Of a stretch of DNA of 64,000 nucleotides, positions 1 to 64,000 are shown in pieces (the stretch's first letter is position 1; the number at the start of each line of letters is the position of its first letter). Under the pieces are notes generated by a model. That model saw nothing but the letters and a program-made list of their open reading frames with translations. It made no database searches and was not told the origin of the DNA. Made by a program: the position numbers and the translations under genes. Origin of the DNA: Rhodococcus pyridinivorans (lineage in GTDB: Bacteria; Actinomycetota; Actinomycetes; Mycobacteriales; Mycobacteriaceae); contig NZ_FNRX01000002.1 in assembly GCF_900105195.1 (NCBI RefSeq), positions 3,782,001-3,846,000 on the forward strand, in the 5' to 3' direction.

Positions 1-812
1 GCGAGTTCCTGCAGGACCGGTGCGAGGGCGGTGTTGTCGACGTCGAACGCGAGCCTGCCGTCGTCGGTGGAGAGGTCGTGGACTCCGGAGAGCCCGGCCA
101 GTCGCTCGGCAGGGGCGGTGGTCGTGGCCCGCACGGACGAGCGGGTCAGGTGCCGCAGTTGTGCGAGGGTGCCGGTCTCGACGTCGCGTCCGGCCCGGAT
201 GATCGTCACCGTGTCGCAGAGCTTCTCGACCTCGGCGAGGATGTGGCTGGACAGCAGCACGGTCGCGCCGCGGTCGCGGAGCCCTCGCACCTCGTCGGTG
301 AAGACCGCCTCCATGAGCGGGTCGAGACCCGAAGTGGGTTCGTCGAGCAGGTAGAGCTCGGCGTCCGATGCGAGGGCGGCGACGAGTGCGACCTTCTGCC
401 GGTTGCCTTTCGAGTAGGTGCGGGCCTTCTTCGTCGGGTCGAGTTCGAACCGTTCGAGGAGTTCGGCGCGACGACGCGTGCGCGCCTCTCCCCCGCGGAT
501 GCGGGTGAGGACGTCGATGATCTCGCCCCCGGTGAGGGTGGGCCACAGATTCGTGTCGCCGGGCACGTACGCGAGTCGGCGGTGGATCGCGACGGCGTCG
601 GTCCACGGGTCGAATCCGAGGACACGGGCGGTGCCGGAATCGGCACGCAGCATTCCGAGCAGCACGCGGATCGCCGTGGACTTGCCGGCGCCGTTCGGTC
701 CGAGGAATCCCGCGACGGTGCCGCGTTCGACGGTCATCGAGAACCCGTCGAGAGCTCTGGTGGTTCCGAATGTCTTGACGATGTCGCGGATTTCGATAAG
801 AGGGGTGTCCAT
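1..812 (-). CDS. ABC transporter ATP-binding protein, C-terminus cut by window edge
   Basis: ATPase subunit of an ABC transporter, probably an exporter of the drug/antibiotic (DrrA-like) type; it hydrolyses ATP at the inner face of the membrane. About 270 residues are visible. Walker [10 protein letters not shown] is at residues 38-46, the signature region reads [11 protein letters not shown], and Walker B is [12 protein letters not shown] followed by a switch SSH. The ATG is preceded by GGAGGAAAG. The reading frame runs off the left edge, so the last few tens of residues and any permease gene are not visible. It lies 10 bp downstream of a TetR gene on the same strand, which suggests a self-regulated efflux operon. 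The substrate cannot be told. Confidence 0.93.
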
Positions 813-822
813 CTTTCCTCCG

Positions 823-1479
823 TCAGGAGTCGGGGGGTGCCTCACGCGCTGCCAGACAGGCGTCGAGAAGGGTCGAGTCCGTCAGCAACGGCTCGGTGTA
901 GAGCTCGAGCATCGGCAGCGCGAGGCGTTCGGTGTAGGCGCGCAGCCTGGCAGGAAAGGTTTCGAGGTCGAGGTATTCGTCGGGACCGGGAAGGTCCATG
1001 AGCACGGCGCCGACGCTGAACGAGATGAGGGCACGTGCTCGTTCGGAGGGGAACCGGCTGGGCCGCACGGTTCCGGCGGCCACAGCCTCCTCGAGATAGG
1101 CCTCGGTGTCGGCGACGAGCCGGTCGAGGAAGTCGGCGGCGGGGGCGCCGCCGGTCCGGAGGGTGCGGAAGAGGTAGGCGACCGTGGTCGCGTAGTTCTC
1201 GATGTGTTCCATCTGGTCGTTCAGCGCGGCCGGTCCGACCTTCGGGTCGAGGACGGCACTCTTCGCCTGCCGGATCCCGTCGAGCACGTACCGGTCGCAG
1301 TGTTCCTTCAATCCGGCGCGGGATCCGAAATGGTGCACGATCAGCGAGGCGCTGACGCCGCACTCGGCGGCGATGGTCCGCAGCGGCACGCCGACCCCGT
1401 ACGCGGCGATGCACCGGATGGCAGCGTCGCGGATCCGTGCACGGGTGGTGAGGTCGTCACCGGCGGCGGTTGAATGCAC
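823..1479 (-). CDS. TetR family transcriptional regulator
   Basis: One-component repressor of 218 residues. The N-terminal helix-turn-helix spans about residues 12-58 ([18 protein letters not shown], then [23 protein letters not shown]), followed by a helical ligand-binding domain with no recognisable specificity. The start is taken as GTG, because no in-frame ATG lies near the HTH. Two dyad-like elements overlap the start and the upstream 25 bp, fitting autorepression. It is read directly into the downstream ABC ATPase gene, so it probably controls that transporter in response to the exported compound; this is inferred from position only. Confidence 0.92.
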
Positions 1480-1505
1480 GTTTCAAGGATTGCACACGTG
1501 TTCAA
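1470..1505. promoter_or_regulatory. Candidate TetR operator: two adjacent dyads
   Basis: At 1470-1486 the arms TTGAA and TTCAA flank a 7-bp spacer. At 1490-1505 a near-perfect palindrome has the core ACACGTGT bounded by TTG and CAA. The pair straddles the TetR start codon, where an autoregulatory operator is expected. Binding is inferred, not shown. Confidence 0.5.
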
Positions 1506-1581
1506 CCCGGTCAACGCACCGTATGTGTCATCTCACGGCATGTGCCATCGGAGCACGTGCCGCACCGGTGCGCGGGCGCGC

Positions 1582-3120
1582 TCAGGTGAAGGCCATGACC
1601 TCGGTACCCCAGACCCGGCGCATCTCGCCGTCCGGATCCGACTCGACCCTGTCCGTGGAGTCGATGAGCAGGGTCGAGCGTTCCTCCGCCTCGTACTGCG
1701 GCCAGTGCTTCGAACCGTCCAGTGCCGCCGGCACACCGTGGTGCGCGAACGCGAACCAGCGCCGCTGCACGCGACCGGAGACCTCACCGGCGGCCTTGCG
1801 GCCGCCGAGCCAGAAGGACGGATCCCGGCCGAGAGTGCCGAAATTTCCGAAGACATATGGCAATTCGGTCGCGTGCCCGGCTCCGATCCGGGCGGCCTTG
1901 AGCATCGGGGTGGCGTGGTCGAAGCGGTACACCCAGGTCGGCGAATGCGCGCTGTGCGCTTCGGCGACCCACAGCACCGGCATGCGGAAACCGGCGTCGC
2001 GCGAGAGCGCCATCGCCCCGATGGGTTTGGGCAGGTCGGGATACGCCGCGACGATCTCGGCGAGTCGCTCGGCAGGCAGATCCGTCCGGTCGTCGGCCAA
2101 CGCCGCCAACATGGCCTGCACCGCCGTGTCGTCGACGGGCATCAGCGGGGACTTCATGAAGCGGAAGATGGACGGCTCGTCCTTGTTCGAGCCGATGATC
2201 AGCGGGATCCGGTGCGACAGCCCCTTCTGGAAGGCCGCGACCGGATATTTCGGCACCAGGCCGCGGTCGACGACCGGTGTCATGGCGAGCGTCCCCGGCA
2301 CCTTCGTCGGAGTCTCGGCGACGAGCACCTCCGACGCCTCGACCAGCGTGTCGGTCGACATCGTGAGTAGTTCGGCGGCCCGGGACGGCGACAGGTCGAG
2401 GATCTCGAGGAAGCGCTGCGCGACGGTCGCGGCACGGTCGCTGCCGTACACCGAGGTGGCGGGCGGCGACTGGGCGATCGCACGATGGAAGAGGCCCTTG
2501 GCCTTCGGGACCGTCATGAGCGTGGTGATCGACCCCGCACCCGACGATTCGCCGAAGAGCGTCACGCAGTCCGGATCGCCACCGAAGTCGGCGATGCAGT
2601 CGCGCACCCATTCGAGGGCGGCGATCTGGTCTCGGAGGCCGACGTTGGATTCGAAGGTGGTCCCGGGCGTGGAGAAGGACGACAGGTCGAGGAAGCCGAG
2701 CGCGCCGAGCCGGTAGTTGATCGTGACGATCACGACATCGCCGCTCTCGCACAGGTTTCGGCCGTCGTAGATCTTCTGACCGGAGTAACCGAGCACGTAG
2801 GCGCCACCGTGGATCCAGACCATGACGGGGCGTCGGCGTCCGTCGGGCGACGGCGCCCAGATGTTGAGCGAGAGACAGTCCTCGCTCAACGTCATCTCGG
2901 GGTCGATCCCGATCGGGCTCTGTCGGCTCTGCGGAGCTATCGGTCCGAACCGTGCGCCGTCGAGGACGCCGTCCCACGGTTCGGGCGGTAGCGGCGCCCG
3001 AAACCGCCGGGAACCGGTCGGGGCCGCGTACGGGATGCCCTTCCAGACGTAGACCTCGCCGTCGCGATACCCCCGGACTTCGCCGTACTTGCAGGCGACG
3101 GTGAGCGTGTCGTCGTCCAT
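1582..3120 (-). CDS. Type B carboxylesterase/lipase family protein
   Basis: Alpha/beta-hydrolase of about 512 residues that cleaves carboxylic esters. The N-terminal part carries the family hallmark GIPYAAPTGS and the disulphide-region motif SEDCLSLNIWAP; the oxyanion region is MVWIHGGAYVLG and the nucleophile elbow is GESSGAGS. Length matches the family (about 490-530). No signal peptide is evident, so it is probably cytoplasmic. The ATG was preferred over an in-frame GTG 12 bp upstream because GGGAGGT lies 5 nt before the ATG. It is followed on the same strand by the TetR gene across 102 bp, probably with a separate promoter. The natural ester substrate is unknown. Confidence 0.93.
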   Translation of the reverse strand: MDDDTLTVACKYGEVRGYRDGEVYVWKGIPYAAPTGSRRFRAPLPPEPWDGVLDGARFGPIAPQSRQSPIGIDPEMTLSEDCLSLNIWAPSPDGRRRPVMVWIHGGAYVLGYSGQKIYDGRNLCESGDVVIVTINYRLGALGFLDLSSFSTPGTTFESNVGLRDQIAALEWVRDCIADFGGDPDCVTLFGESSGAGSITTLMTVPKAKGLFHRAIAQSPPATSVYGSDRAATVAQRFLEILDLSPSRAAELLTMSTDTLVEASEVLVAETPTKVPGTLAMTPVVDRGLVPKYPVAAFQKGLSHRIPLIIGSNKDEPSIFRFMKSPLMPVDDTAVQAMLAALADDRTDLPAERLAEIVAAYPDLPKPIGAMALSRDAGFRMPVLWVAEAHSAHSPTWVYRFDHATPMLKAARIGAGHATELPYVFGNFGTLGRDPSFWLGGRKAAGEVSGRVQRRWFAFAHHGVPAALDGSKHWPQYEAEERSTLLIDSTDRVESDPDGEMRRVWGTEVMAFT

Positions 3121-3213
3121 GTGACCTCCCACCCGAACCGGTACTGTCGTGCAGCACCGATCACTTCGTTCGTCGACCTACCGATTCAATGATGGTGGAT
3201 ACCGGGCGGTTCG

Positions 3214-3555
3214 TCAGCCGGCCGCGGAAAGAGGCGCGGGGGCCACGCAGTCGACGAGGTCGATCACGAGTGCGTCGAGCACGTTGCGCAGGTCGCCGCG
3301 CGCCGAGTCGGCCAGCGCCGGGAAGACGGTGGCGAGCGCGATGGGCACGAGCGAGGCCTGTCCCAGCAGGATCCCCATGGCCGCATCGAGTTTGACGACC
3401 TCATCGTGCAAGCGGGCGTAGGTGGTGGTGTCCATGCCGTGCGCCACGGCGATCCGGTCGGGCTCGCATGCCGCGGCGTCCGCCACCATCCGGGGCAGGT
3501 CCGCCGCGGTGATCTCGTCGGCACTCATGCTTGCAACGTCGAATTTACGCAACAT
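3214..3555 (-). CDS. Small protein resembling the N-terminus of an adenylation (AMP-binding) domain
   Basis: A 113-residue protein of uncertain function. Residues 18-60 (LPRMVADAAACEPDRIAVAH, then TYARLHDEVVKL) look like the first strand-helix unit of NRPS or acyl-CoA-ligase adenylation domains, but none of the ATP-binding motifs follow, so it cannot adenylate anything by itself. The C-terminal half (LVPIALATVFPAL, VLDALVIDLVD) is hydrophobic and helical. The ATG chosen has GAAGG upstream; an in-frame ATG 57 bp further up has no ribosome site. It may be a domesticated fragment or a small partner protein. It is divergent from the HSL-type hydrolase. Confidence 0.6.
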   Translation of the reverse strand: MLRKFDVASMSADEITAADLPRMVADAAACEPDRIAVAHGMDTTTYARLHDEVVKLDAAMGILLGQASLVPIALATVFPALADSARGDLRNVLDALVIDLVDCVAPAPLSAAG

Positions 3556-3869
3556 CTCGCCTTCGTTCGTCCCCCAGGAGCGACGCCGGGCCGCGCGCCG
3601 CAGTCGAAACATACAGTCAGTGTGGCCCGAAAAGTACGGGATGTGTAGAAGGTCCGGAAAACTTTTTGCACTGCCGGTACCTGACAGAAGGTACATCGCC
3701 GAGAACCCGCCTCCGCCCGAAATCGTCACTCTGAGACCAGGACCACAACGATTGCTCAGCAAACCCTCGCGACCTGGATGAACGGGCGTATCCTCGTAAA
3801 TCCGAAGTTCGTGCAGCCACCACGACCGGGTCCGACCACAACTCCGGGCAGACCGAGGAGGTGCCGGTC
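3556..3869. other. Divergent intergenic region, 314 bp
   Basis: No convincing gene lies here; the minus-strand reading frame continues upstream of the chosen start without a ribosome site. The stretch is locally AT-richer than its neighbours (around the GAAAACTTTTTGC tract) and contains the dyad GTACCT-N6-AGGTAC at 3677-3694. It should hold promoters for both flanking genes. No clear -35/-10 pair could be fixed. Confidence 0.5.
3677..3694. promoter_or_regulatory. Inverted repeat GTACCT-N6-AGGTAC
   Basis: Perfect 6-bp arms around a 6-bp spacer in the divergent promoter region. The size fits a dimeric repressor site, but no dedicated regulator gene is adjacent. Confidence 0.35.
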
Positions 3870-4904
3870 ATGAGCGTCGCCCGCACCGAGTTGCTCCCTC
3901 TGCCCACGCACCACGCGACCACGCGCGAGTTCGCGGGGGTGAGCACTCGGTCCCGTGCCTTGTCCTTCTCGGTGCGCCGTACCGTGCGGCCGTTCATCGA
4001 GGCATGGTCGTACGCCCCGACCCTCCCCTGGCCGGCGTCGGCGATAGACCACCTCGCGTTCCCTCTCGTGCCCGTGCCCGGCACACACCGCCGGCGAGTC
4101 GACCTACCGATGTGCCCGGCGGAACTGCTCTGGGCGCCGGGTGCCGCACTCCCGGCCGCGCAGGTCGATATGGACGGCACCGCCGCGCAGGTCGGTATGG
4201 ACGGCACCGCCGTCCTGTACCTGCACGGCGGCGCGTTCCTGTGCTGCGGCCTCACCACGCACCGCCATCTGGTCTCCCGCATCTCCGCCACCACCGGCGC
4301 GCCGGTCCTGGCCGTCGGTTACCGCATGCTGCCCCGCCATCCGATCCGGCGCGCGGTCGAGGACGGCCTCGACGGATTGCGCTGGCTCGTGGCGCACGGC
4401 CACCCGGCCGAGCGTGTCGTGATCGCCGGGGATTCCGCCGGCGGCTTCCTCACCTTCGCCGTCGCCCACGAAGCGGTACGACTCGGCATCGGCCGCCCGG
4501 CCGGCACCGTCGCACTGTCGCCGCTCACCGATCTCGACCCGCGGGGCAAACTCGACCATCCCAACTCGCACCGGTGTGCCGTCTTCCCGCGACGCGCCGT
4601 CGCTGTGCTGTCCACCCTCGTCGAACGCGCCGAACGCCTCGGCGGCGAAGGCGACGAACCGGTCGCCTCCCCCGTCGATCTCGATCTGTCGGAGATGCCT
4701 CCCGCACTCATCCAGACCGGATCCGAGGAGATGACCTACGTCGACGCCGAGTTGATGGCCCGGCGACTGCAACTCGCCGGGGTCTCCACCGAACTCCAGG
4801 TGTGGGAGAAACAGGTGCACGCCTTCCAGGCCGCGGCGGGGGTCGTCCCGGAGAGCGGCCGCGCGATCGCCGAGATCGGCCGCTTCGTGCGTGAACTGCG
4901 GTGA
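3870..4904 (+). CDS. Alpha/beta-hydrolase of the hormone-sensitive-lipase (family IV) type
   Basis: Esterase of 344 residues acting on short or medium acyl esters. The oxyanion-hole motif is HGGAFLCC, the nucleophile elbow GDSAGG, the acid lies in the EEMTYVDAEL region, and the catalytic histidine in KQVHAFQ near the C-terminus; all triad positions are present in the order typical of HSL enzymes. The start ATG has GAGGAG 9 nt upstream; a GTG 9 bp earlier overlaps that ribosome site and was rejected. Residues about 90-113 contain a short duplication (QVDMDGTA and QVGMDGTA in tandem), probably a replication-slippage insert before the core domain. Physiological substrate unknown. Confidence 0.9.
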   Translation: MSVARTELLPLPTHHATTREFAGVSTRSRALSFSVRRTVRPFIEAWSYAPTLPWPASAIDHLAFPLVPVPGTHRRRVDLPMCPAELLWAPGAALPAAQVDMDGTAAQVGMDGTAVLYLHGGAFLCCGLTTHRHLVSRISATTGAPVLAVGYRMLPRHPIRRAVEDGLDGLRWLVAHGHPAERVVIAGDSAGGFLTFAVAHEAVRLGIGRPAGTVALSPLTDLDPRGKLDHPNSHRCAVFPRRAVAVLSTLVERAERLGGEGDEPVASPVDLDLSEMPPALIQTGSEEMTYVDAELMARRLQLAGVSTELQVWEKQVHAFQAAAGVVPESGRAIAEIGRFVRELR

Positions 4905-4937
4905 ACCCGCTAACCCGCTCCCCGGGTGCCGCTGCCC

Positions 4938-5276
4938 TCAGGCCCGGCCCGTGAACAGGTCGTTGCGGTCCTCACGGGCACCGGCTCGTCGTCCCCGACC
5001 CCATCCGACGACGGCGCGGTAGCGCCCGAGCGCACCGGACTCCGTGAGCGCATCGACGTCCCGGTGTGGCGAATCCTCGCTCACCGCAGCCGAATAGGGT
5101 GCGACGTAGAGAGCGTCGGCGGGGCAGTTGACCTCGCACATGAAGCAGGTCTGGCAGTCCTCCTGGTGCGCGACAACGGGAAGCCCGTCGGGTGCACGCT
5201 CGAAGACGTCGGTCGGGCACACCGCGATGCAGATGTCGCACGAGATGCACCGCTCCGCGACGATCACCTCGATCAT
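4938..5276 (-). CDS. Two-cluster 4Fe-4S ferredoxin-type protein
   Basis: Electron-transfer protein of 112 residues. CISCDICIAVCP (residues about 10-21) and CQTCFMCEVNCP (about 42-53) are two classical CxxCxxC...CP motifs, so it should bind two [4Fe-4S] clusters. The C-terminal 40 residues are basic and low in complexity. Its ATG overlaps the stop of the flavoprotein upstream (ATGA), so the two are translationally coupled and probably form one complex, like the AprA/AprB or fumarate-reductase flavoprotein plus iron-sulfur arrangement. The electron donor and acceptor are not known. It ends 33 bp from the convergent HSL-type hydrolase. Confidence 0.9.
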   Translation of the reverse strand: MIEVIVAERCISCDICIAVCPTDVFERAPDGLPVVAHQEDCQTCFMCEVNCPADALYVAPYSAAVSEDSPHRDVDALTESGALGRYRAVVGWGRGRRAGAREDRNDLFTGRA

Positions 5277-6847
5277 CGGTTCGCTCCTCGTCGCACGAGG
5301 TGTCCTTCGGCACGGACGTCCACGCGGTCCAGACCACTCGTCACGAGGCGGTACTGCAGGTCGGGGTCGGTGTCCGGGTGGTCGGTGCGCACGTGCATGC
5401 CCCTCGTCTCCGTACGCGCGAGGGCGGTGCGGCTCACCCACCGGGCGACGGCGAGGAGCGCGGCACCGGACCGGGCTCGTACCAGCTCCCGCCCTCGTCC
5501 GCCGAGCACGACGGGCGCCGCGGTCCACGCGTCGTCGAGTGCGGCGATGCTGTCCTCGAGACTGCGGGCCGTCCGCCGGAAACTACGTCGGAGCGGGAGC
5601 GTGTGCTCCTGCACCAGGCCGATGATCGCGCGGGTCGCGGCGCGGTCCGGGTCACCCTCGAGGCCGACCCCGCCGATCGGTCTCGCCACGTCCGGGACAC
5701 CGCGGTTCCGGGCGAACTCTGCGGCGGCCGCCCCGGACCACGAACCCGACGACATCGCCCAGGCCCCGTTGTGACTGCCTCCACCGCTGCGGCCCCCGGT
5801 GATCAGCTCGCGCGTGGCGACGTCGCCGGCGGCGAACAGACCAGGGACCGTCGTGCTGCAGTCCGTCCCGATGATCCGTAGGCCACCGGTACCGCGCACC
5901 GTTCCCTCGAGGACCGCCCGCACCGGGTACATCTCGGTGAACGGGTCGATCCCGGCCTTGTCCAGGGGCAGGAAGTAGTTGGGCTGGGAACGACGCATCG
6001 CTTCGCGGTGGTCGGGATGTGCCCGGTCGAGACGGGCGTGGACCGGGATACCGTCGAGCAGGTACCGCATGGCGGTCGCGCGGTCGTCGCCGAGCCGCAC
6101 ACGGGCGTCGTCGTAGAACGTCGCGAACTGCATGAACAGTCCCTTCGTGTGCCCACTCCAGGAAGGCGCGAGCGCGTAGGCCGAGGAGAACTCCATCCCG
6201 GAGAACTCGGCACCGGCCTCGGCGGCCATGAGGTGACCGTCGCCGGTGTCGACGTCGGTACCGAAGCTGCCGGAGAGGAAGGCACAGCCTCCCGTGGCGA
6301 GGACGACCGCACCGGCACGCGCCGTCCACGGCTCGTACCCCTGCCGGCGGTGGACACCGGTCGCGCCGGCCACCGCACCGTCGGTGTCGACGAGCAGCTG
6401 CAGGGCGGGCGACTGATCCAGGATGCGCACGCCGGCGCGGTGGACGAGGCGGCGCATCCGCCGCATGTACTCGGGTCCCTGCACGCTGCTGCCCCGGCGA
6501 CGTCCGGTCTCCGGGTCCACGCCGAAGGGATAACGGCCGTGGACGGCGAGGTCGTCGACGCGTCGATAGGTCTCGTCGAGCACCCGGTGCATCCAGGCGG
6601 GATCGGAGAGCAGTCCCCCTTCGATGTGGCGGCGGTCGACGGCCGCGACGCGCTCGGGTCCGGGCGGCAGGTACCAGAGGTTGTTGCCGCCGGACGCGGT
6701 CGGGCCGCTCGTCCCGCAGTAGCCCTTGTCGGCGAGGACCACGCGACTCCCGGCCCGGGCGGCCGCGAGCGCCGCCCAGGTACCGGCCGGTCCCCCACCG
6801 AGCACGAGGACGTCGGTGTCGATCTCCGTCCCGTCGCTGACGGTCAT
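5273..6847 (-). CDS. FAD-binding oxidoreductase, fumarate reductase/succinate dehydrogenase flavoprotein-like
   Basis: Flavoprotein of 524 residues. The N-terminal Rossmann FAD motif is VLVLGGGPAGTWAALAAARA, followed by a TSGPTASGGNN loop; the second FAD segment is VPGLFAAGDVATRE with GGRSGGGSHNGAWA near residue 360. The C-terminal helical part (LVQEHTLPLRRSFRR) resembles the SdhA/AprA tail. With the coupled ferredoxin it makes a soluble two-subunit oxidoreductase of unknown substrate. The ATG overlaps the stop of a short upstream frame (ATGA), which fixes the start. Adenylylsulfate reductase alpha is the closest layout, but no sulfur-assimilation genes are adjacent, so that function is not claimed. 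Confidence 0.88.
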   Translation of the reverse strand: MTVSDGTEIDTDVLVLGGGPAGTWAALAAARAGSRVVLADKGYCGTSGPTASGGNNLWYLPPGPERVAAVDRRHIEGGLLSDPAWMHRVLDETYRRVDDLAVHGRYPFGVDPETGRRRGSSVQGPEYMRRMRRLVHRAGVRILDQSPALQLLVDTDGAVAGATGVHRRQGYEPWTARAGAVVLATGGCAFLSGSFGTDVDTGDGHLMAAEAGAEFSGMEFSSAYALAPSWSGHTKGLFMQFATFYDDARVRLGDDRATAMRYLLDGIPVHARLDRAHPDHREAMRRSQPNYFLPLDKAGIDPFTEMYPVRAVLEGTVRGTGGLRIIGTDCSTTVPGLFAAGDVATRELITGGRSGGGSHNGAWAMSSGSWSGAAAAEFARNRGVPDVARPIGGVGLEGDPDRAATRAIIGLVQEHTLPLRRSFRRTARSLEDSIAALDDAWTAAPVVLGGRGRELVRARSGAALLAVARWVSRTALARTETRGMHVRTDHPDTDPDLQYRLVTSGLDRVDVRAEGHLVRRGANR

Positions 6848-7020
6848 ATCGACACGCGGATTGCGTAGTCCGCCACGGCATCTGCGGTGCATTCGGCCAC
6901 CCCGGCCGATATGGCGACGATCTCCACGAACGGATCTGCCGACTGTACTGCGGGGATGCGGGCCGGCAGCGTCCGGACGAGACGGATGATGGCGTCGATC
7001 ATGCGTCGATGGTCGACCAT
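6844..7020 (-). CDS. Possible small protein coupled to the flavoprotein
   Basis: A frame of about 58 residues (MVDHRRMIDAIIRLVRTLPA and onward) whose stop overlaps the flavoprotein ATG as ATGA, the usual sign of coupling in this genome. It has no recognised domain and no strong ribosome site (CGGAG directly abuts the ATG). The sequence is more balanced in composition than nearby shadow frames. It could be a genuine small subunit, a leader, or the tail of a lost gene. The 213 bp beyond it up to 7233 show nothing else convincing apart from the promoter of the next plus-strand gene. Confidence 0.35.
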   Translation of the reverse strand: MVDHRRMIDAIIRLVRTLPARIPAVQSADPFVEIVAISAGVAECTADAVADYAIRVSI

Positions 7021-7233
7021 CTCCGGACGGATCGACACGGTTTCGCTCGCCGGGATCGGAACACTCCGGCGGGCCGTCGGCGGCCGAGAACCGTGCGCTC
7101 GCGCGGGCCGCCGGCGACCGCGCACCGTGCGCTCCGGCGAGCTGTCGCTCGTGCGACCGAGCGGAGGAATGCCTGTCGGTACCGGCGACTAGTCTTTCTC
7201 TCGGCTCGACCGCACAGAGAAGGGGGTCCGATC

Positions 7234-8667
7234 ATGGCCGACGCGCAGACCCGGTTCGACCAGGACGTCGATGCGGCCTGGCGCGAGTTCCGCACGCGCC
7301 TGGCCGACCATGTCGCGGCCATGAGCGACGGCGACGGCCTGGTCCTCGAACCCTTCACCGACGAGGCCGGCGGCCCGGCGGGGCCGTGCGTGCAGTTCTA
7401 CGCGTGGGGAGACCGGCTCGTCCGCTGCGAGGTCCCGTCCAACGCCCACCTCGCCCCCGACCGGCACCTCACGCCGGTCGACGAGCAGATGCTCCTCGAA
7501 CTCGGGCTGAAGGCGCCCTCCCGCGGACCGGACGATCCGGAGGACGACGGATCCCCGGCGTTCTGGATCGATCGTCCGGGCAGCTGGGCCGATCAGCTCG
7601 CCGTCATCGCCGTGCGTGCCCTGCGCTCGGTGTGGGGCGTTCCCCATCCCCTCTTCCTGCGGGCCGAGACATTCGGGACGGAGCGCTCGGTCGCCGAGCT
7701 CACCTCGTTCCTCGTGCCCGAGACGCCGCAGGCCGGTCGCACGCAGGCCCCGAAGGTGCCGCTCGCGGTCGTCCCCAGCGGCGACAACCACGTGCGCGAA
7801 CTGATCGAATCCACCCTGCACGAGCGGATCGACGATCTGCCCGCCTGGGACGAGGACGGCGATCTCGTCCTGCGGATCGCCGGGGTCCTGGTGTTCGTCG
7901 GTGTCGGCCCCGGAGGCGGCACCGTCGACCTGTTCGCACCGATCGTCCATTCCATCACCGGACGCACGCGGGCCGCCGAGATCTGCGTCGACCTCAACCG
8001 CCGGTGGCCGCACCTGAAGTTCGTGCTGGTCGACGACCGCCTCGCGATCGTCGACCACGTTCCGGCCGCGCCGTTCGCTCCGGCGCACCTGCTCGGATCG
8101 CTCGAGACCATCACTCGGTTCCTCGACACCGTCGACAGTTCGTTCGCCACCCATATCGGTGGCTCGCTGCTGCGCGATCAGGGATTCGACGGGGCGACGG
8201 GTGGTGCGGCCGATCCGCCCTGGGGCGACGTCTCGCAGTTACCCGACGCCGAGGACGATCTGCCGGTGGCCCTGCTCGCGGTGCGCGACTTCCATCTCGA
8301 CGGCGCGACCGATGTCGCCGCGAGCACCGTCGCGGCGATCGGCGATCGCAATCCCGAGCAGTTGCGGCGGTTCCTCACCATCAGCACCGAACTGCAGGTG
8401 TGGTGGGACGGCGAGTCGCAGACCCGCGAGGCGGCGCTCAACACCGACGGTGCTCGCGAGGCACGGGCGCGGGCACTCGAATGGGAGGCGACGAGCCGCT
8501 CGCTCGCGGAGGCCCTGCAGTTCCTCGAACAGGGCGAGGGCACCGATTCGGCCGGCTCACGCGCGTCGAAGCCGAGCGCCGGCCGTGAGTCGGCGCCCGA
8601 GCAGCCCGCACTGTTCGACAACCCCGACGAACCGACTCTCTTCGACGGCTTCGGCGATTACTCCTGA
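7234..8667 (+). CDS. YbjN-like/TY-Chap domain protein
   Basis: A 477-residue cytoplasmic protein. The N-terminal part (about 1-160) is acidic and aromatic (WREFRTRLADH, CVQFYAWGDRLVRCEV). The central part (about 190-320: VRELIESTLHERID, VFVGVGPGGGTVDLFAPIVH, ITGRTRAAEICVDLNRRWPH) resembles YbjN/type III secretion chaperone folds, which actinobacterial databases group as TY-Chap domains. The C-terminal region is acidic and ends in repeated LFD motifs. Such proteins are thought to bind peptides, but no specific role is proven. The ATG has AGAGAAGGGGG upstream; the frame stays open another 225 bp upstream without a good start. Its 3' end overlaps the convergent macro-domain gene by 10 bp. Confidence 0.78.
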   Translation: MADAQTRFDQDVDAAWREFRTRLADHVAAMSDGDGLVLEPFTDEAGGPAGPCVQFYAWGDRLVRCEVPSNAHLAPDRHLTPVDEQMLLELGLKAPSRGPDDPEDDGSPAFWIDRPGSWADQLAVIAVRALRSVWGVPHPLFLRAETFGTERSVAELTSFLVPETPQAGRTQAPKVPLAVVPSGDNHVRELIESTLHERIDDLPAWDEDGDLVLRIAGVLVFVGVGPGGGTVDLFAPIVHSITGRTRAAEICVDLNRRWPHLKFVLVDDRLAIVDHVPAAPFAPAHLLGSLETITRFLDTVDSSFATHIGGSLLRDQGFDGATGGAADPPWGDVSQLPDAEDDLPVALLAVRDFHLDGATDVAASTVAAIGDRNPEQLRRFLTISTELQVWWDGESQTREAALNTDGAREARARALEWEATSRSLAEALQFLEQGEGTDSAGSRASKPSAGRESAPEQPALFDNPDEPTLFDGFGDYS

Positions 8668-9188
8668 GCCGATCCCGCCCGGGACACGGCGCGACGGAGC
8701 GCGTCGACCGCGGCGTTGTCGAAGCCGACGAGTACGACGGTCTCCACGCCCGTCTGTGTCTCCCGGATGGTGGTGACGGCCTGCAGGGCGGCGTCGTCGA
8801 GCGGCCAGCCGTAGACGCCGGCCGAGACGAGCGGGAACGACACCGTACGGGCACCGAGATCGTGCGCGACGAGCAGACTGTTGTGGTACGCCGAACGCAG
8901 GATCCCGGATCGGTCCTCGTGCGCCGACCACACCGGGCCCACGGTGTGGATCACCCATCGCGCCGGGAGACGCCCCGCGGTTGTCGCCACTGCACGGCCC
9001 GGTTCGAGTCCGTCGGGTAGCGAGGTCGCGCGGAGTTCGCGGCAGGCCGCGAGGATCTCCGGGCCTCCGGCCCGGTGGATCGCACCGTCCACTCCCCCGC
9101 CACCGAGCAGGGAGGAGTTCGCGGCGTTGACGATCGCATCCACCGCGATGGTGGTGATGTCGCCGTGCGCGATGTCGAGAGCGGTCAC
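8658..9188 (-). CDS. Macro-domain O-acetyl-ADP-ribose deacetylase-type protein
   Basis: A single macro domain of 176 residues that binds ADP-ribose derivatives and typically removes O-acetyl or ADP-ribosyl esters. Family motifs are clear: GDITTIAVDAIVNAANSSLL near the N-terminus, GGGGVDGAIHRAGG for the diphosphate/ribose loop, HTVGPVW, and SFPLVSAGVYGWP for the second loop. A GTG start just before the fold fits the usual 170-180 residue length; upstream residues in the open frame do not match the family. It is divergent from malQ with 61 bp between. With the ADP-ribosylglycohydrolase and NrtR-like genes near 39 kb it is one of several ADP-ribose-handling genes in the window. Confidence 0.93.
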   Translation of the reverse strand: MTALDIAHGDITTIAVDAIVNAANSSLLGGGGVDGAIHRAGGPEILAACRELRATSLPDGLEPGRAVATTAGRLPARWVIHTVGPVWSAHEDRSGILRSAYHNSLLVAHDLGARTVSFPLVSAGVYGWPLDDAALQAVTTIRETQTGVETVVLVGFDNAAVDALRRAVSRAGSAQE

Positions 9189-9249
9189 CCTGTCGACCCT
9201 ATGTTCCGCACGCTGCCCCCGAGTCGTTTTGCTGGCATGATTCAGGACC

Positions 9250-11373
9250 GTGACGTCCTCGGCGAAGCTGCGCGAACTGGCCGGAAAGCACGGCATCACC
9301 ACCACCTACACGGGATGGGGGGGACACGACCACGATGTCTCCGACGAGACATTGCGGCGCGTACTCGCCGCGCTCGACGTCCCGGCCGGGACGGACGACG
9401 AGGTCGTGGCATCGCTCGCCGACTTCGACGACCGCCCGTGGCGCTGCATGCTCCCGCCCGCGCTCGTGGTCGTCGAGGGCGACGACCGGACGTTCCCGGT
9501 GCATGTGCCGCACGGCGACCCGGTGTCGGTGTGGGTCGTCGCCGAGGACGGGGCGGAGGTCGATGTCGAGCAACTCGACGTGTGGGTGGACCCGCGTACG
9601 GTCGACGGCCGGCTCGTGGGCCGCGCGACCTTCGCCGTTCCGCGGCTGTCCCTCGGCTGGCATGTCGTGCACGCCCGCAGCAACGACATCGAGGCCACCG
9701 CGGTCCTGGTCGTGACCCCGCGCCGGTTGTCGACCGCCGACCGACTGCTCGAGAAGAAGCGCTGGGGCCTTGCGGCCCAGATCTATTCGGTGCGCAGCCG
9801 CAGGTCGTGGGGCATCGGTGATTTCGCCGACCTGGCCGATCTGGCGGCGATCACGGCCGGTTACGGCGGCGACTTCGTCCTGATCAACCCCGTGCACGCG
9901 GCCGAGCCCGTGCCCCCGCACGAACCGTCGCCCTATCTGCCGTCGTCGCGGCGTTTCGTCGACCCGCTGTACCTGCGGATCGAGGATATCCCGGAGGTGG
10001 CCTACCTCCCCGCGAAACACCGCAAGGAACTCGACGAGCACGCGCAGCGCGCGGCGAAGGCGAACCGGAAGGCGCGGCGTCTCGACCGGGACGCGACCTT
10101 CCGCGCGAAACTCGACGTCCTCGAGCGCGTGTACCGGGTGCCGCTCGGCCCGGCCCGCCGCGCACGGTACGAGGCGTTCTGCGCCGAGGGCGGGCAGGCG
10201 CTCGACGACTTCGCGCTGTGGTGCGCGCTGTACGAGAAGTTCGGCGACCGCGCCGACCGGTGGGCGTCACGCGCTCCGAGCCCCGACGACCCGAAGGTCA
10301 CCCGGTTGCGCGAGCGACTGGCCTCGCGGATCGACTTCCACCGCCGGCTGCAGTGGTTGTGCGACGAGCAGCTCGCGAACGCTCAGGCTGCTTCGCTTGC
10401 AGCAGGTTCCGATATCGGAATCCTGCACGACCTCGCAGTGGGTGTCGGTCCGCACGGCGCCGACGCCTGGACGCTGGGCGACGCGCTGGCGTCGGGCGTC
10501 ACGGTGGGCGCCCCCGCCGACGACTTCAACCGCAACGGCCAGAACTGGAATCAGCCGCCGTGGCGGCCGGATCGTCTCGCGGAGCTGGGATACATCCCCT
10601 TCCGCGATGTGGTGCGCTCGGCGTTGCGGCACGCGGGTGGTGTCCGGGCCGATCACATCCTGGGACTGTTCCGCACCTGGTGGGTACCGGAGGGGATGTC
10701 GCCCGCCGACGGCGCGTACGTCCGCAGCGACCACGAGGCACTCGTCGGCATCCTGGCGCTCGAGGCGCATCGCGCCGGCGCCGTGGTCGTTGGTGAGGAC
10801 CTCGGGGTCTTCGAGGAGTGGGTGCAGGAGTATCTCGCCGAGCGGGGGATCGCCGGGACGTCGATCCTGTGGTTCGAACGCGACGAGGACTCCCCACGCG
10901 GGCCGGAAACCTACCGCACCCTGTGCCTGACCTCGGTGACCACACACGACCTCGCGCCCACCGCGGGATACCTTGCGGGCGACCACATCCGGCTGCGGTC
11001 GGAGCTCGGCCTGCTCGAAGGCGACCTCGACGCCGAACTCACCGATGCGGCGGCCGAACGCGACTCGGTTCTGGCGCTCGCGGTCGAACGGGGTCTGCTC
11101 GACGAAGGCGAGACCGACGTCGATCGCCAGGTCGAGGCGCTGCACCGGCTGATCGCGGCGAGTCCGTCTGCGCTGCTGGGCGTTTCGCTGGCAGATGTGA
11201 CCGGCGAGCGTCGCAGCCAGAACCAGCCGGGCACCGTCGACGAGTATCCGAACTGGCGGGTTCCGCTCGCCGATGCCCGCGGCAAGGTCGTGCTCGTCGA
11301 GGATCTCGTCGACCACGACGGATTCGCGCGACTGGCCCGGGCAGTCTCCGGAGACACCTCCCCGGTGGAGTGA
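9250..11373 (+). CDS. malQ: 4-alpha-glucanotransferase (amylomaltase)
   Basis: GH77 enzyme of 707 residues that transfers alpha-1,4-glucan segments between maltodextrins in glycogen/maltose metabolism in the cytosol. An actinobacterial N-terminal extension (about 1-160, with the GWGGHDHDVSDETLRRVLAA segment) precedes the barrel. Catalytic landmarks: VRADHILGLFRTWW (nucleophile Asp), VVVGEDLG (acid/base Glu) and SVTTHDLAPTAG (third carboxylate); LINPVHAAEPVPPHEPSPYL is the substrate-binding loop. The start is GTG. It is a single gene followed by a terminator hairpin shared with the convergent acyl-CoA ligase. Confidence 0.96.
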   Translation: MTSSAKLRELAGKHGITTTYTGWGGHDHDVSDETLRRVLAALDVPAGTDDEVVASLADFDDRPWRCMLPPALVVVEGDDRTFPVHVPHGDPVSVWVVAEDGAEVDVEQLDVWVDPRTVDGRLVGRATFAVPRLSLGWHVVHARSNDIEATAVLVVTPRRLSTADRLLEKKRWGLAAQIYSVRSRRSWGIGDFADLADLAAITAGYGGDFVLINPVHAAEPVPPHEPSPYLPSSRRFVDPLYLRIEDIPEVAYLPAKHRKELDEHAQRAAKANRKARRLDRDATFRAKLDVLERVYRVPLGPARRARYEAFCAEGGQALDDFALWCALYEKFGDRADRWASRAPSPDDPKVTRLRERLASRIDFHRRLQWLCDEQLANAQAASLAAGSDIGILHDLAVGVGPHGADAWTLGDALASGVTVGAPADDFNRNGQNWNQPPWRPDRLAELGYIPFRDVVRSALRHAGGVRADHILGLFRTWWVPEGMSPADGAYVRSDHEALVGILALEAHRAGAVVVGEDLGVFEEWVQEYLAERGIAGTSILWFERDEDSPRGPETYRTLCLTSVTTHDLAPTAGYLAGDHIRLRSELGLLEGDLDAELTDAAAERDSVLALAVERGLLDEGETDVDRQVEALHRLIAASPSALLGVSLADVTGERRSQNQPGTVDEYPNWRVPLADARGKVVLVEDLVDHDGFARLARAVSGDTSPVE

Positions 11374-11392
11374 CACCACACGAACACTGCGA

Positions 11393-11419
11393 CCGCCGAC
11401 CCGGATGCCGGATCGGCGG
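11393..11419. terminator. Bidirectional terminator hairpin between malQ and the acyl-CoA ligase
   Basis: A 12-bp stem (CCGCCGACCCGG with CCGGATCGGCGG, one mismatch) and ATG loop, placed between two converging genes. No strong T-tract follows on either side, as is common in actinomycetes. Confidence 0.6.
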
Positions 11420-11448
11420 CCGCTGCTCGGGTACGCGCCCCTAAAGGA

Positions 11449-13251
11449 TCACTTCGCGTACAGAGCGTCGATCTCGTGGGCGAAATGCTCGGTGACAACG
11501 TTGCGCTTGATCTTCAGCGTCGGTGTGAGCTCACCGGACTCCTCGGTGAGATCGCGGTCGAGAATGGCGAACTTCTTGATCGCCTCGCTGTGCGAGACGA
11601 GGGTGTTGGCGTCGTCCACGATGGTCTGCATCGCGTCCCGCAGCGTGGCGTCGTGGCGCAGGTCCGCGATCGTCGCACCGCTGGGCTTGCCGTTCTCGGT
11701 CTTCCAGTTCTCGAAGACGTCCGGGTCGACGGTCACCAGAGCGGTGACGAAGCTGCGTCCGTCGCCGACGACGACGGCCTGGGAGACGAGGGTGTGCGAC
11801 CGCATGCGGTCCTCGATCGGCCCGGGTGAGACGTTCTTGCCGCCGGCGGTGATGATGAGGTCCTTCTTGCGCCCGGTGATGGACAGGTAGCCGTCCTCGT
11901 CGAGCGAGCCGAGGTCGCCGGTGCGGAACCAGCCGTCGTGGAAGGCACCGGCAGTGGCCTCGTCGTTGCGCCAGTAGCCGTCGAAGACGACCATGCCGCG
12001 CAGCTCGATCTCGCCGTCATCCGCGATGCGCGCCGAGTTCCCGCCCATGGGACGCCCGACGGTGCCGATCTTCTGCGCACCGGGCGTGTTCACGCTGTGT
12101 GCGGCCGTGGTCTCGGTGAGGCCGTAGCCCTCGTAGATCGGCACGCCGACGCCGCGGAAGAAGTGACCGAGACGGGCACTCAGGGCACCGCCGCCGGAGA
12201 TCGCGTACCAGCACTCGTTGCCCATGGCCTCGCGCAGCTTGGAGTAGACCAGCTTGTCGGCGAGGGCGCGCTTGGCCTTCAACGTGAAGGTGGGGCCGCC
12301 GTGGTCGAGCGATTCGCTGTAGGCGATGGCGGTGCGCTCGGCGAAATCGAAGATCGCCGCTTTGACCGGTCCGCCGGCCGCCGCCTTGCCCGCTGCCGCG
12401 TCACGCACCTTCTCGAAGACGCGCGGCACACCGAGGATGATGTTCGGCGAGTACCGGGCGAACTGCGCGGAGACGGTCGAGAAGTCCGCCCAGTGAGCCT
12501 GCGCCGTGCCTGCTTCGAAGAGCGCGAGCGACACCGCGCGCGCCAGCACGTGCGCGAGGGGCAGGAAGGTCAGGCCGCGGTTGCCGGGCTTGGCGACGAT
12601 ACCGATGTCCGAGGTGAGGATGGACCGGACCTCGGCGAGGAAGTTGCGGTGGGTGAGCATGCAGCCCTTGGGTCGCCCGGTGGTTCCCGAGGTGTAGACG
12701 AGGGAAGCCAGGCCGCCGGAACGGATTCCGGCCAGACGCGTGGTGATCTCGGCGTCGTCGACCTCGGCACCATCGGCCGCAAGCGTGTTCACCGCGCCGT
12801 CCTCGATCTGCAGGATGCGACGGAGGGTGTCGGGCATGTCGACGAAGAGCTTCTCGTGCCGCGCGGTTTCGACGACAGCGAGGACGGCCCCGGAGTCCTG
12901 GAGGATCCAGCGAATCTGCTCGGTGGACGAGGAGTCGTAGATCGGTACCGACACCGCGCCGGCCGTCCAGATCGCGTAGTCGAACAGCGACCACTCGTAG
13001 CGGGTGGCCGAGAGCAGCGCGACACGATCGCCGGGCTGCACACCGTTGGCGATCAGGCCCTTTGCGACGGCCTTCACTTGGTCGGCGAACTGCTGCGCAG
13101 TGACCGCGACCCAGTCGTCACCCTGCGGCCGGGAGTACATCACGCGGTGCGGAGTCTTCTCCGCATGGGTGAACACCGTGTGGACGACCGATTCGTCGTC
13201 ACCAATGGTGAACGGGGCCGGGGTCGAGTACTCACGCACTGCAATCTCCAT
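11449..13251 (-). CDS. fadD15: Long-chain fatty-acid--CoA ligase, FadD15 type
   Basis: AMP-forming ligase of 600 residues that activates fatty acids to acyl-CoA through an acyl-adenylate. The phosphate-binding motif is [13 protein letters not shown], the FACS/A8 region is [20 protein letters not shown] followed by LIITAGGKN, and YEGYGLTET is the A5 motif. Length and sequence follow the mycobacterial FadD15 group. The ATG lies inside the end of the MarR gene (20-bp overlap), so translation is coupled and the ligase is probably under MarR control. It most likely acts in the cytosol feeding beta-oxidation or lipid synthesis. The exact chain-length preference cannot be read from sequence. Confidence 0.93.
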
Positions 13252-13720
13252 CGTTCTGGTCGGGAGTCCGGTCGTCGGAATCGATTCCTGCGCGGAAGCG
13301 GCGCAGGAGATCCACGAAGCGTTCGAGTTCGTTCTCGTCCCAGCCCTCGAGGCCGGCGCGGACGTCGTCGAGACGACGCACGACCGCACCTTCGAGAACT
13401 GTCGCTCCGTGGTCGGTGAGCCGGAGCGGATGTCCGGCACGTGCCGGACCCGTCCCCGCCTCGACCCAGCCCGCATCGACGGCGTGACGCAGTTGGCGCG
13501 ACACGGTCGAGCGGTGGACACCGAAGACCTCGGATATGTCGGTGGCGCGGCAGCCCGGATTTCGGGAGATGAAGCCGAGAAGCGAATGCTGGACCAGCGA
13601 GAGTCCGCTGTCCTGCGTTCGTGCTCCGGACGTCAGGAAGCGCACGAGAAGCACGAACTCCTCGTATACGCGGGCAACGCCGTCCGCAGACGGCCGCCGG
13701 GCCTGCCGATTGTGTTGCAC
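13232..13720 (-). CDS. MarR family transcriptional regulator
   Basis: Winged-helix regulator of 162 residues. The DNA-binding part is SRNPGCRATDISEVFGVHRS followed by TVSRQLRHAV, with the wing GPARAGHPLRLTDHG. It overlaps the acyl-CoA ligase gene and probably regulates it, perhaps in response to a fatty acid or acyl-CoA. The start is taken as GTG at 13720: a TATAGT -10 element ends 6 nt upstream, which would give a leaderless mRNA, and the open frame beyond it holds the promoter. The dyad GTTGC-N5-GCAAC covers the start codon, as expected for autorepression. A longer product from an ATG 33 bp upstream is less likely. Confidence 0.88.
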   Translation of the reverse strand: MQHNRQARRPSADGVARVYEEFVLLVRFLTSGARTQDSGLSLVQHSLLGFISRNPGCRATDISEVFGVHRSTVSRQLRHAVDAGWVEAGTGPARAGHPLRLTDHGATVLEGAVVRRLDDVRAGLEGWDENELERFVDLLRRFRAGIDSDDRTPDQNDGDCSA

Positions 13721-13732
13721 AGGGCAACTATA
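13714..13732 (-). promoter_or_regulatory. Leaderless promoter with overlapping MarR operator
   Basis: On the minus strand TATAGT (13732-13727) is followed after 6 nt by GTG, a typical leaderless arrangement. The perfect 15-bp dyad GTTGC-ACAGG-GCAAC occupies 13714-13728, so a bound MarR dimer would cover the -10 element and transcription start. No good -35 was found, and other dyads may exist in the coding region. Confidence 0.55.
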
Positions 13733-13895
13733 AACGCGAGTGAGGCACGGCACGAATCCGCGCGGTGTCCTGCCGATTTCCGGCCTGCCTCTCCACAGCC
13801 CGTGCGCGCACCCGGTGAACTCGTCCGCCCCGCTCGGCGTTCACCGGGCTAGCCTGTCTGTCCGTACGGCGTCAGCACTCGGGAGAAGAGGTCGG

Positions 13896-15425
13896 ATGGG
13901 CGAACACATCGGTCGCGACCTGTTCCGTCATCTCGTCGCCGACGAAGCGGACGAGTACCTCGCGGTGATGGACTGCTTCACCGACCTCCTGCTCGCCGAT
14001 CTGTCCGCCGACGATATCGCGGTCTCGTGTGCGCGGCGCGGGGTGGCGCTCGACATCGCGGTCGTCGATGCCCGGTGTCGCAGCCTGGTCCGGTGGGGCA
14101 ATCTCGCACTCACCAGCGGCGGAACCGACGGTGGCGGCTCCCACCGGCGGAGCGCTCCCGAGACCGCCTCGACCGAGGTCCGTGCCCGATACCGGCCGAC
14201 ACCGGCCGGGCTGCGGGTGCACCGCGAGACCGGCAGGCTTCTCTCCACCTCCGACGACGTGCGCGGCGTGGCACGCGTGTCGCTCCGTTGTGTCGCGGAC
14301 GGGCTCGCCCGCATCGAGGAGCTGCTGGTGGACGACGGGAACGTGCCCGATCGGGACGAGCTGGCCGCCCACGTCACCGCCCTGTTCGCGCACCACCGGA
14401 TGTTCACCGACAGCGTCGCCGATTTCTATTCGCACCTCGCCGAGATCCTGAGCCGTCTCGAGCACTCCGGCCGTCCCGAACACTCATCCGATCGCGAACG
14501 CGCCGGGGCGGTCGACGATCACGCGGAGACCAAGAACCTGCTCCTCGACTACGTCGACGTCATCGGTTCGGACGTCGAGCGCCTCGCCCCTCTCGTCGCC
14601 GGCAGGCTCGACCGGATCAGGCCGCGTCTGGACTCCCTGCTCGCCGCGTTGCGCGAGTCCGGCCTGCCGAACACCGTGCCCGGGTCCCCCGGTCGCCGTC
14701 GCACCGACTGGGACGAACTGGCGCAGTGGTACGCCGAGGACGCCGGCCCGCGCCGCGTGCGCGAGGCAGCGGCGGAGGCGCTGAACCGGCTGCTCGTGCG
14801 CACTCGGCGGATCATGGCGAGCACGCCGGGCTTCTCGCACCGCGCAGATCTCCTGCGCCTGGCCCGGTGGTTCACCGAGTCCTCCGACGAGCAGGGCCAC
14901 CGGTTGTTCGCCGCGACCTTCGGTGCCTTCCCGAGCCGGCACCTGCTGCTCGGCCCCGACGAGCCCGACCCGCGAGTGGGTGCAGGCACGTCGTGGTGGC
15001 GGGCCGATCCCGTCGTCGTGCCCGTGTCGTTGCGCGAACGCGGCGACCACACGTCCCTCGGGGCCGTCGGCCGACTCCCCGATTCGATGCCCGGCCGGGT
15101 CCGGGCCGACGAACTCGCCCGGCGAGAGTCGCGCCGCCGCTCCGACGCCGTCGCCGAACTGAGTGCGGCGGGCGACCTGCACGGAGCGGACCTGTCGGCG
15201 GAGGCGCGCGACGTCCTGCTCGACGTCCTCGCCGCCGCGCTCGCGGGCCACCTCACCACCGACGGTCCGGTGCAGGTGGACGATCCCGATCTCGGGTTGT
15301 CGCTGACGGCGGAGCCCGGCGCCGACACCGTGGTGCACTCCCCCGACGGCGATCTCACCGTGCACGGTTTCTCGTTGCGCACGTCGGTCACGGCATCGCT
15401 CGATCACAGTGCGGCGGCGCCATGA
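13896..15425 (+). CDS. jetA: Wadjet/Ept SMC-defence subunit JetA (DUF2397, MukF-like kleisin)
   Basis: Kleisin-like subunit of a type II Wadjet (EptABCD-like) SMC complex, 509 residues. The whole protein matches the TIGR02677/DUF2397 pattern: an N-terminal winged-helix-like part (DLFRHLVADEADEYLAVMDC), a long helical middle (DYVDVIGSDVERLAPLVAGR) and a C-terminal portion with TSWWRADPVVVPVSLRERGD. It should bridge JetC heads and bind JetB. The ATG has GGGAGAAGAGG upstream. Its stop overlaps the jetB start (ATGA). As part of the known system it helps the complex recognise and act on small circular plasmids. The family call rests on sequence style and on synteny with the two genes after it. Confidence 0.88.
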   Translation: MGEHIGRDLFRHLVADEADEYLAVMDCFTDLLLADLSADDIAVSCARRGVALDIAVVDARCRSLVRWGNLALTSGGTDGGGSHRRSAPETASTEVRARYRPTPAGLRVHRETGRLLSTSDDVRGVARVSLRCVADGLARIEELLVDDGNVPDRDELAAHVTALFAHHRMFTDSVADFYSHLAEILSRLEHSGRPEHSSDRERAGAVDDHAETKNLLLDYVDVIGSDVERLAPLVAGRLDRIRPRLDSLLAALRESGLPNTVPGSPGRRRTDWDELAQWYAEDAGPRRVREAAAEALNRLLVRTRRIMASTPGFSHRADLLRLARWFTESSDEQGHRLFAATFGAFPSRHLLLGPDEPDPRVGAGTSWWRADPVVVPVSLRERGDHTSLGAVGRLPDSMPGRVRADELARRESRRRSDAVAELSAAGDLHGADLSAEARDVLLDVLAAALAGHLTTDGPVQVDDPDLGLSLTAEPGADTVVHSPDGDLTVHGFSLRTSVTASLDHSAAAP

Positions 15426-16567
15426 GCACCTCGTACGCGAGCACGGTGTCCGGGGACGTCTCCGGTCGGCGGGACGCGGCGCGGGCGCTGCTGCAACAGC
15501 CGATCGTCACCGCCGCGAGCGAACGGGAGACCTTCGACCTCGTTCGGCGCCACGCCCCGGCCCTGAAGTCGATGTTCGCCGACCGCCTCGGATACCGGCT
15601 CGTCGTCGAACCGACCTTCGCCCGTCTGATCAAGGCACCGCTCGGGCCCACCTCACCGCACCGGGCGCTCCGCCACGCCGACGGCACCGAGTTCGGCGCG
15701 ATCACCTACGCGTGTCTCGCGCTGGTGTGCGCGGCACTGCTCGAACCCGGGACCGGCGAGAGGGTGTCCGTCGACGACCTGCTCGAGCAGGTGCGCGCCG
15801 ATGCGCGCGAGAACGGGATCGTGTTCGGCGACCCGGTGTCCGAGGAGCGGAACCTCGCTGCGGCCCTGCGCGTCCTCGAGGAATGGGGCGTGATCGCCGA
15901 GTCCGGTCACGGGGACGAGGTGAGCGGCGACGAGGTGAGGGGCGACGGGCCGCATCTCGACGTCCACCGCGACCTGCTCTCCCAGCTGCTCGACACTCCC
16001 CTCCATGGGATGCCCGGTCCCGCAGCGGCACTCGCACGTCATGAGCACGAACCCGCCGCTCTCCGCCTGTACCGCAGGCTCGTCGAGGACCCGTTCGTCG
16101 CGCGCGACGAACTGGACGACGAGTCGGCGACGATCCTCGCCCGCGACCGGCACGAGCTCGCCCGGATGCTGGAGAACGACTTCGGCCTCGTGCTCGAGGT
16201 GCGTGCCGAGGGCGCGCTCGCGTACGACCCGGCCGGCGTGCTCACCGACGAGGCGTTCCCGGGGTCGGGCACCCTGAAGCACGCCTGCCTGCTGCTCCTG
16301 GCCGAACTCACCGAACGGTTCGGCGACTCGGCGGCGACCACATTGCACGTCGACGCGCACATCCTCGACTCGGTTCTCGCCGATCTCGCCGCCGTGCGTT
16401 CCCGCACCTGGAAGAGCATCTACGTCCGCGATTTCGCGCTCCTGCGCCGGGACGTCGTGGCTCTGCTCTTCCGGCTCGGGCTGGCGCGACCGCACGAGAA
16501 CGGACTCGAACTGACCGCACCCGCCGCCCGCTACCGCCCCGTCCCCGCCGAAAGCAAGTGTCGATGA
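15422..16567 (+). CDS. jetB: Wadjet/Ept SMC-defence subunit JetB (DUF2398, MukE-like)
   Basis: KITE-type winged-helix subunit of 381 residues, TIGR02678/DUF2398 family. Recognisable blocks are DLVRRHAPALKSMFADRLGY and LVVEPTFARLIK near the N-terminus, FGAITYACLALVCAALLEPG, the ERNLAAALRVLEEWGVIAE helix-turn-helix, LARDRHELARMLENDFGLVL, and a C-terminal wing TWKSIYVRDFALLRRDVVAL. It should bind the JetA kleisin. Both ends overlap neighbours by ATGA, so JetA, JetB and JetC are made in a coupled ratio. A duplicated GDEV motif around residues 164-171 is a minor slippage insert. Confidence 0.9.
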   Translation: MSTSYASTVSGDVSGRRDAARALLQQPIVTAASERETFDLVRRHAPALKSMFADRLGYRLVVEPTFARLIKAPLGPTSPHRALRHADGTEFGAITYACLALVCAALLEPGTGERVSVDDLLEQVRADARENGIVFGDPVSEERNLAAALRVLEEWGVIAESGHGDEVSGDEVRGDGPHLDVHRDLLSQLLDTPLHGMPGPAAALARHEHEPAALRLYRRLVEDPFVARDELDDESATILARDRHELARMLENDFGLVLEVRAEGALAYDPAGVLTDEAFPGSGTLKHACLLLLAELTERFGDSAATTLHVDAHILDSVLADLAAVRSRTWKSIYVRDFALLRRDVVALLFRLGLARPHENGLELTAPAARYRPVPAESKCR

Positions 16568-19500
16568 CCCACTCGTCCGACCCGTCCGCCCTCGACGAGA
16601 ACTCTCCACCCCGTTTCCCGGATCGCTGGCGTCTCCACCGCGCCGGCATCGTGAACGTGTGGCACTACCTGGACGTCGAGTTCGTCCTGTCCGGTGGGCG
16701 GATGATCCTGCGCGGCACCAACGGATCGGGGAAGTCCCGCGCCCTCGAGATGTTGCTGCCCTTCCTGCTCGACGCCGACCGCAGGCGCATGGACGCGACG
16801 GGCGCCGCGAAGGTCGATCTCGACGAACTCATGCGTACCGGGGCCTCGGACACCACCGACCGTGTCGGCTATCTCTGGCTCGAACTGGCGCGCCCCAGCG
16901 GACATTTCACCGTCGGGGCGCAGGTCCGGCACCGCGCCGACGCCCGTCGCAGCGACGTGCACTTCTTCACGACACCTTTGCGTGTCGGCACCGAGTTGCA
17001 CCTCGTCGATGACGCCCGCATCCCGCTCTCGCGGGAGCGACTCGCCGAACTCATCGGTGCCGACAACCTCACCCGTGATCCGGAGCGGCATCGCGAGACC
17101 GTGCGGAAGTCGGTGTTCGGCCTGCACGCGGAGACGGGACGCGAACGCTACGACGGCCTGCTGCAACTGCTGCACACCCTGCGCTCACCCGATGTCGGCC
17201 ACCGCATCGACGAGGGACGCCTCCCTCAGATCCTGTCGGATGCGCTGCCACCTCTGACGGAGAACATGCTCGCCGAAGCGGGAGGTCGCCTCGACCTGCT
17301 CGGTGACACCCGTCAGGAACAGGTCCGTCTCGAAGCGGCGCACGCACACGTGCTGCGGTTCCACGAGGTGTACCGGCAGTACGCTGCGGATCTGCTGCGC
17401 GCCGGCGCCGAGACCGCGCGCGACCTCGCGCAGCGGGTCGTCGAGACGCGACGCGCACTCACCGTCGCGGAAGCCGAGGCGGCCGACCTCGACGCGCAGG
17501 CCGCCGCCGCGGACACCCGCCTGAAGGAGCGCCGCGACCAGGTCGCCGAACTCGACCGCGCGATCCGCGGACTCGAGACCCACGAGATGTTCCGGTCCGC
17601 GGACGATCTCGCGCAGCGCCAGCTCGCCGTCGATGCGCTCCGCCGCGCCGCCGAGCACGCAACCGCCGCCGCCGATCGCAGCCGCATGCAGGAACGGCGC
17701 CACACCGACCACGCGGCCCGCCTCCTCGACGAACTGACCTTCTCGGTCACGCGTGCCGCGAGACGGCTTGCGACGGTAGGTCGCGACCTGCTGTCGGTGG
17801 GTCTTCCGCACGACACCGCGCCGACCACGCTGCACTTCTCCGCCGACCGTCCACCCGCTGTGCTCGAGCCCGTGCGCACCGGCATCGACGACACCACCGA
17901 GCAGGTGGTGCGGCCGGTGGTCGCGACGGTCTCCCTCGACGCCGGGCACGTCGACGAGGTCCGGGACGCGATCCTGCGTGCCGCCGAGGCGACCCGTCGC
18001 CGGCGGGACCAAGCGGGTCGGCGACTGCTCGAGGCGCGTCGACTCGACGCCGCCGCGCATGCGGTCCGGGAAGCCGAGGCGGCGGCCGACCGCGCGGCCC
18101 GCGACGCCGAGCAGCGTGCCGTCGAGGCCGCCGAGACGGATGCCGGTGTCGGTGCGGCCGCCGCCGGTCTGCAGCACCGGTGGCGCGAGTGGATCACCGC
18201 CGACCGCACGACGGCTCTGCTGCCGGAACTCGATCGGGATCGGGTCATCCTGATGCGCCGACTGTCCACGCGACTCGACGCACTGATCGACTCGTCCCCC
18301 ACCGACGCCGGGGACACGGACTCCGAGGACGTCGACGTCGATTCGGCACTCGCCGAGCTGGATTCGCTGCCCACGACCGCCGCTCGGTCCGCCCTGAGCG
18401 ACCTCGCCGGCGCCCCGGCCGAGCGCGAGCGCCGCGAACGTGAGGCGCGGACCGCGCGCGAGGACCTCGTCCGCGAACAGGCGGCACTCGACGCGATCGG
18501 CGAGGGACCGGAACAGGCGCCCTGGCACGTGCGCACCGACGGTGTCCCCCTGTGGCGGGCGGTCGAGTTCGTCGACACCCTCGGGGACGACGATCGCGCC
18601 GGAATCGAGGCGGCGTTGCTCTCCGCGGGTTTCCTCACCGCCACGGTCGACGGCGAGGGCCGCTTGCGTGCGCTCGGCGGCCAGGTCCTCGTCTCGCCGC
18701 GCGGTGAACCACCGGCGCAGCCCCTGTCGACGGTCCTGCGTCCCGACCCCGAGGCCGACGTACCGCGCCCGGCGATCGAGGCGGTCCTCAACACGATCGG
18801 ATTCGAGGACGCCACCGCGGTGGCCTCGGTCTCACGGGACGGCCGCTGGCACAACGGAGTTCTGCGCGGGCGCCACACCGCCGAGGCCCCGCGCAGCATC
18901 GGCAGTCCTGCCCGGGAGGCCGCAACCGCGGCACGTCGGGTGCGTCTCGACGAGATCCGCGCCGAACTCATCCGGATCGACCTGGCGGTGGAACAGCTGC
19001 GCGTCGACTATCCCGACGCGGCGCACCGGCGGGCGGAGATCGACGCACACCTGTCGACCGCGCCGACCTCACACGCTCTGCGCGCCGCGCTCGAACGACG
19101 TCGGCACGCGTACGCGCACGTGCGGTCCGCGGCGAACACCGCGGTGGAACTGCGCGAGCGGGCGACGACGCTGCGTGCTCGCTGGACCGCCGAGCTCGAC
19201 GCACACCGCACAGCGTGCGAGCACTTCGGCGTGCCCGGCGATGTTCCGGAACTCGAGGCGCTGGTCGCCGGATGCGCCTCCGCAGAGACACTGTGCACCG
19301 AGCTGGCACGCGATCTCGGTGACGTCCTTGCTGCCCACGTCCGGTTCACGGATGCCGCCGAACGGTGCGTGCAGGCCACCGCCGAGCGGATCGACTCGGA
19401 GGAGATCGCCGAATCGTGCCGCTACGAATGGCACGCGAAGGCCGCGGTGGTCGCTGCCCAGACCGCCGCTGTCGACGTCGACGCCGCCGACCTGGCGCAG

Positions 19501-20790
19501 GAACTGCGTGACTCGGAGGCCGAACGGGCACGCGCCGACGAACAGTTCCGGCGCACGGTCGCCCATCGCGACCATCTCGGCCGTGCCGTCGCCGAGGTGC
19601 TGCAGCGATGTGCTGCCGCACGCGAACGGCTCGACCGCGACCGTCGCGAACTCGCCGCGGCCGCCGAACTGCTCGCCGCTCACCTGCAGCTGCCCGAACT
19701 ACGCGGCGCACTCGAGGAGGATCCGGAGTCGGACTCCGCCTCTGCCCGGACGGTTCTGCCTCCCGTCCACCTCGAGGATCCGGATCACGTGCTCTCCGTG
19801 GCCCGCACCCTGCTGGCCACGTTGCCGCCACGCACGGGAGTCGACGAGAACGCGATGCTCGTCGCGCTGCAACAGTTCGACCGCGACCTCACGGCCCGGT
19901 TCGACATCGAGCACACGGTGACGCACGGCGCCCATCGCGTCCGGATCGCCGGGGCGGGTGACGACACCACGCCCGCGGGTCTCTCAGTCACCCTGACCCG
20001 GCAGGTCGAGGACGGCCGGCGGGCACTGTCGCAACGCGAACACGACGTGTTCACGGGATTCGTGCTCGGCGGTGTGGCCGACGAACTGCGCCGGCGGATC
20101 GAGCGGGCACGACAGGTGATCGCCGCGATGAACGACAGTCTCGCCGACAGCCGCACGACGCACGGGATCGGCGTGAGGATCGAGTGGCGCCCCGGTGGCG
20201 AGGACGCCGACGCGGCGCGGCTGACGCAGCTGCTCACCGCCACCGAGCGGTCACCCGAGGATGCGTCCGAACTGGTCGGGGTGCTGCGGCGCCGGGTGGA
20301 ATCCGCCCACACCGCCGATCCGTCCGCCGGCTACGCGCAGCACCTGTCGCAGGCACTGGACTACCGGCGCTGGCACGAGGTCGAGGTGACCATCCTCGGC
20401 CCCGAACCGGACCGGGAGAGGCGGATCTCCGCGCGCGCCAAGATATCCCAGGGTGAGACCCGATTCGTGTCGTACGTGGCGCTGTTCGCGGCGGCGGACG
20501 GCTATCTCTCGGGCCTACCCGACACCGGCACCGCACTGCGGCTCGTGCTGCTCGACGACGCGTTCGCCAAGATCGACGACCCGACGATCGGTGAACTCAT
20601 GGGTCTGCTCGTACGGCAGGATATCGACTTCGTCATGACCGGGCACGCACTGTGGGGTTGTGTGCCGGAGGTGCCCGAGCTCGACGTCTACGAGGTCCGG
20701 CGACTCGCCGACGGCGCGGCCGTGACGACCCGCGTGCACTGGGACGGGCGCGTCCGGCAACTCCGACCGCTCACCGAGCTGCAGACATGA
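16564..20790 (+). CDS. jetC: Wadjet/Ept SMC-like ATPase JetC (TIGR02680, MukB-like)
   Basis: SMC-type DNA-translocating ATPase of 1408 residues. Walker A GTNGSGKS is at residues 51-58, the ABC signature segment KISQGETRFVSY at about 1293-1304, and Walker B LVLLDDAFAKID at about 1327-1338; between them lie long Ala/Glu/Arg-rich coiled coils split by a globular middle. This is the full length of the family with no motif missing, so the motor should be active. Mycobacterial EptC restricts plasmids through such a motor. The chosen ATG gives an ATGA overlap with jetB; a GTG 6 bp earlier is less likely. Downstream there is only a 40-bp palindrome and a convergent thiolase gene; the expected JetD nuclease gene is absent. 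Confidence 0.94.
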   Translation: MTHSSDPSALDENSPPRFPDRWRLHRAGIVNVWHYLDVEFVLSGGRMILRGTNGSGKSRALEMLLPFLLDADRRRMDATGAAKVDLDELMRTGASDTTDRVGYLWLELARPSGHFTVGAQVRHRADARRSDVHFFTTPLRVGTELHLVDDARIPLSRERLAELIGADNLTRDPERHRETVRKSVFGLHAETGRERYDGLLQLLHTLRSPDVGHRIDEGRLPQILSDALPPLTENMLAEAGGRLDLLGDTRQEQVRLEAAHAHVLRFHEVYRQYAADLLRAGAETARDLAQRVVETRRALTVAEAEAADLDAQAAAADTRLKERRDQVAELDRAIRGLETHEMFRSADDLAQRQLAVDALRRAAEHATAAADRSRMQERRHTDHAARLLDELTFSVTRAARRLATVGRDLLSVGLPHDTAPTTLHFSADRPPAVLEPVRTGIDDTTEQVVRPVVATVSLDAGHVDEVRDAILRAAEATRRRRDQAGRRLLEARRLDAAAHAVREAEAAADRAARDAEQRAVEAAETDAGVGAAAAGLQHRWREWITADRTTALLPELDRDRVILMRRLSTRLDALIDSSPTDAGDTDSEDVDVDSALAELDSLPTTAARSALSDLAGAPAERERREREARTAREDLVREQAALDAIGEGPEQAPWHVRTDGVPLWRAVEFVDTLGDDDRAGIEAALLSAGFLTATVDGEGRLRALGGQVLVSPRGEPPAQPLSTVLRPDPEADVPRPAIEAVLNTIGFEDATAVASVSRDGRWHNGVLRGRHTAEAPRSIGSPAREAATAARRVRLDEIRAELIRIDLAVEQLRVDYPDAAHRRAEIDAHLSTAPTSHALRAALERRRHAYAHVRSAANTAVELRERATTLRARWTAELDAHRTACEHFGVPGDVPELEALVAGCASAETLCTELARDLGDVLAAHVRFTDAAERCVQATAERIDSEEIAESCRYEWHAKAAVVAAQTAAVDVDAADLAQELRDSEAERARADEQFRRTVAHRDHLGRAVAEVLQRCAAARERLDRDRRELAAAAELLAAHLQLPELRGALEEDPESDSASARTVLPPVHLEDPDHVLSVARTLLATLPPRTGVDENAMLVALQQFDRDLTARFDIEHTVTHGAHRVRIAGAGDDTTPAGLSVTLTRQVEDGRRALSQREHDVFTGFVLGGVADELRRRIERARQVIAAMNDSLADSRTTHGIGVRIEWRPGGEDADAARLTQLLTATERSPEDASELVGVLRRRVESAHTADPSAGYAQHLSQALDYRRWHEVEVTILGPEPDRERRISARAKISQGETRFVSYVALFAAADGYLSGLPDTGTALRLVLLDDAFAKIDDPTIGELMGLLVRQDIDFVMTGHALWGCVPEVPELDVYEVRRLADGAAVTTRVHWDGRVRQLRPLTELQT

Positions 20791-20828
20791 CAGTGGTGGG
20801 AGCGATACGTATCGCTCCCACCACTGTC
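20789..20828. terminator. 40-bp perfect palindrome ending the Jet operon
   Basis: Each 20-bp arm is the exact reverse complement of the other (left arm begins GACAGTGGTGGG, centre ATAC/GTAT), with no loop. It starts within the jetC stop codon and ends 22 bp before the convergent thiolase stop, so it can serve as a terminator for both strands. No T-tract follows. Confidence 0.75.
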
Positions 20829-20850
20829 GGTCCTTCGAAACCTGCCCGGA

Positions 20851-22035
20851 TCAGGACACGCGGCGCAGCAGCGCGGCGAGTGCCTGTCCGCCACCGATGC
20901 ACATGGTGACGACGCCGAGTTCGAGATCGCGACGGATCAGGTCCTTGGCGACGCGCAGCGTCAGGATCGCGCCGGTCGCGCCGACCGGGTGGCCCAGGGC
21001 GATGGCACCGCCGTAGGGGTTGGTCTTCTCCGGGTCGAGCTTGGCGTCGCGCGCCACCGCCACGGCCTGCGAGGCGAAGGCCTCGTTGAGCTCGACGGTG
21101 TCGATGTCGGCCGGGGTCAGGCCGTTCTGCTCGAACAGCTTCACCAGGGCGAGGGTCGGGGCGTAGCCCATCAGCTCGGGCTCCATCGCCGAGGTGACGA
21201 CCGACTCGAGCACGACAGAGGCACCGAGACCGCGTTCACGGGCGACCGACTCGCGGGCCAGGACGAGCGCGGCAGCGCCGTCGTTGATCCCGGAGGCATT
21301 ACCGGCGGTGACGGTGCCGTCCTTGATGAACGCCGAGCGCAGCTTGCCGAGCACCTCGAGGGTGGTGTCGGGCTTGGGGTGCTCGTCCTCGGTGACGGTG
21401 ACGGGCTTGCGGCCACCGATCTCGACCGGGGTGATCTCCTCGGCGAAGGCGGCCTTCGCGGCGTCGGTGGCGGCGCGGCGCTGCGATTCGAGGGCGAACT
21501 CGTCCTGCTGCTCGCGGCTGACGCCGTACTCGCGGGCGACGTTCTCGGCCGTGACGCCCATGTGCAGTCCGCTGAACGGATCGGTGAGCATGCCGACGGT
21601 GCCGTCGACGAGCTCGCGGTTGCCGAGCTTGTAACCGTTGCGGGCACCGAAGTCGTAGAACGGCATGCGCGACATGCTCTCGTCGCCACCGGCGACGGTG
21701 ATCTCCGCGGCACCCCAACGGATCTCCTGGGCTGCGGACCACACGGCCTGCAGACCCGAGCCGCACAGGCGGTTGACGGTGAGGGCCGGGGTGGAGACGG
21801 GAAGTCCGGCGGCGAGGGTGACGCGACGGGCGTTGTAGGCGTCGGCACCGACCTGGCCGATGCAACCCATGACAACCTCGTCGATGTCCTCACCTGCGAC
21901 ACCCGCGCGCTGCAGCGCCTCGCGGACCGCGGTGGCGCCGAGTTCGTGCGCGGGTACGTCCTTGAGTGCGCCGCCGAAGCTGCCGACGGGGGTGCGTGCG
22001 CCGTCGACGATGACGATGCGTTCCGGAGCGGTCAT
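20851..22035 (-). CDS. Acetyl-CoA C-acetyltransferase (thiolase)
   Basis: Thiolase of 394 residues, the standard family length; it condenses two acetyl-CoA or cleaves beta-ketoacyl-CoA in fatty-acid and ketone metabolism. The acyl-carrying cysteine lies in VNRLCGSGLQAV, the catalytic His in ALGHPVGATGA and the second Cys in CIGGGQALA; NEAFASQ is the fourth family motif. It resembles biosynthetic-type (PhaA/AtoB, FadA4-like) enzymes. The ATG has GGACGAG upstream. It converges on the Jet operon and appears to be an independent core gene. Confidence 0.95.
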   Translation of the reverse strand: MTAPERIVIVDGARTPVGSFGGALKDVPAHELGATAVREALQRAGVAGEDIDEVVMGCIGQVGADAYNARRVTLAAGLPVSTPALTVNRLCGSGLQAVWSAAQEIRWGAAEITVAGGDESMSRMPFYDFGARNGYKLGNRELVDGTVGMLTDPFSGLHMGVTAENVAREYGVSREQQDEFALESQRRAATDAAKAAFAEEITPVEIGGRKPVTVTEDEHPKPDTTLEVLGKLRSAFIKDGTVTAGNASGINDGAAALVLARESVARERGLGASVVLESVVTSAMEPELMGYAPTLALVKLFEQNGLTPADIDTVELNEAFASQAVAVARDAKLDPEKTNPYGGAIALGHPVGATGAILTLRVAKDLIRRDLELGVVTMCIGGGQALAALLRRVS

Positions 22036-22097
22036 TTCTCGTCCAATCTGGTCGAACACCTGGGGGTCCACGCGCCGGCACCGCCGAGCGCACAGAT

Positions 22098-22121
22098 CTT
22101 CGGGAAGGCGTCCTCCCGAAG
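22098..22121 (-). promoter_or_regulatory. Hairpin in the thiolase upstream region
   Basis: Eight-bp arms CTTCGGGA and TCCCGAAG around an 8-nt loop, 63-86 bp upstream of the thiolase ATG, with a TAGCAT -10-like hexamer just above it. It may be a leader hairpin or an operator; the rest of the 193-bp gap shows nothing else clear. Confidence 0.3.
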
Positions 22122-22228
22122 CGTCTGACTCGATGCTACGGCACCGAGTGCCGCACTTGTGAAGGTCCGAACACGAGTTGCAGGAACGGGAACGGAAACG
22201 CCATTCTGCAATACGAGCTACGTTATTT

Positions 22229-23212
22229 TCACTCGTCGTCGACGGTGAACGGAGGACCCTCCGCGAGACGTTCCGCAGCCGCCGGTGTGCCCAGTTCACG
22301 GCGGTGGCGAGGGTGCTCCACGTAGAACTCGAGGAAACGGTACAACTGCACCGGATCGACGGCCAGATGCCGTGAGTCCACCTCGATCCGGGGCTCGGAC
22401 GGCAGGCGCTCGAAGGGGAACACCCGACTCGTGCGCCGACGCGCCCACGCCGCCGACCCGTGCCCCTCGATCCAGATTTCCGGGAACCCCCGGTCGACCG
22501 CACGAAGACCCCGCACCGACACCCACGGCAGATAGGACTCCACGAACCAGCCGCGCAGCCTGATCCCGTCCGGCCCGAGAACCAGCGAACCGGCCCGGAT
22601 GCGCCCGAGTGCCACCTCCACGAGGAAGGCCAGACACACCCCGGCGACGAGCGCCAGCACCAGCGCCACGAGAGGTAAACCCTCGTTCCCGACCACGATC
22701 TCCACGGCTGCGCCGAGCGAGAGGAACGTCCCGCACAGCACCATCGCGAGCAGCAGACCGAAGACGGGGCGACGGCCCGCGATCTCGGTACTGCCGCGAT
22801 CGGCCGTCTCGACGTACCGGAACCGCGGGGTGCGGCTCGGAGGCCACGGCGACGGTCGCCGGGCCCCAGATCCGGCAGGCCACCAGAAGGTGGCGCCGAA
22901 GGCCGCCGTCAGCAGCATCAGCACCGCCAGGATCGAATAGAAGCGGTCGGCGCCCACCGAATCGGTGCCCCACGCGCTCGCTCCGCGGGCCGCGGCGAAA
23001 ATCGCCACGAGCACCGCCGCACCGGCCGCTGCGTACACGTGCAGATTGCGCGTGCCGTGCTGCCATTCGCTCGGCGGTTCGATGTGGGATGTCGGTTCGG
23101 CACCGAAAGTCGGTTCGGCACCGAAAGTCGGTTCGGCACCGGAAGTCGGTTCGGCACCGGAAGTCGCAGCCTCCGTGCCGCGCCCACCCCACGGGACAAC
23201 AGGTCGTCGCAT
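22229..23212 (-). CDS. Membrane protein with a C-terminal PH-like domain, unknown function
   Basis: A 327-residue protein not assigned to a named family. The N-terminal 50 residues are a low-complexity Gly/Ala/Glu/Pro/Thr tract made of repeated GAEPT units. Four membrane segments follow in two pairs (about 58-75 VYAAAGAAVLVAIFAA, 88-108 YSILAVLMLLTAAFGATF, and 150-200 LLLAMVLCGTFLSLG and LVALVLALVAGVCLAFLV). The C-terminal soluble part (about 205-310: GSLVLGPDGIRLRGWFVESY, LPWVSVRGLRAVD) looks like a bacterial PH-like domain of the kind found after paired TM helices. The start has GGAGGGGAGA upstream. It is divergent from the next gene and probably stands alone. Confidence 0.75.
   Translation of the reverse strand: MRRPVVPWGGRGTEAATSGAEPTSGAEPTFGAEPTFGAEPTSHIEPPSEWQHGTRNLHVYAAAGAAVLVAIFAAARGASAWGTDSVGADRFYSILAVLMLLTAAFGATFWWPAGSGARRPSPWPPSRTPRFRYVETADRGSTEIAGRRPVFGLLLAMVLCGTFLSLGAAVEIVVGNEGLPLVALVLALVAGVCLAFLVEVALGRIRAGSLVLGPDGIRLRGWFVESYLPWVSVRGLRAVDRGFPEIWIEGHGSAAWARRRTSRVFPFERLPSEPRIEVDSRHLAVDPVQLYRFLEFYVEHPRHRRELGTPAAAERLAEGPPFTVDDE
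23091..23165 (+). repeat. 18-bp in-frame tandem repeat, four copies
   Basis: Four consecutive 18-bp units (GTCGGTTCGGCACCGAAA or ...GGAA) lie within the N-terminus of the membrane protein and encode the GAEPT-type hexapeptide repeats. Units 1-2 and 3-4 differ from each other by one base, so the array grew by duplication of a dimer or by slippage. Copy number is likely variable between strains. Confidence 0.9.
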
Positions 23213-23531
23213 CGGTCTCCCCTCCAGGTGTACCGAGGAGCCCCGACGTCCTCGGCCCTGCCGGTCGGCCGGAACGCTACCTCGAGCGGCGGACCCGATG
23301 CGGACCCTTCGGGTGCGACGTCACCGACGGGCACACGAGTTGGCACCGGTCGGTGTGACAATTAACATACCCCTCGGTCATCGGGGTGTTGAACCAGGTC
23401 ACGGCCGTTTATGAAGGAACAGGACGCGCATGGGAGAATCTCGCGAGAATTTTTCCCTACGTGTCGGTAACACCTATAGGCGTGAGCACGACACAATCTG
23501 TGACGATTCAGACGAGACCGGAGGAGTCTGC

Positions 23532-23828
23532 ATGACTGTCCAGCTTGATTCGCCTGGCCTTGCGTCCGTCGGCGAAGCTTCGTCGGCCGAGGCAGAGCTC
23601 GGGGAGCTGTTCGAGCAGATCAAGGAGCTCGACGCTCAGCTGCTCGCGGTGATCAAGCGGCGTTCGGAGCTCGTTCAGCGCGCCGGAGCATCCGCGAAGG
23701 GCACCGACGCGAGCCGCGAAGCACAGGCCGAGGAAATGGCCGTCATGGGACGCTTCGCCGAACTCGGCACCGACGGCAGCACGCTCGCGATGACGCTGCT
23801 GCGCCTCGGCCGCACCCGCAAGGCCTGA
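23532..23828 (+). CDS. Chorismate-mutase-fold protein (AroQ type) with an eroded active site
   Basis: A 98-residue all-helical protein that aligns without gaps over the core with secreted-independent mycobacterial chorismate mutase Rv0948c (LFEQIKELDAQLLAVIKRRS and FAELGTDGSTLAMTLLRLGR). In that enzyme Arg18, Arg35, Arg46 and Arg58 line the substrate site; the aligned residues here are Phe27, Arg44, Ala55 and Glu67, so only one remains. It may therefore be an inactive or regulatory homologue rather than the enzyme of phenylalanine/tyrosine synthesis. The ATG follows GGAGGAG at 6 nt; upstream in-frame codons are unlike the family. It is monocistronic with its own terminator. Confidence 0.82.
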   Translation: MTVQLDSPGLASVGEASSAEAELGELFEQIKELDAQLLAVIKRRSELVQRAGASAKGTDASREAQAEEMAVMGRFAELGTDGSTLAMTLLRLGRTRKA

Positions 23829-23839
23829 GACCTACCACC

Positions 23840-23873
23840 GACGGCCCCCGCACCACATGGTGCGGGGGCCGTC
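23840..23873 (+). terminator. Terminator hairpin of the chorismate-mutase-like gene
   Basis: A perfect 15-bp stem (GACGGCCCCCGCACC with its complement) and ACAT loop, 12 bp after the stop codon. It is strongly stable, with no T-tract. Confidence 0.85.
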
Positions 23874-23977
23874 GCCGTAGCCGTCCACCGCTTCGCATCA
23901 CGCCGGTCGCAAATGTGGCCGCCCGCTCCCCTGTCGGCATACCGTCGGGACATCCCCGAAGAACGGACAAGGGCAGC

Positions 23978-24775
23978 ATGGATCTCGGACTCACTGCGAA
24001 GAGGGCCATCGTCACCGGCGGTAGCCGCGGCATCGGCTACGCCATCGCGCGGGCACTGGCCACCGAAGGTGCCGACGTGGTGATCGCGGCCCGTACCGCG
24101 GCCGATCTCGACATCGCGGCGAAGACCCTCTCGGAGGAGACCGGGCGACGAATCGTTCCCGTGCCCACCGACACCAACGACCAGTCCTCGGTCGACGCAC
24201 TCGTCGCGCGGGCCGTCGCCGAACTCGGTGGCGTCGCCATCCTCGTCAACTCCGCCGCCACACCCTGGACCGCCGACAAGCCGACGAGTTTCGCCGCGAC
24301 CACCGACGACATCGTGCGCAACGAAGTCGAGATCAAGGTCCTCGGCTGTCTGCGCACCGCACGCGCCGTCGCCCCCTACCTGATCGAGCAGGGCTGGGGC
24401 CGGATCATCAACATCAGCGGGCTCGGCGCGCGCAGCGCGAACTCCATCGCCCAGACGGTCCGGAACGTCAGCGTTGCAGCCGTGACGAAGAACCTCGCCG
24501 ACGAACTCGGCCCGCACGGCATCAACGTCACCGTGGTCCACCCCGGCCGCACCCGCACCGAACGGCTGGCGGCGCGACTGGCCGAGGAGTCCGCCGAGAC
24601 GGGCACGCCGATAGCCGAACTGGAACAGCAGATCGCGAAGAACTCCGTGAACCGCCTCATCGACGCGAGCGAGGTCGCCGACGTCGTCGCGTTCCTCGCG
24701 AGCCCGCGCAGCATCGGCATCACCGGCGATGCGATCGCCGTGGGCGGCGGCGTACCCGGCGCGGTCTACTACTGA
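23978..24775 (+). CDS. SDR-fold protein lacking the catalytic Tyr-Lys pair
   Basis: A 265-residue short-chain dehydrogenase/reductase homologue. The nucleotide-binding motif TGGSRGIG (residues 13-20) and the NSAA motif are intact, and the active-site Ser is near residue 147 (INISGLG). Where family members have Y-x3-K, this protein reads Gln159-TVR-Asn163 before VSVAAVTKNLADELG. It can bind NAD(P)(H), but the normal proton relay is absent, so it either uses other residues or is a binding protein. The ATG has AAGGGCAG upstream; the longer open frame is discounted. It converges on the aldehyde dehydrogenase across a repeat array and may share its pathway. Confidence 0.85.
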   Translation: MDLGLTAKRAIVTGGSRGIGYAIARALATEGADVVIAARTAADLDIAAKTLSEETGRRIVPVPTDTNDQSSVDALVARAVAELGGVAILVNSAATPWTADKPTSFAATTDDIVRNEVEIKVLGCLRTARAVAPYLIEQGWGRIINISGLGARSANSIAQTVRNVSVAAVTKNLADELGPHGINVTVVHPGRTRTERLAARLAEESAETGTPIAELEQQIAKNSVNRLIDASEVADVVAFLASPRSIGITGDAIAVGGGVPGAVYY

Positions 24776-24793
24776 CCGGTCCGACGAAACGAT

Positions 24794-24871
24794 ACGGCAC
24801 CGCCGTCAGCGTAAGATTCGACGGCACCGCCGTCAGCGCAAGATTCGACGGCACCGCCGTCAGCGCAAGAT
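24794..24871. repeat. Three tandem 27-bp repeats, each with a small hairpin, between convergent genes
   Basis: The unit begins ACGGCACCGCCGT, a 5-3-5 hairpin, and repeats at 24794, 24821 and 24848. The third copy contains the aldehyde dehydrogenase stop codon and last Leu-Arg codons, so the array is a triplication of that gene's 3' end plus its terminator-like hairpin. It probably terminates transcription from both sides. Confidence 0.85.
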
Positions 24872-26284
24872 CGTTTTGATCTCCAGGAACTCCTCGAGCC
24901 CGAACACACCGGCCTCGCGTCCGATACCCGACTGCTTGTAACCACCGAAAGGTGCGTCGGTGTTGAAGGCGCCGCCGTTGATGTAGACCTGACCGGTGCG
25001 CATACGGCGGGCCACGGCCTCCGCTCGCGCTGGGTCGGCCGACCAGACCCCACCGGACAGGCCGTACTCGCTGTCGTTGGCAATGCGCACCGCATCGTCC
25101 TCGTCCTGGTATCCGATGATCGACAGCACCGGCCCGAAGATCTCCTCGCGGGCGATCGTCATCTCCGGCGCGACGTTCGTGAACACGGTCGGGCCGACGA
25201 AGTAGCCGGTGGTGAACTCGGTTTCGCGTCCGTCGAGCACCAGTTCGGCCCCCTCCTCGACGCCCTTGTCGATGTACGCCTTCACGCGGGCCTGCTGCGT
25301 GCCGCTGACGAGCGGGCCCAGCTTCGACGACGGATCGTCGGGCAGCCCGACGGTGTAGGCCCGCGCGACCTGCTCGGCGACGGCGGTGGCCTCCTGCAGA
25401 CGGTCGGCGGGGACGAGCATGCGGGTCAGGGCGGTGCAGGTCTGGCCGGAGTTGAGGAAGCACTTGCCGACACCCTCGGTGACGGCGGCGGTGAGGTCGG
25501 CATCGTCGAGGATGATGTTGGCCGACTTGCCGCCGAGTTCGAGCGCGACCTTCTTCACCGTCTCCGCAGCGACGACCGAGACGCGCTTGCCGGCACGCGT
25601 CGAGCCCGTGAACGACACCATGTCGACGTCGGGGTGTGCGGCGATGGCCTCGCCGACGACCGGTCCGTAACCGCTGACGAGGTTGAACACGCCCGGCGGC
25701 AGGCCGGCCTCGTCGACGATGTCGACGAGCGCGTAGGTCACCAGCGGCGCGACCTCGGTGGGCTTGAGCACCACGGTGCACCCGGCGGCGAGCGCGGCGA
25801 ACACCTTGAGCACCACCTGGTGCAGCGGGTAGTTCCACGGGGTGATCGCCCCGACGACCCCGATGGGTTCGCGTACGACCAGGGCGTTGCCGATCTCCTG
25901 GTCGTCGAAGTCGTACGTTCCGGCCAGCGACGCATAGGCGGCAATATTCTTCAGCGGCATCCCGACCTGGATGGCACGCGCGAAGTGAGCGGGCATCCCC
26001 ATGTCCTGGGAGACGACGCTCGTGAGTTCGTCGGCACGCTCGTTCGCCAGCGAGGAGACCTTCTCCAGGTAGGCGGCGCGCGACGCACCACTGAGCGCGG
26101 ACCAGGCCGGGAAGGCCGCCTTCGCTGCGGCGACCGCCCGATCGACATCGGAGGCGGCACCCTCGGCGACCGCGGCGACGACCTCTTCGGTCGTCGGGTT
26201 CACGACCTCGATGCGGCCGGCGCCGTCGGAGTCCACCCACTGCCCGTCGATGTAGATCTTCGTGCGGTCGAGAATGTCGGTCAT
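24860..26284 (-). CDS. NAD(P)-dependent aldehyde dehydrogenase
   Basis: ALDH-superfamily enzyme of 474 residues that oxidises an aldehyde to the acid through a thiohemiacetal. The cofactor-binding region is [15 protein letters not shown] with [11 protein letters not shown], the general base Glu is in [12 protein letters not shown], and the nucleophile Cys in [13 protein letters not shown]; the C-terminal motif GEIFGPVLS is present as [14 protein letters not shown]. The ATG has GGGAGAG upstream. The substrate is not evident. It is divergent from the glutamate-synthase-like gene and convergent with the SDR-like gene. Confidence 0.95.
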
Positions 26285-26610
26285 ATCGCTCTCCCTGCTC
26301 GTAGTCCGGCCTGTCGACGCCGTTGGGCGCGAGCGTAGCGAAGACCCTCCCGCAATAAAGCGTTTACTCCCGGCGGGTTGTGATGTATCCCGCCGTCACC
26401 GGAGTTAACACGTGCGCTACACTTGCCATTGCTGCTCGCGCGCTCCACCGTCGCAACGCACGGCGCATTCGGACAAAGACGTCTGCATTCACACACATCG
26501 TCTCCGGCACACGTCTATGCACCTCAGGAGCTGCGCCTTCCCACGCGTTCCCCTTCTTCGCATCGTCACTGCCGGTCGACGTCGAATTCGATGCACCGAG
26601 GAGGACGTCC
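26285..26610. other. Divergent promoter region, 326 bp
   Basis: The plus-strand frame of the downstream gene stays open through most of this region, but its Arg/Ser/Thr-rich translation is not like a protein extension, so it is read as leader. It contains a 7-bp dyad CGGCGGG-N11-CCCGCCG at 26371-26395 and a TACACT -10-like hexamer at 26418-26423, which would leave a leader of about 180 nt. An A/T-rich stretch (CAATAAAGCGTTTACT) near 26352 probably belongs to the aldehyde dehydrogenase promoter. No riboswitch could be recognised. Confidence 0.5.
26371..26395. promoter_or_regulatory. Inverted repeat CGGCGGG-N11-CCCGCCG
   Basis: Perfect 7-bp arms placed just upstream of the candidate -10 of the glutamate-synthase-like operon. 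It could be an operator or a small hairpin; no cognate regulator is adjacent. Confidence 0.35.
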
Positions 26611-29600
26611 GTGACGCACGCCAGTGACACCGGCCTGTACGACAGCACGCTGGACAAGAGCAGTTGTGGTGTCGGTTTCATCACCCGCAAGGACGGCGTG
26701 CAGACCCACGACGTGCTCACCCGCGGTCACGAGGCCCTGTGCGTCGTGCCGCACCGCGGTGGCATGTCCGCCGAGGGTGTCGGCGACGGAGCCGGCATCA
26801 ACGTGGACCTGTCGGTCGCCTTCTTCTCCGAGATCACCGGAACACCCTTGCAGGAAGGGCACTTCGGTGTCGGAAACTTCTTCCTCCCCACCGATCCCGC
26901 GGCGCATGCCGATGCCGAGGAACTCGTCTCGTCGGCACTCGCCGGAGCCGGGGTCACCGTGCTCACGATGCGCGACGTCCCCGTCGACGACAGCGTGTTG
27001 CGTCCTGCCGCAACGAAATACCAGCTGCCGATCCGTCAGTGGATCTTCACGCGGCCCGACGCGTGCGACTCCGTCGACGAGTTCGACCGACTGCTGCACG
27101 GCGTGCTCCTCGAGGTCGAGGCCCGCGCCTACACCGAGCCGGAACTGGGCGGGCTGTACCCGCTCTCGCTCAGTGCGCGCACGCAGGTTCTCAAGAACCG
27201 CTTGAACTCTCACGAGGTCATCCCGTACTTCCGCGATCTCACCGATCCGCGGCACGCGGTGCACACCCTGTTCTTCCACACCCGGTTCTCGACGAACACC
27301 GATCCGCATCCGACGATGGCGCAGCCGTTCCGCCTCATAGCGCACAACGGTGAGCTGAACACCGATCGCAAGAACCGGCTGTTCGAGGGCGCCCTCGCCC
27401 GCGCGATGGGCCGTGACATCATTCGCCCGCCGGGACAGTCCGACAGCTGCCGCTTCGACCAGACCCTGGCCTCGCGTATCGCCCACAACGAACTCGACCT
27501 CGTCACCGCCGTCGTGCAGATGATGCCGCCTGCCTGGGAGAACGACACCGAGCTGTCGCCACAGGTCCGCGCGATGCTCGAGTTCTTCTCCCTGTACGAG
27601 GAGAAGAACGACGGCCCCGCGGCGCTGGTCTTCGGCAACGGCACCGTCGTCGGCGCGCGCCTCGACCGCCTCGACCGCCTCGGCCTGCGTCCGCTGCGCA
27701 CCGTGGAGACCGAAGAGTACCTCGCCGTCACCTCCGAGGCCGGCCAGTTCGACTTCGCGCCCGAGACCGTGCTGCGTCGCGGCCGCATCGAGGCCGGTGG
27801 CATGCTGTACTTCGATCACCGCACGCGCCGCTCCTACGGAGCGGATGAGGCGCTCGAACTTCTTGCTGCCCCGCAGAATTACGCGTCGCTCGTCGACGAG
27901 GCCCGCCGCAGTCTCGATGCCCTGCCCGAGGTTCCCGCCGAGAAGGCCGGTTCCCCGCTGCGCTACAACGGCGATCTCGAGCGTTACCAGCGCTACGTGT
28001 CCTACAGCATCAACCAGGAATCCTTCCGGTTCATGCTCGACCCGATGCTCGCGTCGGGTCAGGAGCGCATCTCCGCGATGGGTTACGGCAACGCCATCAA
28101 CGCGCTGTCGGATCAGGAAGGCGGTGTGGCCAAGTACTTCTCGCAGCGCTTCGCCCAGGTCACCAACCCGTCGCTGGACTCGATCCGCGAAGCGGACGGC
28201 ATGACCCTGCGCGTCGCGCTCGGTGCTCGCCCCGGTAGCGGTGCTCCCGTCTCGTCCGCGACCCAGATCGTGGTGCCCACCCCGATCCTCACGCACCTCG
28301 ACATGCTGCGTATCCGCGAGCAGTCCGACACCCCGGTGCGGCGTTTCGAGATGCTGTACTCCCCCGTCTTCGACGACGCCAAGGCGAACGCGGCCGCGCT
28401 CGCCGCCGCGATCGACGGTACGGCCGAGGCCATTGCCGATTTCGCCCGCGAATCCGGTGGCATCGCCGTGCTCACCGACCGCCACGTCTCCACCGACCGC
28501 GCCGGACTGCCGATGGTGCTCACCGTCGCCGCGGTCAACCAGCGCCTGATCGACGAGGGATTGCGTCTGCGCGTGTCCGTCATCGTCGAATCCGGACAGC
28601 TGTTCTCGTCGCATCACATCGCCGCGACCCTCGGTTTCGGTGCCGCTGCGGTGTATCCGCTCACGGTGCAGATGCGCGCCGAGGAGAAGTTCGGCGACGA
28701 TGCCGACGCCGCGTTCCTGAAGTTCCGCAAGGCTGCGGAGAAGTCGCTCATGAAGACGATGGGACGCGTCGGCCTGTGCACCGTCGAGTCGTACATCGGC
28801 GGTGAGTTCTTCGAGCCGAGCTATCTCGACACGAGTGACGAGGTGCTCGCGCGCTGGTTCCCGAACGTGAAGTCCCCGGTCGGCGGTGTCGGTTTCACCA
28901 CCCTCGCGCAGGCCGTCGCCGACTGGCACCGTCGCGCTCTCACCGTGGAGACGGAGAAGGACGTCCCGCTGCTGGGTCTGTTCAAGGAGCGCGCCGAGGG
29001 CGCCGGTCACTCGTTCGGCACGACCGCCGTGCGCGGCTTCGTGGACATGACCGAGGAGCCCTTCGCGCTGCCCGTGGAGAAGGAGGCCGAGCCGGATCTG
29101 ACCGACGCGCTGCGTCTGCTGCCGCTGCACCGGCTCTCCGACGCGCACGGTCTCGACGACGCGTCGTACCGCTACGGCGGCTTCCGCGCCCTGACACCCG
29201 CCGAGATCGATGCCTTCGAGATCACCCCGGGTTACCGCGCGTTCGCCCGCACGATGGCCGACGAGCGCACACAGCGTCCCGCGGCGCTGCGCGACGTGCT
29301 CGCCCTGCCCGCCGACGTCACCTACGCCGTCACCGCCGAGGACTTCACCAAGGAGATGGGCCGCTTCGCGCGGTTCGGCAACAACTCGATGCTCGTGCGC
29401 GGGATCTCCGCGGCGCGGGTCGGTGAGAGCGAATTCGTCCTGCGTCTGACCGGTCCGCTCGCAGACGACCACCGTCGTCCCGATGCGCTCGCGGCCTCGC
29501 TCGTCGCGCGCTTCGGTGACGGCATCGTCTCGCACCGTTGCTACGGCGACACCCTGACCGTGCACGCGATCGGTGACGCCGCGCGCTATCTCGAGCAGGT

Positions 29601-32115
29601 CCGCCAGGCCCCGCTGAGCGTGCGGCTCGACCGGGTGCAGCCGGCGCACGAGATCACCCCGGCGCTCGCGTCGGGTGCGATGAGCCATGGCGCGCTCAAC
29701 TCCAACGCCCACGAGGCCGTCGCCCACGGCACCAACATGGTCGGCGGCATGTCGAACTGCGGTGAGGGCGGCGAGCACATCTCCCGCTACGGCACCATCC
29801 GCGGGTCGCGCATCAAGCAGTTCGCGTCCGGCCGCTTCGGTGTGTGGGCCGGTTATCTCGCCGATCCGATGCTCGAGGAGATCGAGATCAAGATCGCGCA
29901 GGGCGCGAAGCCCGGTGAGGGCGGCCAGTTGCCCGCCAAGAAGGTCACGGTGGAGATCGCCGCGGCGCGCGGTGCGACCCCGGGCGTCGAGCTGGTCTCG
30001 CCGCCGCCGCACCACGACACCTACTCCATCGAGGACCTCGCCCAGCTCATCCACGACGCCAAGGCGGCGCGGGTGCGGGTGATCGTCAAGCTCGTCTCCT
30101 CGGAGGGTATCGGCACGATCGCCGTGGGTGTCGCGAAGGCCGGCGCCGACGTCATCAACGTCGCCGGCAACACCGGCGGCACGGGTGCCGCCTCGGTGAC
30201 CTCGCTGAAGTACGCGGGCCGGTCCGCGGAGATCGGTGTGGCCGAGGTCCACCAGGCCCTCACGGCCAACGGTCTGCGCGACAAGGTCGTGCTGCGCTGC
30301 TCGGGTGCGCACCAGACGGCGTCGGACGTCATCGTCTCCGCGCTGCTCGGCGCCGACAGCTTCGAGTTCGGCACCACCGCGCTGATGATGCTCGGCTGCG
30401 TCATGGCGAAGAACTGCAACGTCAAGTGCCCGGCAGGTCTGACCACGAATCCCGAAGTGTTCAACGGCGATCCGCGGGCGATGGCCCAGTACCTGCTCAA
30501 CGTCGCGCACGAGACCCGAGAGCTGCTCGCCCGCCTGGGTCTGCGGTCGCTGCGCGACGCGCGTGGCCGCGCCGACCTGCTGCACCTGCTCGACCACCCG
30601 TCGAGCGTGGGCCGGCTGGACCTGCGGGCGATGCTCGCGGTGCTGCCCGAGGTGCACATCGACAATCCGGTCTACATGGAGAAGGACTACTCGCTCGACG
30701 AGGCGTGGGTGGCCCGGCTGCGCGAGGCCCTCGTCGATGCGAAGGAGCTCACCGTCTCGCTCGGCGACGGCGTGCAGCTGACGAACAACAACAAGAGCGT
30801 CGGCGCGCAGCTGGCGATCGACATCGAGCGCATGCTCAACCACGAGGATCTCGGCGCCCTGCCGGCCGTGCTCGACGACGAGCGCGGACGCCGGTGGCTA
30901 CGCGACGGCACCGTCACCATCACCACCTCCGGTTCGGCGGGCCTGTCCTTCGGGGCGTTCTGCAACGACGGCATGCACATCGAGCACACCGGTACCGCCA
31001 ACGACGGCGTCGGCAAGGGCCAGTGCGGCGGGCAGATCGTGCTGCACTCCCCCGGCGGCGGCAGCGACCGACGCGGCGGCAACGTGCTCATCGGCAACTT
31101 CGCGCTCTTCGGTGCGACCGGTGGTCGCCTGTTCGTCGAGGGTGAGGCCGGCGACCGCTTCGCGGTGCGCAACTCCGGCGCCACCGCCGTCGTCGAGGGT
31201 GTCGGCGAGTTCGCCTGCGAGTACATGACCAACGGCGCGGTGCTCAACATCGGCGAGTTCGGCAAGGGCTTCGGCAACGGCATGTCGGGCGGGTTCGTCT
31301 ACCAGTACGACCCCGAGGACCTGCTCCCCCGCAAGGCCAGCGCCGACTCGATCGTCCTCGGGTCGATCACCGGCGACGACCCGCAGGCCGCGATCCACAA
31401 CGCCGCCGTGCTGCAGCTGCTGCACCTGCACGTCGAGGCGACCGGCTCGGTGAAGGCCCGCTTCCTGATCGACAACTGGCAGGTCGAGCAGCACCGCTTC
31501 GCGTACGGCATGCCGCGCGCGCTGCTGCAGTACCAGGACCTCGACGAGATCCTCGCCGCAGCGTCGCGCAAGGACCTCGCCGCCGAGGTCGCCACGGCGC
31601 TGGTCGCGCACCAGGTGCGCAAGTTCAAGGAGAACTACCGCTCGGGTGTTCCCGTCGCCGGTGGTGTCACCCCGGACGCGACCGACACCGAGGCCATGTA
31701 CGCGCTGCTCAACAACTACACGGTGCTCGCCGCCGCGCAGGAGATGGCGCTGCAGAAGGTCCCCGGCGCCACCGACGTGTCGGATCCGGCGGTGCAGAAG
31801 GCCGCTCGCAATCTGCTGCTCACCGAGGACTTCTTCCTCGTCGCGAAGCTCGAGCGCTACGCCCTCGCGGCGATCGCCGACCACACCGACGAGCAGCTCG
31901 CGGCGCTGGTCGCCGACAAGCGCCTGAACGACTACAAGCAGGCCCTGGCCCTGCGCAACGTCCGCTCGGTCGATGCGCCGGGTACCTACGGCTGGATCCT
32001 CTTGCAGAGCCGCAAGAATCTCGACGCCGCAGGTCGCCTGCCCGGTTACGAGGAACTGTTCGCACGCAACGCCGTCCCGAACGTCCTCACCTCCACGATG
32101 GGAGTCTCCGCGTGA
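26611..32115 (+). CDS. Oversized glutamate-synthase-like protein (GltB family)
   Basis: GltB-type protein of 1834 residues, about 300 longer than usual bacterial GltB. Order: short propeptide, N-terminal nucleophile Cys19 in SSCGVGF, class II amidotransferase with HNGELN near 245, central domain, FMN synthase barrel from about 1010 (GAMSHGALNSNAHE, then SNCGEGGEH), iron-sulfur cysteines C1263, C1269 and C1273, and the Gly-rich beta-helix (about 1385-1600). An insert of about 115 residues precedes the barrel and about 190 residues extend the C-terminus. It should release ammonia from glutamine and aminate 2-oxoglutarate or a relative. The GTG has GAGGAG upstream. Its stop overlaps the diflavin reductase start (GTGA), and no gltD is present. 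Confidence 0.9.
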   Translation: MTHASDTGLYDSTLDKSSCGVGFITRKDGVQTHDVLTRGHEALCVVPHRGGMSAEGVGDGAGINVDLSVAFFSEITGTPLQEGHFGVGNFFLPTDPAAHADAEELVSSALAGAGVTVLTMRDVPVDDSVLRPAATKYQLPIRQWIFTRPDACDSVDEFDRLLHGVLLEVEARAYTEPELGGLYPLSLSARTQVLKNRLNSHEVIPYFRDLTDPRHAVHTLFFHTRFSTNTDPHPTMAQPFRLIAHNGELNTDRKNRLFEGALARAMGRDIIRPPGQSDSCRFDQTLASRIAHNELDLVTAVVQMMPPAWENDTELSPQVRAMLEFFSLYEEKNDGPAALVFGNGTVVGARLDRLDRLGLRPLRTVETEEYLAVTSEAGQFDFAPETVLRRGRIEAGGMLYFDHRTRRSYGADEALELLAAPQNYASLVDEARRSLDALPEVPAEKAGSPLRYNGDLERYQRYVSYSINQESFRFMLDPMLASGQERISAMGYGNAINALSDQEGGVAKYFSQRFAQVTNPSLDSIREADGMTLRVALGARPGSGAPVSSATQIVVPTPILTHLDMLRIREQSDTPVRRFEMLYSPVFDDAKANAAALAAAIDGTAEAIADFARESGGIAVLTDRHVSTDRAGLPMVLTVAAVNQRLIDEGLRLRVSVIVESGQLFSSHHIAATLGFGAAAVYPLTVQMRAEEKFGDDADAAFLKFRKAAEKSLMKTMGRVGLCTVESYIGGEFFEPSYLDTSDEVLARWFPNVKSPVGGVGFTTLAQAVADWHRRALTVETEKDVPLLGLFKERAEGAGHSFGTTAVRGFVDMTEEPFALPVEKEAEPDLTDALRLLPLHRLSDAHGLDDASYRYGGFRALTPAEIDAFEITPGYRAFARTMADERTQRPAALRDVLALPADVTYAVTAEDFTKEMGRFARFGNNSMLVRGISAARVGESEFVLRLTGPLADDHRRPDALAASLVARFGDGIVSHRCYGDTLTVHAIGDAARYLEQVRQAPLSVRLDRVQPAHEITPALASGAMSHGALNSNAHEAVAHGTNMVGGMSNCGEGGEHISRYGTIRGSRIKQFASGRFGVWAGYLADPMLEEIEIKIAQGAKPGEGGQLPAKKVTVEIAAARGATPGVELVSPPPHHDTYSIEDLAQLIHDAKAARVRVIVKLVSSEGIGTIAVGVAKAGADVINVAGNTGGTGAASVTSLKYAGRSAEIGVAEVHQALTANGLRDKVVLRCSGAHQTASDVIVSALLGADSFEFGTTALMMLGCVMAKNCNVKCPAGLTTNPEVFNGDPRAMAQYLLNVAHETRELLARLGLRSLRDARGRADLLHLLDHPSSVGRLDLRAMLAVLPEVHIDNPVYMEKDYSLDEAWVARLREALVDAKELTVSLGDGVQLTNNNKSVGAQLAIDIERMLNHEDLGALPAVLDDERGRRWLRDGTVTITTSGSAGLSFGAFCNDGMHIEHTGTANDGVGKGQCGGQIVLHSPGGGSDRRGGNVLIGNFALFGATGGRLFVEGEAGDRFAVRNSGATAVVEGVGEFACEYMTNGAVLNIGEFGKGFGNGMSGGFVYQYDPEDLLPRKASADSIVLGSITGDDPQAAIHNAAVLQLLHLHVEATGSVKARFLIDNWQVEQHRFAYGMPRALLQYQDLDEILAAASRKDLAAEVATALVAHQVRKFKENYRSGVPVAGGVTPDATDTEAMYALLNNYTVLAAAQEMALQKVPGATDVSDPAVQKAARNLLLTEDFFLVAKLERYALAAIADHTDEQLAALVADKRLNDYKQALALRNVRSVDAPGTYGWILLQSRKNLDAAGRLPGYEELFARNAVPNVLTSTMGVSA

Positions 32116-33875
32116 CCACCACCGGCCCGTTCATTCCCCTCGACGCTCCGTTCACCGCCGATCAGCGGTCGTGGCTCTCCGGCTTCGTCGCCGGGATGCA
32201 GACCCGCCTGTTCTCCGGGGGTCCCGCCGCCGATGCCGGGACCGTCGGCTCGGCGACTGCTCTGCACGTGCTCTACGGCTCGCAGACCGGCAATGCCGAA
32301 GCCGTCGCCGAGGACGCCGCGGCTGCAGCGCGCACCCAGGGCTTCGCGCCCGTCGTGTGCGCTCTCGACGACATGGACCTCGACCGGTTCGCCGGTCTGG
32401 GCCAGGTCCTGATCGTCACATCCACCTACGGCGAGGGCGAGATGCCCGACAACGCCGAGCTGTTCTGGGATGCGCTGTCGGCCGAGAGCGCGCCGCGCCT
32501 CGACGGCATGAACTTCGCGGTGCTCGCTCTCGGTGACACGGGGTACGACGGGTTCTGCCAGGCCGGCAAGCTCATCGATATGCGTCTCGAGCAGCTCGGT
32601 GCGCAGCGCATCGTGCCGCGGGTGGACTGCGACGTCGAGTTCGAGGAGCTCGCCGCGACGTGGATCGCGGAGACGCTGCCGCTCGTCGCGGCCGTCGAGG
32701 GCATCGTGGGCGATGGTGCTCCCGCTCCCGCGGCACCGGCGGCACCGGCCCGGGCGAAGTCGCAGTGGACCCGCAAGAATCCCTATCCGGCGGTGTTGAC
32801 GTCGAACGTGCTCCTGTCCGGGGAGGACTCGGCCAAGGAGATTCGGCACTACGAGTTCGCGCTCGCCGATTCCGGTCTCGAATACGAAGCGGGCGACGCG
32901 CTGAACGTGGTGCCCGTCAACGACACCGAACTCGTGCACGCGATCCTCGGTCGGCTCGGTCTCGACGGCGCGGCCGTCCCCGAGGGTCACGACGACACGC
33001 TCGAGCACCTCCTCACCTACAACTACGAGATCACCGCTCCGTCCGTCGATCTCCTCGAGGAGATCGAGAAACACACGGGTAACGAGGAACTCACCTATGT
33101 GCTGCGGCACAGCGACAAGGCCGCGCTCGACGAATGGTTGTGGGGCCGCGACATTCTCGACGTGCTCCTGCTCGATCCCGCGCCCGAGCTGTCGGCCGAG
33201 CAGTTCCTGGCGCTGCTGCGTCCGCTGCAGCACCGGGCGTACTCGATCTCGTCGAGTCCGAACGCGTGCGACGGTTCGGTGCACCTGACGGTCGCGGCGG
33301 TGCGCTACGGCACCGACGGCCGCGAGCGTCGCGGGGTGTGCTCGACCTTCCTCGCCGATCGTGTCGGTGAAGGCAAGGTCGGCATCTTCGTGTCGAAGAA
33401 CAAGGCCTTCCGCGTGCCCGCCGACGACACCGCACCGATGATCATGGTCGGTCCGGGCACCGGCATCGCACCCTTCCGCGGCTTCCTGCAGGAACGTCGC
33501 GCACGGGGTGCGACGGGGAAGAACTGGCTGTTCTTCGGCGACCAGAAGCGCGGCTGCGACTACATCTACGAACAGGAGTTGGCCGAGTTCGCCGACTCGG
33601 GTGTGCTCACGCGCCTGGACCTGGCGTTCTCCCGCGATCAGGCCGAGAAGATCTACGTGCAGACCCGCATGAAGGAGCACGGCGCGGAACTGTTCGCGTG
33701 GCTCGAGGAGGGTGGACACTTCTACATCTGCGGCGACGCGTCGCGGATGGCGAAGGACGTCGACCGTGCGCTGCACGAGATCGTCGCCGAGCACGGCGGC
33801 ATGAACGACGAGCAGGCCGCGGAGTACGTCACCACCCTCAAGCGCGAGAAGCGGTACGTGCGCGACGTGTACTGA
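32112..33875 (+). CDS. Diflavin NADPH reductase (CysJ/CPR-like) coupled to the glutamate-synthase-like protein
   Basis: A 587-residue reductase. An N-terminal flavodoxin-like FMN domain (VLYGSQTGNAEAVAED, TSTYGEGEMPDNAELFW; about 50-195), then the FAD domain (RAYSISSSP near 375, RRGVCSTFLADR), then the NADPH domain (MVGPGTGIAPFRGFLQ near 447, FFGDQKRGCDYIYEQEL, CGDASRMAKDVD) and a C-terminal RDVY aromatic end. This is the full CysJ/cytochrome P450 reductase layout. No sulfite reductase haemoprotein or P450 is adjacent; instead the GTG start overlaps the stop of the GltB-like gene, so it most likely passes NADPH electrons to that protein in place of GltD. The partner assignment is inferred from coupling. 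Confidence 0.92.
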   Translation: MTTTGPFIPLDAPFTADQRSWLSGFVAGMQTRLFSGGPAADAGTVGSATALHVLYGSQTGNAEAVAEDAAAAARTQGFAPVVCALDDMDLDRFAGLGQVLIVTSTYGEGEMPDNAELFWDALSAESAPRLDGMNFAVLALGDTGYDGFCQAGKLIDMRLEQLGAQRIVPRVDCDVEFEELAATWIAETLPLVAAVEGIVGDGAPAPAAPAAPARAKSQWTRKNPYPAVLTSNVLLSGEDSAKEIRHYEFALADSGLEYEAGDALNVVPVNDTELVHAILGRLGLDGAAVPEGHDDTLEHLLTYNYEITAPSVDLLEEIEKHTGNEELTYVLRHSDKAALDEWLWGRDILDVLLLDPAPELSAEQFLALLRPLQHRAYSISSSPNACDGSVHLTVAAVRYGTDGRERRGVCSTFLADRVGEGKVGIFVSKNKAFRVPADDTAPMIMVGPGTGIAPFRGFLQERRARGATGKNWLFFGDQKRGCDYIYEQELAEFADSGVLTRLDLAFSRDQAEKIYVQTRMKEHGAELFAWLEEGGHFYICGDASRMAKDVDRALHEIVAEHGGMNDEQAAEYVTTLKREKRYVRDVY

Positions 33876-33905
33876 GCAGGCCGGGGGTACGCACCGCCGC
33901 CGCGA

Positions 33906-33944
33906 GGCTCGCAACACCATCGGTCACCGGTGGCGTTGCGAGCC
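33906..33944 (+). terminator. Terminator hairpin after the diflavin reductase
   Basis: An 18-bp stem starting GGCTCGCAAC, with two mismatched or wobble pairs and a 3-nt loop, 30 bp after the stop codon. Related GTTGCGA half-sites recur just downstream, suggesting an old duplication. Confidence 0.8.
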
Positions 33945-34026
33945 CCGAGCGCGTGTTGCGAACCTCCCCGGAGGCACCATCGGAATGCCTTAGACTGTGC
34001 TGCAGGTCACACGAGGGAGTAGCTCG

Positions 34027-36069
34027 ATGCCCGATCGCTCCGCAGCACGCAGCCGGCAGGCACCGACCGCCGACAGTCCCGACCGGATCCGCAACGTTGC
34101 CCTGGTGGGGTGCAGCGGCTCCGGGAAAACCACCCTCACCGAATCCCTCGCCGTCGCAGCGGGCGCCGTCGGGCGCGCCGGGCGCGTGGCAGAGGGCACC
34201 ACGGTGTCCGACTACGAGGGGATCGAGCAGCGCCACCGCAGGTCGGTGCAGCTGTCCGTCGTCCCCCTCGAATGGAACGACATCAAGATCAACCTGATCG
34301 ACATGCCGGGACACCCCGACTTCGACGCCGAGGTCCGCGCAGCCCTGCACGCGGCCGACGCGGCGATCTTCGTCGTCTCCGCCACCGATCCCATCAGCGC
34401 AGCGACCCGCGCGCTCTGGCGCGAATGCGACGACGAGGCGATCCCCCGCGCGATCGTGGTGAACAAACTCGATGTCGCCCGGCACAGCTTCGACGACATG
34501 CTCACCGACTGTCACGTCGCCTTCGGATTGGGACCGGACACCCTGAGGGCCATGTTCTATCCCGTCTACGACGGCGACCGCCCGATCGGGTCGATGGGTC
34601 TGCTGACGGGCCGCAGCTACGGCGAACCCGGTCCGTGCCCGGTGTCCACCGAAGCGCGCGAGAGCCTCGTGGAGGCCATCTCCGGCCAGGACGACACGCT
34701 CATGGAGCGGTTCATCGCCGGCGAGCAACTCGACACGGCCTCCCTGCAGGAAGGACTCACCCGCGAGATCCTGGCGTGCACCCTGCACCCGGCCGTTCCC
34801 GCCGACGAGACGGGGATCGGTGCCGTCGAACTGCTCGAATTGATCACCACCGGATTCCCCGCACCGACGCAGCGCGGTCGTGGTGCACCGCCGTGCGATC
34901 CGGACGGTCCGCTCGCCGCGCAGGTCGTGCGCGTGGCCGGCGACTCCTATGTCGGGCGGATCAGCCTGGTGCGCGTGTACTCCGGCACGCTGCGACCCGA
35001 CACGATCGTCGCGCTGGCCGACGGCGACCGCGACAGCCGCGAACGCATTCCCGCCCTGACGAGCCCGTTCGGCAAGCAACAGCGCCCGGTCGGTGAAGCC
35101 GTGGCGGGAGACATCACCTCCGTCGGGAAGCTCGCGACGGCACAACCCGGTGACGTCCTGTACGACCCCGACCATCCGGTCCCGCTCGACCGGTGGCCCA
35201 CCCCGACTCCCCTGCTCCCCGTCGCGATCGAGGCACACACCCGCACCGACGACGACAAGCTGTCCCAGGCCCTGTCGCGCCTCGCCTCCGAGGATCCCGC
35301 GCTGCGCGTCGAGCAGAATCCCGAGACCCATCAGCTCGTGCTGTGGTGCACGGGTGAAGCGCACGCCGAACTGGTCCTCGAACGGTTGCGCACCCGGCAC
35401 GGTGTCCAGGTCGACACGGTCGAGCATCGGGTGCCGCTCGAGGAGACCTTCGCCGGCCCCGCGAAAGGCCACGGCAGGCTCGTCAAACAATCCGGCGGGC
35501 ACGGTCAGTACGCGGTCGTCGACGTCGAGGTCGAACCACTGCCGGTGGGCAGCGGGGTGGTGTTCGCCGAGAAGGTGGTGGGCGGTGCGGTTCCGCGCCA
35601 GTTCATCCCGTCCGTGGAGAAGGGCGTGTACGCGCAGGCCGAGAAGGGCGTGACGACGGGATATCCGCTCGTCGACGTGCAAGTCACCCTGGTCGACGGC
35701 AAGGCCCACTCGGTGGATTCGTCCGACGCGGCCTTCCAGGCCGCCGCCGGGCTGGCCCTGCGGGATGCGGCCTCACACAGCACCGTTCGCGTACTCGAAC
35801 CGGTCGCCGCCGTGCGGGTGATCGTGCCGGAGGAGCATCTCGGCGCGGTCCTCGGCGATCTGTCGGCCCGGCGCGGACGGGTGCTCGGCACCGAATCCCC
35901 CGAGCCGGGTGTCGCCCTGTTGCGCGCGGAGGTTCCCGAGCTCGAACTCGGCCGCTATCCGGTGGAACTGCGGGCCATCACGCAGGGCACCGCCGATTTC
36001 GCCCGCCAGTATCTGCGGCACGAACCGATGCCCGAGAATCTCGCGGCCCGCTACGGCGAGTCGGACTGA
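34027..36069 (+). CDS. fusA2: Elongation factor G-like GTPase (EF-G2)
   Basis: Translation-factor GTPase of 680 residues, homologous over its length to EF-G but of the mycobacterial EF-G2 (Rv0120c-like) group. G1 is GCSGSGKTT rather than the AHVDAGKTT of housekeeping EF-G, G3 is DMPGHPDF and G4 NKLD; the C-terminal EF-G IV/V part (GGHGQYAVVDVEVEPL, SVEKGVYAQAEKG) is present. It lies away from rpsL/tufA, as EF-G2 does. EF-G2 of M. smegmatis is reported not to replace EF-G in translocation, so a regulatory or ribosome-associated role is likelier. The ATG has GAGGGAG upstream; a TTG/ATG 30 bp earlier is discounted. Confidence 0.9.
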   Translation: MPDRSAARSRQAPTADSPDRIRNVALVGCSGSGKTTLTESLAVAAGAVGRAGRVAEGTTVSDYEGIEQRHRRSVQLSVVPLEWNDIKINLIDMPGHPDFDAEVRAALHAADAAIFVVSATDPISAATRALWRECDDEAIPRAIVVNKLDVARHSFDDMLTDCHVAFGLGPDTLRAMFYPVYDGDRPIGSMGLLTGRSYGEPGPCPVSTEARESLVEAISGQDDTLMERFIAGEQLDTASLQEGLTREILACTLHPAVPADETGIGAVELLELITTGFPAPTQRGRGAPPCDPDGPLAAQVVRVAGDSYVGRISLVRVYSGTLRPDTIVALADGDRDSRERIPALTSPFGKQQRPVGEAVAGDITSVGKLATAQPGDVLYDPDHPVPLDRWPTPTPLLPVAIEAHTRTDDDKLSQALSRLASEDPALRVEQNPETHQLVLWCTGEAHAELVLERLRTRHGVQVDTVEHRVPLEETFAGPAKGHGRLVKQSGGHGQYAVVDVEVEPLPVGSGVVFAEKVVGGAVPRQFIPSVEKGVYAQAEKGVTTGYPLVDVQVTLVDGKAHSVDSSDAAFQAAAGLALRDAASHSTVRVLEPVAAVRVIVPEEHLGAVLGDLSARRGRVLGTESPEPGVALLRAEVPELELGRYPVELRAITQGTADFARQYLRHEPMPENLAARYGESD

Positions 36070-36098
36070 CCGCTGCACCGCACGAGCAGCGTGTCAGC

Positions 36099-36881
36099 AT
36101 GAACGCCATGAGCGTTCTGCTGTGCTTTCATGCACACCCCGACGACGAGGTGTTCCTCACCGGTGGCGTGATGCGCCGAGCCGCCGACGCCGGGCATCGC
36201 GTCGTCCTCGTCGTCGCCACCGACGGTGCCCGCGGCGAGTATCCCGACGGTTTGCTCGCGCCCGGCGAATCCCTCGCCGCCCGGCGCGCGAAGGAGCTGG
36301 AGGAATCCGCCCGGGCGCTGGGTGCGGCGAGGGTGGTGCCCTTCGGCTACGGCGATTCGGGGATGGCCGGCACCGCCGGCAACCACGACCCGAATGCCTT
36401 CGCCAACGCCGATCCGAGCGAGGTGGGAGCCAGACTGGCCGCCGTGATCGAGCAGGAACGCGCCGATGTCGTCACGATCTACGACGAGCACGGCGGCTAC
36501 GGCCATCCCGATCACGTCCAGGTCCACCGGGCCGGGATCCATGCCGAACGGATCACCGGACACGACGCCGTCTACGAGGCATCGAGCAACCGGGACCACC
36601 TTATGCGGCTGCTCTCGGCGCTGCCGGACACCCCCGACGACGTGCGCCCACCGGACCTCGAGTCGTTCGGCCTACCGGAATCGGAACTGACCACCGCGGT
36701 GGACGTGTCGACGGCGCTGGCCGCCAAACGCGCTGCCATGATCGGCTATGAGTCGCAGATCGGAGATTTCGGGCCGATGCTGAACATGCCCGAGGAACAC
36801 CTGCGGGCCGCCTTCGGTGTCGAATGGTTCCGGCGCCGCGGTGTTCCGCCCGGGCTGCAGGAGACCGAGCTCCCGCTCTGA
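36099..36881 (+). CDS. PIG-L/LmbE family deacetylase
   Basis: Zinc-dependent N-acetyl-sugar deacetylase of 260 residues, related to MshB and mycothiol S-conjugate amidase. The metal site is AHPDDE near residues 12-17 and GHPDHVQVH in the middle; VATDGARGEYPDG is a family block. In mycothiol-producing actinomycetes several paralogues act on GlcNAc-inositol or mycothiol conjugates, so a thiol-linked role is plausible but unproven here. An in-frame ATG 9 bp downstream is an alternative start. It starts 29 bp after fusA2 and may be co-transcribed with it and the following SRPBCC gene. Confidence 0.9.
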   Translation: MNAMSVLLCFHAHPDDEVFLTGGVMRRAADAGHRVVLVVATDGARGEYPDGLLAPGESLAARRAKELEESARALGAARVVPFGYGDSGMAGTAGNHDPNAFANADPSEVGARLAAVIEQERADVVTIYDEHGGYGHPDHVQVHRAGIHAERITGHDAVYEASSNRDHLMRLLSALPDTPDDVRPPDLESFGLPESELTTAVDVSTALAAKRAAMIGYESQIGDFGPMLNMPEEHLRAAFGVEWFRRRGVPPGLQETELPL

Positions 36882-36904
36882 CCCGAACGATCACGAGGAG
36901 AGAA

Positions 36905-37366
36905 GTGGAACAACGCATCGAGGTCTCGCGCAACATCGCCGCACCACCATCCGCGGTGTGGCGGGTGCTCACCGCGCTGGACGAGGCGCCCACCACCCTG
37001 CGTGCGGTGAAGGCCGTGGAACGACTGGACGGCACCGGCTACGAGGTGGGCACACGGTGGCGGGAGACCCGCGTGATGTTCGGGCAGTCGTCGACCGAGG
37101 AGATGCAGGTCGCCGAGGCGGATCCGGAGCGGCGCACCGTCGTCGTCGCCGAATCCCGCGGCGTCCGCTACCGGACCGTCTTCGATCTGATCCCCTCGGC
37201 GGGCGGCACGGATCTGTCCGTGGAGTTCTCCGGCGAGAGCGGACCCCTCGGCGCCTTCGCGCAGCTTGCGATGACCCTGTTCGCGCCGCTCGCGAAACGC
37301 GCGACCCGCAAGGCCCTCGAACAGGACCTCGCCGACATCGCCGCCGCAGCCGAGCGGGCGGGATGA
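36905..37366 (+). CDS. SRPBCC (START/polyketide-cyclase-like) family protein
   Basis: A 153-residue helix-grip protein. It opens VEQRIEVSRNIAAPPSAVWR, with the typical beta-strand then helix, and ends with the long C-terminal helix RATRKALEQDLADIAAAAER. Such proteins bind hydrophobic ligands in a cavity; no catalytic residues point to one reaction. The GTG is preceded by GAGGAGAG, which settles the start against upstream codons in the open frame. It follows the PIG-L gene by 23 bp and is probably in the same transcript. Confidence 0.85.
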   Translation: MEQRIEVSRNIAAPPSAVWRVLTALDEAPTTLRAVKAVERLDGTGYEVGTRWRETRVMFGQSSTEEMQVAEADPERRTVVVAESRGVRYRTVFDLIPSAGGTDLSVEFSGESGPLGAFAQLAMTLFAPLAKRATRKALEQDLADIAAAAERAG

Positions 37367-37432
37367 GCTAGGCGGCGGGAACGGTCTCATCGAGCTTGCC
37401 GGTGGTGATCGGTGTGAGCAGAACCGTTGCCC

Positions 37433-37458
37433 GTTTGACCGTTCCGGCGCTCGGGTAC
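37433..37458 (+). promoter_or_regulatory. SigF/SigB-type stress promoter
   Basis: GTTT (37433-37436), a 16-bp spacer, then GGGTAC (37453-37458) matches the actinobacterial SigF-group consensus GTTT-N15-17-GGGTAY. It lies about 38 bp upstream of the start of the small charged protein gene. Confidence 0.65.
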
Positions 37459-37495
37459 CGCTCCCCTGCACCCTACGAACGAAGGACGGACGTCG

Positions 37496-37690
37496 ATGGA
37501 CAACGCCCCCAAGCACGGTTCGGGCCGCCCAGAGGACAACGACGACCTCACCGGGCAGAAGATCAAACATCTCGTCGACAAGCTCGAGCAGAAGGTCGAG
37601 AAGGAACGCGAGGAGGAGGGTGCGCCCGGCAACGTCGCGGACCGGGTGAGGACGGAGAAGGTCGAGCCCGACGATCAGGCTCCCGAATGA
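37496..37690 (+). CDS. Small highly charged protein, unknown function
   Basis: A 64-residue hydrophilic protein (MDNAPKHGSGRPEDNDDLTG...) with a short amphipathic helix LTGQKIKHLVDKLEQKVEKE and Asp/Glu-rich disordered ends. It has no Cys, Trp or signal peptide. GAAGGACGGA lies upstream of the ATG and a SigF-like promoter lies in the preceding gap, so it resembles a stress-induced hydrophilin-like or CsbD-sized protein, though it is not a member of a family I recognise. It ends 7 bp from the convergent alcohol dehydrogenase. Confidence 0.65.
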   Translation: MDNAPKHGSGRPEDNDDLTGQKIKHLVDKLEQKVEKEREEEGAPGNVADRVRTEKVEPDDQAPE

Positions 37691-37697
37691 GCCGGCC

Positions 37698-38855
37698 TCA
37701 GGCGTAGATCCGCCCGTAGAGATCGCGGATCTCCTCGGCCGTCGGGATCCTCGGGTTGTTGTTCGGGGATCCCGACGCCAGCGCCTGCTCGGCCATGACC
37801 GGGAGCCTCTCGTCCCAGGTCTGCTTGTCGATGCCGTACGACTTCGGTGTCGGCACCTCCACGTCGCGGCACAGTTCCTTCAGCGCGACGACCAGGTCTG
37901 CGGCGGCGGTCGCATCCGAGGCGTCCGTCGAGGCCGCGCCGAGCGCGCGGGCGCAGTCGGCATAGCGGGACTCGGCGGCATCCACCGAGAACTCGGTGAC
38001 CGCCGGGAACAGCATCGCGTTCGACAGTCCGTGCGCAACATGGAAGTGCGCCCCGATCGGACGGCTCATGCCGTGCACGAGCGCGACGCTGGAGTTGGAG
38101 AAGGCGATGCCCGCCTGCGTGGCGGCCAGCATCATCCGCTCGCGCGCCTCGGCGTCCTGCCCGTCCGCGTAGACGCGCCGCAGTACCTGTCCGATGGTGT
38201 CGATCGCGACGAGCGCGAGGCTGTCGGAGAACGGGTTCGCCTTCCTGCTGACATAGGCCTCGATGGCATGGGTGAGTGCATCCACGCCGGTGTCCGCCGT
38301 CAGGCGCGGGGGCATCGTCATGGTGAGCCGATAGTCGACGATCGCAGCGACCGGCAGGAAGGCCTGGCCCGTGCACAGCATCTTCTCGTCGGACTCGCTG
38401 TCGCTGATGATCGTGAACTGGGTTGCCTCCGAGCCGCTTCCCGCCGTGGTCGGCACGGCGATCACCGGTAGCGCCGGGCCGATGTTGTCGCGCGGCACCT
38501 TGTAGTCGCGCATGTGACCGCCCTTCCGGGCGAGCAGGCCGAGGGCCTTGGCCGTGTCCATCGGGCTTCCTCCACCGAACCCGATCACACAGTCGGCGTC
38601 GTGCTCGGCGACCGCTGCGGCACCCGCGTCGAGCGAGGCGGTGGTGGGGTCGGGAACGGTCTCGGCGAAGACTGCCGGCCGCAGTCCGGCGGCCTCGAGC
38701 TGCGCGACCATCCGATCCACCGCACCGGTGCCGACCAGGAATTTGTCGGTCACCACCAGGGGCCGGGCGAGTCCGAGTCCGGCGACTACCTCACCGATCT
38801 CCTCGACGGCGCCCCCGCCGACGCGCATGATGCGTGGAAGTGCGATGGAAGCCAC
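37698..38855 (-). CDS. Iron-containing (group III) alcohol dehydrogenase
   Basis: NAD(P)-dependent Fe-ADH of 385 residues. The nucleotide-binding loop is GFGGGSPMDTAKALG (about 93-107), the metal site has HAIEAYVSRKANPFSD and the downstream His residues in HGMSRPIGAHFHVAHGL; length is typical. It oxidises primary alcohols or reduces aldehydes, with substrate unknown. GAGGAGGG precedes the ATG. It appears monocistronic; the ADP-ribosylglycohydrolase gene lies 89 bp upstream on the same strand. Confidence 0.94.
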   Translation of the reverse strand: MASIALPRIMRVGGGAVEEIGEVVAGLGLARPLVVTDKFLVGTGAVDRMVAQLEAAGLRPAVFAETVPDPTTASLDAGAAAVAEHDADCVIGFGGGSPMDTAKALGLLARKGGHMRDYKVPRDNIGPALPVIAVPTTAGSGSEATQFTIISDSESDEKMLCTGQAFLPVAAIVDYRLTMTMPPRLTADTGVDALTHAIEAYVSRKANPFSDSLALVAIDTIGQVLRRVYADGQDAEARERMMLAATQAGIAFSNSSVALVHGMSRPIGAHFHVAHGLSNAMLFPAVTEFSVDAAESRYADCARALGAASTDASDATAAADLVVALKELCRDVEVPTPKSYGIDKQTWDERLPVMAEQALASGSPNNNPRIPTAEEIRDLYGRIYA

Positions 38856-38944
38856 GTGCGATCCCTCCTCGAGTATCCGTCGGACGGGTCGTGTCTACCG
38901 CATCACAACCGCGAGTGGAGACATCCGGCGGATCTCGGGGAGTC

Positions 38945-39925
38945 TCAGCTCTGGACGACCCGTAGTACATCCCCGCCTGCCCCGGAGCCCTTCCGCGCAG
39001 TGAGCAGCCCGAGGCGCTCGAGGTCGTCCGCGCGGTAACCGGGCCATCCGTGCAGCATGCGACGCCACCGTTCCGGCACCGCGGACGCACCCCACCGGGC
39101 GCCGAGCAGTCCGCCCGCGATGGCCGCGACCGTGTCGGTGTCGTTGCCTGCGCGCACGGCCAGTTCGAGCGCCTCCGGCAGGTGCCCGGGGCCGTCGGTG
39201 CGGGCGTGCGTGATCGCCCACCACGCCGCCTGCAGGGCGTGGACGACCCAGCCGTTGTTGTCGAACACGCGCGGACTCGGCGCGGTCTCCGCCTCGTCCA
39301 GCAGCGCCGTCCACCGCTGTGCGGCGGGCTGGGACAGGCAGGACAGGGCGACCCGCACCCCGTCGAAGGTGCCGTGGAGGACGGCGTGACGGATCGCGAA
39401 CGACCACAGTCGGCATGCCTCGGATGCCTGCTCGTCCGCGTGGGTGAGGCTGCTGATCGCATGCGCCGTGGACAGGCACCGCTCGGCGTCGTCGAGGTAG
39501 GCGAGCCCGACGGGTGCGGTGCGCATGAGCGATCCGTTGCCACCGGTGCGTCCGGGGAGGCTGCGGGCGCGCGCCGTCATGGTGACGGCGGTGGGGCTCG
39601 CCTCGCGCAGGACGGCACGCGTCTGGTTGCCGATGTCCTTGGGGTTCGTGGCGTACCAGCGGAGGAACTGCGCCGCGACCGCGTCGAGTCCGGCGCTCTC
39701 ACCGATGTCGACGCCGGTCGCCGAGACCTCGGCGATCGCGAGGGCCATGGAGGTGTCGTCGGTCCACTCACCGGGCGCGAACGGCCCGAGTCCGCCGCCG
39801 ATCATGTCGATGGGCGTGGTGTCCGTCGGATACGTGAATTCGTATCCGGCCCCGAGTGCGTCGCCTGCTGCGGTGGCGAGCAGGACTCCGGCTGCCCGGT
39901 CGTTCTGTGCTGCGGTTGTTTCCAT
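38945..39925 (-). CDS. ADP-ribosylglycohydrolase (DraG/ARH family)
   Basis: Enzyme of 326 residues that removes ADP-ribose from proteins, DNA or small molecules, using two Mg ions. The first metal motif is GEWTDDTSMALA near residues 52-63, the second is GNDTDTVAAIAGGLLGARWG near the C-terminus; AAGDALGAGYEF opens the fold. All family carboxylates appear intact, so it should be active. It is transcribed divergently from an NrtR-like regulator, with an 18-bp dyad in the 52-bp gap, which suggests control by ADP-ribose or NAD status. Which target is de-modified is unknown. Confidence 0.94.
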   Translation of the reverse strand: METTAAQNDRAAGVLLATAAGDALGAGYEFTYPTDTTPIDMIGGGLGPFAPGEWTDDTSMALAIAEVSATGVDIGESAGLDAVAAQFLRWYATNPKDIGNQTRAVLREASPTAVTMTARARSLPGRTGGNGSLMRTAPVGLAYLDDAERCLSTAHAISSLTHADEQASEACRLWSFAIRHAVLHGTFDGVRVALSCLSQPAAQRWTALLDEAETAPSPRVFDNNGWVVHALQAAWWAITHARTDGPGHLPEALELAVRAGNDTDTVAAIAGGLLGARWGASAVPERWRRMLHGWPGYRADDLERLGLLTARKGSGAGGDVLRVVQS

Positions 39926-39948
39926 GAACCCCTCTATTCGATCAAGTT

Positions 39949-39966
39949 TGCGCTAAAGTTAGCGCA
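39949..39966. promoter_or_regulatory. 18-bp palindrome between ADP-ribosylglycohydrolase and NrtR-like genes
   Basis: TGCGCTAA-AG-TTAGCGCA has perfect 8-bp arms and lies 24 bp from one start codon and 12 bp from the other. It is the natural candidate operator for the adjacent NrtR-like regulator on both divergent promoters. Confidence 0.7.
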
Positions 39967-39977
39967 TCAATGATTGA

Positions 39978-40652
39978 ATGTCCATCATGGGCACACCGAC
40001 CGACTCGACCGGCAGGTCGCTCACCGACTACCCGCGCCCCTCGGTGGCCGTGGACGTCGCCGTCCTCACCATCGACGAAGTACTGAAGGTTCTGGTCGTC
40101 GAACGTCCCGACGGCACCTTCGCCCTGCCGGGCACCTTCCTGCACCCCGGTGAGCGACTCGCCGAGGCCGCCGAACGCGCCCTGCGCGACAAGGCCGGAC
40201 TCACGGGTGTCGACTTCCACCAGCTGGCCATGCTCGACGATCCCGAGCGCGACGACCGCGGGTGGGTGCTGTCGATGGCCCACGGCGCCGCGGTGCCGGT
40301 CGCCGAGATCCCCGCCGAGGCGTATCTCGTGCCGACCACCGAGACCTCCGACCTCGCCTTCGACCATGCCGAGATCGTCGACCTGGCCGTCGCCGACCTG
40401 CGACGCAGGTACTCCGCCGAGGTCGACCCCGGCAACTTCCTCGGCGAGCAGTTCACCGTGCTCGACCTGCGGCTGCTGTACGAGACCGTCTATGCCCGCA
40501 GCTATCCCAAGGACACCTTCCGCCGGCACCTGCTGCACGGCCTAGAACCCACCGGCGAACTGCACAGGGAGGGCACGGGCCGGCCCGCCGAGATCTACCG
40601 CCGGCGCGGCACTCCCCTGCCGTCGTCCACCGCCGCCTTCCTCCTGCAGTGA
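39978..40652 (+). CDS. NrtR-like regulator (degenerate Nudix domain plus winged helix)
   Basis: A 224-residue protein with an N-terminal Nudix fold (about 20-150) and a C-terminal winged-helix (NFLGEQFTVLDLRLLYETVY onward). The Nudix box is altered: the segment RALRDKAGL (residues 67-75) replaces the REUxEExGU Glu residues with Ala, Asp and Lys, so hydrolysis is unlikely and ligand sensing is expected. NrtR proteins bind ADP-ribose or related nucleotides and repress NAD-metabolism genes. Here the partner is a divergent ADP-ribosylglycohydrolase rather than nad genes. An ATG 9 bp downstream is an alternative start. Confidence 0.88.
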   Translation: MSIMGTPTDSTGRSLTDYPRPSVAVDVAVLTIDEVLKVLVVERPDGTFALPGTFLHPGERLAEAAERALRDKAGLTGVDFHQLAMLDDPERDDRGWVLSMAHGAAVPVAEIPAEAYLVPTTETSDLAFDHAEIVDLAVADLRRRYSAEVDPGNFLGEQFTVLDLRLLYETVYARSYPKDTFRRHLLHGLEPTGELHREGTGRPAEIYRRRGTPLPSSTAAFLLQ

Positions 40653-40659
40653 GAAATCA

Positions 40660-40674
40660 GGCCGTCGGCCTGCA
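40660..40674. terminator. Small hairpin between convergent nrtR-like gene and psuG
   Basis: CAGGCC-GTC-GGCCTG forms a 6-bp stem with 3-nt loop in the 30-bp gap between two stop codons. The flanking AATCAGG sequence is repeated. Confidence 0.45.
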
Positions 40675-40682
40675 ATGAAGAA

Positions 40683-41592
40683 TCAGGACGCCAGCGCGTG
40701 CGCGATCTCCGCGGCGACCGCGACGTTCCCGCGATAGACCGCGACATTCGTCTCGAGCGAGCGCCCCTCGGTGGCCCGGTGCATGTGTTCGAGCAGGAAC
40801 GGGGTGATCGCCTTGCCGCGTGTCCCGGCCTCGGCTGCGGCGTGTTCGGCCTCGGCGAGCACGCGATCGTGCAGTTCCGGATCGATCTGAGCCTCGGCCG
40901 CCACCGGATTCCCGACGAGCACCGCCGCCCGCAGACCCAGCCCGTCCCGCGCCCGCGCCACCGCCGCGGCCTGCTCCGCCGACTCCACCTCGTCGACATC
41001 GCAGCCGCTGTCGCGCACATAGAAGCCGGGAAAACGCGTGGTCCGATAGCCGACCACGACCACCCCGAGCGTCTCGAGCCGTTCGAGTGTGGCAGGGATG
41101 TCGAGGACGGATTTGACGCCGCCGCTCACCACGAGGATCGGAAGTGTCGCCAGCGCAACGAGATCCGCGCTCTCGTCGAAGGTCGACGAAGCCCCCCCGA
41201 TGCACGCCGCCCAGGCCGCCGGTGGCGAATACGTCGATCCCGGCGCGATGCGCGAGCAGCGCCGTCGCCGACACCGTGGTCCCCCCGTGCAATCCCTTCG
41301 CCGCCGCGACCGGCAGGTCGCGGATACCAAGCTTGACGACCGGGACGTCCTCGGCACCGAGCATGCGGATCTGCTGTTCCGACAAACCGACCGTCGGCGT
41401 GCCGTCGACAACCCCGATGGTCGCGGGCAGCACCCCGGAATCGCGCAGACATTTCTCGGCCTCGAGGGCGACCTCGACGTTGCGTGGCCGGGTGAGGCCG
41501 TGTGTGAAGATCGTCGATTCGAGCGCCACGACCGGCCGTCCGGCCGCGATCGCTTCGCGCACGTAGTCCGCGACGCGGATCGTTTCGCTCAT
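40683..41592 (-). pseudogene. psuG: Pseudouridine-5'-phosphate glycosidase, frameshifted
   Basis: PsuG cleaves pseudouridine 5'-phosphate to uracil and ribose 5-phosphate. The first two thirds (MSETIRVADYVREAIAAGRP, then VALESTIFTHGL and ATGGLGGVHRG) match the family in one frame; the rest (STFDESADLVALATLPILVV, then SGGVKSVLDIPATLE, FLLEHMHRATEG, ETNVAVYRGN) continues in the next frame. The break is at a run of seven G (C on the plus strand, 41192-41198); six G would restore one continuous protein of about 302 residues with all motifs. This is a one-base insertion: a recent null allele, a phase-variable tract, or a sequencing error. No psuK kinase is adjacent. Confidence 0.88.
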
Positions 41593-41612
41593 ACGACCGA
41601 CGATAACGCGGC

Positions 41613-42173
41613 CTAACCGATCGACGCGGCCGTGCGACGTCCCATCTTCGCGAGGATCCGGGCCGTGCGGTCTGCGTCCTCGGGAACCGGCACCGCCGGA
41701 GCACAGACACCGTCCATGTAGAGCGCGTCGCCGAAACTGTCGGCGCCGGCCTCCATCCGGTCGAGTTCGGCGTCCGAGAAGGTCACATCGACCCCCGCGC
41801 TGCGTGCGATGTCCCAGCGATGCACGAGCATGTCCCAGAGGTAGAACTGTTCGAAGGTCGCACCCACCGTGGTCGGCCCGAAGTATCCGTCGTATGTCGT
41901 CGAGACGAACGAGTCGTCCGCGAGGATCTCGGCGATCCGTGCCGTGTGCGTCCTCCACGCCTCGACAGGACGGTCGGTCTCGGGCCGCTCCCCCATCTCG
42001 ACGCCGCGTCCGGCGAAGAAGTCCCGCTGCGTGTCGATGACGTGGGCCAGGACGTCGCGCGCCGTCCACCCCTCACACGGCGACTGCGCATCCCAGTCGG
42101 TGCCGCGGAGCGACGAGATCACGTCGGTGAGCGGCTTGTCGGCCTCTGCGTGTCGCAGTGCTGTTGTATTCAT
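41613..42173 (-). CDS. TIGR03086-type DinB-fold metal-binding protein
   Basis: A 186-residue four-helix protein of the mycothiol-dependent maleylpyruvate isomerase/DinB superfamily. The usual metal-binding His positions appear in VLAHVIDTQRDFF and MLVHRWDIARS; the motif SPCEGWTARDVLAHV is diagnostic. The enzyme activity is not known; relatives use mycothiol as thiol cofactor. It is divergent from an AraC regulator with 36 bp between starts, and that regulator probably controls it. It ends 20 bp upstream of psuG on the same strand. Confidence 0.87.
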   Translation of the reverse strand: MNTTALRHAEADKPLTDVISSLRGTDWDAQSPCEGWTARDVLAHVIDTQRDFFAGRGVEMGERPETDRPVEAWRTHTARIAEILADDSFVSTTYDGYFGPTTVGATFEQFYLWDMLVHRWDIARSAGVDVTFSDAELDRMEAGADSFGDALYMDGVCAPAVPVPEDADRTARILAKMGRRTAASIG

Positions 42174-42209
42174 GACTCGATACTGACGACCGGCGAGCGT
42201 GAGGTATTG

Positions 42210-43109
42210 ATGAAACCCGACGGCGGCGACCCCCTCGGCGGTCGCGACGACACCGACCGCGTCGGCGGTCGCGACGACACCGACCGCGTCGGCGGTCGCG
42301 ACGACATCGAACGTGCCCACCTGAAGGATCCGCACGACGCCTCGCACACCATCCACCGTTATCCCGCCGCTTCCGACCTCACGGATCTGATGCAGCGGTA
42401 CTGGATTCCCGTGTGGTCGGTGCCGGCCGGGCGGGAGGCACCCCAGCGGGTGCTGCGCTATCCGGTCTGCCAACTGGTGGTTGCGCACGATTACGCGCGC
42501 TTCTACGGTGTCGAACACGGACTGTCCACGGTCACCCTCACCGGCGAGGGCTGGGCGGTCGGGTCCATGCTCAGCCCGGCGGCCGGGGCACTGATCACGG
42601 GCACCTCGCTCGCGGCGTTCACCGACCGGGCCATCGACCTCACCGATGTCCTCGGCGATGCCGGCGCGCGTCTGATCACGCGGGTTCGGGAGGCGATGGC
42701 ACACGGCCCGGACTCTCGCGAGTCGCACCGCGCCGCGACGGAGGCGTTCGACGACGTGCTGCGCGCCCATCTGCCGATCGATGAGGAGGGGCGACTGGTC
42801 AACCGGGTGGTGGCATTCGTCGAAGAGAACTCCGACGTCCTGCGGGTCGAGCAGGTGCGCGCGGAGTTCGGTCTCGGCGAGCGCGCGCTGCAACGCCTCG
42901 TCCAGCGACGGATCGGGCTGACCCCGAAGTGGCTGATCCAGCGGCGGCGACTGCAGGAGGCCGCCGGTCGCCTGCGCGAGAAACCCGGTTCGTTGTCGGA
43001 GGTCGCCGCGGTCCTCGGTTACGCCGACCAGCCGCATTTCGTACGTGATTTCGCGAGGGTCATGGGCATGACGCCGGGCGCGTTCGCGGCTCGCTACGGC
43101 GGTGGATGA
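42210..43109 (+). CDS. AraC family transcriptional regulator
   Basis: Regulator of 299 residues with a DUF6597-like N-terminal sensor (about 45-150, YPVCQLVVAHDYARFYGVEH) and a C-terminal double HTH (LRVEQVRAEFGLGERALQRL, then VQRRIGLTPKWLIQRRRLQ and FARVMGMTPGAFAARYG). The first 35 residues contain a tandem RVGGRDDTD repeat encoded by a 27-bp duplication. GTGAGGT precedes the ATG. Divergent orientation suggests it regulates the TIGR03086-type gene. The inducer is unknown. Confidence 0.9.
   Translation: MKPDGGDPLGGRDDTDRVGGRDDTDRVGGRDDIERAHLKDPHDASHTIHRYPAASDLTDLMQRYWIPVWSVPAGREAPQRVLRYPVCQLVVAHDYARFYGVEHGLSTVTLTGEGWAVGSMLSPAAGALITGTSLAAFTDRAIDLTDVLGDAGARLITRVREAMAHGPDSRESHRAATEAFDDVLRAHLPIDEEGRLVNRVVAFVEENSDVLRVEQVRAEFGLGERALQRLVQRRIGLTPKWLIQRRRLQEAAGRLREKPGSLSEVAAVLGYADQPHFVRDFARVMGMTPGAFAARYGGG
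42237..42310 (+). repeat. 27-bp in-frame tandem repeat in the AraC gene
   Basis: Two perfect 27-bp copies (GGCGGTCGCGACGACACCGA...) at 42237-42263 and 42264-42290 plus a partial third encode GGRDDTDRV units ahead of the sensor domain. The length is a multiple of three, so copy changes do not break the frame. Confidence 0.9.
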
Positions 43110-43264
43110 TCGCCCTTGTCCGACAGGTCCGTCGGATTCGGGCGGGTGTACCACATAGTGGAAGGTCCTAAACCTGCGACGCTTCTCGATCAGGTGAATG
43201 TAACGAAGCGCACAGTGAAGACGACCTACCTGTCGAAGCACGAGAAGGAACGAAGGGGTTCACC

Positions 43265-43540
43265 GTGGGACACGACCGCCTACTTTTCATCGGACGTCCG
43301 GATGCGGACGAGGTCGCGCACTGGAGCACTCTGCGCGAGCTCGCTCCTCAGCGAGGATGGAAGCCCACCCGGACGTTCGAGCCCGGCGAAGTCGCCTGGG
43401 CCGTCGCCGCCGGTAGCGCCTTCGAGCAGTCCGGACCGATCGCCGAGGTGATCCATTCGCTGCAGGAAGCTCATATTCCCTGCACCAGCGCACTCGACGC
43501 CATCCGCCACGCGTACTCGGCGTCGCGCCTGTCGGTCTGA
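43265..43540 (+). CDS. Conserved-looking small hypothetical protein
   Basis: A 91-residue protein (MGHDRLLFIGRPDADEVAHW...) with balanced composition and a predicted alpha/beta pattern; I do not recognise its family. It contains one Cys and two Trp, no signal peptide and no metal motif. The GTG has AAGGGG 6 nt upstream, and a good terminator follows, supporting a real single gene. The 155 bp before it contain no other frame of note, only its promoter. Confidence 0.72.
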   Translation: MGHDRLLFIGRPDADEVAHWSTLRELAPQRGWKPTRTFEPGEVAWAVAAGSAFEQSGPIAEVIHSLQEAHIPCTSALDAIRHAYSASRLSV

Positions 43541-43547
43541 CTCGCAG

Positions 43548-43587
43548 GCGGGTGGCCGCGCCTCAACGTCGCGGTGCGGCCACCCGC
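43548..43587. terminator. Bidirectional terminator hairpin
   Basis: A perfect 12-bp stem GCGGGTGGCCGC/GCGGCCACCCGC with a 16-nt loop lies between a plus-strand hypothetical gene and a convergent minus-strand gene. Confidence 0.85.
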
Positions 43588-43606
43588 TGTGCGTTCTGCC
43601 TTCGGG

Positions 43607-44386
43607 CTAGCCGAAGGGACTGACGTCGAGCCAGGACGCCAGGAACCCGGTGTCGCCGAAGACCTCCACGTCGGCTGTGTCCACAGCACGCCGACGATAG
43701 AGCACCAACAGCAGTTCCGTCAGCGGTCCGCGTACCGCCACGGCACTCTTCTCGTGGGCATGCCGCCACGCGAAGTCCTCGCCGGACAGGTCCACGACCC
43801 ATTCCGCCGACGTGTCCGTCGCGTGGAAATGCAGCGTCCGGTCGGGTCCGTGCAACGCGCGGTGCCGTTCGACATCGAGTCGTGGCCAGGTGACGACCGC
43901 CAGGTCGAGCCATTCGTCCACGCAGTCCACCGCAAGATCGTGGGCCGGCTCGAAGTCCGCTCCCAGTGCGAGTGCAGCGTCGGCGCGATGCACCACGGTC
44001 TCGTGGGCGAAGCGTCGGGCGAAGAACTCCGGGGTCTTCTTGCCACCCGGGATCGGTGTCCACACCCGCATGTTCGGACCGACCTCCCGCAACGCGGCCC
44101 CGAATTCGCGCGCTCCTTCCCGTAACCACGGAATCAGCTCGTCCGGATCCTCGTCGACGTAGTCCGCCAACTCCCGCATCGCGCGGTCGGTGCGCGGCAT
44201 CGCCCCTTCACCGCGGACCGCCTCGCTCGCCCAGCGGTGGCCGTAGCCGATGTGTCGGGCGAGCTGACCGAGGTTCCATCCCGGGCACGACGGCACCGGT
44301 GTGGTCATGTCCTGCCCGGCCAGTGAGTCCACCAGCAGTTCCGTCTGTTCGACGATCTCTCCGCAGTAACGCGCGTAGTCCAGCAT
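43607..44386 (-). CDS. Mycothiol-dependent maleylpyruvate isomerase family protein
   Basis: A 259-residue protein with an N-terminal DinB-fold metal domain (VPSCPGWNLGQLARHIGYGH, FAHETVVHRADAALAL supply the His ligands) and a C-terminal SCP2-like domain (about 150-250, LHFHATDTSAEWVVDLSGED). This two-domain layout is the common actinobacterial family; only a few members are true maleylpyruvate isomerases. No gentisate genes are adjacent, so the substrate is open. The ATG is set by family length. It is divergent from the PPOX gene. Confidence 0.9.
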   Translation of the reverse strand: MLDYARYCGEIVEQTELLVDSLAGQDMTTPVPSCPGWNLGQLARHIGYGHRWASEAVRGEGAMPRTDRAMRELADYVDEDPDELIPWLREGAREFGAALREVGPNMRVWTPIPGGKKTPEFFARRFAHETVVHRADAALALGADFEPAHDLAVDCVDEWLDLAVVTWPRLDVERHRALHGPDRTLHFHATDTSAEWVVDLSGEDFAWRHAHEKSAVAVRGPLTELLLVLYRRRAVDTADVEVFGDTGFLASWLDVSPFG

Positions 44387-44439
44387 GCCTACCCTTCGTA
44401 CTCGGCCCGATACCCGCCCCGATTCTGCACGGTCGGCCG

Positions 44440-44452
44440 TAGTCTGGGCGCC
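44440..44452 (+). promoter_or_regulatory. Possible leaderless promoter of the PPOX gene
   Basis: TAGTCT at 44440-44445 fits TANNNT and lies 7 nt before the ATG, and no ribosome site is present, which points to a leaderless transcript. No -35 is evident. Confidence 0.4.
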
Positions 44453-44881
44453 ATGCCGGCCGACGAGAGCGCACTCGAAGCCCTGTTCCCTCCCACCGGT
44501 GTCGCTGTGCTCGCGACGATCAAGCGCGACGGGCGACCCCAGTTGTCGAACGTCACCTACCGGTACGAGCCCGCGACCCGCACGTTCTCCGTCTCCATCA
44601 CCGACGACCGGGCAAAGACCCGGAACGTGCGCCGCGACCCGCGTGTGAGCCTGTTCGTCGACTCCGACGACAAGTGGTCCTACGCCGTCGCGGAGGGCGA
44701 GGCCGAGCTGACGCCGGTGGCCGCGGACCCCCACGACGACACCGTCGAGCAGCTCGTCGAGTTGTATCGAGCGGTGCAGGGCGAGCATCCGGACTGGGAC
44801 GACTTCCGGGCCGCGATGGTCGCCGATCGCAGGTTGCTGCTGCGTGTACGGGTCTCCCGCTTCTACGGCGCCGCCCGCTGA
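44453..44881 (+). CDS. PPOX-class F420-dependent oxidoreductase
   Basis: Split-beta-barrel flavin/deazaflavin enzyme of 142 residues. The strand pattern GVAVLATIKRDGRPQLSNVT, then YEPATRTFSVSITDDRAKTR with NVRRDPRVSLFVD and the C-terminal LLLRVRVSRFYG, is that of the Rv1155/Rv2074-like group that uses F420 or binds related cofactors. It reduces or oxidises a small cofactor-like substrate such as biliverdin in some relatives; the substrate here is unknown. There is no ribosome site, so it is probably leaderless. Confidence 0.9.
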   Translation: MPADESALEALFPPTGVAVLATIKRDGRPQLSNVTYRYEPATRTFSVSITDDRAKTRNVRRDPRVSLFVDSDDKWSYAVAEGEAELTPVAADPHDDTVEQLVELYRAVQGEHPDWDDFRAAMVADRRLLLRVRVSRFYGAAR

Positions 44882-44959
44882 TCCGGGCTTTTGTTGTCCT
44901 CGAACGATTCTGGTGGTTTCGACGTCGCTGAGCGCGGTCGGGAACACCGAAGTTCGGGA

Positions 44960-45931
44960 TCAGGATTGCTTGCGGAACAGAATCGCGGAAGTCGGACGGC
45001 GCGGCGTCGTCGCATCCGGACCCGGTCCCGCGCGTACACCGACCCGGATCATCACTTGCGGCACGCCCTCGATGCGGGCCGTTTCCCGCAGGAACGCACG
45101 TGAGGATTCGGATTCCGTCAGGTGCGTGACGGAGCAGGTGGCCAGTCCACGGGCGGTGCACGCGAGGAGCACGGCCGATAGGGCTTCACCGCTCCGCAGC
45201 CAGTCGAGCCGCGTGTCCGTCGTGGTCGACAGGAGAAGTATCGCGGCTCGGTCCTCCGCCTCTGCCGACTCGCCGGTCGCGTTGCCGGGAGGGAACTCCC
45301 GCTCCGTCGCCACCGTGCGCCGTCCCGGTGGGAGTGCGTCCGGAGGTATTCCGTCCGGGTGCATCCCGTGCCCGGCCCACCAGGAAAGTTCCGTCTGGTA
45401 GGCCGCATCGGAGCGACGCTCACCGCCGATGCGACGGGACAACTCTTCCAGTGCAGGTCGCTCGTGTTCGGCGATGGCACTCAGGCGGACACCCGCGGGC
45501 TCGGCGAACATCTGCAGAGCGCTCTCGGTCCGAGCCCACTCCTGCGGAGCCCCCATCGGTAACCGCTCGGTACGTCGGCGGCCGATCGCCTCTGCCATCC
45601 GGAGGTCGGTGTCGGTCACCGCGTCAACTCGGCGGAAGCGCAGCGTCGCGAGACAACGACGATTCGTCGCGTCCGGCATCCGTTCGACCACCGTGGCCCA
45701 GTGCCGGGCGGTGAGCGCCACCCGCAGATGGTGCAGCACTGCTCCACAGGACAACACCATCTGACGACCGGACGGATCGGTGGCCGGAAGGATGCGATCA
45801 CTGTCGCTGAACAGCACAAGCTCGTCCGCGTCCAGAGTCCACCGCCACGGCTGACTGTTGTGAAGCGACGGCGATCGACTCGCGAGCGCAACTGCCGACT
45901 CGAGAGTCCGACGGTCCGGCATCGTCTCCAC
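44960..45931 (-). CDS. Acg-like nitroreductase family protein
   Basis: A 323-residue protein with a duplicated nitroreductase fold, like mycobacterial Acg/Rv3131. The first half has SPSLHNSQPWRWTLD, an FMN-binding segment, and the second half EALSAVLLACTARGLATCSV. In mycobacteria these proteins belong to the DosR dormancy regulon and may sequester flavin; no DosR-like box was found upstream here. An in-frame ATG three codons downstream is an alternative start. It is divergent from the DUF4177 gene. Confidence 0.88.
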   Translation of the reverse strand: METMPDRRTLESAVALASRSPSLHNSQPWRWTLDADELVLFSDSDRILPATDPSGRQMVLSCGAVLHHLRVALTARHWATVVERMPDATNRRCLATLRFRRVDAVTDTDLRMAEAIGRRRTERLPMGAPQEWARTESALQMFAEPAGVRLSAIAEHERPALEELSRRIGGERRSDAAYQTELSWWAGHGMHPDGIPPDALPPGRRTVATEREFPPGNATGESAEAEDRAAILLLSTTTDTRLDWLRSGEALSAVLLACTARGLATCSVTHLTESESSRAFLRETARIEGVPQVMIRVGVRAGPGPDATTPRRPTSAILFRKQS

Positions 45932-46014
45932 TGCTGCCTCCGGGTTCCGAAAACGTCACCTTCCAGTGTCACGTACAGCCGTCGGATTTCGACGAGATTC
46001 TCGCGGGACGACCG

Positions 46015-46026
46015 TAAGCTGAACGG
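46015..46026 (+). promoter_or_regulatory. Probable leaderless promoter of the DUF4177 gene
   Basis: TAAGCT (46015-46020) lies 6 nt ahead of the GTG start with no Shine-Dalgarno, the classic actinobacterial leaderless spacing. Confidence 0.5.
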
Positions 46027-46224
46027 GTGTACTCGTACAAGGTGATCGAGATCCGCGAGGGCATGCTCGGCGGGAAGATGTCCGGCGGCAAGCTCGAGAA
46101 GATCCTCAACGATCATGCCCGAGATGGGTGGCGCCTGAAGGCGATCACCTCCGCCGACATCAAGGGACGGATCGGTCCCGGTGGCGTCGAGGGAATGCTC
46201 GTGACGTTCGAACGCGAAGAATAG
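46027..46224 (+). CDS. DUF4177 small protein
   Basis: A 65-residue protein of the DUF4177 type: YSYKVIEIREGMLGGKMSGG, then LEKILNDHARDGWRLKAIT and VTFERE, a beta-alpha-beta unit with the conserved Gly-Trp. Function unknown. The GTG start has no ribosome site but a -10 element 6 nt upstream. It stands between a divergent nitroreductase gene and a co-directional MFS gene 90 bp away. Confidence 0.88.
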   Translation: MYSYKVIEIREGMLGGKMSGGKLEKILNDHARDGWRLKAITSADIKGRIGPGGVEGMLVTFEREE

Positions 46225-46314
46225 AAGTCATGTCGCAGCGGATGCCGGTGCCCACCGGTAGCGGCAGTAGCTCCTGTCGGCCGTTGCCGGCGACCTGAGC
46301 CGAAGGACGGACAG

Positions 46315-47628
46315 GTGTCGTCGCAGCCGGAGGTCCGCTCGGGTTCGACACTGGTACTCGCAGTGCTGGCGTCGGGCCAGTTCCTGATGACGCTCGACAG
46401 CTCGGTGATGAACGTGTCGATGGCGACCGTCGCGCAGGACGTCGGCACCACGATCACCGGCATCCAGACCGCGATCACCCTCTACACCCTCGTGATGGCA
46501 TCCTTGATGATCACCGGCGGGAAGGTCGGCACGATCCTCGGTCGACGTCGCGCGTTCGGTGTCGGACTGGTCATCTACGGCATCGGCTCGTTCACCACCG
46601 GACTCGCCCCGAACCTCGCGGTCCTACTGGTGGGCTGGTCGTTGCTCGAAGGCATCGGCGCGGCCCTGATCATGCCGGCGATCGTCTCGCTCGTCGCGGC
46701 CAACTTCGCTCCCGAGCGACGTTCCGCAGCGTACGGTCTGGTGGCGGCGGCCGGTGCGTCGGCCGTGGCTGTGGGGCCGTTGCTGGGCGGGGCCGTCACG
46801 ACGTTCGCGTCGTGGCGCTACGTCTTCTTCGGTGAGGTCGTCCTGGTGGTGCTGATCCTGCTGGTGCTGCGCCGCATCGAGGACGTTCCCCCTCATCGCG
46901 TCCACCTCGACCTCGTGGGATCCGCACTGTCCGTGCTCGGTCTGGGATCCGTCGTCTACGGCGTCCTGCGCTCGAGCGAGTGGGGCTGGGTACGGGCCGA
47001 GCCGGGCGCACCCGCCGTACTGGGCCTGTCCCCGGTCATCTGGCTTCTCGTCGCGGGCTCGCTGGTGCTCTATGCATTCATGCGGTGGCAGAGCGCTCTC
47101 GTCAGCAAGGGCCGCGGTATGGACCCGGGTGCCGATGCGGCCGTGGTGTCGATACCGATGTTGTTGATGGGTCTCGGCCTGGGAGCGTTGGCGTCCCAGC
47201 TCGGCGCGATCACGGTCTCGTCGGTACCGGATTCCCAGAGCGCCGAAGTCGGCGGTGTGCAGAACACCGCAACGAATCTCGGGGCGTCGCTGGGCACCGC
47301 ACTGATCGGATCGATCCTGATCGCCACCCTCACCACATCGGTCGTTGCCGGAATCGAGGACAACTCCGACATCCCGCCGTCGGTGCAGCAGCAGGCGACG
47401 ACCGAGCTGGCCTCCGGTGTGCCGTTCCTGTCCACGACCCAGTTGCGGGCCGGGCTCGACGAGGCGGGTGTCGACCCGTCCACAACGGAAGCACTCGTCG
47501 CGGTCAACGCCGACGCTCGACTCGAAGGGCTACGCGCCGCGTTCGCTGTGACAGCGCTCCTCGCGATCGCGGCGCTGTTCGGAACCGGACGGCTGCCGCG
47601 ACGATCGGTCGGAACACCACCGCCCTAG
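46315..47628 (+). CDS. MFS drug transporter (DHA2-like), shortened in the middle
   Basis: Proton-coupled efflux permease of 437 residues. The N-terminal half is a normal DHA2 protein: first helix LVLAVLASGQFLMTLDSSVM, motif A-like GRRRAFGVG loop, and GPLLGGAVTTFASWRYVFF. After helix 8 the chain goes from YAFMRWQSALVSKGR straight to the late PMLLMGLGLGALASQLGA block, so about 100 residues and three helices usual in the family (about 500 residues, 14 helices) are missing, leaving about 11. The frame is open, so the deletion is in frame; the pump may be non-functional. Start is GTG with GAAGGACGG upstream. Confidence 0.82.
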   Translation: MSSQPEVRSGSTLVLAVLASGQFLMTLDSSVMNVSMATVAQDVGTTITGIQTAITLYTLVMASLMITGGKVGTILGRRRAFGVGLVIYGIGSFTTGLAPNLAVLLVGWSLLEGIGAALIMPAIVSLVAANFAPERRSAAYGLVAAAGASAVAVGPLLGGAVTTFASWRYVFFGEVVLVVLILLVLRRIEDVPPHRVHLDLVGSALSVLGLGSVVYGVLRSSEWGWVRAEPGAPAVLGLSPVIWLLVAGSLVLYAFMRWQSALVSKGRGMDPGADAAVVSIPMLLMGLGLGALASQLGAITVSSVPDSQSAEVGGVQNTATNLGASLGTALIGSILIATLTTSVVAGIEDNSDIPPSVQQQATTELASGVPFLSTTQLRAGLDEAGVDPSTTEALVAVNADARLEGLRAAFAVTALLAIAALFGTGRLPRRSVGTPPP

Positions 47629-47633
47629 AGAAC

Positions 47634-47676
47634 TTCGGTGGTTCCACCCGCGCTGAGCGGGGGTGGAACCACCGAA
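47634..47676. terminator. Bidirectional terminator hairpin
   Basis: Two 21-bp arms starting TTCGGTGGTTCCACCC pair with one mismatch around a single central base, between the MFS gene and the convergent flavin reductase gene. Confidence 0.85.
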
Positions 47677-47692
47677 ATCGATCGTATGCAGG

Positions 47693-48438
<746 letters not shown>

Positions 48439-48574
48439 TGGAGATCACCTTCCGGATCGGCCCTCGGGGTGGAGAGCGACATTCGCCGCCATCCTTCTCG
48501 CCGATCGAGCAGACCGGAACTGTTTCGATCCGTACGAGCGGAAACCTCGACGACCCCTCGGTAGGGTCGGGTGG

Positions 48575-49234
48575 ATGAGTGTCGCGGATTCACAGTCAGC
48601 CCCCACGGACGGTCTCGCAGGATGGGCGCTCGAGTTGATGGATCGCCTCGGCGGTGTCGGCGCCGGCATCGCGATCGCTCTCGAGAACTTCTTTCCGCCG
48701 CTTCCCAGCGAGGTCATCCTGCCGCTCGCCGGGTTCGCCGCGAGCCTGGGCAGTTTCACCCTGTTCGGTGCGCTGTTCTGGACGACCCTCGGTTCCGTGG
48801 TCGGCGCTCTCGGTCTCTATTCGATCGGCCGTTGGGTGGGTGAGGACAGGATTCGCGCGGTCGTGCGGAAGCTTCCACTCGTCGATGTCGAGGACCTCGA
48901 CCGTTCGACCGCCTGGTTCCAGCGGCACGGACGCAAGGCCGTCTTCTTCGGCCGGATGGTGCCCGTCTTCCGGAGCCTCATCTCCATCCCCGCCGGTGTC
49001 ACACGGATGCCGATCTGGCAGTTCCTCGCGTTCACCACCGCGGGCAGCCTCGTCTGGAACTCGATCTTCGTGCTGGCCGGTTATCAGCTCGGCGAGAACT
49101 GGAGCGCCGTCGAACCGTACGCCTCGGCGCTGCAGTACGTCGTGATCGCCGTCGTCGTCGCGGTGATCGGCTACGGGATCGTCCGGCGCATCCGCTCGCG
49201 TTCGAAGGACACCGCTTCGCACAACCGCAACTGA
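48575..49234 (+). CDS. DedA/SNARE-associated (VTT) family membrane protein
   Basis: An integral membrane protein of 219 residues in the DedA family, which maintains envelope lipid and proton-motive balance, with some members acting as undecaprenyl-phosphate or phospholipid transporters. Hallmarks are ENFFPPLPSEVILPLAGFAA near the N-terminus, YSIGRWVGEDRI, FFGRMVPVFRSLISIPAGVT (a conserved Arg and Pro motif) and helices to the C-terminus. A TAGGGT hexamer 7 nt upstream of the ATG and no ribosome site suggest a leaderless start. It ends 4 bp from the convergent EcfT gene. Confidence 0.92.
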   Translation: MSVADSQSAPTDGLAGWALELMDRLGGVGAGIAIALENFFPPLPSEVILPLAGFAASLGSFTLFGALFWTTLGSVVGALGLYSIGRWVGEDRIRAVVRKLPLVDVEDLDRSTAWFQRHGRKAVFFGRMVPVFRSLISIPAGVTRMPIWQFLAFTTAGSLVWNSIFVLAGYQLGENWSAVEPYASALQYVVIAVVVAVIGYGIVRRIRSRSKDTASHNRN

Positions 49235-49238
49235 CGGG

Positions 49239-50024
49239 TCAGCCCCACACGGTGATCGCCGTGCACGCGCCTGCCACGACCAGCACCGTCAGGACGTCCC
49301 CGAGCCGCAGTCGCAGCGGCCGGCGGGTCGCCGATCGAGGACCCCGGCGGGTCGCCGATCGTGGTCCCCGTACCGCCAGCGCGTCGCCGAGATCGCGGAC
49401 CTGGCGCATGGATACCGACACCACCGCGCCGACGGAGTCGGCCACCTCCTGCCACCATCCCGCCGGAGTGCGGATGCCGGGCCGGCCGCGGACCTTGCGC
49501 GCGGCGAACAGCACCCGCATCTCGGCACGCACGGTCGGCAGCATCCGCAGCGCCAGCGCGCACACCGTCACCCATTCGTCGACGGGCATCCGTAGCAGTC
49601 GCAGTGGGGCGAACAGCACCGGCAGGGCGTCGACGAGATCGGACAGTCGCGTCGTCCACCCGACCAGCGACGCAAGGACCAGCAAACCCACGCCGAGCAG
49701 CATCGTCCGGACGTAGGCGGTGAGCCCGCCACCCGCTGCGTTGAGGACCAGGCCGACGGCGAGGACCGCGAACACCCACCACGGAATCGTCGGGACCACC
49801 CCGCGCGGGATCCGTGCGACGAGCACACCCACGACCAGCACGCTGAGCAGGATGCCGAGTCCGGTCCAGCTCGGAGCGAAGCTCGCCGCCACCGACAGCG
49901 CCGCTGCCGACAGGACCTTCGTGCCGGCCCACACCCGGTGCAGGGGTGTCTCCCGAGGCACGGGCCGCAGCAGGATGATCGGGCGCCGCTGGCGTGTGCG
50001 CGTGCGTGTGCGTGTGCGACTCAT
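49239..50024 (-). CDS. ecfT: ECF transporter transmembrane subunit EcfT (CbiQ family)
   Basis: Scaffold permease of an energy-coupling-factor vitamin/metal importer, 261 residues, like Rv2325c. After a basic Arg/Thr repeat N-terminus, four to five membrane segments (LGILLSVLVVGVLVARI, FAVLAVGLVLNAAGG, MLLGVGLLVLASLVGW) are followed by the cytoplasmic coupling helices VCALALRMLPTVRAEMRVLF, ARKVRGRPG and DALAVRGPRS that grip the ATPases. Its ATG overlaps the stop of the ATPase gene (ATGA), so it is coupled to it. The substrate-binding S-component may be the membrane part fused to the ATPase protein. Confidence 0.9.
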   Translation of the reverse strand: MSRTRTRTRTRQRRPIILLRPVPRETPLHRVWAGTKVLSAAALSVAASFAPSWTGLGILLSVLVVGVLVARIPRGVVPTIPWWVFAVLAVGLVLNAAGGGLTAYVRTMLLGVGLLVLASLVGWTTRLSDLVDALPVLFAPLRLLRMPVDEWVTVCALALRMLPTVRAEMRVLFAARKVRGRPGIRTPAGWWQEVADSVGAVVSVSMRQVRDLGDALAVRGPRSATRRGPRSATRRPLRLRLGDVLTVLVVAGACTAITVWG

Positions 50025-52027
50025 GCGATCACCGCTCCCGTCTGCTCCACGATGCGTCCGTCCTCGAGTACCACGGTGCGTGAACACACCTCTTCCATTC
50101 CGTGCAGGTCGTGGGAGATGACGACGACGGTGACGTGCTCGACCGCGCGTAGATGGGCGAGGATCGACACGACCTCGCGGCGGCCCTGCAGGTCCAGTCC
50201 GGCCAGCGGTTCGTCGAGCACGAGCACCCGCGGGGTGCGGGCGAGTTGGGCGGCGATCGCGACCCGCCGCATCTCGCCTCCGCTGAGCCGGTCGATCGGC
50301 CGGTCGATCAGTTCGGGACGCAGACCCACCCGGTGCAGGACGGCGGCGACGTAGCCGCGGTCGGTGTGCGGAAGCCCGGCCACCTCGGAGATCTCCTGGG
50401 CCACGGTCGGTCGTTGCAATTGCAGCCGTGCCTGCTGGAAGACCATGCCCACTTCTCCGTGCAGATCGGCCGTCGGGGTGTCGTGCAGCACGGCCGTTCC
50501 GCGCGTGGGGCGCATCAGTCCGGCGACGATCCACGCGAGCGTGGACTTGCCCGAACCGTTCTCCCCGACGACCAGTACCCCTTCACCGCGGCAGATCGTC
50601 AGCGACACGTCGCGCAGCGCGGTGTGTGCCCAGGGTGTGCCGGCCGCGTAGATGTGCGTGACGTCGCGCAGTTCGAGGATCGGCTGCGGGAAGGACGGGA
50701 CGGTAGCAGGCACCGGCGCCGGGGGTGGCGGCGCCGCGACCCGCGGGACGATCCGGCCGTCGTCGATGTGCACGATCAGGTCGGCGGCGCGGGCCTCGTC
50801 GTCGAGGTGGGTGACGAGCACGACAGCGGTGCCCTCCCGCGCGACGTCGGCGAGCAGGCGGATCAGGTCCGCGCGGCTGTCGGCGTCGACCATCGCGGTG
50901 ATCTCGTCGGCGATGAGCAGTGCGGGTCGCCGGGCGAGTGCGCCCGCCAGTGCCAGTCGCTGCAGTTGCCCGCCGGACAGATCTTCCGTGGCGCGGTCCG
51001 CCATCCCGGCCAGGCCGACGCGGGCGAGCAGATCGTCGACGTCGACGTCGTCGATCCCCCACCGCAGATCCTCGGCGACCGTGCGACCGAGCACCTGACT
51101 CTCGGGATGCTGCAGGATCATGGCCGTGCCACCGGGTCGTCCCGGACCGACGGACCCGGGCCGGTCGATCAGGCCGACGGTCGGCTCGAGTCCCGCGAGC
51201 AACCGTACGAGCGTCGACTTGCCCGAGCCGTTGCCGCCGACGATCGCGACGAACTCCCCCGGCCCGATCGTGAGGTCGATGTCCGAGAGGGCGTCGCGGT
51301 CGGTTCCCGGATACCGGTAACCGACGAGCCGCAGTGCGACGGGAAGCGGAGCCGGGTCGGCGGTCGGGTCCTGCTCGGGCCAGTCGACCGACCGGGTCGC
51401 CCACGTGCTGCGCAGGGCCACCACGCGGAAGATCCCGAAGCACAGCAGTGCGGTCCCCACGGTGCCGACCAGCACCGCACCGCCGATCCACACCCACCAC
51501 AGCCGCACCATGATCTCGAGGGTCCGTTCCCAGGTGTCGACGAACTGCTGCCCCGCACCGGCCACCTCGAACGCCCGGAGCGTGCCGCGCATGGATGCTT
51601 CGAGCGCCTCGAGCAGCAGCACCCGGGTCCGGTCGAACAACAGCAGCAGACCGCAGGCGGCGGCCGCGAGCAGCAGCCCGGCCGGGACGGATCCGGCCAG
51701 CACCACGAACACCGCCGCGTGACCCCACCGCCTGTGCGCGAACCCGACGAGCGTTCCGATCCCGGAGAGGACGACGACCGCGGCGACGGCGAACGGCCCA
51801 CCGGCCACGAGCGCCACGACCCCGGCGGCGACCGTCGCAGCGACGATCGCGCGCAGGCGGCCGGTGGCGCCGAGGAAGGCGACGGGGAGCGCCACGAGCA
51901 CCTGGGCGACACCGACGGGTATCAGCCCGGTGACGACCGACAGCACAGCCGTCAACGTCCCGAAGACCGCCGCTGCGGCGGCCTCCGGTGGTCGTAGAGG
52001 TCCCCGTGTCCTGGTCACCGATCGCAC
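50021..52027 (-). CDS. ECF transporter fusion: N-terminal membrane domain plus two ATPase domains
   Basis: A 668-residue three-part protein of Rv2326c type. Residues about 1-215 have six hydrophobic segments (PEAAAAAVFGTLTAVLSVVT onward), as in an S-component-like or DUF2232 membrane unit. Residues about 225-430 form a first ABC ATPase (Walker A GGNGSGKST, LSGGQLQRL, LIADEITAMVD), and about 455-668 a second (GENGSGKST, LSGGEMRRV, VLDEPLAGLD). With EcfT it would be a complete importer from two genes. The transported compound is unknown. The start is GTG; an in-frame GTG three codons later is possible. It lies 20 bp after dinB and may share its mRNA. Confidence 0.9.
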   Translation of the reverse strand: MRSVTRTRGPLRPPEAAAAAVFGTLTAVLSVVTGLIPVGVAQVLVALPVAFLGATGRLRAIVAATVAAGVVALVAGGPFAVAAVVVLSGIGTLVGFAHRRWGHAAVFVVLAGSVPAGLLLAAAACGLLLLFDRTRVLLLEALEASMRGTLRAFEVAGAGQQFVDTWERTLEIMVRLWWVWIGGAVLVGTVGTALLCFGIFRVVALRSTWATRSVDWPEQDPTADPAPLPVALRLVGYRYPGTDRDALSDIDLTIGPGEFVAIVGGNGSGKSTLVRLLAGLEPTVGLIDRPGSVGPGRPGGTAMILQHPESQVLGRTVAEDLRWGIDDVDVDDLLARVGLAGMADRATEDLSGGQLQRLALAGALARRPALLIADEITAMVDADSRADLIRLLADVAREGTAVVLVTHLDDEARAADLIVHIDDGRIVPRVAAPPPPAPVPATVPSFPQPILELRDVTHIYAAGTPWAHTALRDVSLTICRGEGVLVVGENGSGKSTLAWIVAGLMRPTRGTAVLHDTPTADLHGEVGMVFQQARLQLQRPTVAQEISEVAGLPHTDRGYVAAVLHRVGLRPELIDRPIDRLSGGEMRRVAIAAQLARTPRVLVLDEPLAGLDLQGRREVVSILAHLRAVEHVTVVVISHDLHGMEEVCSRTVVLEDGRIVEQTGAVIA

Positions 52028-52047
52028 CGGGCCCAGTCTGCCAGCCG

Positions 52048-53106
52048 CTATTGCGACCGCACGTTCTCCGGTGGCGTCATCTCCACCCGCACTCCGACGA
52101 GCCGGACCTCCCGCTCGTGATCGAACCGGTCGAGCAGTCCGACGGCGGCCTCCGTGACGGTCGCGAGATCCGTGGTGGGCGATGGAAGAGCGACGCTCGC
52201 GGTGTGGGTGACGAACGGCGCGTAGCGGATCTTCAGCGCGACCCGCACTCCCTCACGCCTCTCACCTCGGATGTCGTCGACGGCCCGCGCCGCGAGGTCG
52301 CGCACGCACTCGGTGATCGCGTTCCAGTCGCCGACATTGTGTTGGAAGGTCGTCTCCCGACTGCGCGACCGCGCCACCCACGGTTCCGCCGACACCTCCG
52401 TCGAACCCGCACCGGCGCCGAGGCCGACGAGCCACGGGCCGATCTTGGGTCCGAACCGCGCCGCCATCTCGTCGACCGGGGCACTCGCCAGCTCGCGGAC
52501 CGTGCGGATGCCCATGTCGTCGAGTTTCTTCACCGTGCGCGAACCGATGCCCCACAACGAATCGGGTGAGCGCTCCCCCATCACCGCGAACCAGTTGTCG
52601 CGCGTCAACCGGAAGATCCCGCGGGGCTTGCCGAAACCCGTCGCGATCTTCGCGCGCAGGACGTTGTCGCCGATCCCGACGGAACAGTGCAGCCCGGTCG
52701 CGTCGAGCACGGCGGCCTGCACCTCGCGCGCGAACGCTTCCGGATCGGAGGTTTGCACGCCCATGAACGCCTCGTCCCATCCGAGCACGTCGACGACCGT
52801 GCCGAAGCCGCGGAGGGTGTCCATCACGACCTGCGATACCTCGTTGTAGGTATCGGCGTCGACAGGGAGGAAGACCGCGTCGGGGATCTTGCGCGCAGCG
52901 ACCCGCAGCGGCATCCCCGACCCCACCCCGTGCGCCCGCGCCTCGTAGGACGCAGTGGAGACCACGCCGCGCTCGGTGGGATCGCCGCGACCGCCGACCA
53001 CCACCGGACGGCCCGCCAACTCCGGATTGCGCAGCACCTCGACCGCGGCGATGAACTGGTCGAGGTCGACGTGGAGGACCCACTGGTCGATACCGGGCGT
53101 GCCCAT
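52048..53106 (-). CDS. dinB: Y-family DNA polymerase IV, DinB2 type
   Basis: Translesion polymerase of 352 residues. The catalytic N-terminus VLHVDLDQFIAAVE supplies metal-binding Asp14, and VLGWDEAFMGV the second carboxylate pair; a TGFGKPRGIFRL little-finger lead and WGIGSRTVKKLDDMGI helix-hairpin-helix follow. It aligns closely with mycobacterial DinB2. The steric-gate position, Phe in most DinB and Leu14 in M. smegmatis DinB2, is Ile19 here, so ribonucleotide discrimination is probably weak. The ATG is set by homology. It lacks a C-terminal clamp-binding QxxL motif that I can recognise. It is upstream of and close to the ECF operon. Confidence 0.92.
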   Translation of the reverse strand: MGTPGIDQWVLHVDLDQFIAAVEVLRNPELAGRPVVVGGRGDPTERGVVSTASYEARAHGVGSGMPLRVAARKIPDAVFLPVDADTYNEVSQVVMDTLRGFGTVVDVLGWDEAFMGVQTSDPEAFAREVQAAVLDATGLHCSVGIGDNVLRAKIATGFGKPRGIFRLTRDNWFAVMGERSPDSLWGIGSRTVKKLDDMGIRTVRELASAPVDEMAARFGPKIGPWLVGLGAGAGSTEVSAEPWVARSRSRETTFQHNVGDWNAITECVRDLAARAVDDIRGERREGVRVALKIRYAPFVTHTASVALPSPTTDLATVTEAAVGLLDRFDHEREVRLVGVRVEMTPPENVRSQ

Positions 53107-53181
53107 GCCGACAACCGTAGGACGCGCGGCAAGTGCGCGTTCAAGAATTCCGACAGTGTCCGGGTTCGCGCGCCGAAACGG

Positions 53182-53211
53182 GGTTCGCCCCTGCTGCAGC
53201 AGGGGCGAACC
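53182..53211 (-). terminator. 30-bp perfect palindrome after ribBA
   Basis: GGTTCGCCCCTGCTG and its exact complement abut with no loop, 26 bp after the ribBA stop on the minus strand and 76 bp before the dinB start. It probably terminates the flavin operon. Confidence 0.75.
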
Positions 53212-53236
53212 TCGGTTCGTGTAGCGAGGATCCGAC

Positions 53237-55451
<2,215 letters not shown>

Positions 55452-55465
55452 GTGGATCTCCTTTC

Positions 55466-55517
55466 GGGCGAGGCTTTCCGCCCGTCACCGGATATTCGAC
55501 CCGACAGGCATGTCGGG
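55466..55517 (-). promoter_or_regulatory. Leader hairpin and upstream dyad of the flavin operon
   Basis: CGGGCG-N8-CGCCCG (55466-55485) sits immediately before the AAAGGAGAT ribosome site. A second dyad, CCCGACA-GGCA-TGTCGGG (55500-55517), lies 49-66 bp before the ATG with a GAATAT -10-like hexamer between them. Either could control translation or transcription; neither resembles the FMN riboswitch. Confidence 0.45.
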
Positions 55518-55618
55518 AACGATGCCGAAATATGGCGTGCACATTGCGCCGTCGGGAGGCGGATCTGGCTGCGTGGCACCAGGGCGGATCCGACGATGCA
55601 GCCCGATTCCGCCGTTCG

Positions 55619-56650
55619 TCATCGTGTGGAGCGTGACGCCGTGCGGCGCCGCACCGCGCCGGACAGCGCGACCGCGACCACCAGTGCGCCGCCGTAGAAC
55701 AACTGCTGGACGAAACTGGCGACACCGAGCATCTGCAGGCCGACCACCCCGGCGACGAGGAAGTACACCGCGACCAGCGTGCCGAACGCGTTGAAGCGGC
55801 CGGGGACGATCGCGGTGGCACCGAGGAAGGCCGCCGCGAAGGCCGGCAGCATGAACGACTGGCCGGAGGACGGGTCGGCGCCACCGAGCATGCCGGCGTA
55901 GACGATGCCGGCCAGAGCCGCGACGAGCGCGGAGGTGACGAGTGCGCCGCCGCGGATGCGGTCGACGTGCAGGCCGCTGAGTCGGGCCACCTGGGCACCG
56001 CGTCCGACGAAGAGCAGTCGGCGTCCGATCGGGGTGTACTGGAAGATTACTGCCATGATCAGCACCAGGGCGAGGGCGTAGTAGAACTGCAGCGACACCC
56101 CGAAGATGCGGGTGCCGATGGTCGCGTCGACGAGCGCGGAGTCGACACCGGTAACCGAGGTCGAGTCGGAGATCCACTGGACCACACCGAGGACGACGGT
56201 GCCGCTGCCGAGGGTCGCGATGAACGAATCGATCTGCAATCGCACGACCAGCAGTGCGTTGATCAGGCCGACGACGAGGCACGCGAGCACGGCGACAGCA
56301 ATGGCCGGCAGTAGCGACCAGCCGTGTTGCACGTTCAGCACCGCGATCGTCATGGCGGCCAGCGACATCGTCGACACGGCCGACAGGTCGAACTCGCCGG
56401 CGGTGAGCGGGACGATGAGCCCCAGGGCCAGGACGAGCAGGACGGCCTGGGAGCCGAGGATGTTCTGCAGGTTGTTGGCGGTCGGGTAGGTCTCGGGTCG
56501 CAGGGCACTGAACACGACGACGACGGCGATCAGCGCCAGGACGAGCGCGTACTTCTCGAACAGCGGACCGAGAGAGCGACGAGGGCGCGCGGGATCCGAT
56601 TCGGTAGATGCGGTTTTCGCGGTGTTGCTCTTGTCGATGGTGACGGACAT
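55619..56650 (-). CDS. ABC transporter permease, RbsC-like
   Basis: Inner-membrane permease of 343 residues, of the sugar/nucleoside BPD_transp_2 type. After a hydrophilic N-terminus, about ten membrane helices are visible (ALVLALIAVVVVFSALRPET, VLLVLALGLIVPLTAGEFDL, which carries the Gly-Glu-Phe-Asp-Leu motif of the family, GSGTVVLGVVQWI, and so on). The C-terminal AFLGATAIVPGRFNAFGTLV is the conserved EAA-like loop region. Its start overlaps the stop of the ATPase (TGATG). It should form the channel of the importer for the amide/ureide cluster upstream. Confidence 0.93.
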   Translation of the reverse strand: MSVTIDKSNTAKTASTESDPARPRRSLGPLFEKYALVLALIAVVVVFSALRPETYPTANNLQNILGSQAVLLVLALGLIVPLTAGEFDLSAVSTMSLAAMTIAVLNVQHGWSLLPAIAVAVLACLVVGLINALLVVRLQIDSFIATLGSGTVVLGVVQWISDSTSVTGVDSALVDATIGTRIFGVSLQFYYALALVLIMAVIFQYTPIGRRLLFVGRGAQVARLSGLHVDRIRGGALVTSALVAALAGIVYAGMLGGADPSSGQSFMLPAFAAAFLGATAIVPGRFNAFGTLVAVYFLVAGVVGLQMLGVASFVQQLFYGGALVVAVALSGAVRRRTASRSTR

Positions 56651-58188
56651 CAGGCGATCACTTCCTGTCGGGTCAGACCGAGAACACTGTCCGAGATGTG
56701 GTGTTTGGACAGGTTGTCGCCGGTGAGTTCGGCGACGACGTGTCCGTGGGAGAAGACGAGGACGCGGTCGCACAGGACCGACAGCTGCTCGTAGTCGGAG
56801 CTGGCGACGACGATGCCCGCTCCCCCACGTGCGGTCTCTCGCAACATCTCGAAGATGCGGGCGCGGGCACCGATGTCCACACCCTGGGTGGGTTCGGCGA
56901 GGAGCACCAGCACCGGGTCGGTCTGGAGCCACTTGCCGAGCAGAGCTTTCTGCTGGTTGCCGCCGGACAGCGACCCGTAGACGGCCTGCGGGTCCCGTGG
57001 CCGGACGTCGCAGTGCTCGGCGAGCGCGGTCGCGATGTCCTTCAGCGTTCGCGGTTTGACGAAGCCTGTACCGAGCACGGGCAGGGTGACGTTCTCGGCT
57101 ACGGTCAGCTCGGGTGCGCTGCCCTCGACCTTGCGGTCCGGCGGCACGTAGACGACCTTGCGGGCCAGCGCGTCGATCGGTGTCATCGCGGGCAGGTCCA
57201 CGCTGTCGTCGCCGACCGTCAGCCGTCCGCCACGAGGCTGCCGCGCCCCGTACAGGGCGGGCAGCACGTCGTCGTAGCCCGAGCCGGCGATGCCGGTGAG
57301 TCCGACGACCTCCCCGGGCCGCACGTCGAACCCGACACCGTCGACGGTGGTGGTCTCGAGGTCCTCGATCCGGGCGAGGGCGGGAACGTCCTCGAAGTCG
57401 CGGACGGGCCCGGCGACGCGCGGGTCGGCGGAGTCGAGACTGCGTCCGACGATGAGGTCGATGAGCGAGGTCGCGGTGAGGTCGCGGGTGCGGTGCGTGC
57501 CCTGCGACACCCCGTCGCGCAGCACGGTGACGCGGTCGGTGTGGTCGAGCACCTCGTCGAGATCGTGGGAGACGAACAGGACGGCGGCCTTCTTGTCGGC
57601 GACGATCTCGCGGACGACGGCGAACAGCAGGTCGGTGCCCTCGCGGGGCAGGAAGACCGTGGGTTCGTCGAGCACGAGCAGGGTGCGACGCTCCCCCAGT
57701 TCCTCGGTCGCTCGCAGGATCGCGAGGAGGGCACGTTCGGTCTCGTTCAGGCTCGACACCGGCGCCTCGGGATCGATGTGAAGTCCGAAGTGCTCGAACA
57801 GCGCTCGGGCGGTGCGCTTCTCGCGCCGCCACGAGATCCACGGTTTCGATCCGGCCACGACGGGTCCGACGCGGAGGTTCTCGACCACCGACAGATCGGG
57901 CACGAGGGCGAGGTCCTGGTGGACGAAGCTGATGCCGAGGTCGCGGAATCCGCCGGCCGGGACCGGCAGTGCCACGTCCCTGCCACGCACCTGCAGCGCG
58001 GCGCCGGGGTCGGGAGCGTGGAAGCCGGCGAGGACCTTGATGAGCGTGGACTTGCCCGAACCGTTCTCACCCAGCAGACCGTGCACCTCGCCGGCGTGGA
58101 TCGTCAGGCCGACCTTCTTCAGCACCGTGTGCTCACCGAAGGTCTTGGACAGACCGACGATGTTGACGATGGGATCAGGACTGCTCAC
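56650..58188 (-). CDS. Sugar-type ABC transporter ATPase (two nucleotide-binding domains), RbsA-like
   Basis: A 512-residue duplicated ATPase. The first domain has Walker A GENGSGKST, LALVPDLSVVENL and VLDEPTVFLP; the second has the degenerate Walker A-like GIAGSGYDDVLPALYG, signature SLSGGNQQKALLGKWL and VLLAEPTQGVDIGAR, as in RbsA where only one site is strong. In the first domain the signature is weak (SSLNETERALLAILRA rather than LSxxxxQ). The start is GTG, overlapping the binding-protein gene by 14 bp. It works with the downstream permease. Confidence 0.92.
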   Translation of the reverse strand: MSSPDPIVNIVGLSKTFGEHTVLKKVGLTIHAGEVHGLLGENGSGKSTLIKVLAGFHAPDPGAALQVRGRDVALPVPAGGFRDLGISFVHQDLALVPDLSVVENLRVGPVVAGSKPWISWRREKRTARALFEHFGLHIDPEAPVSSLNETERALLAILRATEELGERRTLLVLDEPTVFLPREGTDLLFAVVREIVADKKAAVLFVSHDLDEVLDHTDRVTVLRDGVSQGTHRTRDLTATSLIDLIVGRSLDSADPRVAGPVRDFEDVPALARIEDLETTTVDGVGFDVRPGEVVGLTGIAGSGYDDVLPALYGARQPRGGRLTVGDDSVDLPAMTPIDALARKVVYVPPDRKVEGSAPELTVAENVTLPVLGTGFVKPRTLKDIATALAEHCDVRPRDPQAVYGSLSGGNQQKALLGKWLQTDPVLVLLAEPTQGVDIGARARIFEMLRETARGGAGIVVASSDYEQLSVLCDRVLVFSHGHVVAELTGDNLSKHHISDSVLGLTRQEVIA

Positions 58189-59353
58189 TGGGCCCCCACA
58201 GTGCTTCGTAACCGGTGACGTAGGCCGTGCCATAGCCCTTGTCGGGCTGCGGCGGGGTGCCGGTCTCGTCGATGTTGTCGGCAGTGATGAGCTTGAGCGG
58301 GGTCTCCTGCGCACCGTTGGGGACTGGGTCGTAGCCGAGCAGGAGTCGACCGGCCTGGTCCATCGTCGCCCATGCGAGCCACGGGATGGATTCACCGACG
58401 TTCATGGTGACGATGCCGTCGTCCTGCTGGATCTTCAGGACTGCGGGGGTGCCGTTGACCGAGGAGATCTCGACCTGGCCGGTCTTGCCCGCGGCATTGA
58501 TGCCCGACTGGGCGTAGAGCGACATCGAGTCGTAGATGGGCAGGATGAAGTTGATGTTCGGGTCGGCGGAGAGCGCGGATTGCACCTCGGACTGGATCTT
58601 GGTGGCCCACTCCGTGACCGGGACGTTGACGATCTTGTAGGTGCACTTGGGGCAGTACTGTGCGATCTCGTCTTCCATCGCAGCGACCTCGGCCTTGGCC
58701 GGCGGAACCTCGTTGGAGGTGATGATGAGCGCGTTGCCCTCGCCTTCGGTGCGGTCGATCATCCAGTCGACGGTGAGCCGGTTGGCCTCGGAGAGCGGGG
58801 CGTCGGTGGTGGCGTCGATCAGTCCTTCGAGGTCGGTCGGCACCGGCTCGCCGCGCAGGATGGTATGGGTGAGCAGAACGGGAATCCCCGCAGCATCGGC
58901 TTTTTCGAGCGCCGGCTTGATGAGGGATGCGTCGACACCCTGCGACAGGATGATGAGATCGACCTTCTGGTTCACGGCCTGTTCGACACCGGTCGCCCAC
59001 TGGGCGGGCTGGCCCTGGTTCGTGTACTCGATCCAGGTGGCGCCGTAGCGTTCGGCGACCTTCTTCGATTCCTCGTCGACGGCGACGTTGTACGGGTTCT
59101 CGCTGTTGGTGGGGATCGCGAAGATCGTCTTGCCGGCGATGTCCTTCATCGGGAACGGCTCGGCCTCGAGCGTGAACTCCGGGTCCGCCTCGTACAGGGC
59201 GAGCTGGGCGCGGGCGTACTCGATTCCGGCGGTGACGTCGGCGTCGGACACGTCGCCGCCACCCGAGCCGACGCTGCTGCACGCGGCGAGACCGAAGACG
59301 GCCGAGAAGGCGAGCGCGGCGATCGCGGCGCGGCCGGGAAGGGAATGACGCAT
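58175..59353 (-). CDS. Lipid-anchored ABC substrate-binding protein (RbsB/periplasmic type)
   Basis: A 392-residue solute-binding lipoprotein. The signal peptide ends in the lipobox FGLAAC at Cys25, then a Gly-rich linker; two Rossmann-like lobes follow (KTIFAIPTNSENPYNVAVDE and DPNINFILPIYDSMSLYAQS), with the ILSQGVDASLIKPALEKADA segment typical of Peripla_BP_4. It delivers a small polar compound, probably the amide or ureide hydrolysed by the enzymes upstream, but could be a sugar or nucleoside. AGGAG precedes the ATG. The 131-bp gap before it has a TACATT -10-like element and may be a second promoter of the operon. Confidence 0.94.
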   Translation of the reverse strand: MRHSLPGRAAIAALAFSAVFGLAACSSVGSGGGDVSDADVTAGIEYARAQLALYEADPEFTLEAEPFPMKDIAGKTIFAIPTNSENPYNVAVDEESKKVAERYGATWIEYTNQGQPAQWATGVEQAVNQKVDLIILSQGVDASLIKPALEKADAAGIPVLLTHTILRGEPVPTDLEGLIDATTDAPLSEANRLTVDWMIDRTEGEGNALIITSNEVPPAKAEVAAMEDEIAQYCPKCTYKIVNVPVTEWATKIQSEVQSALSADPNINFILPIYDSMSLYAQSGINAAGKTGQVEISSVNGTPAVLKIQQDDGIVTMNVGESIPWLAWATMDQAGRLLLGYDPVPNGAQETPLKLITADNIDETGTPPQPDKGYGTAYVTGYEALWGPSEQS

Positions 59354-59484
59354 GGATTCTCCTGGGGGATGAGGAGTGTGCCGAAGAAGAAGCGGCCGCG
59401 TCGTTGCGGGACCGACTGGGAAGGCGATGACTTCGAATGTATCCGCATCGTGTTGCGTGCGCCGACATCCTTGGTTCGATCGTG

Positions 59485-60135
59485 TTAATTGCGTGCGGAA
59501 ATCGTCTCCAGGTACTCCTGTGCCCGGCCGAGCGGCCACACCTCTGCCATCTTCTGCTGCATGTCGAACAGGTTCGACGAATGGATCGCCGGATCACGAT
59601 CTCCCACAGCATCTTCCACGACGATCGGAACGAAGCCGTGCTGCATCGCATCCAGTGTCGTCGCGCGGACGCACCCGCTGGTGGACAACCCCGCGATGAG
59701 CACGGTGTCCACGCCGAGCGACGTGAGGTGCGAATTGAGAGTGGTCCCGAAGAACGCGCTCGGATACTTCTTCGTCACCAGCATTTCCGCGCACGTCGGT
59801 TCGAGACCCTCGATCAACTCCCCGTACGGACTGCCTTCGCAGAACGCGACGAGGGTGCCCGACTTCTTGAAGAACACCCCGGCGTCGGCACCGTCGGCGC
59901 GCAGGCGAACCTCGGTGATCACCACCGGGATTCCGGCCTCGCGCGCGGAAGTGAGCAGGGTGCGCATCGCCTCGACGTTCTCCTCCACCCCTGCATACAG
60001 CGGGGAGTCGGGATCGATGTAGGCACGGGCGGGATCGACGACGACCAGCGCAGGACGGGTTCCGGGCTGGAGCTCCTGCCCGAAACCGGCGCGGGCGTAG
60101 TCGGCGGCCTGTTCTGCACGATCGACGATGGTCAT
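59485..60135 (-). CDS. Cysteine hydrolase, isochorismatase/N-carbamoylsarcosine amidase family
   Basis: A 216-residue enzyme with the Asp-Lys-Cys triad of the family: PALVVVDPARAYIDP supplies Asp, VTKKYPSAFFGT the Lys, and GLSTSGCVRAT the nucleophile Cys. The TSGCVRAT context with DAVGD is characteristic of N-carbamoylsarcosine amidase, biuret hydrolase and similar amidohydrolases rather than of true isochorismatase. Its ATG overlaps the MFS stop (ATGA). It belongs to a set of three amide-cleaving enzymes and should remove ammonia from a carbamoyl or amide intermediate. The exact substrate is unknown. Confidence 0.92.
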   Translation of the reverse strand: MTIVDRAEQAADYARAGFGQELQPGTRPALVVVDPARAYIDPDSPLYAGVEENVEAMRTLLTSAREAGIPVVITEVRLRADGADAGVFFKKSGTLVAFCEGSPYGELIEGLEPTCAEMLVTKKYPSAFFGTTLNSHLTSLGVDTVLIAGLSTSGCVRATTLDAMQHGFVPIVVEDAVGDRDPAIHSSNLFDMQQKMAEVWPLGRAQEYLETISARN

Positions 60136-61619
60136 GCGGACTCCTTCAGTGGGGTGACGGATTCGAGGGTGTGGACGGTCGCGGCCGGATTCCGGCGCGG
60201 AAAGGCGAGACACACGCCGACACCGAGCAGGGCGACGACGGCGAGCGCGATGCCGACCGCTCGCACGTTGTCGACGAACCGCGCCACCTCCGCACTGCCG
60301 AGCGTGCCGAGAGTCCCGCCGTAGGCAGCCTGGCGGGCAGCGGCGCTGAGGCCGGCAGTAGCGAAGACGAGCGCCAGCGCGGTGCTGAGCAGGTAGCCGA
60401 CGTTCTGCAGGGTCGAGCGCAGCCCGTTGGCGATGCCACGGCGGTCCGCGGGGGCGGTGAGCATCAATGCGCTGGTGCTCGGTGTCATGAACAGTCCGGT
60501 GCCGCAACCGAGTACGAACAGGAAAGGCGCGGTCGCCCCGAGCGGGCCGCCGTCCGGCGACAACAACAGTGCCACTCCGAGCAGACCGACGGCGTTGAGT
60601 CCCATGCCGGTCGCGGTGAGCGTGCGAGGACTGAAACGCAGCATCAGGGATCCCGCTGCTGCCGCGGCGACGACGGTGCCGATCGCGACCGGCATCACCA
60701 GCGCACCCGCGGCGACCGCGGAAATTCCGCTCACCGCCTGCCCGTACAGCGACACGAGCAGCGTCACGGCGTAGGTGGCGATCGCATTGACGAGCACCGC
60801 GGCGAGAACGAGCGCGATACCTCGGTCGCGGAACAACGACAGGTCGACGAGCGGATGGGTCCGTCTGATCTGCACCGCGACGAATGCCCCGGCGAGGACG
60901 AGGCTCGCCGTGCCGCACGTCCAGGGCAACCAGGGCATCGAACCGACGCCCGGGGTGAGAGCCAGGACGACCGCGGCGAGCAGCGCAGTGGACAGCACCG
61001 CGCCGGAGACATCGAAGGGCTCCCGGGTCACCGCCCTGGAGGGACTGCGCGGAATCACCGCGATCGACGCGGCGATCGCGAGCAACCCCACGGGCAGCAC
61101 CACGACGAACAACCCACGCCACCCGAAGACCGCGGTGGCGGCACCGCCGATCACCGGTCCCACCACCTGCGCGACGGCCGCGACCGTCGCGTTCCAGCCC
61201 AGCGCCCGACCGAGGGTCCGCGGCGGGAAGGTGTCGGTGAGCAGCGCCGTGTTGTTCGTGACGATGGCAGCCGCCCCGGCTCCCTGGAGCACGCGAGCCG
61301 CGACGAGCCAACCCGCCGAGGGCGCCAGCATGCACAGTCCCGTCGCGACGGTGAAGGTGATCAGTCCTGCGAGGTAGAGCGGTCGTCGTCCGATGATGTC
61401 GGCGAGCCGGCCGAACACCAGGATCAGGGCGGTCGTGACGAGCATGTAGCCGAGCAGGATCCACGTCGACTGGGCGCCGGAGGCATCGAGTTCGCGTGCG
61501 ACCGTGGGCAGTGCGACGGTCAACCCGCTCAGGCTGAGGAACACCGCGACGACCCCGATGCTCGTCGCCGAAAATACCCGCCACGGATGCGGATGACGCT
61601 GCGGGGCCAGGCTATCCAT
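60132..61619 (-). CDS. MFS transporter (DHA2-like, 14 helices)
   Basis: A full-length 495-residue major facilitator. The N-terminal helix FSATSIGVVAVFLSLSGLTV, motif A GRLADIIGRRPLYLAGL, motif C-like VGPVIGGAATAVFGWRGLFV and the late FLFVLGCGTGLFMTPSTSAL are present; about 14 hydrophobic segments can be counted. Placed between an amidase and a cysteine hydrolase, it probably exports or imports the same pathway's compounds, or exports a product. Its ATG is in the first copy of a 16-bp direct repeat whose second copy holds the amidase stop. Confidence 0.92.
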   Translation of the reverse strand: MDSLAPQRHPHPWRVFSATSIGVVAVFLSLSGLTVALPTVARELDASGAQSTWILLGYMLVTTALILVFGRLADIIGRRPLYLAGLITFTVATGLCMLAPSAGWLVAARVLQGAGAAAIVTNNTALLTDTFPPRTLGRALGWNATVAAVAQVVGPVIGGAATAVFGWRGLFVVVLPVGLLAIAASIAVIPRSPSRAVTREPFDVSGAVLSTALLAAVVLALTPGVGSMPWLPWTCGTASLVLAGAFVAVQIRRTHPLVDLSLFRDRGIALVLAAVLVNAIATYAVTLLVSLYGQAVSGISAVAAGALVMPVAIGTVVAAAAAGSLMLRFSPRTLTATGMGLNAVGLLGVALLLSPDGGPLGATAPFLFVLGCGTGLFMTPSTSALMLTAPADRRGIANGLRSTLQNVGYLLSTALALVFATAGLSAAARQAAYGGTLGTLGSAEVARFVDNVRAVGIALAVVALLGVGVCLAFPRRNPAATVHTLESVTPLKESA

Positions 61620-61641
61620 CGGCACGGCTATCCATCGGCAC
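61610..61641 (-). repeat. 16-bp perfect tandem direct repeat at a gene junction
   Basis: GGCTATCCATCGGCAC occurs twice in tandem. One copy carries the MFS start codon and the other the amidase stop codon, so the duplication has separated what was probably an overlapping stop-start. Confidence 0.85.
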
Positions 61642-63280
61642 GGCGGTCGTGGACATCGGTGACGGACTGCAGCACCTGCGCCAGGCGCAAGCACGTGTCG
61701 TCCGCCCACGGCCGTCCCACCAATTGCACACCGACCGGCATCCCGTCGGAGAAACCCGCGGGCGCCATGACGGCGGGCAGGCCGAGATAGTCGAACAGCC
61801 CCGTGTTGCGGCCGACGATCGACTGCATCGGGTACCGCACGCCGTCGATCTCCATCGTCACGTCCGACAATCGCGCCGCCGTGGCGCCGATACCCGGCGT
61901 GACGAGCACATCGATACCCGCGGTGTCGAAAGCGCGGATCGCGTCCTGCTGGGCGAGCGTGCGCCGGCGCACCGACCGCAGATAGTCCACCGCCGAGGGC
62001 ACGAGTCCGCGCGCGATCCGCACCTGCGTGCCGACGTCGTACAGGGCGAACTTCTCGAGGGCGCCCTCCTGATTGGAGGCGAGCTCGCAGGTCATGACGA
62101 TCGTGACGTCGTCGTGGAGCTGGTGGGCCTCCGGGATGTCGACGGACACGATCTCCGCGCCGAGGGTGCGGAAGGTGTCCACGACGGTCTCCCAGGCGGC
62201 GAGCACGCCGGCGTCGCACAGCTCGGTGAACCAGGTCGTAGGGACACCGAGGCGAACACCGGCCAGGGACGGTGCCGCGGCGGTTCCCGCGGCGACGAGT
62301 CCGTCCTGCACCTGCTGTGCTGTCTCGTCCGGTACGGCAGCCGGGTCGTAACCGTCCGGCCCGGCTAGCACCTCGAGGGCGAGCCGCAGGTCGGCCGCGG
62401 AACGTGCCATGGGACCGATGTGGTCGAGGGTCCACGACAACGACGCGACGCCGGTGCGCGGCACGAGACCGTAGGTGGGCTTGATTCCGGTGAGATTGCA
62501 CAGGGCGCTGGGCACCCGGATGGATCCACCGGTGTCGGTGCCGAGGGCGAGCGGGACGAGTCGCTCGGCGAGGGCGCCGGCCGAACCGGTCGACGATCCT
62601 CCCGTCCATCGGTTCCGGTCCCACGGATTGGTCACGGCACCGTAGCGTGCGTTGTGCGGTGCACCGCAGGCGAACTCGGTGGTGGCGGTCATGAGCACGG
62701 GGATGGCTCCGGCCGCGCGGAGGCGGGCTACGACGGTCGCGTCGGTCGCCGCGATGCGGTCGCCGGTGGTGCGTGAGCCCGCGGTGACGGGCGCCCCGGC
62801 CACGTCGATGATGTCCTTGACGGCGAAGAAGACGCCCTCGAGCGGGCGTGCGGTGCCGGTGCTCCACCGTCGGTCCGAGTCCGCGGCCGCGCCGTCGGCA
62901 CCGTCGATCACGGCGAGGACGGCCCCACCGGACAGTTCCGGGTCGCTCCATCGGGCCCGCAGCGCGGTGAGAACGTCGGTGGGGGTGGTCGCGCCGGACC
63001 GGTAGGCGGCGAGCAGGTCGAGGACGCCGAGTTCGTGTACGGGCGTGTCGGTACGGACGGCGTGGGCGGGTGCCTCGATCGGCGAGGCCGGGACGGGACT
63101 TGCCGCCAGCAACGCGGTGGAATGCGCCGGCTCGCAGGCCGGACCGTCCGGCACCGAGGCCAGGGGCGTGCGTCGCCCTGCCGCGAGAAGCGGCTCCATG
63201 TCGGCGCGAGCCTGCGGGAGCAGGTCGTCGACGGTCGTGGCCGATGCGGCGGTGAGGTCGGGATAGTCGGTGGTGGTCAT
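61628..63280 (-). CDS. Amidase (amidase signature family)
   Basis: Amidase-signature enzyme of 550 residues with the Ser-cisSer-Lys triad: Lys in FFAVKDIIDVAG, the Gly/Ser-rich stretch TGGSSTGSAGALA and nucleophile Ser in LALGTDTGGSIRVPSAL. An unusual N-terminal extension of about 85 residues (MTTTDYPDLTAASATTVDDL...) precedes the core and is absent from most short amidases. It cleaves a primary or ureido amide; allophanate-hydrolase-like chemistry is possible given the neighbours. The start overlaps the nitrilase-family stop by ATGA. It is the second gene of the visible operon. Confidence 0.92.
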   Translation of the reverse strand: MTTTDYPDLTAASATTVDDLLPQARADMEPLLAAGRRTPLASVPDGPACEPAHSTALLAASPVPASPIEAPAHAVRTDTPVHELGVLDLLAAYRSGATTPTDVLTALRARWSDPELSGGAVLAVIDGADGAAADSDRRWSTGTARPLEGVFFAVKDIIDVAGAPVTAGSRTTGDRIAATDATVVARLRAAGAIPVLMTATTEFACGAPHNARYGAVTNPWDRNRWTGGSSTGSAGALAERLVPLALGTDTGGSIRVPSALCNLTGIKPTYGLVPRTGVASLSWTLDHIGPMARSAADLRLALEVLAGPDGYDPAAVPDETAQQVQDGLVAAGTAAAPSLAGVRLGVPTTWFTELCDAGVLAAWETVVDTFRTLGAEIVSVDIPEAHQLHDDVTIVMTCELASNQEGALEKFALYDVGTQVRIARGLVPSAVDYLRSVRRRTLAQQDAIRAFDTAGIDVLVTPGIGATAARLSDVTMEIDGVRYPMQSIVGRNTGLFDYLGLPAVMAPAGFSDGMPVGVQLVGRPWADDTCLRLAQVLQSVTDVHDRRADG

Positions 63281-64000
63281 CGGAGCACCTCCGTCGTCGC
63301 GGAGGCCGGCCGAGGCAGCGGGGCCGGCCGCACCGTGCCGGTGGTGAGGTCGGCGAGCAGGCGCAGCACGTCCGGGCGCCGGTCCCGCATCAGCGGGAAG
63401 GCGGCGCGTTGCGTGGGGACCGCGTCGAGATCGAGGGTGAACCGCAACGTCTCCCCCGCACGATGGGCCGGGGCCTGGGCGACGATCGCACCGTTGGGGG
63501 CGATCACGCACGACAGGCCGAAGTAGTCGACCGTGACCCCGTTGAGGGTCTCCGGGCCGGCGCGGTTGGCCGCGACGATCCACATCTGAGATTCGAGGGC
63601 GCGGGTCTGCAGTTCGGCGAGGAAGAGGTCCTCGCGGGTGCCGAGCGACGAGACGATCGCGAGCATCACCTCGGCGCCGAGTGCACGGGCGACCGCCCAG
63701 TTCTCGGGGAACGTGCGGTCGTAGCAGATGACGCAACCGAAGCGGGTGCCGAAGGCGTCGACGGTCGCGGGCGCCTGCCCGGGCGCGAAGTGATACTTCT
63801 CGTCGATGTCGACGTCGCCGACCTTGCTCGCCGGCAGCGACAGTTTCCGGTAGGCGGGCAGTGTTCCGCCGTCGGGGGTGCGCCAGCTCAGGATCTCGCC
63901 GGTGGCGTCGATCATGACGACGGAGTTGTGGGTGACGTCGTGGGCGGTACGTTCGAAGACACCGAAGGCGATGGCGCATCCGAGTTCTCGCGCGAGTGCG
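63277..64000 (-). CDS. Carbon-nitrogen hydrolase (nitrilase superfamily), N-terminus cut by window edge
   Basis: About 240 C-terminal residues of an amidohydrolase. The catalytic Lys is in YRKLSLPAS and the nucleophile Cys in FGCVICYDRTFPENW; the first catalytic Glu lies beyond the window, upstream of the visible ALARELGCAIAFGVFERT. Sequence after the Cys (SQMWIVAANRAG) is typical of N-carbamoyl-amino-acid or aliphatic amidases. Its stop overlaps the amidase start by ATGA. It is the upstream end of the visible amide-utilisation operon, whose promoter must lie to the right. Confidence 0.92.
   Translation of the reverse strand, partial: ALARELGCAIAFGVFERTAHDVTHNSVVMIDATGEILSWRTPDGGTLPAYRKLSLPASKVGDVDIDEKYHFAPGQAPATVDAFGTRFGCVICYDRTFPENWAVARALGAEVMLAIVSSLGTREDLFLAELQTRALESQMWIVAANRAGPETLNGVTVDYFGLSCVIAPNGAIVAQAPAHRAGETLRFTLDLDAVPTQRAAFPLMRDRRPDVLRLLADLTTGTVRPAPLPRPASATTEVLR

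Follow-up and report, generated by a model that had tools for sequence, protein, structure and literature searches.

The window, a stretch of 64,000 nucleotides of Rhodococcus pyridinivorans DNA analysed as a whole, carries two overlapping genes on its forward strand. The first (26,611–32,115) encodes a GltB-like protein of 1834 residues, recognised from its reading frame, Pfam domains and matches to solved structures as a glutamate synthase (GOGAT) large subunit of the type found in this pair (pair type); the second (32,112–33,875) encodes a CysJ-type diflavin reductase of 587 residues, recognised from its reading frame and Pfam domains. Both frames lie where the original prediction had placed them and share the GTGA overlap that it described, with the large-subunit stop codon TGA at 32,113–32,115 and the reductase start codon GTG at 32,112. 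The large subunit starts at a GTG (26,611), 5' of which direct reading of the sequence reveals a ribosome-binding site, AGGAGG (26,599–26,604, forward strand). The frame stays open upstream as far as a GTG at 26,380, which would give 1911 residues, and the choice of the 1834-residue product over this alternative is supported by the ribosome-binding site.

The large subunit contains, in order, the Pfam domains GATase_2 (glutaminase; residues 19–424, positions 26,665–27,882), Glu_syn_central (residues 461–735, 27,991–28,815), Glu_synthase (FMN-binding; residues 991–1311, 29,581–30,543) and GXGXG (beta-helix; residues 1416–1588, 30,856–31,374), and its solved-structure matches are GOGAT large chains only. 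Eighteen codons (26,611–26,664) precede the codon of the glutaminase nucleophile Cys19 (26,665–26,667) and probably specify a propeptide that is removed, by analogy with known GOGATs. Cys19 and the glutaminase motifs HRG, RFSTNT, HNGE and QSDS, as well as the synthase motifs QGAKPGEGGQLP and SPPPHHD, are invariant in all 77 aligned sequences. Three cysteines of the cluster loop (Cys1263, Cys1269 and Cys1273; 30,397–30,429) are likewise kept, with an unresolved residue at the second position in one of the 77, and presumably ligate a [3Fe-4S] cluster. Their spacing is C-x5-C-x3-C, one residue shorter than the canonical C-x5-C-x4-C seen in five solved sequences (three enzymes) and two ordinary proteins. 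The FMN domain of the pair type also reads S-G-A where the solved chains read D-G-G or D-G-K, and the protein falls 7 bits short of the curated cut-off of NCBIfam NF008730 (1039.9 vs 1047 bits). Beyond the beta-helix lies an extra C-terminal domain (residues 1641–1834, 31,531–32,112), predicted to be all-helical; no Pfam family matched it above cut-off, and fold comparison gave no convincing hit. Together with the shortened cluster loop it is likely an adaptation to a new partner, a role that for the C-terminal domain itself we infer.

The reductase combines Flavodoxin_1 (FMN; residues 53–183, 32,268–32,660), FAD_binding_1 (residues 220–413, 32,769–33,350) and NAD_binding_1 (NADP; residues 445–551, 33,444–33,764). 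This is the domain order of CysJ from NADPH-sulfite reductase (6efv), with which it aligns over residues 45–587; unlike CysJ, it scores below the NCBIfam cysJ cut-off (TIGR01931; 609.2 vs 668.15) and has a GltB-like partner instead of CysI. The same genome holds a 1388-residue frame (contig C2, 417,823–421,986) resembling a nitrate-reductase/CysJ fusion, in which a CysJ unit 46% identical to the window's reductase likewise appears to have been recruited by another enzyme. That frame is a single polypeptide, its first part resembling, as judged by eye, a molybdopterin nitrate reductase, whereas reductase and GOGAT are separate proteins in the pair. A diflavin reductase that passes electrons to an iron-sulfur protein is known in eukaryotes, where Tah18/Ndor1 acts with Dre2 in cluster assembly.

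The pair is a widespread two-gene module, present in many distantly related bacteria. Among relatives retained from a genome scan, all 80 loci have the reductase gene immediately 3' of the large-subunit gene and in the same orientation; because the same order recurs in all of these loci from other genomes, chance adjacency can be rejected. The intergenic gap was measured in 76 of the loci, choosing for each reductase the start that brings its length closest to 587 residues; the median is 5 bp, and in 55 loci the gap is ≤30 bp. Within the window's phylum the pair is scarce (3 of 396 sampled genomes), and in the two same-family relatives that this sample yielded (G288 and G298) the two genes are likewise kept together. 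Adjacency extends to nine of nine plasmid records from five genera, four of them representing one Ketogulonicigenium plasmid type; the nine records with a large subunit >60% identical are exactly those with a reductase >57% identical, and the next plasmid matches listed fall to 37.5% and 46.9%, respectively. Pairwise distances of the two proteins are strongly correlated (r = 0.962; 0 of 1000 permutations), none of the 56 and 38 strongly supported splits in their trees is in conflict, and the paired reductases are monophyletic relative to six others with moderate support (0.71–0.85). No fusion of the two proteins was found among the 120 listed of 212 homologs. A wider conserved operon was rejected, since a comparison of neighbours in 29 representative loci found none but a HemS-like gene in more than one genus, and that one in a minority. 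A HemS-domain gene follows the pair in 10 of the 80 loci, with nothing HemS-like found in the other 70.

The review PMC8097209 covers glutamate synthases of the NADPH-dependent GltBD, ferredoxin-dependent and fused NADH types. We consider it highly probable that the product of the two genes is an NADPH-dependent glutamate synthase, with a diflavin reductase of the CysJ type standing in for GltD. In such an enzyme, glutamine would be hydrolysed at Cys19 of the large subunit, and the ammonia would pass to the FMN site of the same subunit, where it would be added to 2-oxoglutarate and the product reduced to glutamate, with electrons travelling along the path NADPH-FAD-FMN-[3Fe-4S]-FMN. Both this route and a physical complex of the two proteins are what the genes would predict; in the open PMC literature, which omits most subscription papers, we found no description of the pair itself, no report of a purified complex and no biochemistry.

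Solved GltBD large chains (6s6s, 2vdc, 1ea0 and 7mfm), which we take to be from Azospirillum brasilense and Bacillus subtilis, have the four Pfam domains, the cysteine nucleophile, the synthase motifs and the three cluster cysteines in common with the pair type. The latter differs in its shorter cluster spacing, in being ~190 residues longer at the C-terminus and in its neighbour, which is a diflavin reductase and not a GltD with FAD and two [4Fe-4S] clusters. Ferredoxin-dependent GOGATs (1llw and others) also have the large-subunit domains and, we infer, the same cofactors, but neither a dedicated NADPH reductase gene nor the extra C-terminal domain. Some 20 residues of 1llw (914–934), lying between aligned blocks and presumably forming the ferredoxin loop, are missing from the window protein. 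This absence bears on an alternative that we regard as improbable, namely that the large subunit is fed by ferredoxin or flavodoxin and that the reductase is a general NADPH-driven reducer of this carrier and not a direct subunit. Its appeal is that ferredoxin-dependent enzymes hold the same cofactors within one chain (PMC8097209); however, a free carrier needs no dedicated, co-inherited reductase, and the strict pairing and agreeing trees point to exactly such a partner.

A separate ordinary gltB–gltD pair, for which the original prediction advised a search, does exist in the window's genome (contig C2; gltB at 319,404–323,918, gltD at 317,885–319,330), so the diflavin-associated pair there is a second copy. 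Elsewhere, no second GltB was found in 31 of 79 genomes of relatives (12 of 33 and 19 of 46), many of these 31 being drafts or metagenome-assembled genomes. GltD searches reached at most 62 bits in the 12, and 18 of the 19 stayed at or below 44 bits, compared with 237–1109 bits where gltD is present; the sole stronger match among the 31 was an isolated one in G439 (148 bits, 30% identity). Glutamate dehydrogenase of the PF02812 type is also absent from 16 of the 31. In the family of Pantoea agglomerans (149 genomes sampled), six genomes have the pair type, five of them with no other GltB match. It thus looks as though the pair is the sole glutamate synthase of some carriers.

Experimental background comes from Pantoea ananatis AJ13355, for which PMC12364357 reports no close homolog of the E. 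coli GOGAT, a gltB product 64% identical to the Agrobacterium tumefaciens large subunit and, citing Hara 2012, glutamate auxotrophy after gltB knockout, a result that concerns the large subunit alone. The only GltB of P. ananatis LMG 2665 is of the pair type and is 67% identical to the Agrobacterium members, and the AJ13355 locus PAJ_RS19710 is presumably a pair-type gene. The auxotrophy weighs, as do the invariant substrate-site motifs and the 31 genomes with a single detectable GltB, against the still more doubtful reading that the enzyme is a mere GOGAT look-alike which aminates another 2-oxo acid or yields another product, as the S-G-A substitution and the shorter cluster loop might suggest.

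That the reductase has its true acceptor elsewhere, be it sulfite reductase, nitrate reductase, a HemS-like protein or another, and adjoins gltB by accident is hardly tenable: CysJ domains are so used elsewhere, and the fusion-like frame and the occasional HemS-domain neighbour are in keeping with it, but adjacency is universal among the loci, most of them lack a detectable HemS-like gene, and CysI, which we reject as the partner, is below cut-off in 27 of 35 genomes and in the other eight, which do not include the window's genome, lies ~60 bp from a different CysJ. In the window's genome no CysI exceeds the cut-off (best match 130 vs 756.55 bits). Two findings could have overturned the original proposal of a diflavin reductase in place of GltD, a pair not conserved together and a reductase working for a distant CysI; both were looked for and neither emerged, and the proposal is supported.

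IdeR boxes lie upstream of some actinobacterial copies, the window's clade having none, and suggest an iron-sparing isoenzyme. We tentatively extend this to a broader scenario, possible though doubtful, of a GOGAT derepressed through IdeR at low iron in some bacteria and displacing GltBD after horizontal spread in others. Substituting FAD and FMN for the two [4Fe-4S] clusters of GltD would spare each protomer about 8 of its 11 iron atoms; low iron would derepress the pair via IdeR in mycolicibacteria, Nocardia, Tsukamurella and relatives; and horizontal transfer may have been followed by outright displacement of GltBD in Pantoea, a Leucobacter and marine SAR92/SAR116-type bacteria.

If correct, our reading would add one more class to the ways in which electrons reach an enzyme central to nitrogen metabolism, with examples from soil, plant-associated and marine bacteria, and would explain GOGAT without gltD in P. 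ananatis, a bacterium of industrial use. Two questions would also become testable: how a single synthase core can take electrons from either a flavin partner or an iron-sulfur one, and whether nitrogen assimilation is reshaped when iron is limiting.

The gltB-like gene at 26611–32115 (+ strand) is an open reading frame for 1834 residues with four glutamate synthase large-subunit domains, its GTG at 26611 preceded by AGGAGG, and the gene at 32112–33875 (+ strand) encodes a 587-residue diflavin reductase composed of a flavodoxin, an FAD and an NADP domain. The two genes overlap at GTGA, which contains the stop codon of the large-subunit gene and the start codon of the reductase gene. Against solved structures, all five sequences matched by the large subunit were GOGAT large chains, and the top match of the reductase was a sulfite reductase flavoprotein. 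Reading frames, domains and overlap confirm the original prediction of a GltB-like gene overlapping the gene for a CysJ-type reductase. About 120 bp downstream of the pair, on the same strand, lies a gene for an EF-G-like protein (690 aa, 33997–36069), shared, among 29 representative loci, only by two other Rhodococcus. Approximately 60 bases of the gltB leader within 26420–26520 were strongly conserved across nine Rhodococcus-clade loci, with no Rfam match and no unusual folding. The window also holds a Wadjet type II defence cluster (13740–20790), with strong PADLOC matches to JetA2 (13740–15425), JetB2 (within 14027–16567) and JetC2 (16558–20790).

Scanning genome contigs, we confirmed 118 relatives and kept the best 80, in all of which a reductase homolog, 46–93% identical to the window's, lay directly downstream on the same strand. 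The gap between the genes, with the reductase start chosen to give the length nearest 587 aa, had a median of 5 bp and was at most 30 bp in 55 of the 76 loci measured. Used as a query, the extra C-terminal domain of the large subunit was found in 3 of 396 genomes of the phylum, namely the window's own and two same-family relatives (G288 and G298), both with an adjacent reductase. Nine plasmid records from five genera carried a large subunit >60% identical, and the same nine carried a reductase >57% identical, adjacent by coordinates each time. The pair is conserved in all of these records, and the two genes form one unit. By record titles, carriers include Rhodococcus, Nocardia, Mycolicibacterium, Leucobacter, Agrobacterium/Rhizobium, Corticibacter, Lampropedia, Pantoea, Erwinia, SAR92 and SAR116.

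Inter-protein distances correlated between the two partners (r = 0.962 over 77 pairs, i.e. the window and 76 loci, with four loci carrying cut or broken genes left out), a value reached by none of 1000 permutations. The large-subunit and reductase trees had 55 of 74 splits in common, with no conflicting splits at support of at least 0.95 (0/56 and 0/38), and the paired reductases formed one group against six other reductases with moderate support (0.71–0.85). The Pantoea group joined Corticibacter and Lampropedia, which are betaproteobacteria, with support 1.0, and SAR92 joined alphaproteobacterial MAGs; together with the plasmid-borne copies of the pair, these placements make horizontal spread likely.

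The idea that the paired reductase serves a distant CysI was rejected, since CysI passed the NCBIfam TIGR02041 cut-off in 8 of 35 genomes and in all eight cysI lay within ~60 bp of a second CysJ, 39–45% identical to the window's reductase. In the window's genome, the best CysI match to this model reached 130 bits, which we take to be as expected for a ferredoxin-type enzyme. A frame on contig C2 of that genome (C2:417823–421986) resembled, by eye, a nitrate-reductase/CysJ fusion.

A search of the window's genome (5.26 Mb, 3 contigs) for separate genes of the ordinary type located both gltB (C2:319404–323918) and gltD (C2:317885–319330). Among other carriers, no second GltB was found in 12 of 33 genomes of the first set searched and 19 of 46 of a further set (locus L085 left out), leaving 31 genomes, many of them drafts or MAGs, with the pair type as the sole GltB found. 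GltD scores did not exceed 62 bits among the 12 or 44 bits among 18 of the other 19, compared with at least 237 bits where gltD is present; one MAG, G439, gave 148 bits at 30% identity. These genomes include Pantoea agglomerans HJS002, a complete chromosome by title. In the P. agglomerans family sample of 149 genomes, the pair type occurred in 6, five of them with no other GltB match; the matches of 88 others were all of ordinary-type identity or weaker, and no GltB match was obtained for 55, the 20 listed among these being small genomes. PF02812-type glutamate dehydrogenase was absent from 16 of the 31, a model that presumably does not cover the large 180-kDa enzyme. Judged by gene content, the pair replaces GltBD in many carriers. 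In the record named Enterobacter ludwigii EnVs2 (L041), the large subunit shares 91% identity with a Pantoea sequence, and the genome gave no match of the ordinary GltB type; the record may be a misnamed Pantoea relative.

Both the synthase motifs QGAKPGEGGQLP and SPPPHHD and the glutaminase residues were invariant across 77 aligned pair-type sequences. The cluster loop in these was C-x5-C-x3-C, the second Cys position being unresolved in one of them; this spacing also occurred in 88 pair-type loci, overlapping records included. In contrast, ordinary GltB has C-x5-C-x4-C (five solved sequences from three enzymes, and two ordinary proteins), and the pair type has ~190 additional C-terminal residues. 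In 28 relatives this extension shares 38–89% identity with that of the window. It was predicted to be all-helical (mean pLDDT 79.8), and family and fold searches returned no match of weight. Loop spacing and extension could serve docking or electron entry.

The FMN potentials of diflavin reductases would probably permit direct reduction of a [3Fe-4S] cluster like that of NADPH-GOGAT. In the known enzyme, as described in PMC8097209, FAD of GltD passes electrons on to two [4Fe-4S] clusters, from which they reach the [3Fe-4S] cluster and FMN, the [3Fe-4S] potential being −280 mV, or −190 mV with 2-oxoglutarate. Because the FMN of the diflavin reductase could directly reduce the [3Fe-4S] cluster of the large subunit, we propose a route NADPH–FAD–FMN–[3Fe-4S]–FMN–2-iminoglutarate. 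The genomic evidence supports a CysJ-type reductase in GltD's place, with the complex and the electron path put forward as a proposal.

According to PMC12364357, P. ananatis AJ13355 lacks close homologs of E. coli GOGAT and has a chromosomal gltB 64% identical to the A. tumefaciens large subunit, and gltB knockout in P. ananatis leads to glutamate auxotrophy (citing Hara 2012); the main text makes no mention of gltD, cysJ or sulfite reductase. Our genome search of P. ananatis LMG 2665 found GltB of the pair type only, 67% identical to Agrobacterium members by alignment and adjoined by the reductase gene, and we infer that the AJ13355 gltB is a pair-type gene. Knockout phenotype and LMG 2665 gene content therefore support a glutamate synthase function in vivo for the pair type.

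No other gene recurred beside the pair across distant groups in 29 representative loci. A HemS/ChuX-domain gene lay downstream in 10 of the 80 loci (best 80 of 118; one a fragment), all actinobacterial, and also in G288 and G298. PF05171 scored above cut-off in 6 of 7 HemS-like proteins tested, including one after the pair on a Tsukamurella plasmid; the gene downstream of the pair in Ketogulonicigenium fell below that threshold. Close to the Ketogulonicigenium pair lie genes for a siderophore receptor and an ABC transporter for siderophores. Several HemS/ChuX-domain proteins have a cysteine-rich N terminus (e.g. L031:15161–15985, L095:5460–6434), and G288 has a further reductase of half length, comprising just the FAD/NADP half (L095:4235–5407), 3' of both the pair and its HemS-like neighbour.

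Of 27 actinobacterial regions upstream of the pair (the window's and those of 26 loci), 12 matched an IdeR consensus at no fewer than 13 of 19 bases; most of the 12 come from one clade (Nocardia and mycobacteria) and hence are not independent cases. Eight of these boxes reached 15–16/19, and they lay ~60–130 bp before the approximate start; G288 had a box at 15/19 and the Tsukamurella plasmid one at 14/19, the start motif was not located in G298, and nine Rhodococcus-clade upstream regions had none. The remaining 602,608 bases of the same loci and window held three matches, all 13/19, and none of 600 base shuffles of the 12 box regions exceeded 13/19. Since three of 10 control stretches upstream of ordinary gltB reached 13/19 and two reached 12/19, a weaker box may also precede gltBD; this and the box-free Rhodococcus clade weigh against an iron link. 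Four mycobacterial-type genomes (L135, L137, L139, L141) have an IdeR-like element (12–13/19) roughly 200 bp before the ordinary gltB match by hand count. With a flavin-only partner instead of GltD, each protomer would need two fewer [4Fe-4S] clusters, and we tentatively entertain an iron-sparing role of the pair.
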